The notes under the pieces: model-generated
The model's input: only the letters and a program-made list of their open reading frames with translations
Databases searched by the model: none
What the model was told of the DNA's origin: nothing
Position numbers and translations under genes: made by a program
Part shown: positions 1 to 40,137 of the stretch, in pieces
Layout: the number at the start of each line of letters is the position of its first letter
Numbering within the stretch: position 1 is the stretch's first letter
Assembly: GCA_017505525.1 (NCBI GenBank)
Contig: JAFVPB010000047.1
Coordinates: 1 to 40,137, forward strand
Source: Clostridia bacterium
GTDB lineage: Bacteria > Bacillota > Clostridia > UMGS1883
Reading direction: 5' to 3'
DNA length: 40,137 nt

Positions 1-92
1 GCATATTGCAATGCATCATAAGTTCTGCATATACCCTTACATTTTGACAATACTCTTTTTTCACATCTTCCTTTGTAGTTCTTCTTCCTCAT
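1..92 (-). CDS. 5' fragment of a TnsA-like protein (partial, runs off the window)
   Basis: Only the first 30 codons are present, starting with ATG at 92-90 behind a near-perfect ribosome site (AAGGAGG, about 7 nt upstream). The visible protein is basic and Cys-rich (it begins MRKKNYKGRCEKR and continues to a TYDALQY segment). From memory this resembles the N-terminus of short TnsA-endonuclease-like proteins of Clostridia; this cannot be proven from 30 residues. The context agrees: five direct repeats lie just upstream, as TnsB-binding sites do in the right end of Tn7, and the gene reads away from guaA, as tnsA reads away from glmS. It could instead be an unrelated accessory or phage protein. 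Confidence 0.45.
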   Translation of the reverse strand, partial: MRKKNYKGRCEKRVLSKCKGICRTYDALQY

Positions 93-134
93 CGTATACC
101 TCCTTAAATTTTGTTAAAATAGAGCAAATATAAA

Positions 135-281
135 TTCCCAAAAATGTTCCCAAAAACGCTCAAAAATCCCCAAAAACGTATTTTAAGTTCCCAAAAACGT
201 TAAATTTGGGAAAAATGAAAAGTACTACAAACGCCTATATAGTGGCATTTATGAGAGATGATGCGATTTTCCCAAAAACGT
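135..281. repeat. Five direct repeats of TTCCCAAAAACGT (putative transposase-binding end)
   Basis: Copies lie at 135-147 (one change, ATGT), 147-159, 167-179 (first base altered), 188-200 and 269-281, with a degenerate half copy near 159-167 and an inverted fragment TTTGGGAA at 205-212. All full copies point the same way. Clustered, partly abutting 12-13 bp repeats just upstream of a TnsA-like start are what a Tn7-type right end looks like. Operators of a repressor or plasmid-type iterons are alternatives. Confidence 0.6.
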
Positions 282-438
282 AATTTTAAAAAAACACTAT
301 GTTACGGGGCACACCCCCTCATCCTCAAAAGGGCAAAATTGCGCATCCTCCACCCTATTCATTTTTGCGATCATTTAAGCGCATAAAATTTCGATTTTAT
401 GTGCTACATTCCCCATTATAGTCCATGTTTCAGGCATA
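282..438. other. Junction DNA between the repeat cluster and the guaA terminator, no gene
   Basis: No credible reading frame is seen. If the left part is a Tn7-like end, the boundary should read ...ACA on this strand; candidates are the ACA at 294-296 and at 311-313. The true edge and the 5-bp target duplication cannot be fixed because the other end is outside the window. A short GGGG-CACA-CCCC palindrome lies at 306-317 and a longer hairpin at 379-404. Confidence 0.4.
379..404. repeat. 11-bp inverted repeat with TTCG loop
   Basis: GCGCATAAAAT (379-389) pairs with ATTTTATGTGC (394-404) around a TTCG loop, with one G-T pair. Neither side carries a T-run, so it is not a normal intrinsic terminator. 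It lies between the guaA terminator and the presumed transposon end. Confidence 0.5.
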
Positions 439-474
439 CAAAAAGACCTCAAGATTTTTTCAATCTCAAGGTCT
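439..474 (-). terminator. Intrinsic terminator of guaA
   Basis: On the minus strand AGACCTTGAGATT pairs with AATCTTGAGGTCT (13 pairs including two G-U) around a 5-nt loop, followed by TTTTTG. It lies about 70 nt beyond the guaA stop codon. Confidence 0.85.
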
Positions 475-545
475 GATTTTAGTTTTTTCAGGATATTAAG
501 TTTTGCCTTTCTCAGGCTGCTTCCCTTTGCCCTTTAACAGGTTGC

Positions 546-1523
546 TTATTCCCACTCGATAGTTCCGATGGGCTTTGGTGTTAAATCAAGGAGAACACGG
601 TTAATTCCCTCAACCTCGTTTGTAATACGTGCGGTAATTTTATGAAGAACTTCGTATGGAATCTCTTCGATGGTAGCCGTCATCGCGTCGGTTGTGTTAA
701 CGGCACGGATAATTGCTGGCCAACCCTCGTAGCGCTTACTATCTTTTACGCCAACGCTTTTCATATCAGGCACTGCGATAAAGTACTGCCAAACTGTTTT
801 TGCAAGTCCGCAATTATCAAATTCCTCGCGAAGAATTGCATCAGCCTCACGAAGTGCTTCAAGACGGTCGCGTGTGATTGCACCGAGACAACGAACTCCA
901 AGGCCGGGGCCAGGGAACGGCTGACGGTAAACCATCTCATCCGGAAGACCGAGAGCTGAGCCTACAACTCTTACTTCATCTTTATAGAGAAGCTTTACGG
1001 GTTCAACAAGTTCCATTTCCATATCTTCAGGAAGTCCGCCAACATTATGGTGAGCCTTTACTCCGTCGCTTTCAAGAATATCGGGATATATTGTACCCTG
1101 AGCAAGGAATTTAATGTCGCTGAGCTTTGCAGCTTCTTCATCAAACACTTTGATAAATTCTCCGCCTATGATTTTTCTTTTCTTTTCAGGCTCTGCAACA
1201 TCTTTAAGAAGGTCTAAAAATCTATCGGTTGCATCAACATAGATAAGGTTAGCATCAAGTCCGTTCTTGAAAACTTCAATAACCTGCTCGCTTTCTCCCT
1301 TACGCATTAATCCGTGATTAACGTGCACACACACAAGCTGCTTTCCTATTGCTTTAATTAAAAGCGCAGCAACAACCGACGAATCAACACCGCCTGAAAG
1401 TGCCAGAAGCACCTTTTTATCTCCCACTGTTTCACGCACTTCTTTGATTTGTTCTTCAATAAATGCGTCAGCCAGTTCTTTTGTTGTAATTCTTTCCATA
1501 GATTCAGGTCTAACAATACTCAT
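546..1523 (-). CDS. guaA: GMP synthase, ATP-pyrophosphatase subunit without a glutaminase domain
   Basis: Converts XMP to GMP by adenylation of XMP and amination. The 325 residues contain the PP-loop SGGVDSS (43-49), the GuaA signatures [10 protein letters not shown] and [21 protein letters not shown], and a C-terminal dimerisation domain ending in [10 protein letters not shown]. The class-I glutamine amidotransferase domain that forms the first ~190 residues of typical bacterial GuaA is absent, and the gene next upstream is divergent, so no adjacent GATase exists. The protein therefore has the length of the archaeal-style two-subunit enzyme. It either uses ammonia from a GATase encoded elsewhere or takes free ammonia. 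The ATG start has a GGGAGG site about 7 nt upstream. Confidence 0.93.
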
Positions 1524-1549
1524 AACAATACCTCCCGTTTATTTTTTCT

Positions 1550-1578
1550 ATAATAACACAATTCACGGCAAATTTCAA
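1550..1578 (-). promoter_or_regulatory. Promoter of guaA
   Basis: On the minus strand TTGAAA (1578-1573), a 17-bp spacer and TATTAT (1555-1550) lie just upstream of the guaA ribosome site. I see no purine riboswitch-like fold in the short leader. Confidence 0.6.
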
Positions 1579-1697
1579 TAAAAAAATATTATATTACATA
1601 ATTTTTTTATTATTTCCACAAGCTGCACTCTTCCCCAATACTTACATAAATGGTTTTATAAAAAAGCAGAGAATATTATAGCGAGGAGTGTGATAAT

Positions 1698-2903
1698 ATG
1701 AAACACAAAAGAATTTTGCCGCTTATTGCGGCAATTGCACTAATCCACCAAAGTGCATCAGCAAGCGTAAATTATACTGCGCAAAAAGAAGACAGCTACT
1801 ATAAAATAGCCCAGAAATTCAACACATCGCTTTCAAAAGTTTTAAGTGATAACAACGCAGCAAGCTCATCTGTGCTTAATGTGGGGCAAAAAGTTATTGT
1901 TGATTCCAACACCTACACCGTTCAGAAAGGAGATACCTTCTATCTTATAGCACAAAAGTGTAATGTTTCTTTAGACTCACTTTTAAAAGCAAATGGCAAA
2001 TCAGGCTCAGAGATTTTATACGTTGGTAATAAAATTACTATTCCCGATTCTTCCGGTCAAACCGATGGCACATACCACACAGTTGTCAAAGGAGACACAT
2101 ACTATTTAATTGCAAAACAATACAATGTTAGCTTAAGCGACCTTTTAAATGCAAACGGAGCAACCTCGCAAAGCGTGCTTTATATTGGAGACAAAGTAAA
2201 AATCCCTAATAAAAGCAGTTCTGTTACAACTCCGTCGGGCGGAAACTACATAACGTACAAAACGTATACCGTTCAAAAAAATGATACGTACTGGACAATA
2301 GCTTTAAAATTCGGCATCCCGATGCAAGAGCTTTTAAGCGCAAACTCGCTTAGTGAATCCAGCTATATTTACGCAGGGCAAAAGCTTACTATCCCTGTGC
2401 ACCACATCGCAATAAAAGATACTCCAACCCCTAACCACGGCGAGCTTCTTGATTGGTTTACAGAAGCACAATACGTTATTCCTATTAATTCAGATTTTAC
2501 TATTATGGACTTTACATCAGGAAAATCCTTTAATGCACGCAGAACTGTAGGCTCGGGGCATGCAGATTGCGAGCCTCTAACCGCAAGCGACACCGAAAAA
2601 ATGAAGGAAATTTTTGGTGGTTCATTCAATTGGAACAAACGAAGCGTTATAGTCTTATATAACGGACGCAAGATTGCGGCAAGCGCCGCAGGAATGCTCC
2701 ACGCAGGAAACGAATATGCTCCCGGTGGCGCATGGACAGACTGGCGAAGCGACAACTATGGTGCGGGCACAAATTACGATTACGTAAAAGGCAATAATGC
2801 AAACGGCCATTTCGATTTGCATTTTTACAATTCAATCGGGCACAGCTCGGGCACAGTGAATTCAACACATCAGGCTAACATAAGAAGAGCTGCGGGCAAA
2901 TAA
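1698..2903 (+). CDS. Secreted protein with four LysM repeats and an uncharacterised C-terminal domain
   Basis: A signal peptide (1-23) is followed by four LysM modules at about 24-68, 72-115, 126-170 and 188-233, each with a Y-x-V/A-x-K-x-D-(S/T) entry and an (I/V)-G-(D/N/Q)-K-(V/L/I)-x-IP type exit, so the protein should bind peptidoglycan. Residues ~245-401 form a separate domain with conserved-looking polar clusters: H288-A-D-C-E-P, H335, H371-F-D-L-H375, H382 and H391. This is not the SHGCxR motif of YkuD L,D-transpeptidases. The His/Asp pattern suggests a metal or catalytic centre, but I do not assign an activity. The start follows GAGGAGTG. It is transcribed divergently from guaA and ends in a perfect terminator. 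Confidence 0.85.
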   Translation: MKHKRILPLIAAIALIHQSASASVNYTAQKEDSYYKIAQKFNTSLSKVLSDNNAASSSVLNVGQKVIVDSNTYTVQKGDTFYLIAQKCNVSLDSLLKANGKSGSEILYVGNKITIPDSSGQTDGTYHTVVKGDTYYLIAKQYNVSLSDLLNANGATSQSVLYIGDKVKIPNKSSSVTTPSGGNYITYKTYTVQKNDTYWTIALKFGIPMQELLSANSLSESSYIYAGQKLTIPVHHIAIKDTPTPNHGELLDWFTEAQYVIPINSDFTIMDFTSGKSFNARRTVGSGHADCEPLTASDTEKMKEIFGGSFNWNKRSVIVLYNGRKIAASAAGMLHAGNEYAPGGAWTDWRSDNYGAGTNYDYVKGNNANGHFDLHFYNSIGHSSGTVNSTHQANIRRAAGK

Positions 2904-2907
2904 ACAG

Positions 2908-2964
2908 TATACAAAAAGCGTTTATAAAATGATTGGCAATCATTTTATAAACGCTTTTTGTATA
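2908..2964. terminator. Bidirectional terminator, perfect 27-bp stem
   Basis: Arms 2908-2934 and 2938-2964 are exact reverse complements around a GGC loop. Both directions contain a CTTTTTG run in the distal arm, so it can serve the LysM gene (plus) and the converging gene that ends at 2973 (minus). Confidence 0.9.
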
Positions 2965-2972
2965 TGCTGAAT

Positions 2973-4700
2973 TTATATTTCTTTTTCTGCCAATATAAGA
3001 AGATTCGTGGTTTCGCACCAACAGCTTGCATTAAACACACCGCCAATGCATCTTTTGCTTTCCCAGTCCGACATATTTACTCTTTCGCAAATATATCCCT
3101 CTGGAAGCTTTTCGCGTTCAACACGTATTGAATCGTCGTTTAAAAGGCTTGCATTAAGCGGAACATCCCAGCTCATTATAGGCCTTTTTTCAGTCGACAT
3201 ATACTGGCTTACGGTAAGGGTTATATCCTCATAAAGCTCCTTATAAAGCTCGTTATTGGTCCATTTGTAAAGCTTATATAGGCTGACGCCTGAAAGGGTG
3301 CAGAATCCCGGTGCAGAATGCTTATTCTGAACATTTGCAAAAACACTTCCCACCGTTTTCATATCAAGCCTGTAAAATTCGCTTTCTTTTGTGAACTTAT
3401 AGTTGTAACCTACAACCCAGCTGCTTACAAAATGCGCCATATAAATCGAATATGAAAGGAACTTTTCTTCTTTGGTTACTTCATAGAGCATTGTCATACT
3501 CTCAAGAAGTGCCGCCGCGCTCTCACTGTCGGGCCCTTGAAGAATTTCTCCCGGTCCGCCTGTGGTATATCCGCAGAGCGCATCTCTCTTACACATAAAT
3601 TCGGCACTTTCCTTTGCAACGCTCAAATATTTTTCGTCGCCGAAAAATTCATAAGCCTTTACAAGTGCAGCAGGAATAATTGCTCCCGCTGTGGAATTTC
3701 CAACCACAATTTCGCCCGTATCACAATCTATGAACTGACCAAACTGGCCGTATTTCTCCCACAACCACACAAAATAATCGGCAAGCTTTTTCGAGCCTTT
3801 TATAAATGCTTCAGGAATTTCATCCATAAGCTCGAAGTGCTTGAATGAAAAATACAAAGCATCACCCGATTTTCTTATAAATGCCCATTTTTCTGTTCCC
3901 GGCTCGCCATGCCCATCACTTTTCTTATCGTTAAAGCCATAGAAAAGGCCGCACGGCGCCTGATTTTCATACATATGCTCAAGAGTTTTAATTGCTCTTT
4001 CTTTTTCAAGCTCTCCTCCAAGCTTCATAAGTGCAAAGCTCGACATTCCTCCGCCTATCCATCCGGGCGCCCATGTGCCAAGAGCATTTACATCGTAATA
4101 CTTTCCCGTCCAGTTTTTTGAGTTGAACTTGTTTCTTTGAATTTCAAACTGTTCTTCATCAGATAAAACCACAGGGCGGGTATCATCAAGCCCCATTATT
4201 CTTCTGTTTTTAAAATAGGTTTCGTAAAACTCTTCCATGCTGGCGCAATCTGTTTCTATAACCTTGTATGGAATTTCTGCATCAAGGTCGACATATTCTT
4301 CGGTATTTTTCCTCATAAACGGCCATCGGTAAATTTCTTCACGATAAGCAGGATATGTAAGCGTGATTTTTCCCGTTTCGTATGCCAAGCCTATATTTTC
4401 CCCGTCGATTTCCTGAACGGTATAAACATATGTAGCCTTATTTGTTTTTTTATTAAAAACACAAACACAGGGAACCGAAACATCGCCCGTTGTAACCTGA
4501 ATTTTTCCCGAGCCGTCTTTATTAAGCCTTGGAACATCGGTGATTGTTGTTTCTATGTTAACATCTGCTTCTTCCGCCTTAAACATAGGAGGATAATCTC
4601 TTTTTAACACATTGAATTTATTTCCGTTGTACGCACAGGCAGGAAAAAGCACGTATTCGGTGGTATCGCATCCCTCAATGAATATTTCTACTTTAGACAT
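2973..4700 (-). CDS. Cytoplasmic helical-toroid (six-hairpin) glycosidase-like protein
   Basis: 575 residues with no signal peptide. Residues ~1-150 are beta-rich; the remainder shows the repeated amphipathic-helix pattern of (alpha/alpha)6 glycosidases, with Trp/Tyr/Gly-rich segments such as GTWAPGWIGGGMSSFALMK and a central GQFGQFIDCDTGE stretch. No family signature is clear enough to name a GH family or to identify the catalytic acids. The ATG start follows a GGAGAT site. It stands alone between the LysM gene terminator and the trxA operon; the ~100 bp upstream holds no strong promoter I can name. The many sugar-active genes in the window make intracellular processing of an oligosaccharide the most likely role. 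Confidence 0.6.
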   Translation of the reverse strand: MSKVEIFIEGCDTTEYVLFPACAYNGNKFNVLKRDYPPMFKAEEADVNIETTITDVPRLNKDGSGKIQVTTGDVSVPCVCVFNKKTNKATYVYTVQEIDGENIGLAYETGKITLTYPAYREEIYRWPFMRKNTEEYVDLDAEIPYKVIETDCASMEEFYETYFKNRRIMGLDDTRPVVLSDEEQFEIQRNKFNSKNWTGKYYDVNALGTWAPGWIGGGMSSFALMKLGGELEKERAIKTLEHMYENQAPCGLFYGFNDKKSDGHGEPGTEKWAFIRKSGDALYFSFKHFELMDEIPEAFIKGSKKLADYFVWLWEKYGQFGQFIDCDTGEIVVGNSTAGAIIPAALVKAYEFFGDEKYLSVAKESAEFMCKRDALCGYTTGGPGEILQGPDSESAAALLESMTMLYEVTKEEKFLSYSIYMAHFVSSWVVGYNYKFTKESEFYRLDMKTVGSVFANVQNKHSAPGFCTLSGVSLYKLYKWTNNELYKELYEDITLTVSQYMSTEKRPIMSWDVPLNASLLNDDSIRVEREKLPEGYICERVNMSDWESKRCIGGVFNASCWCETTNLLILAEKEI

Positions 4701-4805
4701 AAAAATCTCCTTTTTTAACAGTCTTTACAAAACTGTAGCATAAATTCTTAGAAAAATCTCGTCATTATGCAGATAACACATAGACAAAATTTGCTTTAAA
4801 AGCTG

Positions 4806-5120
4806 TTATCCTTTAAGAATTTCAAGGATTTCTTCCTTAGGTCTGTAGCCTACCGCAGTGCTTACAACTTTGCCTTCCTTCATCACTGCAAGCATAGGAA
4901 TGCTTGTAACCTGAAATGCTACGGCAAGCTCGCCCTCTTCATCAACATTCACCTTACAAACCTTGTATTCATCTTTATATTCTTCTGCAATTTCAGAAAC
5001 AATCGGAGCTATCATACGGCAAGGGCCGCACCATGTTGCCCAGAAATCAATAAGCACAGGCTTATCGGATTTTAAAACCTCTTTTTCAAAATTTTCTTTT
5101 GTGATTATAATTTCGCTCAT
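4806..5120 (-). CDS. trxA: Thioredoxin
   Basis: 104 residues, a standard thioredoxin length. The active site W30-C-G-P-C34 and the cis-proline at 75 (TSIP) are present, so it should be a functional dithiol reductant in the cytoplasm. The start has AGGAGG about 8 nt upstream. It is the last gene of the long minus-strand run and lies 11 nt after the small FTR-like gene, which suggests that the two are a redox pair. Confidence 0.95.
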   Translation of the reverse strand: MSEIIITKENFEKEVLKSDKPVLIDFWATWCGPCRMIAPIVSEIAEEYKDEYKVCKVNVDEEGELAVAFQVTSIPMLAVMKEGKVVSTAVGYRPKEEILEILKG

Positions 5121-5131
5121 TTTTATTCCTC

Positions 5132-5329
5132 CTATTTTGATTTATAGTAAAGCATACAGTGGCAAAAGCCCTCAAATTCAGGGTCTTTAATCTGCTCTTT
5201 AAACTGCTTGCACATACATTTGGTATCTTCGCTTCTCTCGAGCACACACGGGCAATATCCGCCCGTTTTCTTCAAGCCCTCTTTTACCATTTTCACAATT
5301 TCATTATCAGGATTTAGCGTAATTTTCAT
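5132..5329 (-). CDS. Small ferredoxin-thioredoxin reductase catalytic-subunit-like protein
   Basis: 65 residues with CPC (26-28), CMC (38-40) and CHC (56-58), the three-motif cysteine pattern of the FTR catalytic (beta) chain, which holds a [4Fe-4S] cluster next to a redox-active disulfide. It is shorter than the plant enzyme. The ATG at 5329 is chosen because it lies one base after the preceding stop and has a GGGTGA site; the longer frame to 5374 would overlap the HD gene. Directly followed by trxA, it probably passes electrons to that thioredoxin. No variable FTR subunit is visible nearby. Confidence 0.8.
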   Translation of the reverse strand: MKITLNPDNEIVKMVKEGLKKTGGYCPCVLERSEDTKCMCKQFKEQIKDPEFEGFCHCMLYYKSK

Positions 5330-5330
5330 T

Positions 5331-5942
5331 TTATTCACCCTCTTTAATATATCCTTTTTCCACAGAATCAACAATTATTTTCTGCACAAGCTCCCACGCC
5401 GCGGGAAGTCCCTTTTCTATAACAGCCATTCTTTTTTGCACCTTTTGAAGCGTAACGCCTCCCTTTCTCCAGGTGTGGCCATCGGTTATAAAATTATTCA
5501 TAAATGGTTGCAAACAATCAAGTGCAGCAGCAAAAATAGCATCGGGCGATTCCTTTTCGTCAAACTCTATCCACAGTTTTTTATACTCTTCCCCATCGGG
5601 AATAATCGAAAAAAGTCTGTTCGCTGCTTCCATTTCGCGCTTTTCCTTATCCTGGGATGCCTTGTAATCATAGCAGAAGGTATCCCCCGCATAGATTTCC
5701 ACCAGATCGTGAACTAAAACCATCTTGATAACGCGGTTGATATCTGTTCCTTTGGGGGCGTAATCAGAAAGAACCATAGCCATTAGGGCAATATGCCACG
5801 AATGTTCGGCATCTGTTTCGCGGCGCGACTTATCCATCAGAATTGTCTGGCGGTAAATGCCTTTCATCTGGTCTGCAATCATTAAAAACTGCATCTTTTT
5901 ATTGAAATCTTCTATATTTCCCTTGTATATGCTTTCAGCCAT
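5331..5942 (-). CDS. HD-domain hydrolase (YfbR/HDDC2-like)
   Basis: 203 residues with the HD-superfamily metal ligands in order: H47 (DAEHSWH), H78-D79 (VLVHDLVEI) and a later Asp near 137 (ALDCLQP). The SRRETDAEHSWH and HDLVEIYAGD blocks match the HD_3 family that includes 5'-deoxynucleotidase YfbR and human HDDC2, so a (deoxy)nucleoside monophosphate phosphatase is likely. The ATG at 5942, behind GGAGGAAAAG, overlaps the end of pepP by 31 bases, a sign of translational coupling. Confidence 0.8.
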   Translation of the reverse strand: MAESIYKGNIEDFNKKMQFLMIADQMKGIYRQTILMDKSRRETDAEHSWHIALMAMVLSDYAPKGTDINRVIKMVLVHDLVEIYAGDTFCYDYKASQDKEKREMEAANRLFSIIPDGEEYKKLWIEFDEKESPDAIFAAALDCLQPFMNNFITDGHTWRKGGVTLQKVQKRMAVIEKGLPAAWELVQKIIVDSVEKGYIKEGE

Positions 5943-7660
5943 TTCTTTTCCTCCGCACTGAGAAAATCTTCGTAGAGGGCGTTTACCTTCTCGTTGTAGT
6001 CATTTATATATCTTTTTTCCTCGTTATCTAAAAGCTCTGTTTTAAGATACTCTGTTCCGATCGGGCAGTAGCCAAGAGGCTCGAAGCATAAGTATTCCCC
6101 ATATTCCGTGGTACTGTGCTCTTTAACATACAAATGATTTTCTATTCTTATTCCGTATTTTCCCTCAGTGTAAACTCCCGGCTCGTCTGTAACCGTCATC
6201 CCTGCTTCAAGCTCCACATTGCAAAGCGAAGAAATCCTTTGCGGACCCTCGTGCACAGATAATAAATACCCTACTCCGTGGCCTGTGGAGCATCTGTAGT
6301 CGAGCCCTTTTTTCCAAAGAGGCTTTCTTGTGATACTATCAAGCTCCGAGCACTTTGTGCCTTTCGGGAAAACAGTTTCAGCCAAATTAATGTTCCCTTT
6401 TAAAACAAGGGTGTAGTTTTCTTTTTCTTCTTCCGGGATTTCTCCAAGAATAAGCGTTCTTGTGGTATCGGTTGTACCCTCGAAAAATTGTGCCCCCGTA
6501 TCAATTAAAAGCATACCTTTTTTAAAAATCGTGGCACTGTTTTCACGCGTTGGCCCATAGTGCATCATAGCCGCATTTTCTCCGTATGCCGCAATTGTAT
6601 CAAACGAAGGAGATATATACCCCTCGAGTGCTCCCCTGTGTTTTTCAATAATATCGCAAACCTCCCACTCGGTTAGTTCGTCTTTATGATAAATCTCGTA
6701 AAAGCTTTTTATAAGCGCCGTATTATCTTTTATATATGCTTTTTTTATATTTGCTATCTCGGTACTGTTTTTTATGCCTTTCATATGCTCTATAATCGAT
6801 TTTTTATCTTTTGCGGGGCATTTTATTTTATCTATAAGCAGTGCATTAGCCGAAGAAAAATCGGCAATAACAGTGCATTTTTTTGAAAGCTTTTCAACAT
6901 CTGTGTAAATTCCGTTATACGGTTTAACTTTAACTTCAAGCTCTTCAAGATATTTTAAAACATCTTCCGGAACATTCTCTTTCGGGGCATAAAGGTATGC
7001 CTCTTTCTCCCCAATCAATAAATACGAAAGCATAACGGGAGTATAAAGAACATCTGCGCCTCTTATATTCAAAAGCCACATTATTTCCTGCGGAGAAGAA
7101 ATTACATAATGGGTTGCACCCTCGTTTTTCATTTCCCTGCGCACCCTTAACATCTTATCCTTTGCACTCTCTCCCGAATATTTTTCACTCAGGATATAGC
7201 AGGGGTTAGCCTTTCTTTCGGGTTTATCTTTCCAAACTGCAGATGGGTCGAAATCGTTTTTAAGATGTATGCTCTTTTTCTTTAGTTTATCTTTTAATTC
7301 ATCCAGTTTATTTTTAGAAAAAAGCTTCCCGTCAAGTGCTAATGTTTCCCCTTTTTCAAGCTTCTCCAAAAGATAATCAGTTATCTTGATTGTTTCTTTT
7401 TCAGAGGCTTTGAAAAGCACAACTTCACTTCCCGAAAGCTCTTTTTCAGCCTGAATATAGTATCTTCCATCGGTCCACAATCCGCTTTCTTTTTCCGTTA
7501 CAACAAGAGTGCCCGCCGAGCCTGTAAAGCCAGAAAGCCACTCTCTTAATTTATATTCATCAGCTATATATTCACTAAGATGCGGGTCTGCCGTTGGAAT
7601 TATAACGGCATTCACACCGCACTTTTTCATTTCTTTTCTTAATAGTTCAATCCTACACAT
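5912..7660 (-). CDS. pepP: Xaa-Pro aminopeptidase (M24B, APP-like)
   Basis: Removes the N-terminal residue from peptides with proline in second position. The frame is about 582 residues: two creatinase-like N-terminal domains and a C-terminal pita-bread domain. Metal-binding segments are visible: [18 protein letters not shown] (two Asp), [17 protein letters not shown] (His), TDEPGVY and IRIENHL (two Glu). The length fits the long eukaryote-like APP1 class. ATG at 7660 is preferred (GGTGAT upstream); it overlaps the tsaD stop by 8 bases. An in-frame ATG at 7687 exists but would overlap tsaD further. Confidence 0.92.
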
Positions 7661-8657
7661 GCAAATCACCAAGCTGAGGAATTGCATTAAGAGTTAAATC
7701 CCCCTCTATTCCCTTTATATAATTCAGGTATCCCGCACATGAAATCATAGCACCGTTATCTGTGCACAAATCCATAGGCGGGCAGAAAAATTCCATAGAG
7801 TTTTTCTTTGCCTCTTTCTCCATATTCTCGCGCAGGCAGCTGTTTGCCGCAACACCGCCTGCTATGGCTATTTTATCTATTCCCACGCTTTTTGCAGCTT
7901 CAACTGTGTTTTTAACAAGCACGTCCACTGCCGCCTGCTGAAACGATGCTGCAACATCAGCTTTATTTATTTCTTCGCCTTTTTGCTCCAATGTGTGAAC
8001 ATAGTTTATCACTGCCGTTTTAAGTCCGCTGAAGCTGAAATCGAAACCGTTGTGCGGACGGGGAAATTTAATTGCCTCGGGATTGCCCTCTTTCGCCAGA
8101 GCATTAAGCTTTGGACCGCCCGGATAGCCAAGTCCCAGCACACGCGCCGCTTTATCAAATGCTTCTCCTGCCGCATCGTCGGTTGTTGCGCCAAGCACAG
8201 TAAAATCGTGATAATCCTTTATATGCAGAATATGGCTGTGCCCGCCAGATGCCACAAGGCACACAAACGGAGGCTCGAGATTTGGGTATGCAATATAGTT
8301 TGCCGCAATATGTCCGCCAATATGATTAACGGGAATAAGCGGTTTATTTAATGAATATGCAAGCGCCTTTGCAGCTGAAACGCCAACAAGAAGCGCCCCA
8401 ACAAGTCCCGGATTATAAGTAACTGCTATACCATCAAGCTCTTCTTTTTTAACGTCTGCTTCCTTTAAAGCTTCTTCTATCACATATATAATTTTATCAA
8501 GATGCTTTCTCGAGGCTATTTCAGGCACAACTCCGCCGTAAACCTCGTGCAGTTTTATTTGAGAATATATAACGTTTGATAAAACAGTTCTTCCGTCTTT
8601 CGTAACGGATGCCGCCGTTTCATCACACGAAGATTCAATTCCAAGTATAAGTGCCAT
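7653..8657 (-). CDS. tsaD: tRNA N6-threonylcarbamoyltransferase subunit TsaD
   Basis: Transfers the threonylcarbamoyl group to A37 of ANN-decoding tRNAs. 334 residues of the ASKHA fold beginning with [10 protein letters not shown]; metal ligands H112 and H116 (NHIGGH) and the late DNGAMI motif are present. It follows the YwlE-RimI gene after 2 nt. TsaC is two genes upstream, but TsaB and TsaE are not in the window. Confidence 0.97.
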
Positions 8658-8659
8658 TG

Positions 8660-9499
8660 TTATCTCTCCAATTCTGCCTTTTTAAAAATAAGCGCATCAT
8701 CGTCGCCATAGTAGTTTTTGCGTTTATCTATCTGTTCAAACCCCATCTTCTTGTAAAGCGAAATTGCCGCAATGTTTTTACTGCGCACCTCCAGGAAAAA
8801 CTCTGTTGCGCCCTCTTTTTGCATCTTTTCAAAAGCCTGCTTCAAAAGTTTTTTTCCAATGCCTTTTTTCCGCGCATCTTCCTTAACTGCAATTCTGAGA
8901 ATTTCTCCCTGATCGCCCCCAAGCATAAAAATGCAATATCCAATTATTTTATTGTTTTCTTTATAAACAGTTATTCTCTTATTTTCCGCTTCTCTTAAAA
9001 TGGCATTTTCGCTCCACGCATCGGGGAAAATATCTTTTTCAAGCTTTGCAATTTCTGCTGCATCGCCCGCTTTTGCCAAATCAGAACTTTCAACGCCTTT
9101 TTTTATAAGGCGATATATTTCATCGCACGTTTTTTTGTAGACCTCCTCGTTTCCTCCAAACGGGTCGGAAACGTCGCCCTCTTCATGCGCGAACTCATAA
9201 AGGGTTATAACCTTATTATCTATTCCTGCACTGATAAGCGCTTCTTTATGCGCCTTTGTCATGGTGATAATAAGGTCGCAATCCTTTATATCTTCCATAG
9301 TGAGCTGGCGCGAAATATGGTTTTCTAAATCCACGCCGTATTCTTTTACTGCCTTTTGTGCATTTGGCGATGCCTCGCTCGGGAAGCCAACATAAATACC
9401 CCTTGAATCGGCATCACAGGTTCCCGTTATTAAATTATAAAGCACCTTTGCCATAGGGCTTCTGCAGGTGTTTCCTGTGCAAACAAACAATACTTTCAT
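8660..9499 (-). CDS. Fusion: YwlE-like low-molecular-weight phosphatase + RimI-like N-acetyltransferase
   Basis: 279 residues. Residues 1-~140 are a low-molecular-weight phosphatase with the P-loop C7-T-G-N-T-C-R13-S and the catalytic Asp in SDPFGG (D112). Thr11 in the P-loop is the residue that marks YwlE protein-arginine phosphatases rather than tyrosine phosphatases. Residues ~145-279 are a GNAT domain with the acetyl-CoA loop [10 protein letters not shown] and the C-terminal [13 protein letters not shown] block typical of RimI, the ribosomal-protein S18 alanine acetyltransferase. The two are joined in one frame with no stop or frameshift. Start TG-ATG overlaps the tsaC stop. Elsewhere ywlE lies near ywlC, and rimI near tsaD, so the fusion joins two operon neighbours. 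Confidence 0.88.
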
Positions 9500-10482
9500 C
9501 AGTCGAGCACTCTCCCTGCGGCAGATTTCATAAGGCGGTTTATAAGCGCAATGCCAATGCCGCTGTTTTCAGGCATTTGGGCATAAACCTTGCTGAAACC
9601 GTCTTCGTCAGCCTTTCTGAGGAAATAGAAAAGCCTTGCCGCATATTCAGTATCAGTTTTTCCCGCATCGTAAACTTTTATATTACTAAAGCCTGCGCCT
9701 TCAGAATTTTTCATAATAACGCACGAGTTTTCGTCTTCCTCTATGCTTTTTGTTGAATTAAAAATATAAACCTCGGCATTGGGGCTATAGTGCTTATATT
9801 TCATCCCCGGGCATTTGGGAGCACCCTTAACCTCACCACTGAAATTTACCTCTCCAATAATTTCACGCATATCTTCTGCGCTTATCATACCGGGACGCAA
9901 AATTGTGGGCACCTCGGTTGTGCAGTCGACCACCGTTGATTCGATGCCAATCATCGAATCTCCGCCATCTATAATCATATCAACCCTGCCATCCAAATCA
10001 GCTATGCAATGCCCTGCCGTTGTCGGGCTTGGGCTTCCGCTTAAATTAGCGCTCGGTGCAGCTATTGCAGTGCCTGATAGTCTGATAAGCGCGTTTGCTA
10101 CGCTATGGCTCGGAAGCCTCACTGCAACTGTATCAAGCCCTGCCGTTACGCTATCGGGGATTCCCTTTCTCTTTTTCAGCACCATAGTAAGAGGGCCTCC
10201 CCAGAATTCTTCTGCAAGCTTTACGGCACAATCGGGAATTTCACGTGCAAAACGCTCGATATCTCCCAAATCAGCAATATGCGAAATCAAGGGATTATCG
10301 CTTGGTCTGCCCTTTGCTTTGAAGATATTTCTTACCGCATCTTCGTTAAAGCTATCTGCCCCAAGGCCGTAAACTGTTTCCGTGGGAAAAGCCACAAGGC
10401 CGCCATGCTTTATAACATGTGCAGCCTCTTCTAAAAGCTCCATATCAATTTTTTCAGGATTGATTTTAATAATTTTTGTCAC
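9499..10482 (-). CDS. ywlC: L-threonylcarbamoyladenylate synthase (Sua5/YwlC type)
   Basis: Makes threonylcarbamoyl-AMP from threonine, bicarbonate and ATP, the first step of t6A synthesis. The YrdC domain spans about residues 13-200 (FPTETVYGLGAD, KGRPSDNPLI, APSANLSGSPSPT) and a Sua5 C-terminal domain follows (about 225-327, beginning KCPGMKYKHYSP). This is the long, two-domain form, 327 residues. The start is GTG at 10482, two bases from the tmk stop; the stop overlaps the next ATG by one base, so translation is likely coupled throughout. Confidence 0.95.
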   Translation of the reverse strand: MTKIIKINPEKIDMELLEEAAHVIKHGGLVAFPTETVYGLGADSFNEDAVRNIFKAKGRPSDNPLISHIADLGDIERFAREIPDCAVKLAEEFWGGPLTMVLKKRKGIPDSVTAGLDTVAVRLPSHSVANALIRLSGTAIAAPSANLSGSPSPTTAGHCIADLDGRVDMIIDGGDSMIGIESTVVDCTTEVPTILRPGMISAEDMREIIGEVNFSGEVKGAPKCPGMKYKHYSPNAEVYIFNSTKSIEEDENSCVIMKNSEGAGFSNIKVYDAGKTDTEYAARLFYFLRKADEDGFSKVYAQMPENSGIGIALINRLMKSAAGRVLD

Positions 10483-10483
10483 T

Positions 10484-11101
10484 TTACATTATCCTCTCGA
10501 CTGCTTCTTCAATAAGTGAAGAAACCTCCTCCACTGTGCCCGATGCATCAATTATTGCTATATTTTCACCCTCAAGCTTTTTAAACACATCGAAAAACTT
10601 GTTTCTTATTGTGTTTAGCTTTTGTATACTGTCTTCAAAGATTTCTACCGTTGCACGCGCACTATCAATTCTTTCCTTTGATTTTTCCGCATCCAAATCA
10701 AGGAATATACATAAATCGGGCTTTTGTATGTCGGGGCAGTTTATGTTCATATTCATCACCCAGTCAAGGTCGGTATCCATTCCCTGATAGGCGCACGAAG
10801 AATAATAATATCTGTCGCAGATAACATCAAACCCGCGCTCAAGTGCCTGCTTTATTCCGCAGTTTTCGTTTACATTATGGTAAACTCTGTCAGCTAAAAA
10901 CATTGCCGCAAGCTCTGTTTGAGTTCTCTTGTAATTACTGTTCAAGGCATCGCGAAGAATCCCCCCCGTTACCGACGGAGTGGGCTCGCACGTTACAAAA
11001 ACCTTTCTTCCTTTTTTGACAAGGCTTTTTTCAAGAAGAGAAATCTGTGTGCTTTTTCCTGCACCATCTATCCCCTCAAACACTATAAAGCGACCTTGCA
11101 T
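10484..11101 (-). CDS. tmk: Thymidylate kinase
   Basis: Phosphorylates dTMP to dTDP. 205 residues with the P-loop GIDGAGKS (10-17), the DR(Y) motif CDRYYYSSCAYQG and the expected length. It starts 21 nt downstream of the aminotransferase stop, with a GAGGGGGA site, and is followed within 2 nt by ywlC. Confidence 0.96.
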   Translation of the reverse strand: MQGRFIVFEGIDGAGKSTQISLLEKSLVKKGRKVFVTCEPTPSVTGGILRDALNSNYKRTQTELAAMFLADRVYHNVNENCGIKQALERGFDVICDRYYYSSCAYQGMDTDLDWVMNMNINCPDIQKPDLCIFLDLDAEKSKERIDSARATVEIFEDSIQKLNTIRNKFFDVFKKLEGENIAIIDASGTVEEVSSLIEEAVERIM

Positions 11102-11122
11102 ACCACATTCCCCCTCTGCCCT

Positions 11123-12307
11123 TCAGCAGTATTTTTTGAGCACCTTTCCCAATCTCTTAACGCCTTCAACTATTTTATCGTCAGGCATTGTTGAAAAATT
11201 AAGTCTGAATCCATTACTTTCAAGGCTCTGGTCTGTTGCAAAGTTATTTCCCGGAACTATCAAAACCTTTTCTTCAACACACTCATTACTAAGCTTCAAT
11301 GTATCAATTCCCGGTGCATTACACCATACGAAAAGTCCACCTCCGGGCACTGTGTATGTGATATTTTCAGGAAGGTATTCCCTCATCGCGCCTATCATCA
11401 CATCACACTTCTTTTTATAGAGTGTGCGCATTTTTTCAATAAGCTCTGAAATATCATAACGAGTCATAAATTCATAAGCAAGTAGCTGCGGCAAAAGAGA
11501 TGTGTGAACATCGGAAACCTGCTTGCCAAGAACAACTTTTTCCGTAAACTCCTTAGATGCAATAAGGTAACCCAATCTTAGTCCGGGGGCAAGAATTTTC
11601 GAGAATGATCCGCTGTAAAGCACAACACCTTCTTCATCCATCGATTTAATCGTTGGAAGTTTCACTCCATCAAACGTAAGTTCACCATATGGGTTGTCCT
11701 CAATTATGAAAATCCCTTCTTCGCGCGCAATTTCGTAAAGTGCCTTTCTTTTTTCAACACTCATTGTTACACCCGATGGATTCTGGAAGTTTGGAATAGT
11801 ATAAATAAGCTTCACATTTTTAGTGTTTTTTATAGCTTCCTTAAGCTTTTCTATATTTATGCCGTCGCTCTCAACTTCAACACCTACAAGATTTGCACCG
11901 TATGAACGGAATGCATTAAGGCCTCCCACAAACGAAGGTGCCTCAACAATAACACTATCACCCTCATTAAGCAGAATTTTTGAAACAATCTCGATTGCCT
12001 GCTGACCGCCCGAAACAATGGTTATTTCATCAAGCGACGCATTTATATTTTCACGTTCTTTCATCATTTCAAGAATTTTTTCACGAAGAGGAATGCTTCC
12101 CTCTGAAATACCATACTGAAGTGCGCCCACCGGATTTTCTTTTAAAATGTCAGCGGCAATTTTGGAAAGCTCTTCATTTGGGAAAAGCTCTGCCGCAGGA
12201 TTTCCTCCTGCGAGCGATATCATAGTCGGGTCAGCCATTTTCTTAAACATTTCTCTGATTGCCGAGCCTTTAAGAGAGCTCATTCTGTTTGATACTTTAT
12301 ATTCCAT
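11123..12307 (-). CDS. PLP-dependent aminotransferase, class I/II (aromatic/2-aminoadipate type)
   Basis: 394 residues, fold type I. The Schiff-base lysine lies in SGSFSKILAPGLRLGY; the PLP-binding block NFQNPSGVTMS and IIEDNPYGEL are those of the LysN/ARO8/MocR-aminotransferase group. There is no GntR-type DNA-binding domain at the N-terminus, so this is an enzyme rather than a MocR regulator. The substrate cannot be fixed from sequence: 2-aminoadipate, aromatic and branched-chain amino acids are all possible. It sits 16 nt after uxaC with an AAGGAATG ribosome site. Confidence 0.88.
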   Translation of the reverse strand: MEYKVSNRMSSLKGSAIREMFKKMADPTMISLAGGNPAAELFPNEELSKIAADILKENPVGALQYGISEGSIPLREKILEMMKERENINASLDEITIVSGGQQAIEIVSKILLNEGDSVIVEAPSFVGGLNAFRSYGANLVGVEVESDGINIEKLKEAIKNTKNVKLIYTIPNFQNPSGVTMSVEKRKALYEIAREEGIFIIEDNPYGELTFDGVKLPTIKSMDEEGVVLYSGSFSKILAPGLRLGYLIASKEFTEKVVLGKQVSDVHTSLLPQLLAYEFMTRYDISELIEKMRTLYKKKCDVMIGAMREYLPENITYTVPGGGLFVWCNAPGIDTLKLSNECVEEKVLIVPGNNFATDQSLESNGFRLNFSTMPDDKIVEGVKRLGKVLKKYC

Positions 12308-12323
12308 TTTTTATCATTCCTTT

Positions 12324-13688
12324 TTAAAACTTAAAATAACTCTTTGCATTTTCGTAGCTTACGCCGCGAACGATTTTTTCAAGATATTCTTTATCATTTG
12401 GATATTCGCCCTCTTCAACCCACTTGCCGATAAGGTTACAGAATATTCTTCTGAAATACTCGTGGCGCGGGTAGGAAACAAAGCTTCGGCTATCAGTAAG
12501 CATTCCAACGAAGTGAGAAAGCATTCCAAGATTTGCAAGAGCTTTCATCTGGCTTTCCATTCCGTCGCGCTGATCGTTAAACCACCAACCGCTGCCAAAC
12601 TGAATTTTACTCTTGATTGGCGAGCTCTGGAAGTTACCAAGCATTGTGCCAAGCACATAATTATCCTTAGGATTAAGTGTGTATAAAATCGTTTTCGGAA
12701 GCGAATCTTCAACTTCAAGACTATCTAAAAATCTTGAAAGGTTATATGCTACGTCTAAATCGTGTATTGAATCAAAGCCTGTGTCGGGTCCAAGAAGATT
12801 AAACATCTTTGTGTTGTTATTACGAATTGCTCCCATATGAAGCTGCATTGCCCAACCAAGGCGTGCATATTCTTTTGCACAATGGCGAAGAACTGCCGTT
12901 TTAAATACGTTTTCCTCTCCGCTTGTGATTTCTTCTCCGTTCATTCTCTTTTCAAAAACACGCTCTGCATTTCCGCGCGCAAACGGCACTGTTTCAAGTC
13001 CGTGGTCGCTGATGCGGCATCCGTTTTCGTGGAAATATTCAATTCTTTTTGTAATCCATTCTAAAAGTTCGCCATATGTTTTAACGCCTGTTTTTTCTAT
13101 ATAGGGAACAAATGTGTCTTTTCCTATTTCCACTGCCTTGTCGGGGCGGAATGTGGGAAGAACCTTTACTTTGAAATCCTTAAGTGATTTGTGATATTCA
13201 AGTGTATCAATCGGATCGTCAGTTGTGCACACTACTTCAACGTTTGACTTTAAAATAAGCTGCTGTGGAGTGAATTCATCACTTTGGAGGCATTCATTGA
13301 TTTTGTCCCAAGCTTTTTTACAAGTGTGCTCGTTTAATGTTTCATCAATATCAAAATAACGCTTTAATTCAAGGTGTGTCCAATGATAAAGCGGATTTCC
13401 TATAAGATAGGGCATCATTTTTGCAAATTCGCTGAATTTTTCGTAATCGTCGCCACCCTTTCCTGTGATTAAATCTTCACTTATACCGTGTGTTCTCATC
13501 TGGCGCCACTTGTAATGGTCGCCCCCTAAAAACAGCTCGAAAGCATTTTTAAATTTTTTGTTTTCTGCTATCATCTGCGGATTAAGATGGCAGTGATAAT
13601 CTATAATCGGCATATCTTTAGAGTAGTTCTCATATAAATCCTGTGCCGTTTTTGTTTTAAGCATAAAGCTATCATTAATAAATCCCAT
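12324..13688 (-). CDS. uxaC: Glucuronate (uronate) isomerase
   Basis: Isomerises glucuronate/galacturonate to fructuronate/tagaturonate. 454 residues with the amidohydrolase-fold metal motif DYHCHLNPQ (H32, H34), the family block HMGAIRNNN and the C-terminal SYPRHEYFRR. No uxaB, kdgA or uronate transporter is beside it, so other steps of hexuronate breakdown must be encoded elsewhere. It is the first gene of the long minus-strand run and has its own promoter. Confidence 0.96.
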   Translation of the reverse strand: MGFINDSFMLKTKTAQDLYENYSKDMPIIDYHCHLNPQMIAENKKFKNAFELFLGGDHYKWRQMRTHGISEDLITGKGGDDYEKFSEFAKMMPYLIGNPLYHWTHLELKRYFDIDETLNEHTCKKAWDKINECLQSDEFTPQQLILKSNVEVVCTTDDPIDTLEYHKSLKDFKVKVLPTFRPDKAVEIGKDTFVPYIEKTGVKTYGELLEWITKRIEYFHENGCRISDHGLETVPFARGNAERVFEKRMNGEEITSGEENVFKTAVLRHCAKEYARLGWAMQLHMGAIRNNNTKMFNLLGPDTGFDSIHDLDVAYNLSRFLDSLEVEDSLPKTILYTLNPKDNYVLGTMLGNFQSSPIKSKIQFGSGWWFNDQRDGMESQMKALANLGMLSHFVGMLTDSRSFVSYPRHEYFRRIFCNLIGKWVEEGEYPNDKEYLEKIVRGVSYENAKSYFKF

Positions 13689-13725
13689 TTTTATACCTTC
13701 TTTACATTATAATTTATCACATTAT

Positions 13726-13753
13726 ATTATACCATAATAAGCTGAAAGGTCAA
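13726..13753 (-). promoter_or_regulatory. Promoter of the uxaC run
   Basis: Minus strand: TTGACC (13753-13748), a 16-bp spacer, TATAAT (13731-13726), about 40 bp before the uxaC start. Confidence 0.65.
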
Positions 13754-13774
13754 TATTTTTTCCATAAATAACTA

Positions 13775-13806
13775 TAAAAAGGGATGCGAAAAATTCACAT
13801 CCCTTT
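13775..13806 (-). terminator. Terminator of the rnj-tgt-pfkB-lipoprotein run
   Basis: On the minus strand AAAGGGATG (13806-13798) pairs with CATCCCTTT (13786-13778) around an 11-nt loop, and the T-run continues as TTTTTATAG. It starts 5 nt past the lipoprotein stop. Confidence 0.85.
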
Positions 13807-13810
13807 CAAC

Positions 13811-14227
13811 TTACTTTGTATAAACAAATTCGTAGTGTTCTCCGTCTTTAAACTTCACTCCGTCAACACCCGTCATTAAGCCCTCGCCGTTTTTGTTGAT
13901 TCCCCAATAGGCTTTGTTTTTATCGTAATCTGCTTCTATGCCGTTAACCTTTTTAACGTAGAGCCCATAAGCTCCTTTTTCTCCCTCAATCAGTTTATGC
14001 TCTGCAAGTGCATCTCCCAAGATGCTTTTATCTGAATGAATAGTAAAGGTAACAGATTTATCTTCAGCTACAACCTCAACCAAAACAGTTTTTGCGCCCT
14101 CTCCAAGCTCTGTATCTTCCGTATATGTTGCATTTTTCCATAAATCTATATTAGTTTCGGTTTTTGAGCAAGCCGAAACACCCAAGCACAAAAGAACAAC
14201 CAAAACAACACTAACTATCTTTTTCAT
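13811..14227 (-). CDS. Lipoprotein with a DUF4430-like domain
   Basis: 138 residues starting at ATG 14227, chosen because it begins a signal peptide (MKKIVSVVLVVLLCLG) and lies 4 nt after the kinase stop. The lipobox VSAC predicts lipidation and outer-face attachment to the membrane. The C-terminal segment, from SILGDALAEHKL through the YWGINKNGEG block to GEHYEFVY, matches the DUF4430 pattern, related to the C-terminal domain of transcobalamin-like cobalamin binders; in bacteria it is common in surface lipoproteins. Ligand unknown. Confidence 0.75.
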   Translation of the reverse strand: MKKIVSVVLVVLLCLGVSACSKTETNIDLWKNATYTEDTELGEGAKTVLVEVVAEDKSVTFTIHSDKSILGDALAEHKLIEGEKGAYGLYVKKVNGIEADYDKNKAYWGINKNGEGLMTGVDGVKFKDGEHYEFVYTK

Positions 14228-14231
14228 TAGC

Positions 14232-15320
14232 TCACACCCTGTTGTCATACATTTGCATAGCTTCACAAATATCGTCAAAGCTATTGCACTTTCCGTTTTT
14301 AACGTAGAGATACGATGTTGTCATACCGCTTATAAGGCAGCTTTTAACATCAAGTCCCGCAAGAAGTCCTGCACAGAAGCCCGAGTTAAAGTTATCTCCG
14401 CCCCCTGTGGTCTTTTTCGGTTTTTCGCAAAGAATTCCTGCCACCTCTACTTCTCCGCCATCGAAAACTGCGGCAGAGCTGTCTACAGGATGGATAATAA
14501 CAGTGCCTATGCCTGAATACTCTTTAATTGTTCGTGCAATAGGAAGAGAGCCTTCATATTCTCCATCGCACAAAATCGAATGAATTACCATAGCCTCACT
14601 CTTATTAAGTCCGATATATGTAGGAGCATACTCACTGTATTTACCAAACATTTTAAGTGCAGCCTTTATTTCTTCAGGTCTGCGCTTTGCACAATCTGCA
14701 ATATCAATATAAATCTTTCTTTCCTTGTTTTTAAGCTTCGGCATAACAAGTTCGAGGAATTTTTCATAGATTTCGTGGAAGTGCACCAGATAGCTCCAGT
14801 TTACAAGCGTGATAATATCTGCAGCTTCAAAGTATTTTACCATTTCGTCAATACTCACACGCTCAATTAAATCATTCCATCTGAGGCGGCTGATTTCCTT
14901 AACGTTACTCATTATAACCTTTCCGTCTTCAAACTCGAAAATATATGAATAACCAGGCTCGCCCACCGTTATGGATTTGCACTTTTCGTGGAGGTCAAAA
15001 ACAGGATTTTTCTCAGGATAACCCAATGTACCTATGCAAGTACAGTTTACGCCCATATTTGCAAGACCATTAATATAGTGCGGTCCGCATCCACCGAAAT
15101 CGGTTCTTTCAAAAACAAGCTCTATATTTCCGCTTCTTCCTGCAAGGCTTGTGATTCTTTCGCCGAATTTATCTATCGTTGGAAAATATGTGCAGGTTGT
15201 TTCGCTCTCACGTGTTTTAACAGGGCGTACAACATAATCTATAAACCCGTCGAACCCCACACAAACACTCTTAGCCTGCACTGTTTCCTTTTTATCTTTA
15301 AACTGCTGTGAATATTTCAT
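14232..15320 (-). CDS. PfkB-family carbohydrate kinase (substrate unassigned)
   Basis: 362 residues of ribokinase-like fold. The catalytic motif is KKTTGGGDNFNSGFCAG with the base Asp in GGGDN; an N-terminal GFDGFIDYVV and a GGCGPHYINGLANMG segment stand where PfkB signature 1 lies. It is longer than typical KDG kinases (~310-340) and the N-terminal signature is divergent, so the sugar is uncertain. Nearby uxaC makes 2-keto-3-deoxygluconate kinase a guess only. It starts 30 nt after tgt with GGAGGAAG. Confidence 0.75.
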   Translation of the reverse strand: MKYSQQFKDKKETVQAKSVCVGFDGFIDYVVRPVKTRESETTCTYFPTIDKFGERITSLAGRSGNIELVFERTDFGGCGPHYINGLANMGVNCTCIGTLGYPEKNPVFDLHEKCKSITVGEPGYSYIFEFEDGKVIMSNVKEISRLRWNDLIERVSIDEMVKYFEAADIITLVNWSYLVHFHEIYEKFLELVMPKLKNKERKIYIDIADCAKRRPEEIKAALKMFGKYSEYAPTYIGLNKSEAMVIHSILCDGEYEGSLPIARTIKEYSGIGTVIIHPVDSSAAVFDGGEVEVAGILCEKPKKTTGGGDNFNSGFCAGLLAGLDVKSCLISGMTTSYLYVKNGKCNSFDDICEAMQMYDNRV

Positions 15321-15350
15321 ATTCTTCCTCCGCTTTTTCGTTTGTTACAC

Positions 15351-16484
<1,134 letters not shown>

Positions 16485-16530
16485 TTATTATTCCTTTGTA
16501 TTATTTTTCAAAGGATGACCTTGCCATCCT

Positions 16531-18198
16531 TCACACATCAAGAATAACCGGAAGTATCATTGGTTTTCTGTGAGTTCCTTCGTATATAGCACTTCCAAGA
16601 GCACTCTTAACGTTATTTTTTATAGTATTCCAGTCTTTATTTTTAGAAATAAGTGTATCCTGCACGCTTATTTCTGCAATTTTTCTAAGTTCTTCCATAA
16701 GGCCTTCATTATCACGCATATAAATAAATCCACGCGTGATAATTTCGGGCGGTGCCGAAAGCTTGTGTGTTTTTCCGTTAATCGCCATCACAACAAGGAT
16801 TATTCCGTCTTCAGCAAGATGCTTACGATCGCGAAGGACAATGCTTCCCACATCGCCCACGCCATAGCCGTCCACAAGCACTTCCCCTGCCTGAACGTTT
16901 CCGTTGATTTTTGCTGAATCTGCAGTTAGTTCAAGTACTGAGCCGTTTTCGAGCTTGAAGATATTCTTTTTATTTATTCCCATCTCTTCTGCTAAAAGAG
17001 CATGTCGCCTTAAATGACGGCTTTCTCCGTGAACGGGAATGAAGTATTTGGGTTTTACAAGTCCCATAATGATTTTAAGTTCTTCACGGCAGGCGTGCCC
17101 TGAAACGTGCACCTCTGTAAGCGCAGAATGCACAACCTCTGCACCCTTTCTGTAAAGCTCGTTTATAACGTTTGAAACTGTTTTTTCGTTTCCCGGAATA
17201 GGCGATGCCGAAATAATAACAAGGTCGCCTTTTCCTATTTCTATCTTTTTATGGTCAGCAAAAGCCATTCTTGTAAGAGCACTCATCGGCTCGCCCTGAC
17301 TTCCAGTTGTTATAATAACAAGCTGATGATCCTGATATTTTTTAACCTCTTCTATGGGAATCATTGTTCCCTCGGGGATTTTAAGATAACCGAGTGTTGA
17401 AGCAACATCGATTATATTTATCATACTTCTTCCCGAAACGGCAACCTTTCGGCGGTTTCTTACTGCCGCATTAATAATCTGCTGAACTCTATCCACGTTT
17501 GAGGCGAATGTTGCAACGAAAATACGTGAACGTGTGCCCTTAAACAGTGTTTCAAATGTTTCACCAACGGTACGCTCGCTCATAGTATATCCGGGGCGTT
17601 CCACGTTTGTACTGTCGCTCATAAGAGCGAGCACTCCGCGGTTTCCAAGCTCGCCGAATTTTGCAAGGTCAATCATTTTGCCCTCGATGGGAGTGCAGTC
17701 GATTTTAAAGTCGCCCGTATGCACAACAGTTCCAACAGGGGTTTTAATTGCAAGGCCCACGGCATCGCTTATGCTGTGGTTAACCCTTATAAATTCAACT
17801 GTGATATTCTTGCTGATTTTTGCGCTTTCGCCCGCTGCAACTCTGTTTAATTTTGAAACACTTAAAATTCCGTGTTCCTTAAGCTTCTGCTCTATTAATC
17901 CAAGGGCAAGGCGTGTGCCGTAAACGGGCACGTTAACGCTTTTTAATAAATACGCAATACTTCCGATATGGTCTTCATGTCCGTGAGTGATAACTATTCC
18001 CTTTACCTTATCCTTGTTGTTTATAAGATAAGTCATATCAGGAATTACACAATCAACGCCGAACATACTGTCGTCGGGGAATGCCATACCGCAATCGACA
18101 ACCAGAATATCTCCGCCATATTCAAACGCAGTGATATTTTTGCCGATTTCGTTCATTCCGCCAATCGGTATAATCTTCAATTTTGTTTTTTTTGCCAT
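16531..18198 (-). CDS. rnj: Ribonuclease J
   Basis: Metallo-beta-lactamase/beta-CASP RNase with 5'-3' exo- and endonuclease activity, central to mRNA decay and rRNA maturation in Bacillota. 555 residues; the metal motif THGHEDHIGS, a later HTGDFKID and the beta-CASP segments (LMSDSTNVERPG, PVHGESRHLRRH) are all intact. The start follows AAGGAGA. Confidence 0.96.
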   Translation of the reverse strand: MAKKTKLKIIPIGGMNEIGKNITAFEYGGDILVVDCGMAFPDDSMFGVDCVIPDMTYLINNKDKVKGIVITHGHEDHIGSIAYLLKSVNVPVYGTRLALGLIEQKLKEHGILSVSKLNRVAAGESAKISKNITVEFIRVNHSISDAVGLAIKTPVGTVVHTGDFKIDCTPIEGKMIDLAKFGELGNRGVLALMSDSTNVERPGYTMSERTVGETFETLFKGTRSRIFVATFASNVDRVQQIINAAVRNRRKVAVSGRSMINIIDVASTLGYLKIPEGTMIPIEEVKKYQDHQLVIITTGSQGEPMSALTRMAFADHKKIEIGKGDLVIISASPIPGNEKTVSNVINELYRKGAEVVHSALTEVHVSGHACREELKIIMGLVKPKYFIPVHGESRHLRRHALLAEEMGINKKNIFKLENGSVLELTADSAKINGNVQAGEVLVDGYGVGDVGSIVLRDRKHLAEDGIILVVMAINGKTHKLSAPPEIITRGFIYMRDNEGLMEELRKIAEISVQDTLISKNKDWNTIKNNVKSALGSAIYEGTHRKPMILPVILDV

Positions 18199-18246
18199 TA
18201 ATTTTCTCCTTTTCTGTTCCGCGGTTTTTTAAAGTCTGTCCATTCT

Positions 18247-18261
18247 CCGCCCGCACGGCGG
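18247..18261 (-). promoter_or_regulatory. Small GC hairpin in the rnj leader
   Basis: CCGCC and GGCGG flank a 5-nt loop in the ~110-nt untranslated leader of rnj. It stands out in AT-rich DNA. A 5' structure would fit self-limitation of RNase J by its 5' end, but that is a guess. Confidence 0.3.
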
Positions 18262-18318
18262 TATGTATAAACCAACCACTGTATTCAGTACAACTGTGCC
18301 CATAGCACTCTAACTTAT

Positions 18319-18346
18319 ATTATAACACAACAATCCTAAAAGTCAA
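18319..18346 (-). promoter_or_regulatory. Promoter of rnj
   Basis: Minus strand: TTGACT (18346-18341), 16-bp spacer, TATAAT (18324-18319). Confidence 0.65.
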
Positions 18347-18352
18347 ACTATT

Positions 18353-18389
18353 ATTAGAGGTGTAAAAAACGGTTTTTTACACCTCTAAT
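18353..18389 (-). terminator. Hairpin terminator after the SSB-like gene
   Basis: A perfect 17-bp stem (18353-18369 with 18373-18389) around a 3-nt loop; the minus-strand distal arm begins with TTTTTT. It lies 11 nt past the SSB-like stop and just before the rnj promoter. Confidence 0.75.
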
Positions 18390-18399
18390 GTTGCCAATC

Positions 18400-19044
18400 T
18401 TAATAAACTTCTAAATATTCCTCTCTGTTTTCCAGCTCTTCTCCGCTTTCTATTTTCGTAATAGACAACTCGTATGCAGTGCGTATTTCAACCTCGTTTT
18501 CCGAAAGACGCTTGTTGTAATTTCTCGATTGCAGTCTTCCCCAAACCATCACATTTGCCCCCACCTCAAGATTTTGAGCATAAACGGCATTTTTCCCCCA
18601 CGCTATTGCAGGAATATAATCAGAGCGGTTAAACGCTCTGTTTACCGCCACAATTAAATCTGTGATTTCTCTGCCAAACGGAGTTTTTCTGTATACAGGC
18701 GTTTTACAGATATACCCGTTTATAAAGATTTCGTTGGGATTTTCTTCGTCAGCTTCCTCAGGAATCGAAAGCTCTTTCACAAAAACAGTAAGAATAAGCT
18801 TTGTTCTTTCTTCGGTAAATTTATTATAGCTTCTCAGCTGACCTTTTACCTTAATTTTTTGATTTTCCTTTATGATTTCCCTGTCATACAATTTTTCCGA
18901 TACGGTTACGGGAAGCAAATCATCTGTTTGTGATAATCTGGGAACTCTTAGTATAAAAGAATAAAAGTTTTCCTCCATCACAGTGTGGCTGTATACAGCT
19001 TCACTTTCAACGATGCCCGTAAGTGTAATAATGTTATTTTCCAA
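18400..19044 (-). CDS. Tandem OB-fold single-stranded-DNA-binding-like protein
   Basis: 214 residues containing two successive SSB/PriB-like OB folds, about 3-92 (ITLTGIVESEAVYSH...) and 104-203 (IFINGYICKTPVYRKTPFGREITDLIVAVNR...). The second half has the SSB core pattern (PAIAWGKNA, GANVMVWGRLQSRNY). There is no acidic SSB tail of the DDDIPF type, so it is not the housekeeping SSB. The start is TTG at 19044, supported by AAGGAG 9 nt upstream; no in-frame ATG fits. The gene has its own terminator. Role probably in DNA metabolism; partner unknown. Confidence 0.75.
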   Translation of the reverse strand: MENNIITLTGIVESEAVYSHTVMEENFYSFILRVPRLSQTDDLLPVTVSEKLYDREIIKENQKIKVKGQLRSYNKFTEERTKLILTVFVKELSIPEEADEENPNEIFINGYICKTPVYRKTPFGREITDLIVAVNRAFNRSDYIPAIAWGKNAVYAQNLEVGANVMVWGRLQSRNYNKRLSENEVEIRTAYELSITKIESGEELENREEYLEVY

Positions 19045-19169
19045 GGTCTACAACTCCTTTTTATGTACTCTGTATAAAACAGTATATTCAAAAAATTACC
19101 AAACTATTACTCTTTATTATGAATATATGCGTGATTTCCTTTGTATATTTTAATGAAAGGCTGATGTGT

Positions 19170-19886
19170 ATGATTCTTATTTCCAAACGAAAACTTATAA
19201 TTTTTATTGCATTTGTAGTTTTACTAACATCTATTATCTCCTATTTTAAGGGAAGTAAAACAAGTGTTTTTTCAGAAAGTATGTCGAAAAAGATTGTAAT
19301 TGACCCAGGGCACGGACTTCCCGATGGCGGTGCCGTTGGAATGCAGGGCAGTATTGAAAGCACTCTTAATCTTGCAATTTCAAAAAAAGTGGAAAAAAAG
19401 CTACGAAAAAAAGGCTACGATGTTATTATGACGAGAAGTGATGAAAATTCGCTTTCATCCGAGGGAGCAAGCATTGCCCAGCGCAAGAAAAACGATATGC
19501 ATAAAAGGCTTGAAATTATTAATTCTTCGGGTGCCGATATTTTCGTCAGCATACATATGAATAAGTTTTCCGATTCCAAATACAACGGAGCGCAGATTAT
19601 TTATTCCAAAAACTTTGAAAATTCTAAAACGCTTGCACTGTGTCTGCAGGAAAGACTTCATAAAATAGAAAAAAACACTTCCAAAAGAAGTATTCTCGCT
19701 TCACCAAACACAATATTTCTTTTAAAAAATGCACAAATCCCCGCAGTTATAGCCGAGTGCGGTTTCCTTTCTAATTATGAAGAAGAAAAGCTTTTAAATA
19801 GTGAACAGTATCAATCGGAGCTTGCCGATGCTATATATAAGGGAATACTCGATTATTATAAATCTGAAAAGAATAAGGGAGTTTAA
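19170..19886 (+). CDS. cwlD: N-acetylmuramoyl-L-alanine amidase CwlD
   Basis: Zinc amidase that strips peptide side chains from cortex peptidoglycan, the first step towards muramic-delta-lactam. 238 residues: a membrane anchor near the N-terminus, DPGHG (Zn His), the SIES Glu, SIHMN (second Zn His) and the catalytic Glu in AECGFLSN. ATG at 19170 fits GAAAGG 9 nt upstream; ATG 19164 and an upstream frame to 19119 are possible but less well placed. The next gene starts 3 nt later, forming a cwlD-pdaB sporulation pair. Confidence 0.9.
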   Translation: MILISKRKLIIFIAFVVLLTSIISYFKGSKTSVFSESMSKKIVIDPGHGLPDGGAVGMQGSIESTLNLAISKKVEKKLRKKGYDVIMTRSDENSLSSEGASIAQRKKNDMHKRLEIINSSGADIFVSIHMNKFSDSKYNGAQIIYSKNFENSKTLALCLQERLHKIEKNTSKRSILASPNTIFLLKNAQIPAVIAECGFLSNYEEEKLLNSEQYQSELADAIYKGILDYYKSEKNKGV

Positions 19887-19889
19887 ATA

Positions 19890-20648
19890 ATGAAAATTTT
19901 TGTAACAGATAAATACCGCGTTTTTACATTTTTGCTTATATTTTGCTTATTTGCCTCGTCTTTATTTTTAATAGAAGACAAAAGTGCCTCCCCAACCTCG
20001 GGCGAAGAAAGAGTTATTCCTATCTACAGTGTAAAGAGAGATGATAGCGCAATTTCAATTACTTTTGATTGTGCGTGGGGAGCTGATGATATTGAAAATA
20101 TTGTTTCTGTACTCAACAAGCACAACTGCAAGGCAACGTTTTTTGTGCTGGGTACATGGGCAGAAAACTACCCAGATTCAGTAAAACTTCTTTATGAAAA
20201 TGGGCACGAAATTGCAAATCACAGCTATAATCACGACTATTATACAAAGCTGACGCCCGAAGAAATGATAAGCGATATAAAAAAATGTAACGAAAGCATT
20301 AAAACTATCACAAACAAAGCTCCAACTCTTTTCCGCGCCCCATCGGGAGATTATAACAATGATGTTGTAAAAACGGTTTGGGCAGCCGAAATGGAATACA
20401 TTCAATGGAGCGTGGACAGTTTAGACTGGAAAGGATTAAACTGTGATGAAATGCTTTCACGGATTATTCCAAAAGCAAAATCGGGCGATATACTGCTTTT
20501 TCATAACGATACCGCCCACACATCAGAAAGCCTTGACAGAATTTTAACTGAGCTTGAGAGAAAGGGCTTTTCATTTTTAAAGGTAAGCGATTTGATTTAT
20601 AAGGATAATTATACTATAGACCATACGGGACGGCAGATAAAGCAATAA
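19890..20648 (+). CDS. pdaB: Sporulation polysaccharide deacetylase (PdaB-like)
   Basis: 252 residues: N-terminal membrane segment (about 9-28), then a NodB-fold domain with the motif TFDCAWGADD (metal Asp), the HSYNH metal-His motif and RAPSGDYN. In Bacillus, PdaB is needed for late spore stability, and CwlD with PdaA makes the muramic lactam; the tight cwlD coupling suggests that this deacetylase works on the same wall. PdaA-like function cannot be excluded. Confidence 0.88.
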   Translation: MKIFVTDKYRVFTFLLIFCLFASSLFLIEDKSASPTSGEERVIPIYSVKRDDSAISITFDCAWGADDIENIVSVLNKHNCKATFFVLGTWAENYPDSVKLLYENGHEIANHSYNHDYYTKLTPEEMISDIKKCNESIKTITNKAPTLFRAPSGDYNNDVVKTVWAAEMEYIQWSVDSLDWKGLNCDEMLSRIIPKAKSGDILLFHNDTAHTSESLDRILTELERKGFSFLKVSDLIYKDNYTIDHTGRQIKQ

Positions 20649-20658
20649 ACACAAAAAT

Positions 20659-20685
20659 GGTGTGAAAAGCTCAGCTTTTCACACC
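20659..20685. terminator. Bidirectional terminator between pdaB and the ROK fusion
   Basis: GGTGTGAAAAGC and GCTTTTCACACC form a 12-bp stem with a TCA loop. The minus side is followed by ATTTTTG and the plus side by CTCTTTAATTT, so it suits both converging genes and is stronger on the minus strand. Confidence 0.85.
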
Positions 20686-20698
20686 CTCTTTAATTTAC

Positions 20699-22570
20699 TT
20701 ATTCATTCTTCCAAAGCATTGCCGCGCCGATTAATCCTGCATCATTTCCGAGCTTTGCGATTTGCACCTCTGTTTGTTTTTTGCCGAAGCGCGCAAAGGA
20801 ATAGTTTTTTATTGCCTTTCTTATCGGCTTCAGGATTTTTTCGCCTGCGTTACTCACGCCACCGCCGATAGCAATAATTTCGGGCTGCAAAATATTCACA
20901 ATATTTACAACGCCCTCCGAAAGATTGGAAAGATAATTATTTATCACTTCTTTTGCCGCTTTATCTTTAGCCTTAAATGCCGTTTTTCCGTCAACCTTTG
21001 AAAGAGATTTTGCCACCTTCCACATATCGCTATCGGGATTTTCATTCATTGCTTTCTTTGTATCCCTTATAAGCGCAGTTGCCGAGGCATACGCCTCAAA
21101 GCATCCCTTTCTTCCGCAGGTGCATTTTTCTCCGTTAATTCTTAATACCATATGCCCTATTTCAGCACCTTTTTCGTATGCGCCTGTAAGAAGATGTCCA
21201 TTATCTACAATTCCGCTTCCCACGCCTGTGCCAAGCGTTATCATTACCATACTTTTTGTTCCCTTGCCGCTTCCGCATAGATACTCTCCCCACGCGGCGG
21301 CATTGGCATCGTTTTCAACATAAACCTTTTTCCCTAAAAGCTTTTCCATATGCTTTGTTATCTCAACATCGTAAAAGCCAAGATTATTTGAAAACTCAAT
21401 GCATCCCGTTTCCTTGTTGATTGCACCGGGGCAGCCTATACCAACGGATTCTATATCATCAAAATTGATTCCGCTTTCTTTTGCCGCATCAAACGCACAT
21501 TCTGCCATATCGTTAAAAATTTCTTCATATGGTCTTGGTGCATTTGTTTTTCTTGAGCTTCTTCCATAGATAACGCCATACTCGTCAACAACTCCGCAAG
21601 CAATATTCGTTCCGCCCAAATCAATGCCAATATAGTATTTTGGCTGATTGGTTGTAAGAAGAATTGTTGCCTTTCCCGAAAGCGTATATTCTCCCATATT
21701 TGCAGGGATAAAAACAGTTTCCCCTGTCTTAATTGTTTCTGTGTAATTTTCAGAAGCAATCTCTGCTTCTCCATCTACAGCCATTAATGCGTGATAGCTC
21801 TTTTCGTCGGCACACAACTTTCTGCTTCCCGAAAGCTTGATTTCTTTAACTGCAAAGTATTCACAACTGCCTAAAAGCCTTGTATCATCAGAGCAGTTGG
21901 GAATTATCCTTGGCTCTGTTTTTTTGCAGTTTGATGCTTTAACCCCTTTTTCCACGTGAAGCTCGCGCGGTTTTCCATCTGCCCCAATTCTGCCATAGTC
22001 GTACAGGCGGTATGTAACGTTACTGTTTTGCTGAATTTCGGCAATAACGTTTCCCTTGCCGATGGCGTGCACCGTTCCCGCCTCCACAAAAAACACATCG
22101 CCTTTTTTGGATGGCACAGTATTTAAAAGCTCCTCCACCTCTTTTTCGGCAATAGCTTTCCGAAGCTCTTCCGGGGTAACATCTTGCTTCATTCCGCACG
22201 TCATCTTTGCACCATTATCAGCTTCCACAACGTACCACATTTCTGTTTTTCCGTTCTGGTTTTCCCACGCCTTTGCCTGTTCGTTGTTGGGGTGCACCTG
22301 AACACTTAAATTATCGCACGCATCAATAAGCTTTATAAGAATGGGAAGTTCATCCGTTTCACACAGAGTTCCAAGGCACCCCTTGTTTTCCTTTATATAG
22401 CTTTCAAGAGTTTTTCCGTCTTCAAGCTTGCTCAATCCATCGGGATGCGAGCTTAATTCCCAGCTTTCGGCAAGGGGTGTTATATCAGTGTTTTTCCCAT
22501 ATTTTGTGCGAAGCTTCTCTCCGCCCCATATATAATTTTTAAATGCAGGCTCTAGTTTAACACCTTTCAT
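20699..22570 (-). CDS. Fusion: mannose-6-phosphate isomerase + ROK-family sugar kinase
   Basis: 623 residues in one frame. Residues 1-~308 are a class-I phosphomannose isomerase (YWGGEKLR-like start, zinc ligands in SVQVHPN (H93), GKTEMWY (E110) and AGTVHAIG (H168)). Residues ~311-623 are a full ROK kinase: phosphate-binding DLGGTNIACGVVD, catalytic Asp in ENDANAAAWGE, and the ROK zinc motif H...CTCGRKGCFE. The linker is only a few residues. Mannose could be phosphorylated and then isomerised to fructose-6-phosphate by one polypeptide. It lies 19 nt after the GH38 mannosidase, which supports mannose rather than glucose as the intended sugar. Confidence 0.92.
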   Translation of the reverse strand: MKGVKLEPAFKNYIWGGEKLRTKYGKNTDITPLAESWELSSHPDGLSKLEDGKTLESYIKENKGCLGTLCETDELPILIKLIDACDNLSVQVHPNNEQAKAWENQNGKTEMWYVVEADNGAKMTCGMKQDVTPEELRKAIAEKEVEELLNTVPSKKGDVFFVEAGTVHAIGKGNVIAEIQQNSNVTYRLYDYGRIGADGKPRELHVEKGVKASNCKKTEPRIIPNCSDDTRLLGSCEYFAVKEIKLSGSRKLCADEKSYHALMAVDGEAEIASENYTETIKTGETVFIPANMGEYTLSGKATILLTTNQPKYYIGIDLGGTNIACGVVDEYGVIYGRSSRKTNAPRPYEEIFNDMAECAFDAAKESGINFDDIESVGIGCPGAINKETGCIEFSNNLGFYDVEITKHMEKLLGKKVYVENDANAAAWGEYLCGSGKGTKSMVMITLGTGVGSGIVDNGHLLTGAYEKGAEIGHMVLRINGEKCTCGRKGCFEAYASATALIRDTKKAMNENPDSDMWKVAKSLSKVDGKTAFKAKDKAAKEVINNYLSNLSEGVVNIVNILQPEIIAIGGGVSNAGEKILKPIRKAIKNYSFARFGKKQTEVQIAKLGNDAGLIGAAMLWKNE

Positions 22571-22589
22571 TTTTCTACCCTCTTTTTAA

Positions 22590-24965
22590 TTAAAACTCTA
22601 TTTGCTTTAATTCATATTTTCCTAATGAAACATTAATTTTTCTGTTTTCTTTTATAAGAAGCACCTGCGCACCATTTTCTTTATCTGTTGCATTGTATAA
22701 TGTCAGCACGTATTTACCGTCTTTCTTTTTAACTGAAGAAAGAATAATTTCAGGATTATCAATCGATATAACAGAATTTTTTCTTTCTCCCTCTCCCGAT
22801 GGGAAGAATGATAAAACCTGAGGCTGTTCGTTATAAATCTGCGCTTCGCGTGCTATATCTTTTTCACTTGTTATTCTGAAATTAAAGCTTCTTTCTCCCA
22901 TATCGATGTGCTTTGTAAACCTGTTGTGCGGTGCTATCTGCCTTTTTTCAATCGGGTGGGCAGCATAAATTGGTGTGCGAAGAAGTGAAAGCTTTATAGA
23001 GCTTTGTGTAAAGCTTCCTCCGTAAATTCCTCTGTTAACCACATAAAGGTTATCCTCGCCCTCTTTTAAGCCGCACCACTTATGGTAAACTGCTTCGTTT
23101 TCTTCACTATCTAATTGCTGATACCCAAATGCCGTTTCGCCGTATGGTGTGCCTTTAAGCTTTGTATCGAGTTCGTACTTAACCATTTTATTCGGTTCGT
23201 TTGAATACATTAAAATTTCAACATCGATATATGCTCCCTTTTTGGGAATTGTGTATTCCACAACAGCCACAGAGCGCTTATATTTAAAGAATGCTTGCAC
23301 CTTTATACGAACATCTCCGTCTTCCACAATTCTTACGTTAGGGCATTTTTCGTTGGGATATCCTGCAAATTCGTTTGCTTCTTCATCACTCATCAAAGTA
23401 AATTCGCCCTCAAGCTCTTTAAACGAATTCACATTCATTCCCCACGGGTCTTCATCATCTTTATAAACCTTTATCCTGCCGCTTTTGCTGATATATTCTT
23501 TGCCATCAACAGTGTATGAATCAATAAGTCCTGTTTTCTTGTTTATAACGGCTTTCATTCTATTGTTTTCAACCGTTATAAATTCGCTGTCGCAACAAGG
23601 CTTTGCCTCAGGCGTTTTCTTAAGAGTGGTAAGTTTGCAGTTAAATCTTGTGATTGACGATGGCGCAATCTTTCCAACAAAGCTGACCTTCTTAGTCCAG
23701 TCGAGATGAATGGTACAATCAGGCTTTTCATTCTGCGATAAAAGTTCATTTCCGTTTTCATCATACACTTTGGCATAAGTGTATTCGCCATCAGTCCAGT
23801 TCTGGTTCTGAAGCAGGAAATTCGCTTCAAATTCGCCCTCTATCTCATAAGGATGCGGGTTAAACACCATAACCGGGATTTCTCCGTCATTTGCTTTTGC
23901 CTGTCCCTCGCAGAATTTTAAAAATCCTTTTGTCAGCATACGGTCGCAAATTTCTTCTCCGTAGCCTAAATTCTGCAAGCTGTCGTCTTCAACGCTCTTG
24001 ATTCCCGTTCCCGGTAAAATATCGTGGAACTGGCAGAACGCAAGTGCTTTCTTCGCCTTTTTGAACTCTGCCTCATCAAACTCGAAATCAGAAGTCATTC
24101 TTAAATAGTTAAGCATTTTTTCCGTTAATGCTATTTTGTTTTCAAGCCTTCTGTTAGCCTGTTTTATTCTTACCATTGTGGTATAGCATCCCACCATGCA
24201 CGGGCCTAAAGAGGTTTCGATTTTCTCAATATTTTCTGTGTCTGCCTCGTTAAAATAATCATCGAGATTGGAATGCACTATTTCAATATCAGAGCTTCCC
24301 ATCAATTCCTTTATTTCTTCAAGGTCTTTTTTGGAAGGTCCACCACCGTGATTTCCTATACCCCACAGGCAAAGTCCAACATCTCTTGTCTGCATTTCGA
24401 TATTCTCTTTGATTTTCTTTACTGCCTGTCCCTTGAGTGAGCTGTAGGCATCAAGTGTGCCATGACCGATAATTTCGCTTCCGTCGAAGCCTACCCATTT
24501 AAAATTATCCTTTATTTCATAAGGACGCATAAACACATAGCCTTTGTAGCCGTTTTTCTTCAATATCTGCACCAAGCCTCTTGAATGGCCGAATGGGTCA
24601 AAATTTATCGCTATTTCAGGCTTCACCCCAAATCTCGACATAAAATATTCGTGCCCAAGATTAATCTGCTCCATCAGGCTTTCTCCCGATGTCATAACGC
24701 AGTCTGGCTGAAGATACCATCCGCCCATAATAACCCACTTTTTTTCTTTAACAAGCTTTTTTATGCGCTCGAAAAGCTCGGGCTCGTGTTCTTCCACCCA
24801 TTCATATAAAAGTGCTTCATTGTGATTAAACACAAATCCATCGTATTTTTCGCAAAAATCTGCCGCCACCCTGAATGTTGATACAGCTTCGGCAAGTCCT
24901 TCGTTCCATCTCCACAGCCACGCAGGGTCGAGATGAGCATTGCACAATAAATGCAGTTTTTTCAT
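22590..24965 (-). CDS. GH38 alpha-mannosidase
   Basis: Retaining alpha-mannosidase, 791 residues and cytoplasmic (no signal peptide). Zinc ligands in NAHLDPAW (H11, D13), the nucleophile Asp123 in NFDPFGHS and a later zinc His in QFHDILPGTG are all present, followed by the beta-sandwich domains of the family. It is the first gene of the mannose operon, divergent from the AraC regulator. The substrate is probably a mannooligosaccharide or glycoprotein-derived fragment imported by a transporter not seen here. Confidence 0.95.
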   Translation of the reverse strand: MKKLHLLCNAHLDPAWLWRWNEGLAEAVSTFRVAADFCEKYDGFVFNHNEALLYEWVEEHEPELFERIKKLVKEKKWVIMGGWYLQPDCVMTSGESLMEQINLGHEYFMSRFGVKPEIAINFDPFGHSRGLVQILKKNGYKGYVFMRPYEIKDNFKWVGFDGSEIIGHGTLDAYSSLKGQAVKKIKENIEMQTRDVGLCLWGIGNHGGGPSKKDLEEIKELMGSSDIEIVHSNLDDYFNEADTENIEKIETSLGPCMVGCYTTMVRIKQANRRLENKIALTEKMLNYLRMTSDFEFDEAEFKKAKKALAFCQFHDILPGTGIKSVEDDSLQNLGYGEEICDRMLTKGFLKFCEGQAKANDGEIPVMVFNPHPYEIEGEFEANFLLQNQNWTDGEYTYAKVYDENGNELLSQNEKPDCTIHLDWTKKVSFVGKIAPSSITRFNCKLTTLKKTPEAKPCCDSEFITVENNRMKAVINKKTGLIDSYTVDGKEYISKSGRIKVYKDDEDPWGMNVNSFKELEGEFTLMSDEEANEFAGYPNEKCPNVRIVEDGDVRIKVQAFFKYKRSVAVVEYTIPKKGAYIDVEILMYSNEPNKMVKYELDTKLKGTPYGETAFGYQQLDSEENEAVYHKWCGLKEGEDNLYVVNRGIYGGSFTQSSIKLSLLRTPIYAAHPIEKRQIAPHNRFTKHIDMGERSFNFRITSEKDIAREAQIYNEQPQVLSFFPSGEGERKNSVISIDNPEIILSSVKKKDGKYVLTLYNATDKENGAQVLLIKENRKINVSLGKYELKQIEF

Positions 24966-25004
24966 TATTTATCACTCCTTTATTTTATTTTACCACTGTG
25001 CCCC

Positions 25005-25033
25005 TTGCGCCTCTACCTGTATTATGATATAAT
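25005..25033 (+). promoter_or_regulatory. Promoter of the mannose-module AraC gene
   Basis: TTGCGC, a 17-bp spacer and TATAAT at 25028-25033, inside the ~100-bp region shared with the divergent GH38 gene. An AraC operator is expected here, but I see no clear paired half-sites. Confidence 0.6.
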
Positions 25034-25066
25034 ATTTCCACTATTGTGATATTTAGAGGTGTTTTT

Positions 25067-25921
25067 ATGATTGATTACCCCCGTCTTACAGTTGAAGAAT
25101 GTGTAGATAGCGAGGCTGAATGCCTTTACCGTTATGTGTATGGTGCAAACGATATATTTTTTCCGCACACCCACACTTTTTACGAAATCTTTATCACCGT
25201 TTCAGGCACCGTTACTCACTTTATTAACGGAGTAAAGCAAAAGCTTCCCGAGGGAAGCCTTGTATTTATCCGCCCCGATGATGTTCACGCCTATATCTAC
25301 GATTCCCCCGAAAGCAATAAAACGGCGTATATAAACCTTGCTTTCACGTGCGAAACCACCGAGATGCTTTTTTGCTACCTTTCGGCAAGCTTTCCGTCGC
25401 ACACTCTGCTTTCTTCCGAAATGCCTCCCACTATCACTCTCAACAGCATAGAGAAAAAAAGGCTCCTGAGCCAGATTGAAGAGCTTAATATTATAAACTG
25501 GCAGGATAAAAAATCGCTGAAAATAAGAATGCGTGCCCTTCTTTCCGATATTTTTGTAAGATACTTTTCAAGCACTATAAATACCACTTACGAAAATAAA
25601 CCATTGTGGTTACTTCAGCTTTTGACCGATATGGAAGAACCGCAAAACTTTATAGGCGGAACGGAAAGAATGATAGCACTCAGCCAGAAAAGCCGCGAAC
25701 ATCTTGCCCGCAGTTTAAAGCAGTATTTTAATGTTACTCCCTCGGAATATATAAACGAGCTTCGATTAAACTATGCCTCCAATTTGTTGATTCACACCAA
25801 CACACCCGTTTTAAAAATCTGTTACGACAGTGGTTTTCAAAGCCCAAGCTATTTTTATAAAGTGTTTGGCAAAAAATACGAAATGTCGCCCAACGAATTC
25901 AGAAAACAGTATAAGCAATAA
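25067..25921 (+). CDS. AraC-family transcriptional regulator (mannose module)
   Basis: 284 residues: an N-terminal cupin-like sensing domain (HTHTFYEIFITVSG; PEGSLVFIRPDDVHAY) and two C-terminal helix-turn-helices ending with CYDSGFQSPSYFYKVFGKKYEMSPNEFRK, the AraC signature. The start ATG at 25067 has AGAGGTG upstream; a GTG at 25046 gives a longer but less likely form. Divergent from GH38/PMI-ROK, so it probably activates that operon on a sugar signal. Its terminator has been entered by the 273-bp element described below. Confidence 0.92.
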   Translation: MIDYPRLTVEECVDSEAECLYRYVYGANDIFFPHTHTFYEIFITVSGTVTHFINGVKQKLPEGSLVFIRPDDVHAYIYDSPESNKTAYINLAFTCETTEMLFCYLSASFPSHTLLSSEMPPTITLNSIEKKRLLSQIEELNIINWQDKKSLKIRMRALLSDIFVRYFSSTINTTYENKPLWLLQLLTDMEEPQNFIGGTERMIALSQKSREHLARSLKQYFNVTPSEYINELRLNYASNLLIHTNTPVLKICYDSGFQSPSYFYKVFGKKYEMSPNEFRKQYKQ

Positions 25922-25925
25922 AAAA

Positions 25926-25949
25926 ACCTGCCGAAAAATTTCGGCAGGT
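25926..25949. terminator. Terminator hairpin, left duplicate (24 bp)
   Basis: Arms ACCTGCCGAAA and TTTCGGCAGGT around AA. It is identical to 26223-26246. It lies 4 bases after the AraC stop but is followed by the element (CAGCGTG) instead of a T-run, so for plus-strand transcription it is a hairpin without its U-tract. Confidence 0.9.
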
Positions 25950-26222
25950 CAGCGTGTCGATAAACCTATCGACACGCTGGCAGACTGGGAAAAAGGAAGG
26001 TAAATCTGTTCAATACAATCTCGTCGGCGTACGATGGTACGGTAGAGATTGTATTGAACAGAAGCAAGCAAAAGTCCCTGAAAGCGTGGCTTTCAGGGAC
26101 TTTCTTAACTTTTAATTTTTTTGATAAAATTATATTGTTAACGGTTCGTCGAGGACGCCGAACCCTATAAATTTATAAAATTATAATTATGCTTGTGGTT
26201 GACCGACTTTTTCGACGGTCTG
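25950..26222 (+). mobile_element. 273-bp structured non-coding element, copy 1, inserted in a terminator
   Basis: Begins CAG and ends CTG, with imperfect terminal inverted repeats (CAGcgtGTCGA / CAGaccGTCGA). Stem-loops in order: 25950-25979 (13-bp perfect, loop AACC); 26006-26061 (17-bp outer stem, inner CGTAC/GTACG); 26071-26103 (15-bp, loop GTG); 26143-26164 (GGTTCG/CGAACC); 26201-26220 (GACCG/CGGTC). An AT-rich stretch lies between the third and fourth. It is flanked by exact 24-bp copies of the AraC/eutH terminator hairpin, so this is a target-site duplication. No plausible gene is encoded. Copy 2 is at 31782-32055. Confidence 0.85.
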
Positions 26223-26246
26223 ACCTGCCGAAAAATTTCGGCAGGT
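26223..26246. terminator. Terminator hairpin, right duplicate (24 bp)
   Basis: Exact copy of 25926-25949, here followed by TTTTATTGC, so it keeps the original plus-strand U-tract. For the converging eutH gene it is the first hairpin met but lacks a U-tract. The sequences outside the two copies (AAGCAATAAAAA and TTTTTATTGCTT) are complementary, showing that the site was one symmetrical bidirectional terminator before insertion. Confidence 0.88.
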
Positions 26247-26259
26247 TTTTATTGCTTAT

Positions 26260-27333
26260 TTATTCCTTTTCAGTTTTATTAAATATAATACTGCCAAGCA
26301 CAAGTGCAAGCACGCCCGAAATCAGCTTTCCTGCAATCACAGGCACAACATAGGCTTCATCAAATGCCATTGTAAAAGCAAGGTGGCTTCCCAAAGAAAA
26401 TGCCGCCGACACGGAAAACGCCGCATTCATTACAACGCCTTTTCTATCCATTTTGTCCATCATTCCAAAGGTTGTTGCATTTGAAGCAAGGCTTGCTATA
26501 AATCCGCTGACAGAGTATTCATTAATCCCCATTTTCTTTGAAACAATTTTAAAAGGCTTTGAAAGAACTTTCGTTAAAACATACATAAACGGGAACGATC
26601 CCGAAAGAACTATTGCCGCATTAACACAAATTGAAGCACCCTCTTCAATTGTTGCAAGTCCTTTTATAATTTCAATTCCTGAAAGAAATCTTATTATTCC
26701 AAGGGTGAGCCCCACTGTGATTAACACTGTGATAAACACGCCGAACACTTTAAATATTTTTATACACATTTCAGGGAATTTAATAAGTCCGAACACGATA
26801 ATTCCCGAGAATACAACAAGCGGAAGCATAATCATAAGCAACGAAACAATCGGGATACCACATATAAGCCCTCCTGCTATACACCCTATCGGGATAGTCG
26901 CTATACCACACAACAGACCTAATAAAAGCTCTTTATGTTGCTCTTTTCTCACAACTCCAAGAGAAAAAGGGATTGTAAAAGATATGGTGCAACCCATCAT
27001 AGACGAAACTACCAGAGCATTGAACATTCCGATTTTTTCGTTTGCCGCCATCTCCACAGAAAGCGATGCCCCACCCATATCGTTTGCAAATAGTGATGCA
27101 GGAATAACAGAAGGGTCGATATGCAGCACTTTCTCAAACATATTAGATAAGGGTATCATAATATCGGCTATGAATGGTGATATAACTATCATACCAATCA
27201 TGGAAAGAGCCATAGTTCCAAGAAGCATAAAAGCTTTGTCAAATTCCTTTCCTATGCCAAAGCGGCTGCCAAATATCTTATCAAGCGCTCCAAGCACAGA
27301 AAATATTAAAATAATCAAGGTAAGAATATTCAT
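26260..27333 (-). CDS. eutH: EutH-family transporter (ethanolamine utilisation type)
   Basis: 357 residues, roughly ten to eleven hydrophobic helices, matching the EutH ethanolamine transporter family along its length (ILTLIILIFSVLGALDKIFG; LFANDMGGASLSVEMA; SSMMGCTISFTIPFSLG; SLASNATTFGMMDKMD). The start ATG at 27333 has GAGGTG just upstream. No other eut gene (eutABC, microcompartment shell) is in the window, so it is an orphan. It follows the PHP gene by 12 nt, so the two are probably one transcript. Confidence 0.88.
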   Translation of the reverse strand: MNILTLIILIFSVLGALDKIFGSRFGIGKEFDKAFMLLGTMALSMIGMIVISPFIADIMIPLSNMFEKVLHIDPSVIPASLFANDMGGASLSVEMAANEKIGMFNALVVSSMMGCTISFTIPFSLGVVRKEQHKELLLGLLCGIATIPIGCIAGGLICGIPIVSLLMIMLPLVVFSGIIVFGLIKFPEMCIKIFKVFGVFITVLITVGLTLGIIRFLSGIEIIKGLATIEEGASICVNAAIVLSGSFPFMYVLTKVLSKPFKIVSKKMGINEYSVSGFIASLASNATTFGMMDKMDRKGVVMNAAFSVSAAFSLGSHLAFTMAFDEAYVVPVIAGKLISGVLALVLGSIIFNKTEKE

Positions 27334-27345
27334 TTTGCACCTCAT

Positions 27346-28080
27346 TCAATCTATCATAAGTATATTAAGCTCTTCAAGTTTACTGCACGCATTTTTCACT
27401 CTTGCGGCATCGTAATCTTTTAAATCGTGCCCGTCAAAGCCAACGCTGAGCGAAAGATTATTTCTTTTAACAGCATTTATAATTTTTTCGTTTTCAAAAA
27501 ATTCGCTTACGTATTTATGCTCTTTGTAGCCGTGAATTGAATCGTAGTTTACGTTAAGCTCCCAAAACATATTGCGTTCTGCCATTTTTTTAAAGAAATC
27601 ATCCATGTCAAGCCCTTTTTGGGTTATATACAATGGCAAATCGATATGCGCAAGCCCTGTTTTTTTGCATCCGCATCGCGCCGCAAACTCAAGCACATCG
27701 GCCACCGTTGTTTCTTCATACTGAATATTTTCTATAAGGCAATAATCAAACATTGAAACATCCACGCCATCGGGAAGCAGTGTATACCCCAAATCGAGTG
27801 TAGTTATTTCAACTCCGCACCAAACCTCTATACAGTCTTTGTACCTTTCTGCAAGCTTTTTTATATGATTATAATACCTTTCAAGCGCTTTATTATGAAG
27901 CACTGTTTTATAATCCCCGTTTTCATATGATATTCCGGGACTTGCAAGTACAATCCCATGATAATGGTCTGATATTCCCACTTTCTCTATTCCATTTTCT
28001 ATTGCATTTTTTATAACATCTTCCGGTGAATCTTTTCCGCAATATGAATAATATGTATGTGAATGTAAATCCTGTATCAT
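27346..28080 (-). CDS. PHP-domain metallohydrolase
   Basis: 244 residues from ATG 28080 (AGGAGAA upstream). Motifs of the polymerase-and-histidinol-phosphatase fold: DLHSHTYYS (H6, H8), GISDHYHG, a Glu in WCGVEIT, His in GLAHIDLP and the late GFDGHDL. It is related to the HisK/YcdX-type phosphoesterases. The coupling to eutH suggests a role in handling a phosphorylated small molecule connected to ethanolamine, but the substrate is unknown. Confidence 0.8.
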   Translation of the reverse strand: MIQDLHSHTYYSYCGKDSPEDVIKNAIENGIEKVGISDHYHGIVLASPGISYENGDYKTVLHNKALERYYNHIKKLAERYKDCIEVWCGVEITTLDLGYTLLPDGVDVSMFDYCLIENIQYEETTVADVLEFAARCGCKKTGLAHIDLPLYITQKGLDMDDFFKKMAERNMFWELNVNYDSIHGYKEHKYVSEFFENEKIINAVKRNNLSLSVGFDGHDLKDYDAARVKNACSKLEELNILMID

Positions 28081-28127
28081 AATTATTCTCCTATAAGCAT
28101 TTCGCATGTAATGCCCCATTTACCAAG

Positions 28128-28234
28128 AACTTTTCCCTAGAACCCGCAGGAATGTTAGATTTTCCTGCCCGATATGTGAATATTTATTATCGGCAAACTA
28201 ATGTATTAAATTGTATTGACTTGACACGAGTAAA
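28128..28234 (+). repeat. Dispersed repeat, copy A (short form)
   Basis: Shares with copy B (28929-29201), in the same order, AACTTTTCCCTA, TAGAACCCGCAGGAAT, AGATTTTC, ATCGGCAAACTAATGT, TTAAATTGTAT and GACTTGACACGAGTAAA. Copy A also contains two mini-hairpins (GCAGGAA/TTCCTGC and CCGATA/TATCGG). It is about 107 bp and lies between the PHP gene start and the end of the 162-residue gene. Confidence 0.75.
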
Positions 28235-28285
28235 TATTATGGATTTATTCCTTTGCGTTACAAAATTTATACTCTTTTTTAAAAT

Positions 28286-28774
28286 TTACGGACCAAGATA
28301 AATCCATAAGTCTTTCTTTTCGCCCTTTGTAACACTAACACTATTTTTATCTGCATAATAACTTCCCTGTGTATTAACCTTTTCTTCGGCTTCGACATAT
28401 ATAATATCATCTTTTTCTGTAACTGAGATTTTTACATCGTATTTATTCACATGCCACCAATTGGCGTTAAAAATGCCGAATTTTACAGTCACATATTCAT
28501 ATTCTGGAATTTTGTATTCAAAAAGGTTCTCTCCATACATGCCGTCTGGGAATTCAAAATTTCCGTTTTTAATTTCATCAGTATATGTATACCATTCAAT
28601 CTCTGTTCCGTCTATATTAATATTTTCTCCGTTAACAAAAAGGTTTATCGCTCCACGGTTATGCGATAAAAACACATTTATTCCTGCCTCGGAACCAAAA
28701 ATCCACAACAAGCAATAAGCAATCGTCAAAACTATTACACTTATAATTATACCAGAAATTATCTTCTTTTTCAT
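28286..28774 (-). CDS. Uncharacterised membrane-anchored protein
   Basis: 162 residues from ATG 28774 (GTGGGA upstream); a longer start at 28804 is possible. One N-terminal transmembrane segment (about 5-26, IISGIIISVIVLTIAYCLLWIF) and an external region rich in Tyr, Trp, Asn and Glu, likely beta-rich. No family recognised. The gene is bracketed by inverted copies of CTTGACACGAGTA (28221-28233 and 28811-28823), as if carried as a cassette. Confidence 0.6.
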   Translation of the reverse strand: MKKKIISGIIISVIVLTIAYCLLWIFGSEAGINVFLSHNRGAINLFVNGENINIDGTEIEWYTYTDEIKNGNFEFPDGMYGENLFEYKIPEYEYVTVKFGIFNANWWHVNKYDVKISVTEKDDIIYVEAEEKVNTQGSYYADKNSVSVTKGEKKDLWIYLGP

Positions 28775-28810
28775 TTTCCCACTTCTTTCTGCTCTATTCA
28801 ACATAATTCC

Positions 28811-28823
28811 TACTCGTGTCAAG
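28811..28823 (-). repeat. Inverted GAC-box (CTTGACACGAGTA)
   Basis: Exact reverse complement of the box that ends repeats A and B; the downstream bases ATTATG also match those after the box in A. With copy A it flanks the 28286-28774 gene. The rest of 28775-28928 holds only this box and AT-rich DNA without a gene. Confidence 0.65.
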
Positions 28824-28928
28824 AGTGGAGAACAGTGAATAATAAGAACCGTCACGAAATATAACGAAATCAAAGATTTCTATATTTTGGAGAACCTTGA
28901 TACTCGCAAGCTCGTATTAGGACCTACT

Positions 28929-29201
28929 AACTTTTCCCTATTTTTTCAACTGTTTTTCTTTTAACACTTTTTCTTAGAACCCGCAGGAATATCAGATTTT
29001 CTCGCTCCCGTTACCAGAAGTAAAAATGCTTGCTTGCAAGGGCATTTTTGCGACGCCGTCAATATTGCAAATGTGCGAAGCACATTGGCGACTTTAGTCG
29101 CAAAGACTTGCATCGCAAGGCTTGTTGCATATATTATAATATATGTAAATATCAAAATCGGCAAACTAATGTTTAAATTGTATGGACTTGACACGAGTAA
29201 A
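28929..29201 (+). repeat. Dispersed repeat, copy B (long form with mini-hairpins)
   Basis: Same blocks as copy A but with an extra ~35 bp after AACTTTTCCCTA and about 130 bp in the middle. The extra middle part is a chain of small perfect hairpins: AAAAATGC/GCATTTTT (29022-29049), ATGTGC-GAA-GCACAT (29071-29085), GCGACT-TT-AGTCGC (29088-29101) and TTGC-ATC-GCAA (29108-29118). It ends in GACTTGACACGAGTAAA directly before the stop of the next gene. Confidence 0.7.
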
Positions 29202-29203
29202 AT

Positions 29204-29740
29204 TTATAGATATTTCGAAAACACATTAACATACCTTGTATCAAAGCTAACGGATGTTATTTTACTATAAGGAATTTCATACAACTCTTCTTCCCAAATT
29301 CCATCTGCATCAAAGTGTTGCATTACAACTTTTGTTTTAGTAGCTTTAATAATTCTTCCAATTACAAATGAATAATCATCTTCTTGAGCTTTTTCATTCT
29401 CGACTATAATATTTTTGTTTTGTTCTTTTAACGATGTAAATATTGTTTGCCAATCTGACATATCAATATTGGGTTCTAAAATTCTTTCACTAATTTTTTC
29501 CTCTTGAATCATAGAAAGAATTTTACCATCTTGATATTCTGCCTTAACTACATCCTTAAAACGCCTGATTGAATATCCATTTAAAATAAAGTCTTCTTCA
29601 TTAGCACACAAAAAAAGTTTATCATTTATAAGCAAAGGAAAAACAAACCATGTATTATCGTCATAGTCAAACTTTACCCTACATAATTGTCTTTTTTCTA
29701 TTGAATTATTTAAAAGTATTTTTATATCACTTTTTTTCAT
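29204..29740 (-). CDS. Uncharacterised protein
   Basis: 178 residues from ATG 29740 (GAAAGGAA upstream). No signal peptide or membrane segment. It has two similar beta-rich parts: an early FDYDDNTWFVFPLLINDKLFLCANEEDF-like stretch and a late HFDADGIWEEELYEIPYSKITSVSFDTRY-like stretch, suggestive of small barrel folds. From memory, similar hypothetical proteins are common in Clostridia, but I cannot name a family. It is the first gene inside the second GAC-box segment and follows the four-helix-bundle gene by 43 nt. Confidence 0.6.
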   Translation of the reverse strand: MKKSDIKILLNNSIEKRQLCRVKFDYDDNTWFVFPLLINDKLFLCANEEDFILNGYSIRRFKDVVKAEYQDGKILSMIQEEKISERILEPNIDMSDWQTIFTSLKEQNKNIIVENEKAQEDDYSFVIGRIIKATKTKVVMQHFDADGIWEEELYEIPYSKITSVSFDTRYVNVFSKYL

Positions 29741-29783
29741 AATGTATTTCCTTTCGCAAAATTTGACAAAGTTCACACTTGTA

Positions 29784-30143
29784 TTAATTATCTTTTTTAT
29801 TCTTAACGGTGTTAATTGAAGACATCAACATTCTGCGAATTTGTCCGCACTCATTGAGTATAATCTTATATTGTTCATCAGACAAATACCCTGTCCTATT
29901 TAGAAGTTCTAACCAATATTCTGATTCATAACACTCTTTCAACGCTATCTGCATTTTAGCAATAAAATCTGCAGTACCATGTGCATATTTTGATTCATGA
30001 ATATTCGCACCTATGGATGTCCCAGAACGCATAAGCTGATTTGTTAATACACTTTCTCTTTTTGTTTCCTTTATAGATTTGCACATATTTATAATTTCAA
30101 CTGAAAAATCTTTTGCTTTTTCAAGCACTATACTTTCTGCCAT
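29784..30143 (-). CDS. Four-helix-bundle protein (S23 / 23S rRNA intervening-sequence family)
   Basis: 119 residues with the family pattern: an N-terminal helix (VLEKAKDFSVEIINMCK), the loop LMRSGTSIGANIHES, then KMQIALKECYESEYWLELL and a terminal helix pair. The fold is that of the proteins encoded in 23S rRNA intervening sequences and of the Avd accessory protein of diversity-generating retroelements. Here there is no rRNA or reverse transcriptase. The start has GGATGTGAT upstream, and the leader immediately before it is the 30169-30362 hairpin array. Function of the family is not settled; nucleic-acid binding is the usual assumption. Confidence 0.88.
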   Translation of the reverse strand: MAESIVLEKAKDFSVEIINMCKSIKETKRESVLTNQLMRSGTSIGANIHESKYAHGTADFIAKMQIALKECYESEYWLELLNRTGYLSDEQYKIILNECGQIRRMLMSSINTVKNKKDN

Positions 30144-30168
30144 AATATCACATCCAATAAATTATTTT

Positions 30169-30362
30169 AGCTAAATTTTGAACTAAAAGTTCAAAGCTAA
30201 ATTATTCCGCTTTGCTACATAGCTAAATTACCCCTTTGGAGTAGCTAAATTAAATTCGCTTTTGTAGCTGACCGCAAGGTCAATTTAGCTACGAAGTAAT
30301 TTAGCTGAACTTGTTCAATTTAGCTCGCGGAACGCGAATTTAGCTGCATTGCTTTGCAACGC
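30169..30362 (-). repeat. Inverted array of nine AATTTAGCT / AGCTAAATT units separated by mini-hairpins
   Basis: AGCTAAATT occurs at 30169, 30195, 30221 and 30243; a bare AGCT lies at 30266; the centre is GACC-GCAA-GGTC (30270-30281); then AATTTAGCT at 30282, 30298, 30317 and 30337. Most spacers are themselves palindromes: TTGAACT-AAA-AGTTCAA, ACCCC-TTT-GGAGT, GAAC-TT-GTTC, CGCG-GAA-CGCG, TTGC-TTT-GCAA. The whole forms a large interrupted inverted repeat in the leader of the four-helix-bundle gene. Spacer sequences all differ, so it is not CRISPR. Confidence 0.85.
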
Positions 30363-30377
30363 TCATGTCAAGTCAGG
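30362..30377 (-). repeat. Degenerate GAC-box at the upstream edge of the array
   Basis: Minus strand GACTTGACATGAG compared with GACTTGACACGAG at 29185-29197: one change in 13. Together they bracket the 178-residue gene, the four-helix-bundle gene and the array. Confidence 0.5.
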
Positions 30378-30403
30378 ATTAAAAATTTATATTATCAACG
30401 CAC

Positions 30404-31210
30404 TTAAAAAGCTTCGGGGCAAAGTCCGTTTGAAATGAAATCGTTATTTTTCACAAGTCCCTCTCCGTATCCTGCCGGGCGCATATACTTTTTGAAAGGG
30501 TCTATATCCATCGAAATTGCTCCGACATCTTTTCCCATATCCTTAAGAATTTCTCCATCAGGTGCAACAATCATCGAGCATCCGCCGCGCTCGTTGCTAT
30601 CCATAGAATAAGAAGACCTTAAAACATAAGCATTGCACCTGAAAGCCGCCAGCTTTGCCTGGGCACGGATAATATCTGTGCGTTCTCCGCGCTGATATCC
30701 AGGAACAAGAATTATATCGGCATTCCCTTTAGCGATATGTTCTATCTGCTCGCTGAAATACACATCATAACACGTCATAAAACCAAACTTTACACCATCG
30801 AGCTCGCACAAGCATTTGCATTTACCTGAAGCATTTCCTCTTTCCATACCAAGCTTGATTTCCGATGGTGGAAGATGCTGTTTATCGTAAACAAACGCAA
30901 CTTTTCCGCTTTTATCGAATAAGTAGGTGCTGTTTTTTATCTTCCCATCGCGGCGCTCTATCACGTTTATTGAAACATACGCCTCTTTCTCTTTGGCTAT
31001 CCTCGATGCGTTTTCAAGCATAAATTCTGCACGCAAAATTGCCGCAAGCTCACTTTTGCTATCAGAAAGTCCGCCCGCATTTGAATATTCAGGTGCTACA
31101 ATAAGACCGCCTTTGGGAACTTTTTCAAGTTCTTCAATTATAAACTTTGCTATTTTTTCATCAGGATTTTCTCCTGAAAAATATTTTGGTTGAATAACTG
31201 TTACGTTCAT
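30404..31210 (-). CDS. Carbon-nitrogen hydrolase (nitrilase superfamily)
   Basis: 268 residues with the complete catalytic triad Glu41 (VAPEYS), Lys110 (YDKQHLP) and Cys147 (MTCYDV). Cytoplasmic. Members act on nitriles or linear amides such as omega-amides and carbamoyl compounds; no sub-branch can be assigned. It starts 9 nt after the DNA glycosylase stop, with GAGGTG upstream, so the two are co-transcribed although their functions look unrelated. Confidence 0.88.
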   Translation of the reverse strand: MNVTVIQPKYFSGENPDEKIAKFIIEELEKVPKGGLIVAPEYSNAGGLSDSKSELAAILRAEFMLENASRIAKEKEAYVSINVIERRDGKIKNSTYLFDKSGKVAFVYDKQHLPPSEIKLGMERGNASGKCKCLCELDGVKFGFMTCYDVYFSEQIEHIAKGNADIILVPGYQRGERTDIIRAQAKLAAFRCNAYVLRSSYSMDSNERGGCSMIVAPDGEILKDMGKDVGAISMDIDPFKKYMRPAGYGEGLVKNNDFISNGLCPEAF

Positions 31211-31219
31211 AATTTTTAT

Positions 31220-31705
31220 TCACCTCTGAATTTCTTTTATCACTTTCCATTTTTCGCAAAGCCTTTCAACAGACCATGCAGCATTTGCAGGAGAAGTGGA
31301 TGGCAAACACAGTGCATCTCTTTTTATTTTGGATTTTGTATACTTTTTAAAGTATTTTTCTGCCGTTTTGCCATTAATAAAAATGGCTTTAATATCGGCT
31401 TCGTTTAAAATTTTTGAAAGGTCGTTTACTTTCACGTTTTTAATAGAACTATCCGCGCTTCCCTCTATCTCGCACGAAGCGATAACGTCCCACAAGGCAA
31501 CGCCGTTTTCAAATAAAAGCTTCTTTTTTTCTTCGATTGTTTCAGGCACATCGCATTCAAACACAGCTGCTATCACTTTCCAGAAGCGGTTTTGCGGATG
31601 ACCGTAAAAAAACATTTGCTCACGTGATTTTACCGAGGGAAAACTCCCTAAAATCAAAACCTTGGAGTCTTTATTATATAAAGGCGGAAACGGATGTTCT
31701 GTCAT
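31220..31705 (-). CDS. DNA-deoxyinosine / uracil-DNA glycosylase family protein
   Basis: 161 residues of the UDG superfamily: motif 1 LILGSFPSVKSREQMFFYGHPQNRFWK (the GSFPS and HPQNRFW pattern of the family-6 hypoxanthine-DNA glycosylases) and the C-terminal LPSTSPAN motif. It should excise deaminated bases in base-excision repair. The start is ATG 31705 behind GAGGTGAT. Confidence 0.88.
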   Translation of the reverse strand: MTEHPFPPLYNKDSKVLILGSFPSVKSREQMFFYGHPQNRFWKVIAAVFECDVPETIEEKKKLLFENGVALWDVIASCEIEGSADSSIKNVKVNDLSKILNEADIKAIFINGKTAEKYFKKYTKSKIKRDALCLPSTSPANAAWSVERLCEKWKVIKEIQR

Positions 31706-31732
31706 TTTATCACCTCATCAAAAGTTAGTTTT

Positions 31733-31761
31733 ATTTTAGCACAAACAAAAAGAAATGGCAA
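31733..31761 (-). promoter_or_regulatory. Possible promoter of the glycosylase-nitrilase pair overlapping a terminator hairpin
   Basis: Minus strand: TTGCCA (31761-31756), 17-bp spacer, TAAAAT (31738-31733). The -35 lies in the distal arm of the duplicated terminator hairpin, so the hairpin copy left behind by the element would preserve it. Confidence 0.4.
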
Positions 31762-31781
31762 TGCCTTTTACGCATTGCCAT
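31755..31781 (-). terminator. Terminator hairpin, left duplicate (27 bp)
   Basis: ATGGCAATGC and GCATTGCCAT around CTTTTAC. On the minus strand it is followed by TTTCTTTTTG, the original U-tract of the GH4 gene terminator. Identical to 32056-32082. Confidence 0.88.
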
Positions 31782-32055
31782 CAGACCGTCGAAAAAGTCG
31801 GTCAACCACAAGCAAAATTATATTTTTATAAATTTGTAGGGTTCGGCGTCCTCGACGAACCGTTAACAATATAATTTTTATCAAAAAAATTAAAAGTTAA
31901 GAAAGCCCCTGAAAACGTGGTTTTCTGGGGCTTTTGCTTGCTTCTGTCCAATACAATCTCTACCGTACCATCGTACGCCGACGAGTTTGTATTGAACAGA
32001 TTTACCTTCCTTTTTTCCAGTCTGCCAGCGTGCCGATAGGTTTATCGACACGCTG
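31782..32055 (-). mobile_element. 274-bp structured non-coding element, copy 2 (inverted)
   Basis: Reverse complement of copy 1 with 16 differences, one of them a single-base insertion (about 94 percent identity). All five stem-loops are kept: in the third, T-A becomes C-G and G-C becomes A-T, while the loop GTG becomes CAC. It is flanked by exact 27-bp copies of the GH4 terminator hairpin. A 50-codon open frame exists in both copies, but nearly all substitutions in it change the amino acid and it has no proper start, so it is not taken as a gene. Confidence 0.85.
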
Positions 32056-32082
32056 ATGGCAATGCCTTTTACGCATTGCCAT
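32056..32082 (-). terminator. Terminator hairpin, right duplicate (27 bp)
   Basis: Exact copy of 31755-31781, 6 nt past the GH4 stop. On the minus strand it is followed by the element (CAGCGTG), not by a T-run, so GH4 transcripts should read on into the element. Confidence 0.88.
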
Positions 32083-32088
32083 TTCCTT

Positions 32089-33408
32089 TTATATAAATTT
32101 CGGCAGATAATCTCCGTGAGCTTCAATCAGCTCGTCCGTCATTTTTTTGATTGTATCAATATCAAGCTCCGCTGCCGTATGCGGGTCCATCATAGCCGCC
32201 TGATAAATGTATTCTTTTTTGCGGGTTTTAGCCGCCTCTATTGTAAGAAGCTGAACTGCAATGTTTGACATATTCATTGCCGCGCACGCAAGCGGAAGCG
32301 TTCCCACGTGGCAAGGGGTAATTCCCGAACCGTTTACAAGGCAGGGCACCTCAACGCAGGCATCTTCAGGGAAATTCGTTATTAAATGGCCTTTATTCAG
32401 CACATTACCGCCTATCTGATAAGGTTTGTTTTCCACAATGCTCTGCATTATGTGGGAAGCGTATTCAATGCTTCTCTCGTGCTCCTTAACGCCGTTTTTA
32501 AGAAGCTCCTGATATTCAGTTTTCCACGCCTCAATCTGGTTTACGCAACGACGCGGGTATTCGTCAAGCGGAATATTGTATTTTTCAATAAGCTCGGGAT
32601 ATCTGCTTTTAATATAGAATGGATTGTATTCGGCATTATGCTCGCTCGATTCGGTGCAGTAATAACCAAAGTTTCTGATATAGTCCATACGAACTTTATT
32701 ATCAGCTTCGGGATTTTCCATATATGCATCGATTTTCGATTTAATTTCGGGATACAAATCGTTGCCGTTTTTATCCTTGATTTCAAGAAGCCACGCCATA
32801 TGGTTTATACCTGCGATAACATCGCGTACCCCTTCAAGCTTATCTTCCATACCAAGGCTTTTGAGCAGCGATTTCGAGCAAACCTGAACACTGTGGCAAA
32901 GCCCGATCGTATTAACAGGTGTGTGCTTTTGCATATAACCCGTGAGTATTCCCATAGGGTTTGTGTAGTTCAACAAAAGTGCATCGGGGCAAACCTCTGC
33001 CATATCGCTTGCAAATTCTTCCATAACGGGGATTGTGCGCAGTGCACGCATAATTCCGCCTATTCCAAGCGTATCGGCAATTGTTTGCCTTAAGCCGTAT
33101 TTTTTCGGTATTTCAAAATCTATGATTGTGCATGGGTCGTATCCGCCAACCTGAATGGCATTCACAACGAAATCAGCGCCTTTAAGTGCCGCTTTTCTCT
33201 GGCTTTCTCCCACATAGCATTCAATTTTTCCAAAACCGCCCTTAACCTTGCGCATAGCCTCAAGAATTACGCGGCTTTCCTCGATGCGCTCGCCATCAAT
33301 ATCGTAAAGAGCAAAAGTGCTGTCTTTTAAAGAATCAACGCACATACAGTCGCCAATTACGTTTCTTGCAAAAACGGTGCTCCCCGCACCCATAAATGTA
33401 ATTTTCAT
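32089..33408 (-). CDS. GH4 alpha-galactosidase/alpha-glucosidase family enzyme
   Basis: 439 residues. NAD-binding GAGSTVFA at the N-terminus, substrate-binding LLNYTNPMGI (N150), the metal ligands Cys171-His172 (GLCHSVQ) and His203 (INHMAW) define an NAD- and Mn-dependent GH4 enzyme of the MelA/AglA/LplD group. Cytoplasmic. Galactoside, glucoside or galacturonide substrates cannot be separated by eye. It is divergent from the AraC regulator at 33509 with overlapping promoters, so it is probably its target. Confidence 0.93.
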   Translation of the reverse strand: MKITFMGAGSTVFARNVIGDCMCVDSLKDSTFALYDIDGERIEESRVILEAMRKVKGGFGKIECYVGESQRKAALKGADFVVNAIQVGGYDPCTIIDFEIPKKYGLRQTIADTLGIGGIMRALRTIPVMEEFASDMAEVCPDALLLNYTNPMGILTGYMQKHTPVNTIGLCHSVQVCSKSLLKSLGMEDKLEGVRDVIAGINHMAWLLEIKDKNGNDLYPEIKSKIDAYMENPEADNKVRMDYIRNFGYYCTESSEHNAEYNPFYIKSRYPELIEKYNIPLDEYPRRCVNQIEAWKTEYQELLKNGVKEHERSIEYASHIMQSIVENKPYQIGGNVLNKGHLITNFPEDACVEVPCLVNGSGITPCHVGTLPLACAAMNMSNIAVQLLTIEAAKTRKKEYIYQAAMMDPHTAAELDIDTIKKMTDELIEAHGDYLPKFI

Positions 33409-33428
33409 AGCAATTCCTCCTCACCTCG

Positions 33429-33466
33429 ATTATAGTTTGACAACAAGTAAAAGTAAATGGTATAAT
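33429..33466. promoter_or_regulatory. Overlapping divergent promoters of GH4 and its AraC regulator
   Basis: Plus strand: TTGACA (33437-33442), 18-bp spacer, TATAAT (33461-33466) for the regulator. Minus strand: TTTACT (33457-33452), 17-bp spacer, TATAAT (33434-33429) for GH4. The two core promoters lie on top of each other, so the same DNA cannot easily fire both at once. Confidence 0.7.
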
Positions 33467-33508
33467 ATGATTAAAATTTGTCATTTTGTTGTTTTTTGGA
33501 GGAGAGTT

Positions 33509-34282
33509 ATGTTTCATTCTGTTATAGTGAGCGACGAGGGATACCGTGGCTTAAACCCTGTGGAATTTGGCTTTGAAGAGTGTGAAAACGGGCATTTTTA
33601 CGGCCCTGCCATCCGCACATACTGGCTTATACATTTTGTTGTTTCAGGGTTTGGCATTTTCAGAATAGAGGGCAAAGAGTATAATATAAAACCGGGCGAA
33701 ATGTTTATAATTCCTCCATACGTTGAAACCTACTACAAGGCTGACGACCAGAATCCGTGGAGTTATATATGGATTGGATTTACCACTGATATGCCGCTGC
33801 CGAAAGCTCTTCCCCACACGCTGAATCTGCCCGATGCAGCAGAAATATTTAACGCAATGAAAAACTGCGAGGATTTTTCCAGTGGCAGAAGTGCCTTTCT
33901 TTCCGCCCGTTTATGGGATTTATTCGCACTTATTTCAGGCAAAGAAAAAAAGCAGGGCGATTATGTGAAATCAGCGCTTGATTGCATTCATTCGCAGTAT
34001 ATGACGGGGATTACGATAGACGAAATTGCAACTAAACTAAATATCGACAGAACATATTTCTACACACTTTTCAAAAAGAAAATGGGCGTTTCCCCAAAAC
34101 AGTATTTACTTAACCACAGGATGAATATTGCCGCATCGCTTCTTTCAGAGCAAAACACCTCTGTTTCAACTGCAGGCTATTCTGTGGGTTATAGCGACGT
34201 GTTTACCTTTTCCAAAATGTTTAAACGCCATTTTGGTATTTCCCCCTCTGTATACGCCAAAAAAGAAAGAGAGCATTTATAA
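33509..34282 (+). CDS. AraC-family transcriptional regulator (GH4 locus)
   Basis: 257 residues from ATG 33509, with GGAGGAGAG upstream; an in-frame extension to 33317 would run into GH4 and is rejected. N-terminal AraC_binding-type cupin (YWLIHFVVSGFGIFRIEGKEY, KPGEMFIIPPYVETYY) and a C-terminal double helix-turn-helix (GITIDEIATKLNIDRTYFYTLFKK; GYSVGYSDVFTFSKMFKRHFGISPS). Likely sugar-responsive regulator of the divergent GH4 gene. Confidence 0.93.
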   Translation: MFHSVIVSDEGYRGLNPVEFGFEECENGHFYGPAIRTYWLIHFVVSGFGIFRIEGKEYNIKPGEMFIIPPYVETYYKADDQNPWSYIWIGFTTDMPLPKALPHTLNLPDAAEIFNAMKNCEDFSSGRSAFLSARLWDLFALISGKEKKQGDYVKSALDCIHSQYMTGITIDEIATKLNIDRTYFYTLFKKKMGVSPKQYLLNHRMNIAASLLSEQNTSVSTAGYSVGYSDVFTFSKMFKRHFGISPSVYAKKEREHL

Positions 34283-34288
34283 ATAATC

Positions 34289-34324
34289 AAAGCCATACAA
34301 ACAGATAGCTGTTTGTATGGCTTT
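34289..34324. terminator. Terminator after the GH4-locus AraC gene
   Basis: A 16-bp perfect stem (AAAGCCATACAAACAG with its complement) around ATAG, with T-rich DNA on the plus side (TGAATTTTCTT). It can also end the converging minus-strand gene. Confidence 0.85.
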
Positions 34325-34374
34325 TGAATTTTCTTATATGCTTTTCTTAAGTTTTCTGATTCAACAACGAAGAA

Positions 34375-34899
34375 CTATGTCTGAATCCTAAATTTTGAAA
34401 CAAACAAGGCAGCTATTGCCTTAAGTTTCCCCGCAAAAGTCAAATCTCCAAACCGCAAAACTCCAAATCCATCGTTTTGATAATAAAGATTGGTTATAAC
34501 TATATCTTCTGTTTTTAGAAGTTCAACCTTTTCATTATCAATTTTAGTTTCAGTAATTTTCTTTTCTATAACGGCAACATACTTTCCCTTGAAATCAAGC
34601 TCAAATTCTTTATTGATTTTCAAATCTCTTGGGCTGCAGATTGCATTAATACAAACATATTTATTTTCTATATCTTTGTTTGTGGATTTTTCCACTCGCC
34701 ATGATGCACCTGTTACATAGTCATAATCTAAAACACAGATATCAACGTCTTCTTTATCGTGTTTGCTTTTCAGTAGTTCATAAACATAATCTTTATCTTG
34801 TGGAGTAACAGAAAATATCTTTATTTCATTGATAAGAAACATCAATATTATAATAACAAATAAAATTACAATCGCATATAACTTTTTATGTTTTTTCAT
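34375..34899 (-). CDS. Uncharacterised protein with N-terminal membrane anchor
   Basis: 174 residues from ATG 34899, chosen because of the GAGGTAGGA site and because it begins MKKHKK followed by a transmembrane stretch (about 8-26, AIVILFVIIILMFLI). The remaining ~145 residues are exported or outward-facing, charged and beta-rich, with several Asp/Lys/Tyr. No family recognised. It follows a small membrane-protein gene by 29 nt and probably works with it. Confidence 0.6.
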   Translation of the reverse strand: MKKHKKLYAIVILFVIIILMFLINEIKIFSVTPQDKDYVYELLKSKHDKEDVDICVLDYDYVTGASWRVEKSTNKDIENKYVCINAICSPRDLKINKEFELDFKGKYVAVIEKKITETKIDNEKVELLKTEDIVITNLYYQNDGFGVLRFGDLTFAGKLKAIAALFVSKFRIQT

Positions 34900-34928
34900 A
34901 ATCCTACCTCTTTCAGGAGTGGTATAAA

Positions 34929-35282
34929 CTATTTTCTCAGTAAACTTATTAAGTAAAAAATATAAGTGCACCAAGTGTTCCAGTTAGAAAAAATATGTAT
35001 AAACAGCATTATCCACAGCAGTATTAAAGACGCTTTTCTGTTTTTCTTGAAAACAAAAACGCACATAGCTATTACAATCATTATATTCACTATCGCCCAT
35101 ATCAGGTCATCCAAAGTAAAAAGGCCACTTATAAGACACAGTGGAAGTAAAATATCGTACAACAAAGAAGAAATGCAGCAATGGATTACTGTTACTATAG
35201 CAATGATTTTTGATGCAAGGAACTTATTATTATAAACAAAAATCAAATTCAAAACATTTAGCAACAACCATAATACCCACAT
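34929..35282 (-). CDS. Small multi-pass membrane protein
   Basis: 117 residues from ATG 35282 (GGAGTGG upstream), almost entirely hydrophobic, with about four predicted membrane helices beginning MWVLWLLLNVLNLIFVY. The longer in-frame start at 35498 would overlap the divergent gene and is not supported. No family recognised. Transcribed from the 35316-35344 promoter. Confidence 0.6.
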   Translation of the reverse strand: MWVLWLLLNVLNLIFVYNNKFLASKIIAIVTVIHCCISSLLYDILLPLCLISGLFTLDDLIWAIVNIMIVIAMCVFVFKKNRKASLILLWIMLFIHIFSNWNTWCTYIFYLISLLRK

Positions 35283-35315
35283 ATTTAAGCCACTCCGTTC
35301 ATATTCGATGAAATC

Positions 35316-35344
35316 ATTATACCATCCCCCACATTCAATCACAA
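35316..35344 (-). promoter_or_regulatory. Promoter of the small membrane-protein pair
   Basis: Minus strand: TTGTGA (35344-35339), 17-bp spacer, TATAAT (35321-35316). Confidence 0.6.
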
Positions 35345-35352
35345 GTTTTTTA

Positions 35353-35381
35353 TTGACCTTTTTTTCAATATTCGGTATAAT
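35353..35381 (+). promoter_or_regulatory. Promoter of the GH106-like gene
   Basis: TTGACC, 17-bp spacer, TATAAT at 35376-35381, about 20 bp before the start codon, so the leader is very short. Confidence 0.7.
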
Positions 35382-35401
35382 ATTTGAAGGAGTTGAAACA
35401 A

Positions 35402-38002
35402 ATGGATATTCGTGATTTAAAAAATACAGATAATAAACATATGCCCTCAATAATATGGGATTGGTGTGCCAAGCCAACTGCTGAAGAAATTGATTCAAAG
35501 CTTCAGGCTTTTTCCGATATGGGAATTAAAAGGGTGTTTGTGCGTTCTACTACCTCGCTTGTTATTCCCTATCTTTCCGATAGCTTTTTCGAGCTTGTGA
35601 GAACGGCTGCAAGAAGAAGCGCTAAATATGGCATAGAGCTTTGGCTTTTCGACGAGAATTCAAATTCCAGTGGCAGAGGTGGAAACGAAATAACAAGCGT
35701 TGGAGAATATTCATTGTGCGAATTTACATACGCAAAGGAAGACGACCGTTTTTCAGACGACACTGCAATTTCAGATGCAATTGTTCTCCGCGATAAATCT
35801 CGCCACTATAACCGCGAATATTCTTCATACCCCGATATTTGCGATGATTTTGTAACGCAGTGCTTCACAGAAGCAGTATACGACAAATATATTATGCAGT
35901 GCAAAAGATTTATTGGTTACGAAATAAAAGGTTTTGTTTCGCAGATTGATTTACCTGAAAACTCGGTTTTCTTTTCGCAAATTGCATACGACAAGGTTTC
36001 AGGCGATGAAAATTTATTAAATTTAGCCGATAATCTTTTAAGCACCGAGCCTTGCGATAAGTCCCTTAAAAACGAATATCTTAAAGAGATAAGCTTTCTT
36101 GCTTCATCAAATTTTACCGCAAAAATCAAGGATAAATGCAGTAAAAACAATTTAATGCTTTCCTTTGGCGTAAGCGGTGCTGATTATATCAGTCGTCAGT
36201 GTATGTATATGCTTTCGGATATGCCGTTTGTTACTACCAGCGATAGCCTTGATATCACCCAAATCAAGCTTTTAACAAGCGTGTGCGAGCAGTTTAATAA
36301 GCCATCACTGGCTCTTCTTAAAACTAAGGCATTTTCAAGCTGTGCCGAAAGATATATGGCTGCAATGAATTTGATTTCTATGGGTATTAACGAAATTGCT
36401 TACGACAGTATTGCTTTCTCGCTTTCCGATTCACGCAAGCACGAAAAATATGCCAGCATGTTATCCCCTCTTTCAGAGCTTGACATATCGCGCCGCACTT
36501 CACGTTTATTAAACGTTGTAAACGAAACAAAAACAAGTGCAGATATTCTTTTATTTTACCCCACATCAGCATTAAACATTCTTCATTCAAACGATATTTC
36601 AAAGGAAAAAGCTCTTTACAATTCATTTAATGAAAAGGTTTCCTCGCTTATAAAGAATGGCGTATCATTCCATATTTCCGATGAATATATGCTCCTTAAT
36701 CACGGTGCAATAACAAAGGATTCCATAAGGATAGGCGACTGTGAATACAAAACTCTTGTTATTCCCGATGCCCCATATTTCAGTGAGGATATTCTTAAAG
36801 TGATTGAAACCTTCAGTGCTAACTGTGCACTTTTATCGGAAAGCTCTCTTTTCCCTGAACTAAAAGTGTTTGTACCATACGAAAACGAAGATTTTTCTGT
36901 TTCGTGCGAGAATGAATTACACATAAACTACAGAAAAGACGAAGAAAACACATATGCATTAATAAGCGCCCTCGAGTGCGACTCAGTTATAAACGTTTCT
37001 TCAAAAACGAACAAGGAAATATTCTTTGCAGATATTTCTTCGGGAGAAATTTATAAGCTTGCAGGCGATGGCTTTACACTTCCGAAAGGGCAAACCGTAA
37101 TGCTTATTGCATCAGATTCTCTTTCAGCAGATGTCGCTCCGCCAATCTTTGATAACATAGTTACCAGGGAATACGAAAAGCTTTACGATGCTCAGTTTTT
37201 CCTTTCCTCTGCCGACGAAAATATTTATCCTATTAAAACTGCAAACGTGTGCCTTGGAAAGAAATCGTATATAAATGCCGATATTGATACGCTCCATAAG
37301 GAATTCTATTCTCTTTCAGAGGGCGAAACCGTTAAGGTTAAATATCAGTTCTTTACAGCATCAAAGAATATAGAAAATCTTTCAATGTATCTTGAAAATG
37401 CAGATGGAATTGAAAGCGCTTTAATCAATGGCAAGCCGCTTCCGCCTTTTATGCCATCGGATAAAGACAAGCATTTCTCGGGATGCGATATATCTTCTTA
37501 TATTGCGCAAGGGAAAAACACTGTTTCACTTGAATATAAAAAGTATAACATATATTCTCCATCTCATCTTTCCCCCTCCCACACCTATAACTACACCTAC
37601 ACACCCTCCTCTCTTGAGGCTTTATACCTTGTGGGAGATTTCGATATTAACGATGGAAAGCTTTGCGAGGCTACGGAATATGAAAGTGATGTTTGCGCCT
37701 CGGGAATGCCAAACTACTATGGCGAGCTGACTTATTTATCTAAGCTTCCTGATGATACGCTTCGCAATAAAATACTTACCGTAAAGGGCAATTTTGATAT
37801 TTGCCGCATTAAAATAGGCAAGCGCGAAGAAACATTTTTCTCGCCCACACCTGTAATGGAGCTTTTTGATCTGGATAGCCTGGGCGTTGCCGAAATCACA
37901 ATTATAAATACGCCATACAACCTCTTTAAAAGAGCAACAGAGCCCAGTAAACCATTTGGAATTGAAGAAATTTATATTGCACAAGAAAAAGAAGATGCTT
38001 AA
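35402..38002 (+). CDS. Large GH106-like glycoside hydrolase (alpha-L-rhamnosidase-type, putative)
   Basis: 866 residues from ATG 35402 (GAAGGAG upstream). The N-terminal part reads like the TIM-barrel of uncharacterised GH106-like proteins: PSIIWDWCAKPTAEEIDSKL, GIKRVFVRS, PYLSDSFFELV, GIELWLFDENSNSSGRGG. The middle region has a second alpha/beta part and the C-terminus a galactose-binding-like beta-sandwich with GKNTVSLEYKKYN. No signal peptide, so it acts on imported material. The family's usual DE-(W)PSG motif is changed to DENSNSSG here. The activity is not proven. Its last codons lie inside its own terminator. Confidence 0.7.
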   Translation: MDIRDLKNTDNKHMPSIIWDWCAKPTAEEIDSKLQAFSDMGIKRVFVRSTTSLVIPYLSDSFFELVRTAARRSAKYGIELWLFDENSNSSGRGGNEITSVGEYSLCEFTYAKEDDRFSDDTAISDAIVLRDKSRHYNREYSSYPDICDDFVTQCFTEAVYDKYIMQCKRFIGYEIKGFVSQIDLPENSVFFSQIAYDKVSGDENLLNLADNLLSTEPCDKSLKNEYLKEISFLASSNFTAKIKDKCSKNNLMLSFGVSGADYISRQCMYMLSDMPFVTTSDSLDITQIKLLTSVCEQFNKPSLALLKTKAFSSCAERYMAAMNLISMGINEIAYDSIAFSLSDSRKHEKYASMLSPLSELDISRRTSRLLNVVNETKTSADILLFYPTSALNILHSNDISKEKALYNSFNEKVSSLIKNGVSFHISDEYMLLNHGAITKDSIRIGDCEYKTLVIPDAPYFSEDILKVIETFSANCALLSESSLFPELKVFVPYENEDFSVSCENELHINYRKDEENTYALISALECDSVINVSSKTNKEIFFADISSGEIYKLAGDGFTLPKGQTVMLIASDSLSADVAPPIFDNIVTREYEKLYDAQFFLSSADENIYPIKTANVCLGKKSYINADIDTLHKEFYSLSEGETVKVKYQFFTASKNIENLSMYLENADGIESALINGKPLPPFMPSDKDKHFSGCDISSYIAQGKNTVSLEYKKYNIYSPSHLSPSHTYNYTYTPSSLEALYLVGDFDINDGKLCEATEYESDVCASGMPNYYGELTYLSKLPDDTLRNKILTVKGNFDICRIKIGKREETFFSPTPVMELFDLDSLGVAEITIINTPYNLFKRATEPSKPFGIEEIYIAQEKEDA

Positions 38003-38019
38003 GCATCTTCTTTTTCTTG
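37982..38019. terminator. Terminator overlapping the last codons of the GH106-like gene
   Basis: A perfect 38-bp palindrome (arms 37982-38000 and 38001-38019) whose centre is the TAA stop at 38000-38002. The left arm encodes the last residues (QEKEDA); the right arm provides the T-run. It can also end trmD from the other side. Confidence 0.85.
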
Positions 38020-38072
38020 CATGGAGATAGGGGAAATAGTTTGTTTTTAAGCCTTTTTGCATTCTGGGCGAT

Positions 38073-38753
38073 TTATTCATCCCCCTTTAACAAATCAGGT
38101 CGTTTTTGCTTAGTTCTTAATATGCTTTGTTCCTTTCGCCACTTTTCAATATTGGCGTGGTGGCCGCTGAGAAGTATCTCGGGCACTTTTCTTCCCATAA
38201 ATTCGGGAGGCCTTGTATATTGAGGATATTCTAAAAATCCATCGTAATGGCTTTCTGCAGATGCAGTTTCGTGGCTGTCGAGCACACCGTCTATCATTCG
38301 CGAAACGCAATCAATAAGCACCATACAGGGAAGCTCTCCCCCTGTTAAAACATAGTCGCCTATAGATATTTCTTCGTCGACAATTTCTTCTATAATTCTT
38401 TCGTCAACGCCCTCGTAATGCCCGCATAAAATTACTATATGCGGAAGTTCCGAAAGCTCTTTCGCTCTTTTTTGTGTTAATGTTTTTCCCTGGGGCGACA
38501 TATATATAACATGTGGCTTATCATCCTTTGCCACGCTCTTATATGCATCGTAAATCGGCTGAGGCTGCATTACCATTCCACCGCCTGCTCCATATGGATA
38601 GTCGTCCACTCTGCGATGCTTATCCTTTGAATAGTCGCGTATATTAACATATTCGGTGCTTATAATTCCTTTTGATATTGCTCTTCCTATAATGCTTTCC
38701 CCAAGGGCACTCATCATTTCGGGAAATAGCGTGAGCACACTAAATTTCATCAT
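38073..38753 (-). CDS. trmD: tRNA (guanine-37-N1)-methyltransferase
   Basis: SPOUT methyltransferase, 226 residues. The knot region is intact: MSPQGKTL, ILCGHYEGVDERI, EISIGDYVLTGGELP, plus the N-terminal MKFSVLTLFPEM. The ATG at 38753 overlaps the rimM stop by 14 bases with AAGGA upstream; ATG 38750 is an equal alternative. The rimM-trmD order is the standard Bacillota arrangement, although rpsP, rplS and ffh are not present here. Confidence 0.97.
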   Translation of the reverse strand: MMKFSVLTLFPEMMSALGESIIGRAISKGIISTEYVNIRDYSKDKHRRVDDYPYGAGGGMVMQPQPIYDAYKSVAKDDKPHVIYMSPQGKTLTQKRAKELSELPHIVILCGHYEGVDERIIEEIVDEEISIGDYVLTGGELPCMVLIDCVSRMIDGVLDSHETASAESHYDGFLEYPQYTRPPEFMGRKVPEILLSGHHANIEKWRKEQSILRTKQKRPDLLKGDE

Positions 38754-39240
38754 CTATCAATCCTTCAATGGGCGTTATATGTATCTCGCCTTTATTTGTA
38801 TCAACTTCTTTTACAAAAACGGGAATGTTGGGAATTAAGTATTTCTTTCCGCTTTCACTTGTAAATTCAAGAAGATTCGAAGCATTATTTTCTATAACCT
38901 CGGTAACTTCTCCAAAAACTTTGCCATCGGGCAGAATTCCTTTTAATCCGACAAGCTCAAAAAAGTAGTATTCTCCCTTATTAAGCTTTGGTAAATCCTC
39001 TTTTTTTGCGTAAAGCTCTGTAGTTTTAAGGCGCTCGGCTTCATCCATTGTGTTAATACCCTCAAGCTTTAAAAGAACAGACCCTTTCTGGAATCTCCAC
39101 GAAAGTATTTTAAGCGGCGTACCATCTTTTTTATAAAGCGTTTTCACCTTTTTAAAAAACACATCTCCATCGGTATAGTGAAGCGCTTTTACTTCCCCGT
39201 GCACGCCGTGTGTATTTACAATTTTAACAACTAAAATCAT
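38740..39240 (-). CDS. rimM: Ribosome maturation factor RimM
   Basis: 166 residues: the N-terminal RimM domain (KIVNTHGVHGEVKALHYTD) and the C-terminal PRC-barrel (GEYYFFELVGLKG; IPNIPVFVKEVD). It helps assemble the 30S head around S19. The start follows GAGGAGG. Confidence 0.95.
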   Translation of the reverse strand: MILVVKIVNTHGVHGEVKALHYTDGDVFFKKVKTLYKKDGTPLKILSWRFQKGSVLLKLEGINTMDEAERLKTTELYAKKEDLPKLNKGEYYFFELVGLKGILPDGKVFGEVTEVIENNASNLLEFTSESGKKYLIPNIPVFVKEVDTNKGEIHITPIEGLIDDEI

Positions 39241-39263
39241 ATTATAAACCTCCTCTCTTAGGT

Positions 39264-39292
39264 ATTATATCCTCTGCGAAAATCCTTGTCAA
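39264..39292 (-). promoter_or_regulatory. Promoter of rimM-trmD
   Basis: Minus strand: perfect TTGACA (39292-39287), 17-bp spacer, perfect TATAAT (39269-39264). Confidence 0.85.
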
Positions 39293-39320
39293 CTTTATTA
39301 TTACATTTTGATTACATATA

Positions 39321-39349
39321 TTGAATTTACTTTTCTTATAGAGTATAAT
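39321..39349 (+). promoter_or_regulatory. Promoter of the DUF896/HPr-like pair
   Basis: TTGAAT, 17-bp spacer, TATAAT at 39344-39349, just upstream of the DUF896 ribosome site. Confidence 0.65.
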
Positions 39350-39366
39350 GCACGTAGGTGATATTA

Positions 39367-39534
39367 ATGGACAGTAAAAAAATCGAGCGTATAAATGAAC
39401 TTGCCAAAAAGAAAAAAACTATTGGCTTAACAGAAGAAGAACTTCTCGAGCAAAAGGCTCTCCGCGAAGAATATCTTTCCTCTATACGCCAGAATTTCAG
39501 GCAAACTCTTGAAAGCATTGAATACAAAGATTAA
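39367..39534 (+). CDS. DUF896 family protein (YnzC-like)
   Basis: 55 residues ([18 protein letters not shown]... ending SIEYKD). The pattern INELAKKKK-x-GLTEEE and [14 protein letters not shown] is the DUF896/YnzC signature, a short helical hairpin linked in Bacillus to the SOS/division region. The start ATG at 39367 has TAGGTGAT upstream. Function unknown. It is followed by the HPr-like gene after 33 nt. Confidence 0.85.
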
Positions 39535-39567
39535 ATTAATTGCCAAAGCGCAGATTGGAGAATTGTT

Positions 39568-39822
39568 ATGATAAGCTACGAAATATTTTTAAAATCAATT
39601 GTCGACATTAAGAATTTTGTAAACGTTGTAAACACTTACGATTTTGATATAGATCTTGAATCAGGCAGATACACAATCGATGCAAAAAGCATTATGGGCA
39701 TTTTCTCGCTCGACCTTTCAAAGCCTATAAATATGCACGTTCATTCAGACGATGCAGAAAAAATTGAAGCTGATCTTCAGAGTTACATAACAAAAGCTTT
39801 AGAATCTGAAGAAAATGAATAA
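39568..39822 (+). CDS. HPr-like protein lacking the phosphorylatable histidine
   Basis: 84 residues. The KSIMGIFSLDLSKPI segment is the central HPr block (around Ser46 in true HPr), but the N-terminal part (YEIFLKSIVDIKNFVNVV) lacks the GLHARPA-type His15 motif. It cannot act as a PTS phosphocarrier; a Crh-like regulatory role is conceivable. The start has GGAGAA upstream. Confidence 0.8.
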   Translation: MISYEIFLKSIVDIKNFVNVVNTYDFDIDLESGRYTIDAKSIMGIFSLDLSKPINMHVHSDDAEKIEADLQSYITKALESEENE

Positions 39823-39828
39823 TTTTTC

Positions 39829-39857
39829 TTGACATTTCCTCGCTAAACAGTTATAAT
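39829..39857 (+). promoter_or_regulatory. Strong promoter of the tRNA-Trp repeat region
   Basis: TTGACA, 17-bp spacer, TATAAT: perfect consensus, starting 7 nt after the HPr-like stop. Such promoters are typical for stable RNA genes. Confidence 0.85.
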
Positions 39858-39874
39858 AGATGGGTAGCGTGAAT

Positions 39875-40058
39875 AGGGGTATGATGTAATGGTAACATGC
39901 CGGTCTCCAAAGCCGTGTCCCTATGTTGCAAATATTGCATAATAAAAACTTAATATGGCGCTCTTTAGGGGTATGATGTAATGGTAACATGCCGGTCTCC
40001 AAAGCCGTGTCCCTATGTTGCAAATACTGCATAATAAAAACTTAATATGGCGCTCTTT
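39875..40058 (+). repeat. Two tandem 92-bp repeats containing truncated tRNA-Trp 5' halves
   Basis: Units 39875-39966 and 39967-40058 differ by one base. Each starts with the same 37 nt as the intact tRNA-Trp at 40059 (acceptor 5' strand, D arm, anticodon arm to CTCCAAA) and then diverges into AGCCGTGTCCC and AT-rich DNA without a T arm or 3' acceptor strand. A small hairpin TTGCAA/TTGCA follows in the first unit. They cannot fold as complete tRNAs. Confidence 0.85.
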
Positions 40059-40132
40059 AGGGGTATGATGTAATGGTAACATGCCGGTCTCCAAAACCGT
40101 TCTTGAGGGTTCGAGTCCTTCTACCCCTGCCA
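40059..40132 (+). tRNA. tRNA-Trp (anticodon CCA)
   Basis: 74 nt including the encoded CCA. Acceptor AGGGGTA pairs with TACCCCT, D arm ATGT/ACAT, anticodon loop CTCCAAA with CCA at 40091-40093, T arm around TTCGAGT. The first pair of the anticodon stem (C-U) is a mismatch. The third unit of the array and the only complete copy in the window. Confidence 0.93.
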
Positions 40133-40137
40133 ATATA

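Follow-up and report, generated by a model that had tools for sequence, protein, structure and literature searches.

A non-coding element of Clostridia flanked by duplicated terminator hairpins, and its probable partners in the IS1182 family

How does a short piece of non-coding DNA come to lie, at two places on one contig, between exact copies of a complete terminator hairpin, when the hairpins at the two places are unrelated? The question is raised by a 40,137-nucleotide stretch of DNA from a Clostridia bacterium (the window). The first copy of the element (273 bp, 25950-26222, forward strand, with IS1182-like tips) lies between 24-bp repeats of ACCTGCCGAAAAATTTCGGCAGGT at 25926-25949 and 26223-26246, the right-hand one being followed by a T-tract. 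The second (274 bp, 94% identical to the first, 31782-32055, inverted, on the reverse strand) lies between 27-bp repeats of ATGGCAATGCCTTTTACGCATTGCCAT at 31755-31781 and 32056-32082. At both sites the repeats match exactly and fold into a complete stem-loop, and ACCTGCCGAAAAATTTCGGCAGGT and ATGGCAATGCCTTTTACGCATTGCCAT bear no relation to one another; on these coordinates and repeats the first-pass annotation proved correct throughout. The element encodes no transposase and contains no open reading frame of 90 or more amino acids, but it is multicopy, with 28 full or partial matches to the 273 bp in its own genome. Further intact copies there, those that can be read across, are flanked by different duplicated hairpins, and the duplications at the two window sites are therefore not a matter of chance. 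Several further copies in this genome are broken at contig ends, with the same hairpin to be found on another contig. In two of the assemblies (G000 and G034) a large number of contigs break off within a copy of the element, making copy numbers uncertain, and identical hairpins on two contig ends could be used there for joining contigs.

The element has a recognizable internal layout. Its 5' tip (CAGCGTGTCGATAAA..., 25950-25979) is itself a 12-bp hairpin, with a covarying helix in which 97.8% of alignment cells are paired. Beyond it a covarying 14-bp stem (26006-26061) encloses a core, TCGTCGGCGTACGATGGTACGGTAGAG, at about 26021-26047, and is followed by a sequence that has the look of a terminator hairpin (GTCCCTGAAAGCGTGGCTTTCAGGGAC, 26074-26100). 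The 3' tip, GACTTTTTCGACGGTCTG (26205-26222), was recognized by pattern counts and agrees in 17 of 18 bases with the end of an intact insertion sequence (IS) that is described below. Judging from the sequence, a transcript arriving from a neighbouring gene would meet the left hairpin without its U-tract and enter the element, where it could stop at the internal hairpin or at the far hairpin copy; termination at either place would explain why the insertion is tolerated.

Duplication of whole hairpins is real and general, far beyond the window. Within the class Clostridia the element has relatives both in the same genus and in other families; a covariance model built on the 120 bases at its 5' end detects it in 28 of 291 sampled Clostridia genomes and 22 of 180 genera, and whole-hairpin duplications were seen in most of the extra genera that were examined after that scan. 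Scanning GTDB contigs for the conserved core yielded many more copies; every record concerned bears the name of uncultured Clostridia, Eubacteriales or Oscillospiraceae. A duplication 18-41 bp long flanks 75 of 101 non-redundant copies, and a hairpin adjoins each end in 86. Symmetry was assessed on the 46 exact duplications that reach 16 bp or more (actual lengths 18-35 bp) by folding each on its midpoint and taking the mean fraction of paired positions, with random windows from the same loci as the control. That fraction is 0.90 for the duplications, against 0.26 for the random windows, and it reaches at least 0.8 in 40 of 46 duplications, against 5 of 2000 controls. The centre of the hairpin coincides with the centre of the duplication in 40 of the 46 and is at most half a base away in 44, and pairing, at 91-98% in the outermost positions inside the duplication, drops to about 40% beyond it. 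Of these 46 duplications, 41 begin with A and 40 end with T; apart from that preference the target sites share no sequence. The A-tract stays outside the left hairpin copy and the T-tract outside the right. The proposal that the length of the duplication follows that of the hairpin, made from the two window sites, is thus borne out over a range of 18-41 bp, with the duplications centred on the loop.

About a quarter of the copies of this transposase-free element have no clear direct duplication; in many of these a loop is mutated or inverted, or the two hairpins differ, as decay and recombination would give. The first-pass annotation had named two kinds of observation that would speak against its reading. 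One of them, copies without duplications, exists as a minority, much of it explained in the way just given; the other, a double hairpin without the element, was never met in the data, which are from loci other than the sister-species counterparts of the two window sites. In about six copies (L025, L051, L144, L157, L192 and a copy of an IS, L121) the loops of the two flanking hairpins are inverted, or nearly so, with respect to each other, as if one hairpin had flipped after insertion. Two different complete hairpins flank L039, L046, L079, L186, L223 and L228, as recombination between copies could bring about; copies of this sort may serve as markers of genome rearrangements.

An element without a transposase would need a partner. 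Profile searches with PF05598 and NF033551 detected no IS1182 transposase in the window genome; its active partner is therefore absent, lost or located in the few per cent of the genome that is unassembled. A related genome (G034) retains a decayed IS1182 element with the tips CAGATTGTTGAAAAAGTC and TTCTTCGACAGTCTG and a hairpin against each. Another genome of the same bacterial family (G015) has an intact IS of 1576 bp (L102; tips CAGACTGTCGAAAAAGTC...GGTTCTTCGACAGTCTG) that is flanked by an exact 29-bp duplication, AAACGCCCGACGCAATGCGTCGGGCGTTT, which is a whole terminator-like hairpin. L102, which has the tip GACTTTTTCGACRGTCTG in common with the window element, is the full-length, transposase-bearing element with the same ends that had been proposed as an object of search. 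Its transposase scores 415.7 bits with NF033551 (the NCBIfam IS1182 model; cut-off 270) and contains the Pfam domains PF05598, PF13751 and PF01609. The DDE residues are D145, D294 and E421, invariant in the CAG-tip clade over the seven sequences compared. A structural model (pLDDT 76) gives weak fold matches to the Tn5 and piggyBac transposases; a sequence search of the PDB with the transposase returned no match. IS1202-type elements, which also make long target duplications, had been put forward as a comparison, but the driver found here is a DDE transposase of the IS1182 family, above the cut-off for that family. Duplicated hairpins of 22-30 bp underlie further ISs with CAG tips (L106, L107, L108, L112, L113, L135 and L297-L299). 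The window element is short, multicopy and transposase-free, with its partner's tips and its partner's behaviour toward the target: it looks, in short, like a MITE.

The behaviour goes with a clade. In a tree built from 24 different transposases of the IS1182 family, in which the CAG-tip grouping covers the ISs with a complete transposase, the CAG-tip enzymes form one clade (support 100/99). Their ISs have terminal inverted repeats, every copy that could be judged lies at a hairpin, and nearly all of these hairpins are duplicated, the exceptions being L110, with two different hairpins, and L121, in which the two hairpin copies are mutually inverted. L111, which adjoins the clade, has a 20-bp hairpin duplication. 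The clade with GGGGC tips (support 100/100) makes no duplication, and a third IS1182 group (L123, L124, L130, L301, L315 and L316) makes ordinary duplications of 7-9 bp. A single IS1182 relative outside the CAG clade (L128, genome G108) has an 8-bp duplication in the loop region of the palindrome GGCGCGATGAAGACATCGCGCC, which resembles a hypothetical loop-duplicating pathway (c) of PMC5678879. Plasmids and phages carry related transposases, in ISEfa7 of Enterococcus faecium and in streptococcal ISs, one of them annotated as IS1562, and several of these ISs have hairpin duplications of 18-26 bp; some copies of ISEfa7 (L255, L257 and L260) have no matching hairpin on one side. ISEfa7 and the streptococcal phage IS (labelled "transposase-IS1562") have the tips CAGACTGTAGACAAAGTC or CAGACTGAAGACAAAGTC and a related DDE transposase, and whole-hairpin duplication, seen here, is common to them and the window element; they carry a transposase, whereas the window element is a derivative of 273 bp in which a structured core is conserved. 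The literature search turned up no account of hairpin duplication by these two ISs. The tips of the MITEs differ among lineages (GTCGATAAA or GATGACAAA) in parallel with those of the CAG-clade ISs (L284, L285 and L287), which would fit an adaptation of the MITE to different transposases.

Comparing occupied with empty sites shows what insertion does. The plasmid pELF_AA94 carries ISEfa7 (1536 bp) with a 25-bp duplication; when its flanks are joined in silico they are identical, over 475 of 475 positions, with pELF_AA55 and another plasmid, each with a single hairpin. For the streptococcal phages Javan87 and Javan90 the record lengths are 1564 apart, a difference made up of the IS (1538) and a single 26-bp hairpin copy, and the joined flanks of Javan87 match Javan90 exactly. 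In both of these pairs, which concern ISs with ends of this kind and not the MITE itself, the sequences show one hairpin becoming two upon insertion. Empty counterparts of the window's own two insertions were found neither in sister species nor in any of the collected loci. It had been held that the repeats are target-site duplications and not attachment cores; unrelated hairpins duplicated at different sites, together with single-hairpin sites that turn double upon insertion of an IS whose ends are of the same kind, uphold that view. The same comparison bears on another origin for the flanking hairpins, by template switching or gene conversion beside a simple insertion at some later time. The half dozen copies with inverted or nearly inverted loops do suggest that hairpins can be rewritten after insertion. 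The two pairs, however, differ locally only by the IS and one hairpin copy, the flanks compared being identical, and exact direct duplications are found in many copies; a later origin is largely refuted by the occupied and empty sequences and is the least probable of the alternatives that we have weighed.

From the tips, the clade, the loop-centred duplication of whole hairpins and the step from one hairpin to two, all of them plain in the sequences, we infer that the window element is a MITE mobilized in trans by a single clade within the IS1182 family, one with tips like CAGACTGTCGAAAAA that targets extruded hairpins at their 5' feet. We would put the probability of this reading at about four in five. 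Recognition of a folded target, already suggested in the first-pass annotation, is the best reading of what the sequences offer. DDE transposases join the 3' ends of their element to 5' phosphates of the target; on linear DNA the stagger is set by the protein or the synapse, so that the length of the duplication is normally fixed. A range of 18-41 bp centred on the loop favours recognition of the folded form over a synapse with a fixed stagger on linear DNA. In the scheme that we propose, the transposase would recognize an extruded hairpin or cruciform, usually that of an intrinsic terminator, and would link each 3' end of the element to its own 5' foot of the stem-loop, the two feet lying on opposite strands. 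However long its arms, a four-way junction would hold these feet side by side, and gap repair would then copy the whole hairpin on to both sides, making the duplication as long as the hairpin.

Need the target be folded at all? A dimeric transposase that bound a linear palindrome symmetrically and made a long staggered cut would likewise give duplications that are symmetrical around the centre of the palindrome, and the commonest lengths, 22-30 bp, lie within the possible span of a flexible dimer. That the lengths track the arms over 18-41 bp, and that the sites share nothing in sequence beyond the A at the start and the T at the end, argues against it, as does a locus from another family (L112) in which hairpin, IS, hairpin, MITE and hairpin follow one another in that order, the hairpin being one and the same throughout. 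There the IS has duplicated 25 bp and the MITE-like element 29 bp; a single hairpin has evidently taken both kinds of element, and the position of the cut can vary slightly along the stem, symmetrically on both sides. Binding to a linear palindrome is accordingly an unlikely explanation. Slightly less unlikely, though still improbable, is that the target is a hairpin exposed in DNA made single-stranded by lagging-strand replication or by transcription, and not a double-stranded cruciform: most targets resemble terminators, the stem having A and T tracts on its outer sides, and might be unwound when they are transcribed or replicated. Transfer to both strands at opposite feet nevertheless requires the complementary strand, and the cruciform offers the simplest route to a direct duplication.

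The first-pass annotation knew of no described element with this behaviour. That was too sweeping: targeting of hairpins and terminators by the IS1182 family has been published (PMC4923244, PMC5678879, PMC3098183). IS1272 and TnSha1, both of that family, target hairpins of any sequence, often terminators, but they delete or replace the hairpin without any target duplication (PMC4923244, PMC5678879), whereas the window element duplicates it. The hairpin is kept and doubled at our sites, which do not show replacement of the IS1272 type. Figure 13 of the 2017 paper (PMC5678879) sets out attack at the 3' feet, leading to replacement, as the proposal for IS1272, and offers attack at the 5' feet (pathway b), by which the whole stem-loop is duplicated, solely as a hypothetical alternative. 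For ISCbo5 and ISBma2 of the same family, every insertion site, with a single exception, is a hairpin at the end of a gene and is interpreted as a terminator, as at the window sites; the main text of that report is silent on duplication of the hairpin (PMC3098183). The ISMac2 MITEs of Methanosarcina acetivorans (160-169 bp) are, like the window element, non-autonomous derivatives of an IS1182 IS, with no hairpin-sized direct repeats listed for them (PMC3852290). No paper documenting duplication of a whole hairpin was found in a literature search whose range lay outside ISfinder, subscription journals and supplementary files. Within the literature reached, then, duplication of the whole hairpin is new, and well supported, as a variant of the known hairpin targeting by IS1182 elements.

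A duplication that has the length of its hairpin, over the range 18-41 bp, gives direct evidence from genomes that a target is chosen by the shape of its DNA, and it turns the formation and use of cruciforms in living bacteria into a question that can be tested with a natural enzyme. An unproven route in the 2017 model for IS1272 (pathway b) becomes the property of a defined clade, with ISEfa7 among its relatives. The pattern also suggests a route by which an element can settle in gene-dense genomes without disrupting genes.

There remains the core of the element. In an alignment of 24 diverse copies (25950-26069 and its relatives), each of the 14 pairs of the stem around the core TCGTCGGCGTACGAKGGTACGGTAGAG has undergone changes in both partners among the copies. 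The structure as a whole has 95.4% of its cells paired and a covariation score of 0.333; sliding the partners lowers these values to 36-41% and to 0.068 or less. A core kept through so many families is not usual in a MITE, which suggests that it has a function under selection; a functional RNA and a DNA structure required for mobility are both conceivable. The strong covariation and wide conservation would also suit an independent mobile element built on a structured RNA, akin to a group II intron or an omega RNA, and not a MITE at all. We regard that as very improbable: a search of Rfam with the element and its nested copies gave no supported family for it, the tips and the behaviour toward the target match those of an IS of the IS1182 family, and target duplications are foreign to group II introns. 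Group IIC introns prefer terminators, as the element does, but the element has a target duplication and no intron signal in Rfam; with no intron RNA signal at E values up to 1, a group II intron was rejected as a candidate.

A second family of elements is more abundant in the window genome (37 matches), and its ends resemble the tips of the GGGGC-tip IS1182 elements. A broader proposition would have one DDE clade read the four-way junction of a cruciform and cut at its 5' feet, the folded target setting the length of the duplication, while a sister clade attacks otherwise and replaces the hairpin, both of them feeding SINE-like parasites with a conserved structured core; we hold the chances for and against it to be even. 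The second element contains a motif similar to the core of the first; a covariance model of the MITE core gave no supported recognition of the second element's core, and a common origin is not claimed. In several copies of the first element (L022 and L023 in the window genome, L057 in genome G023) the internal terminator hairpin has been replaced by the second element, which is what IS1272 would do.
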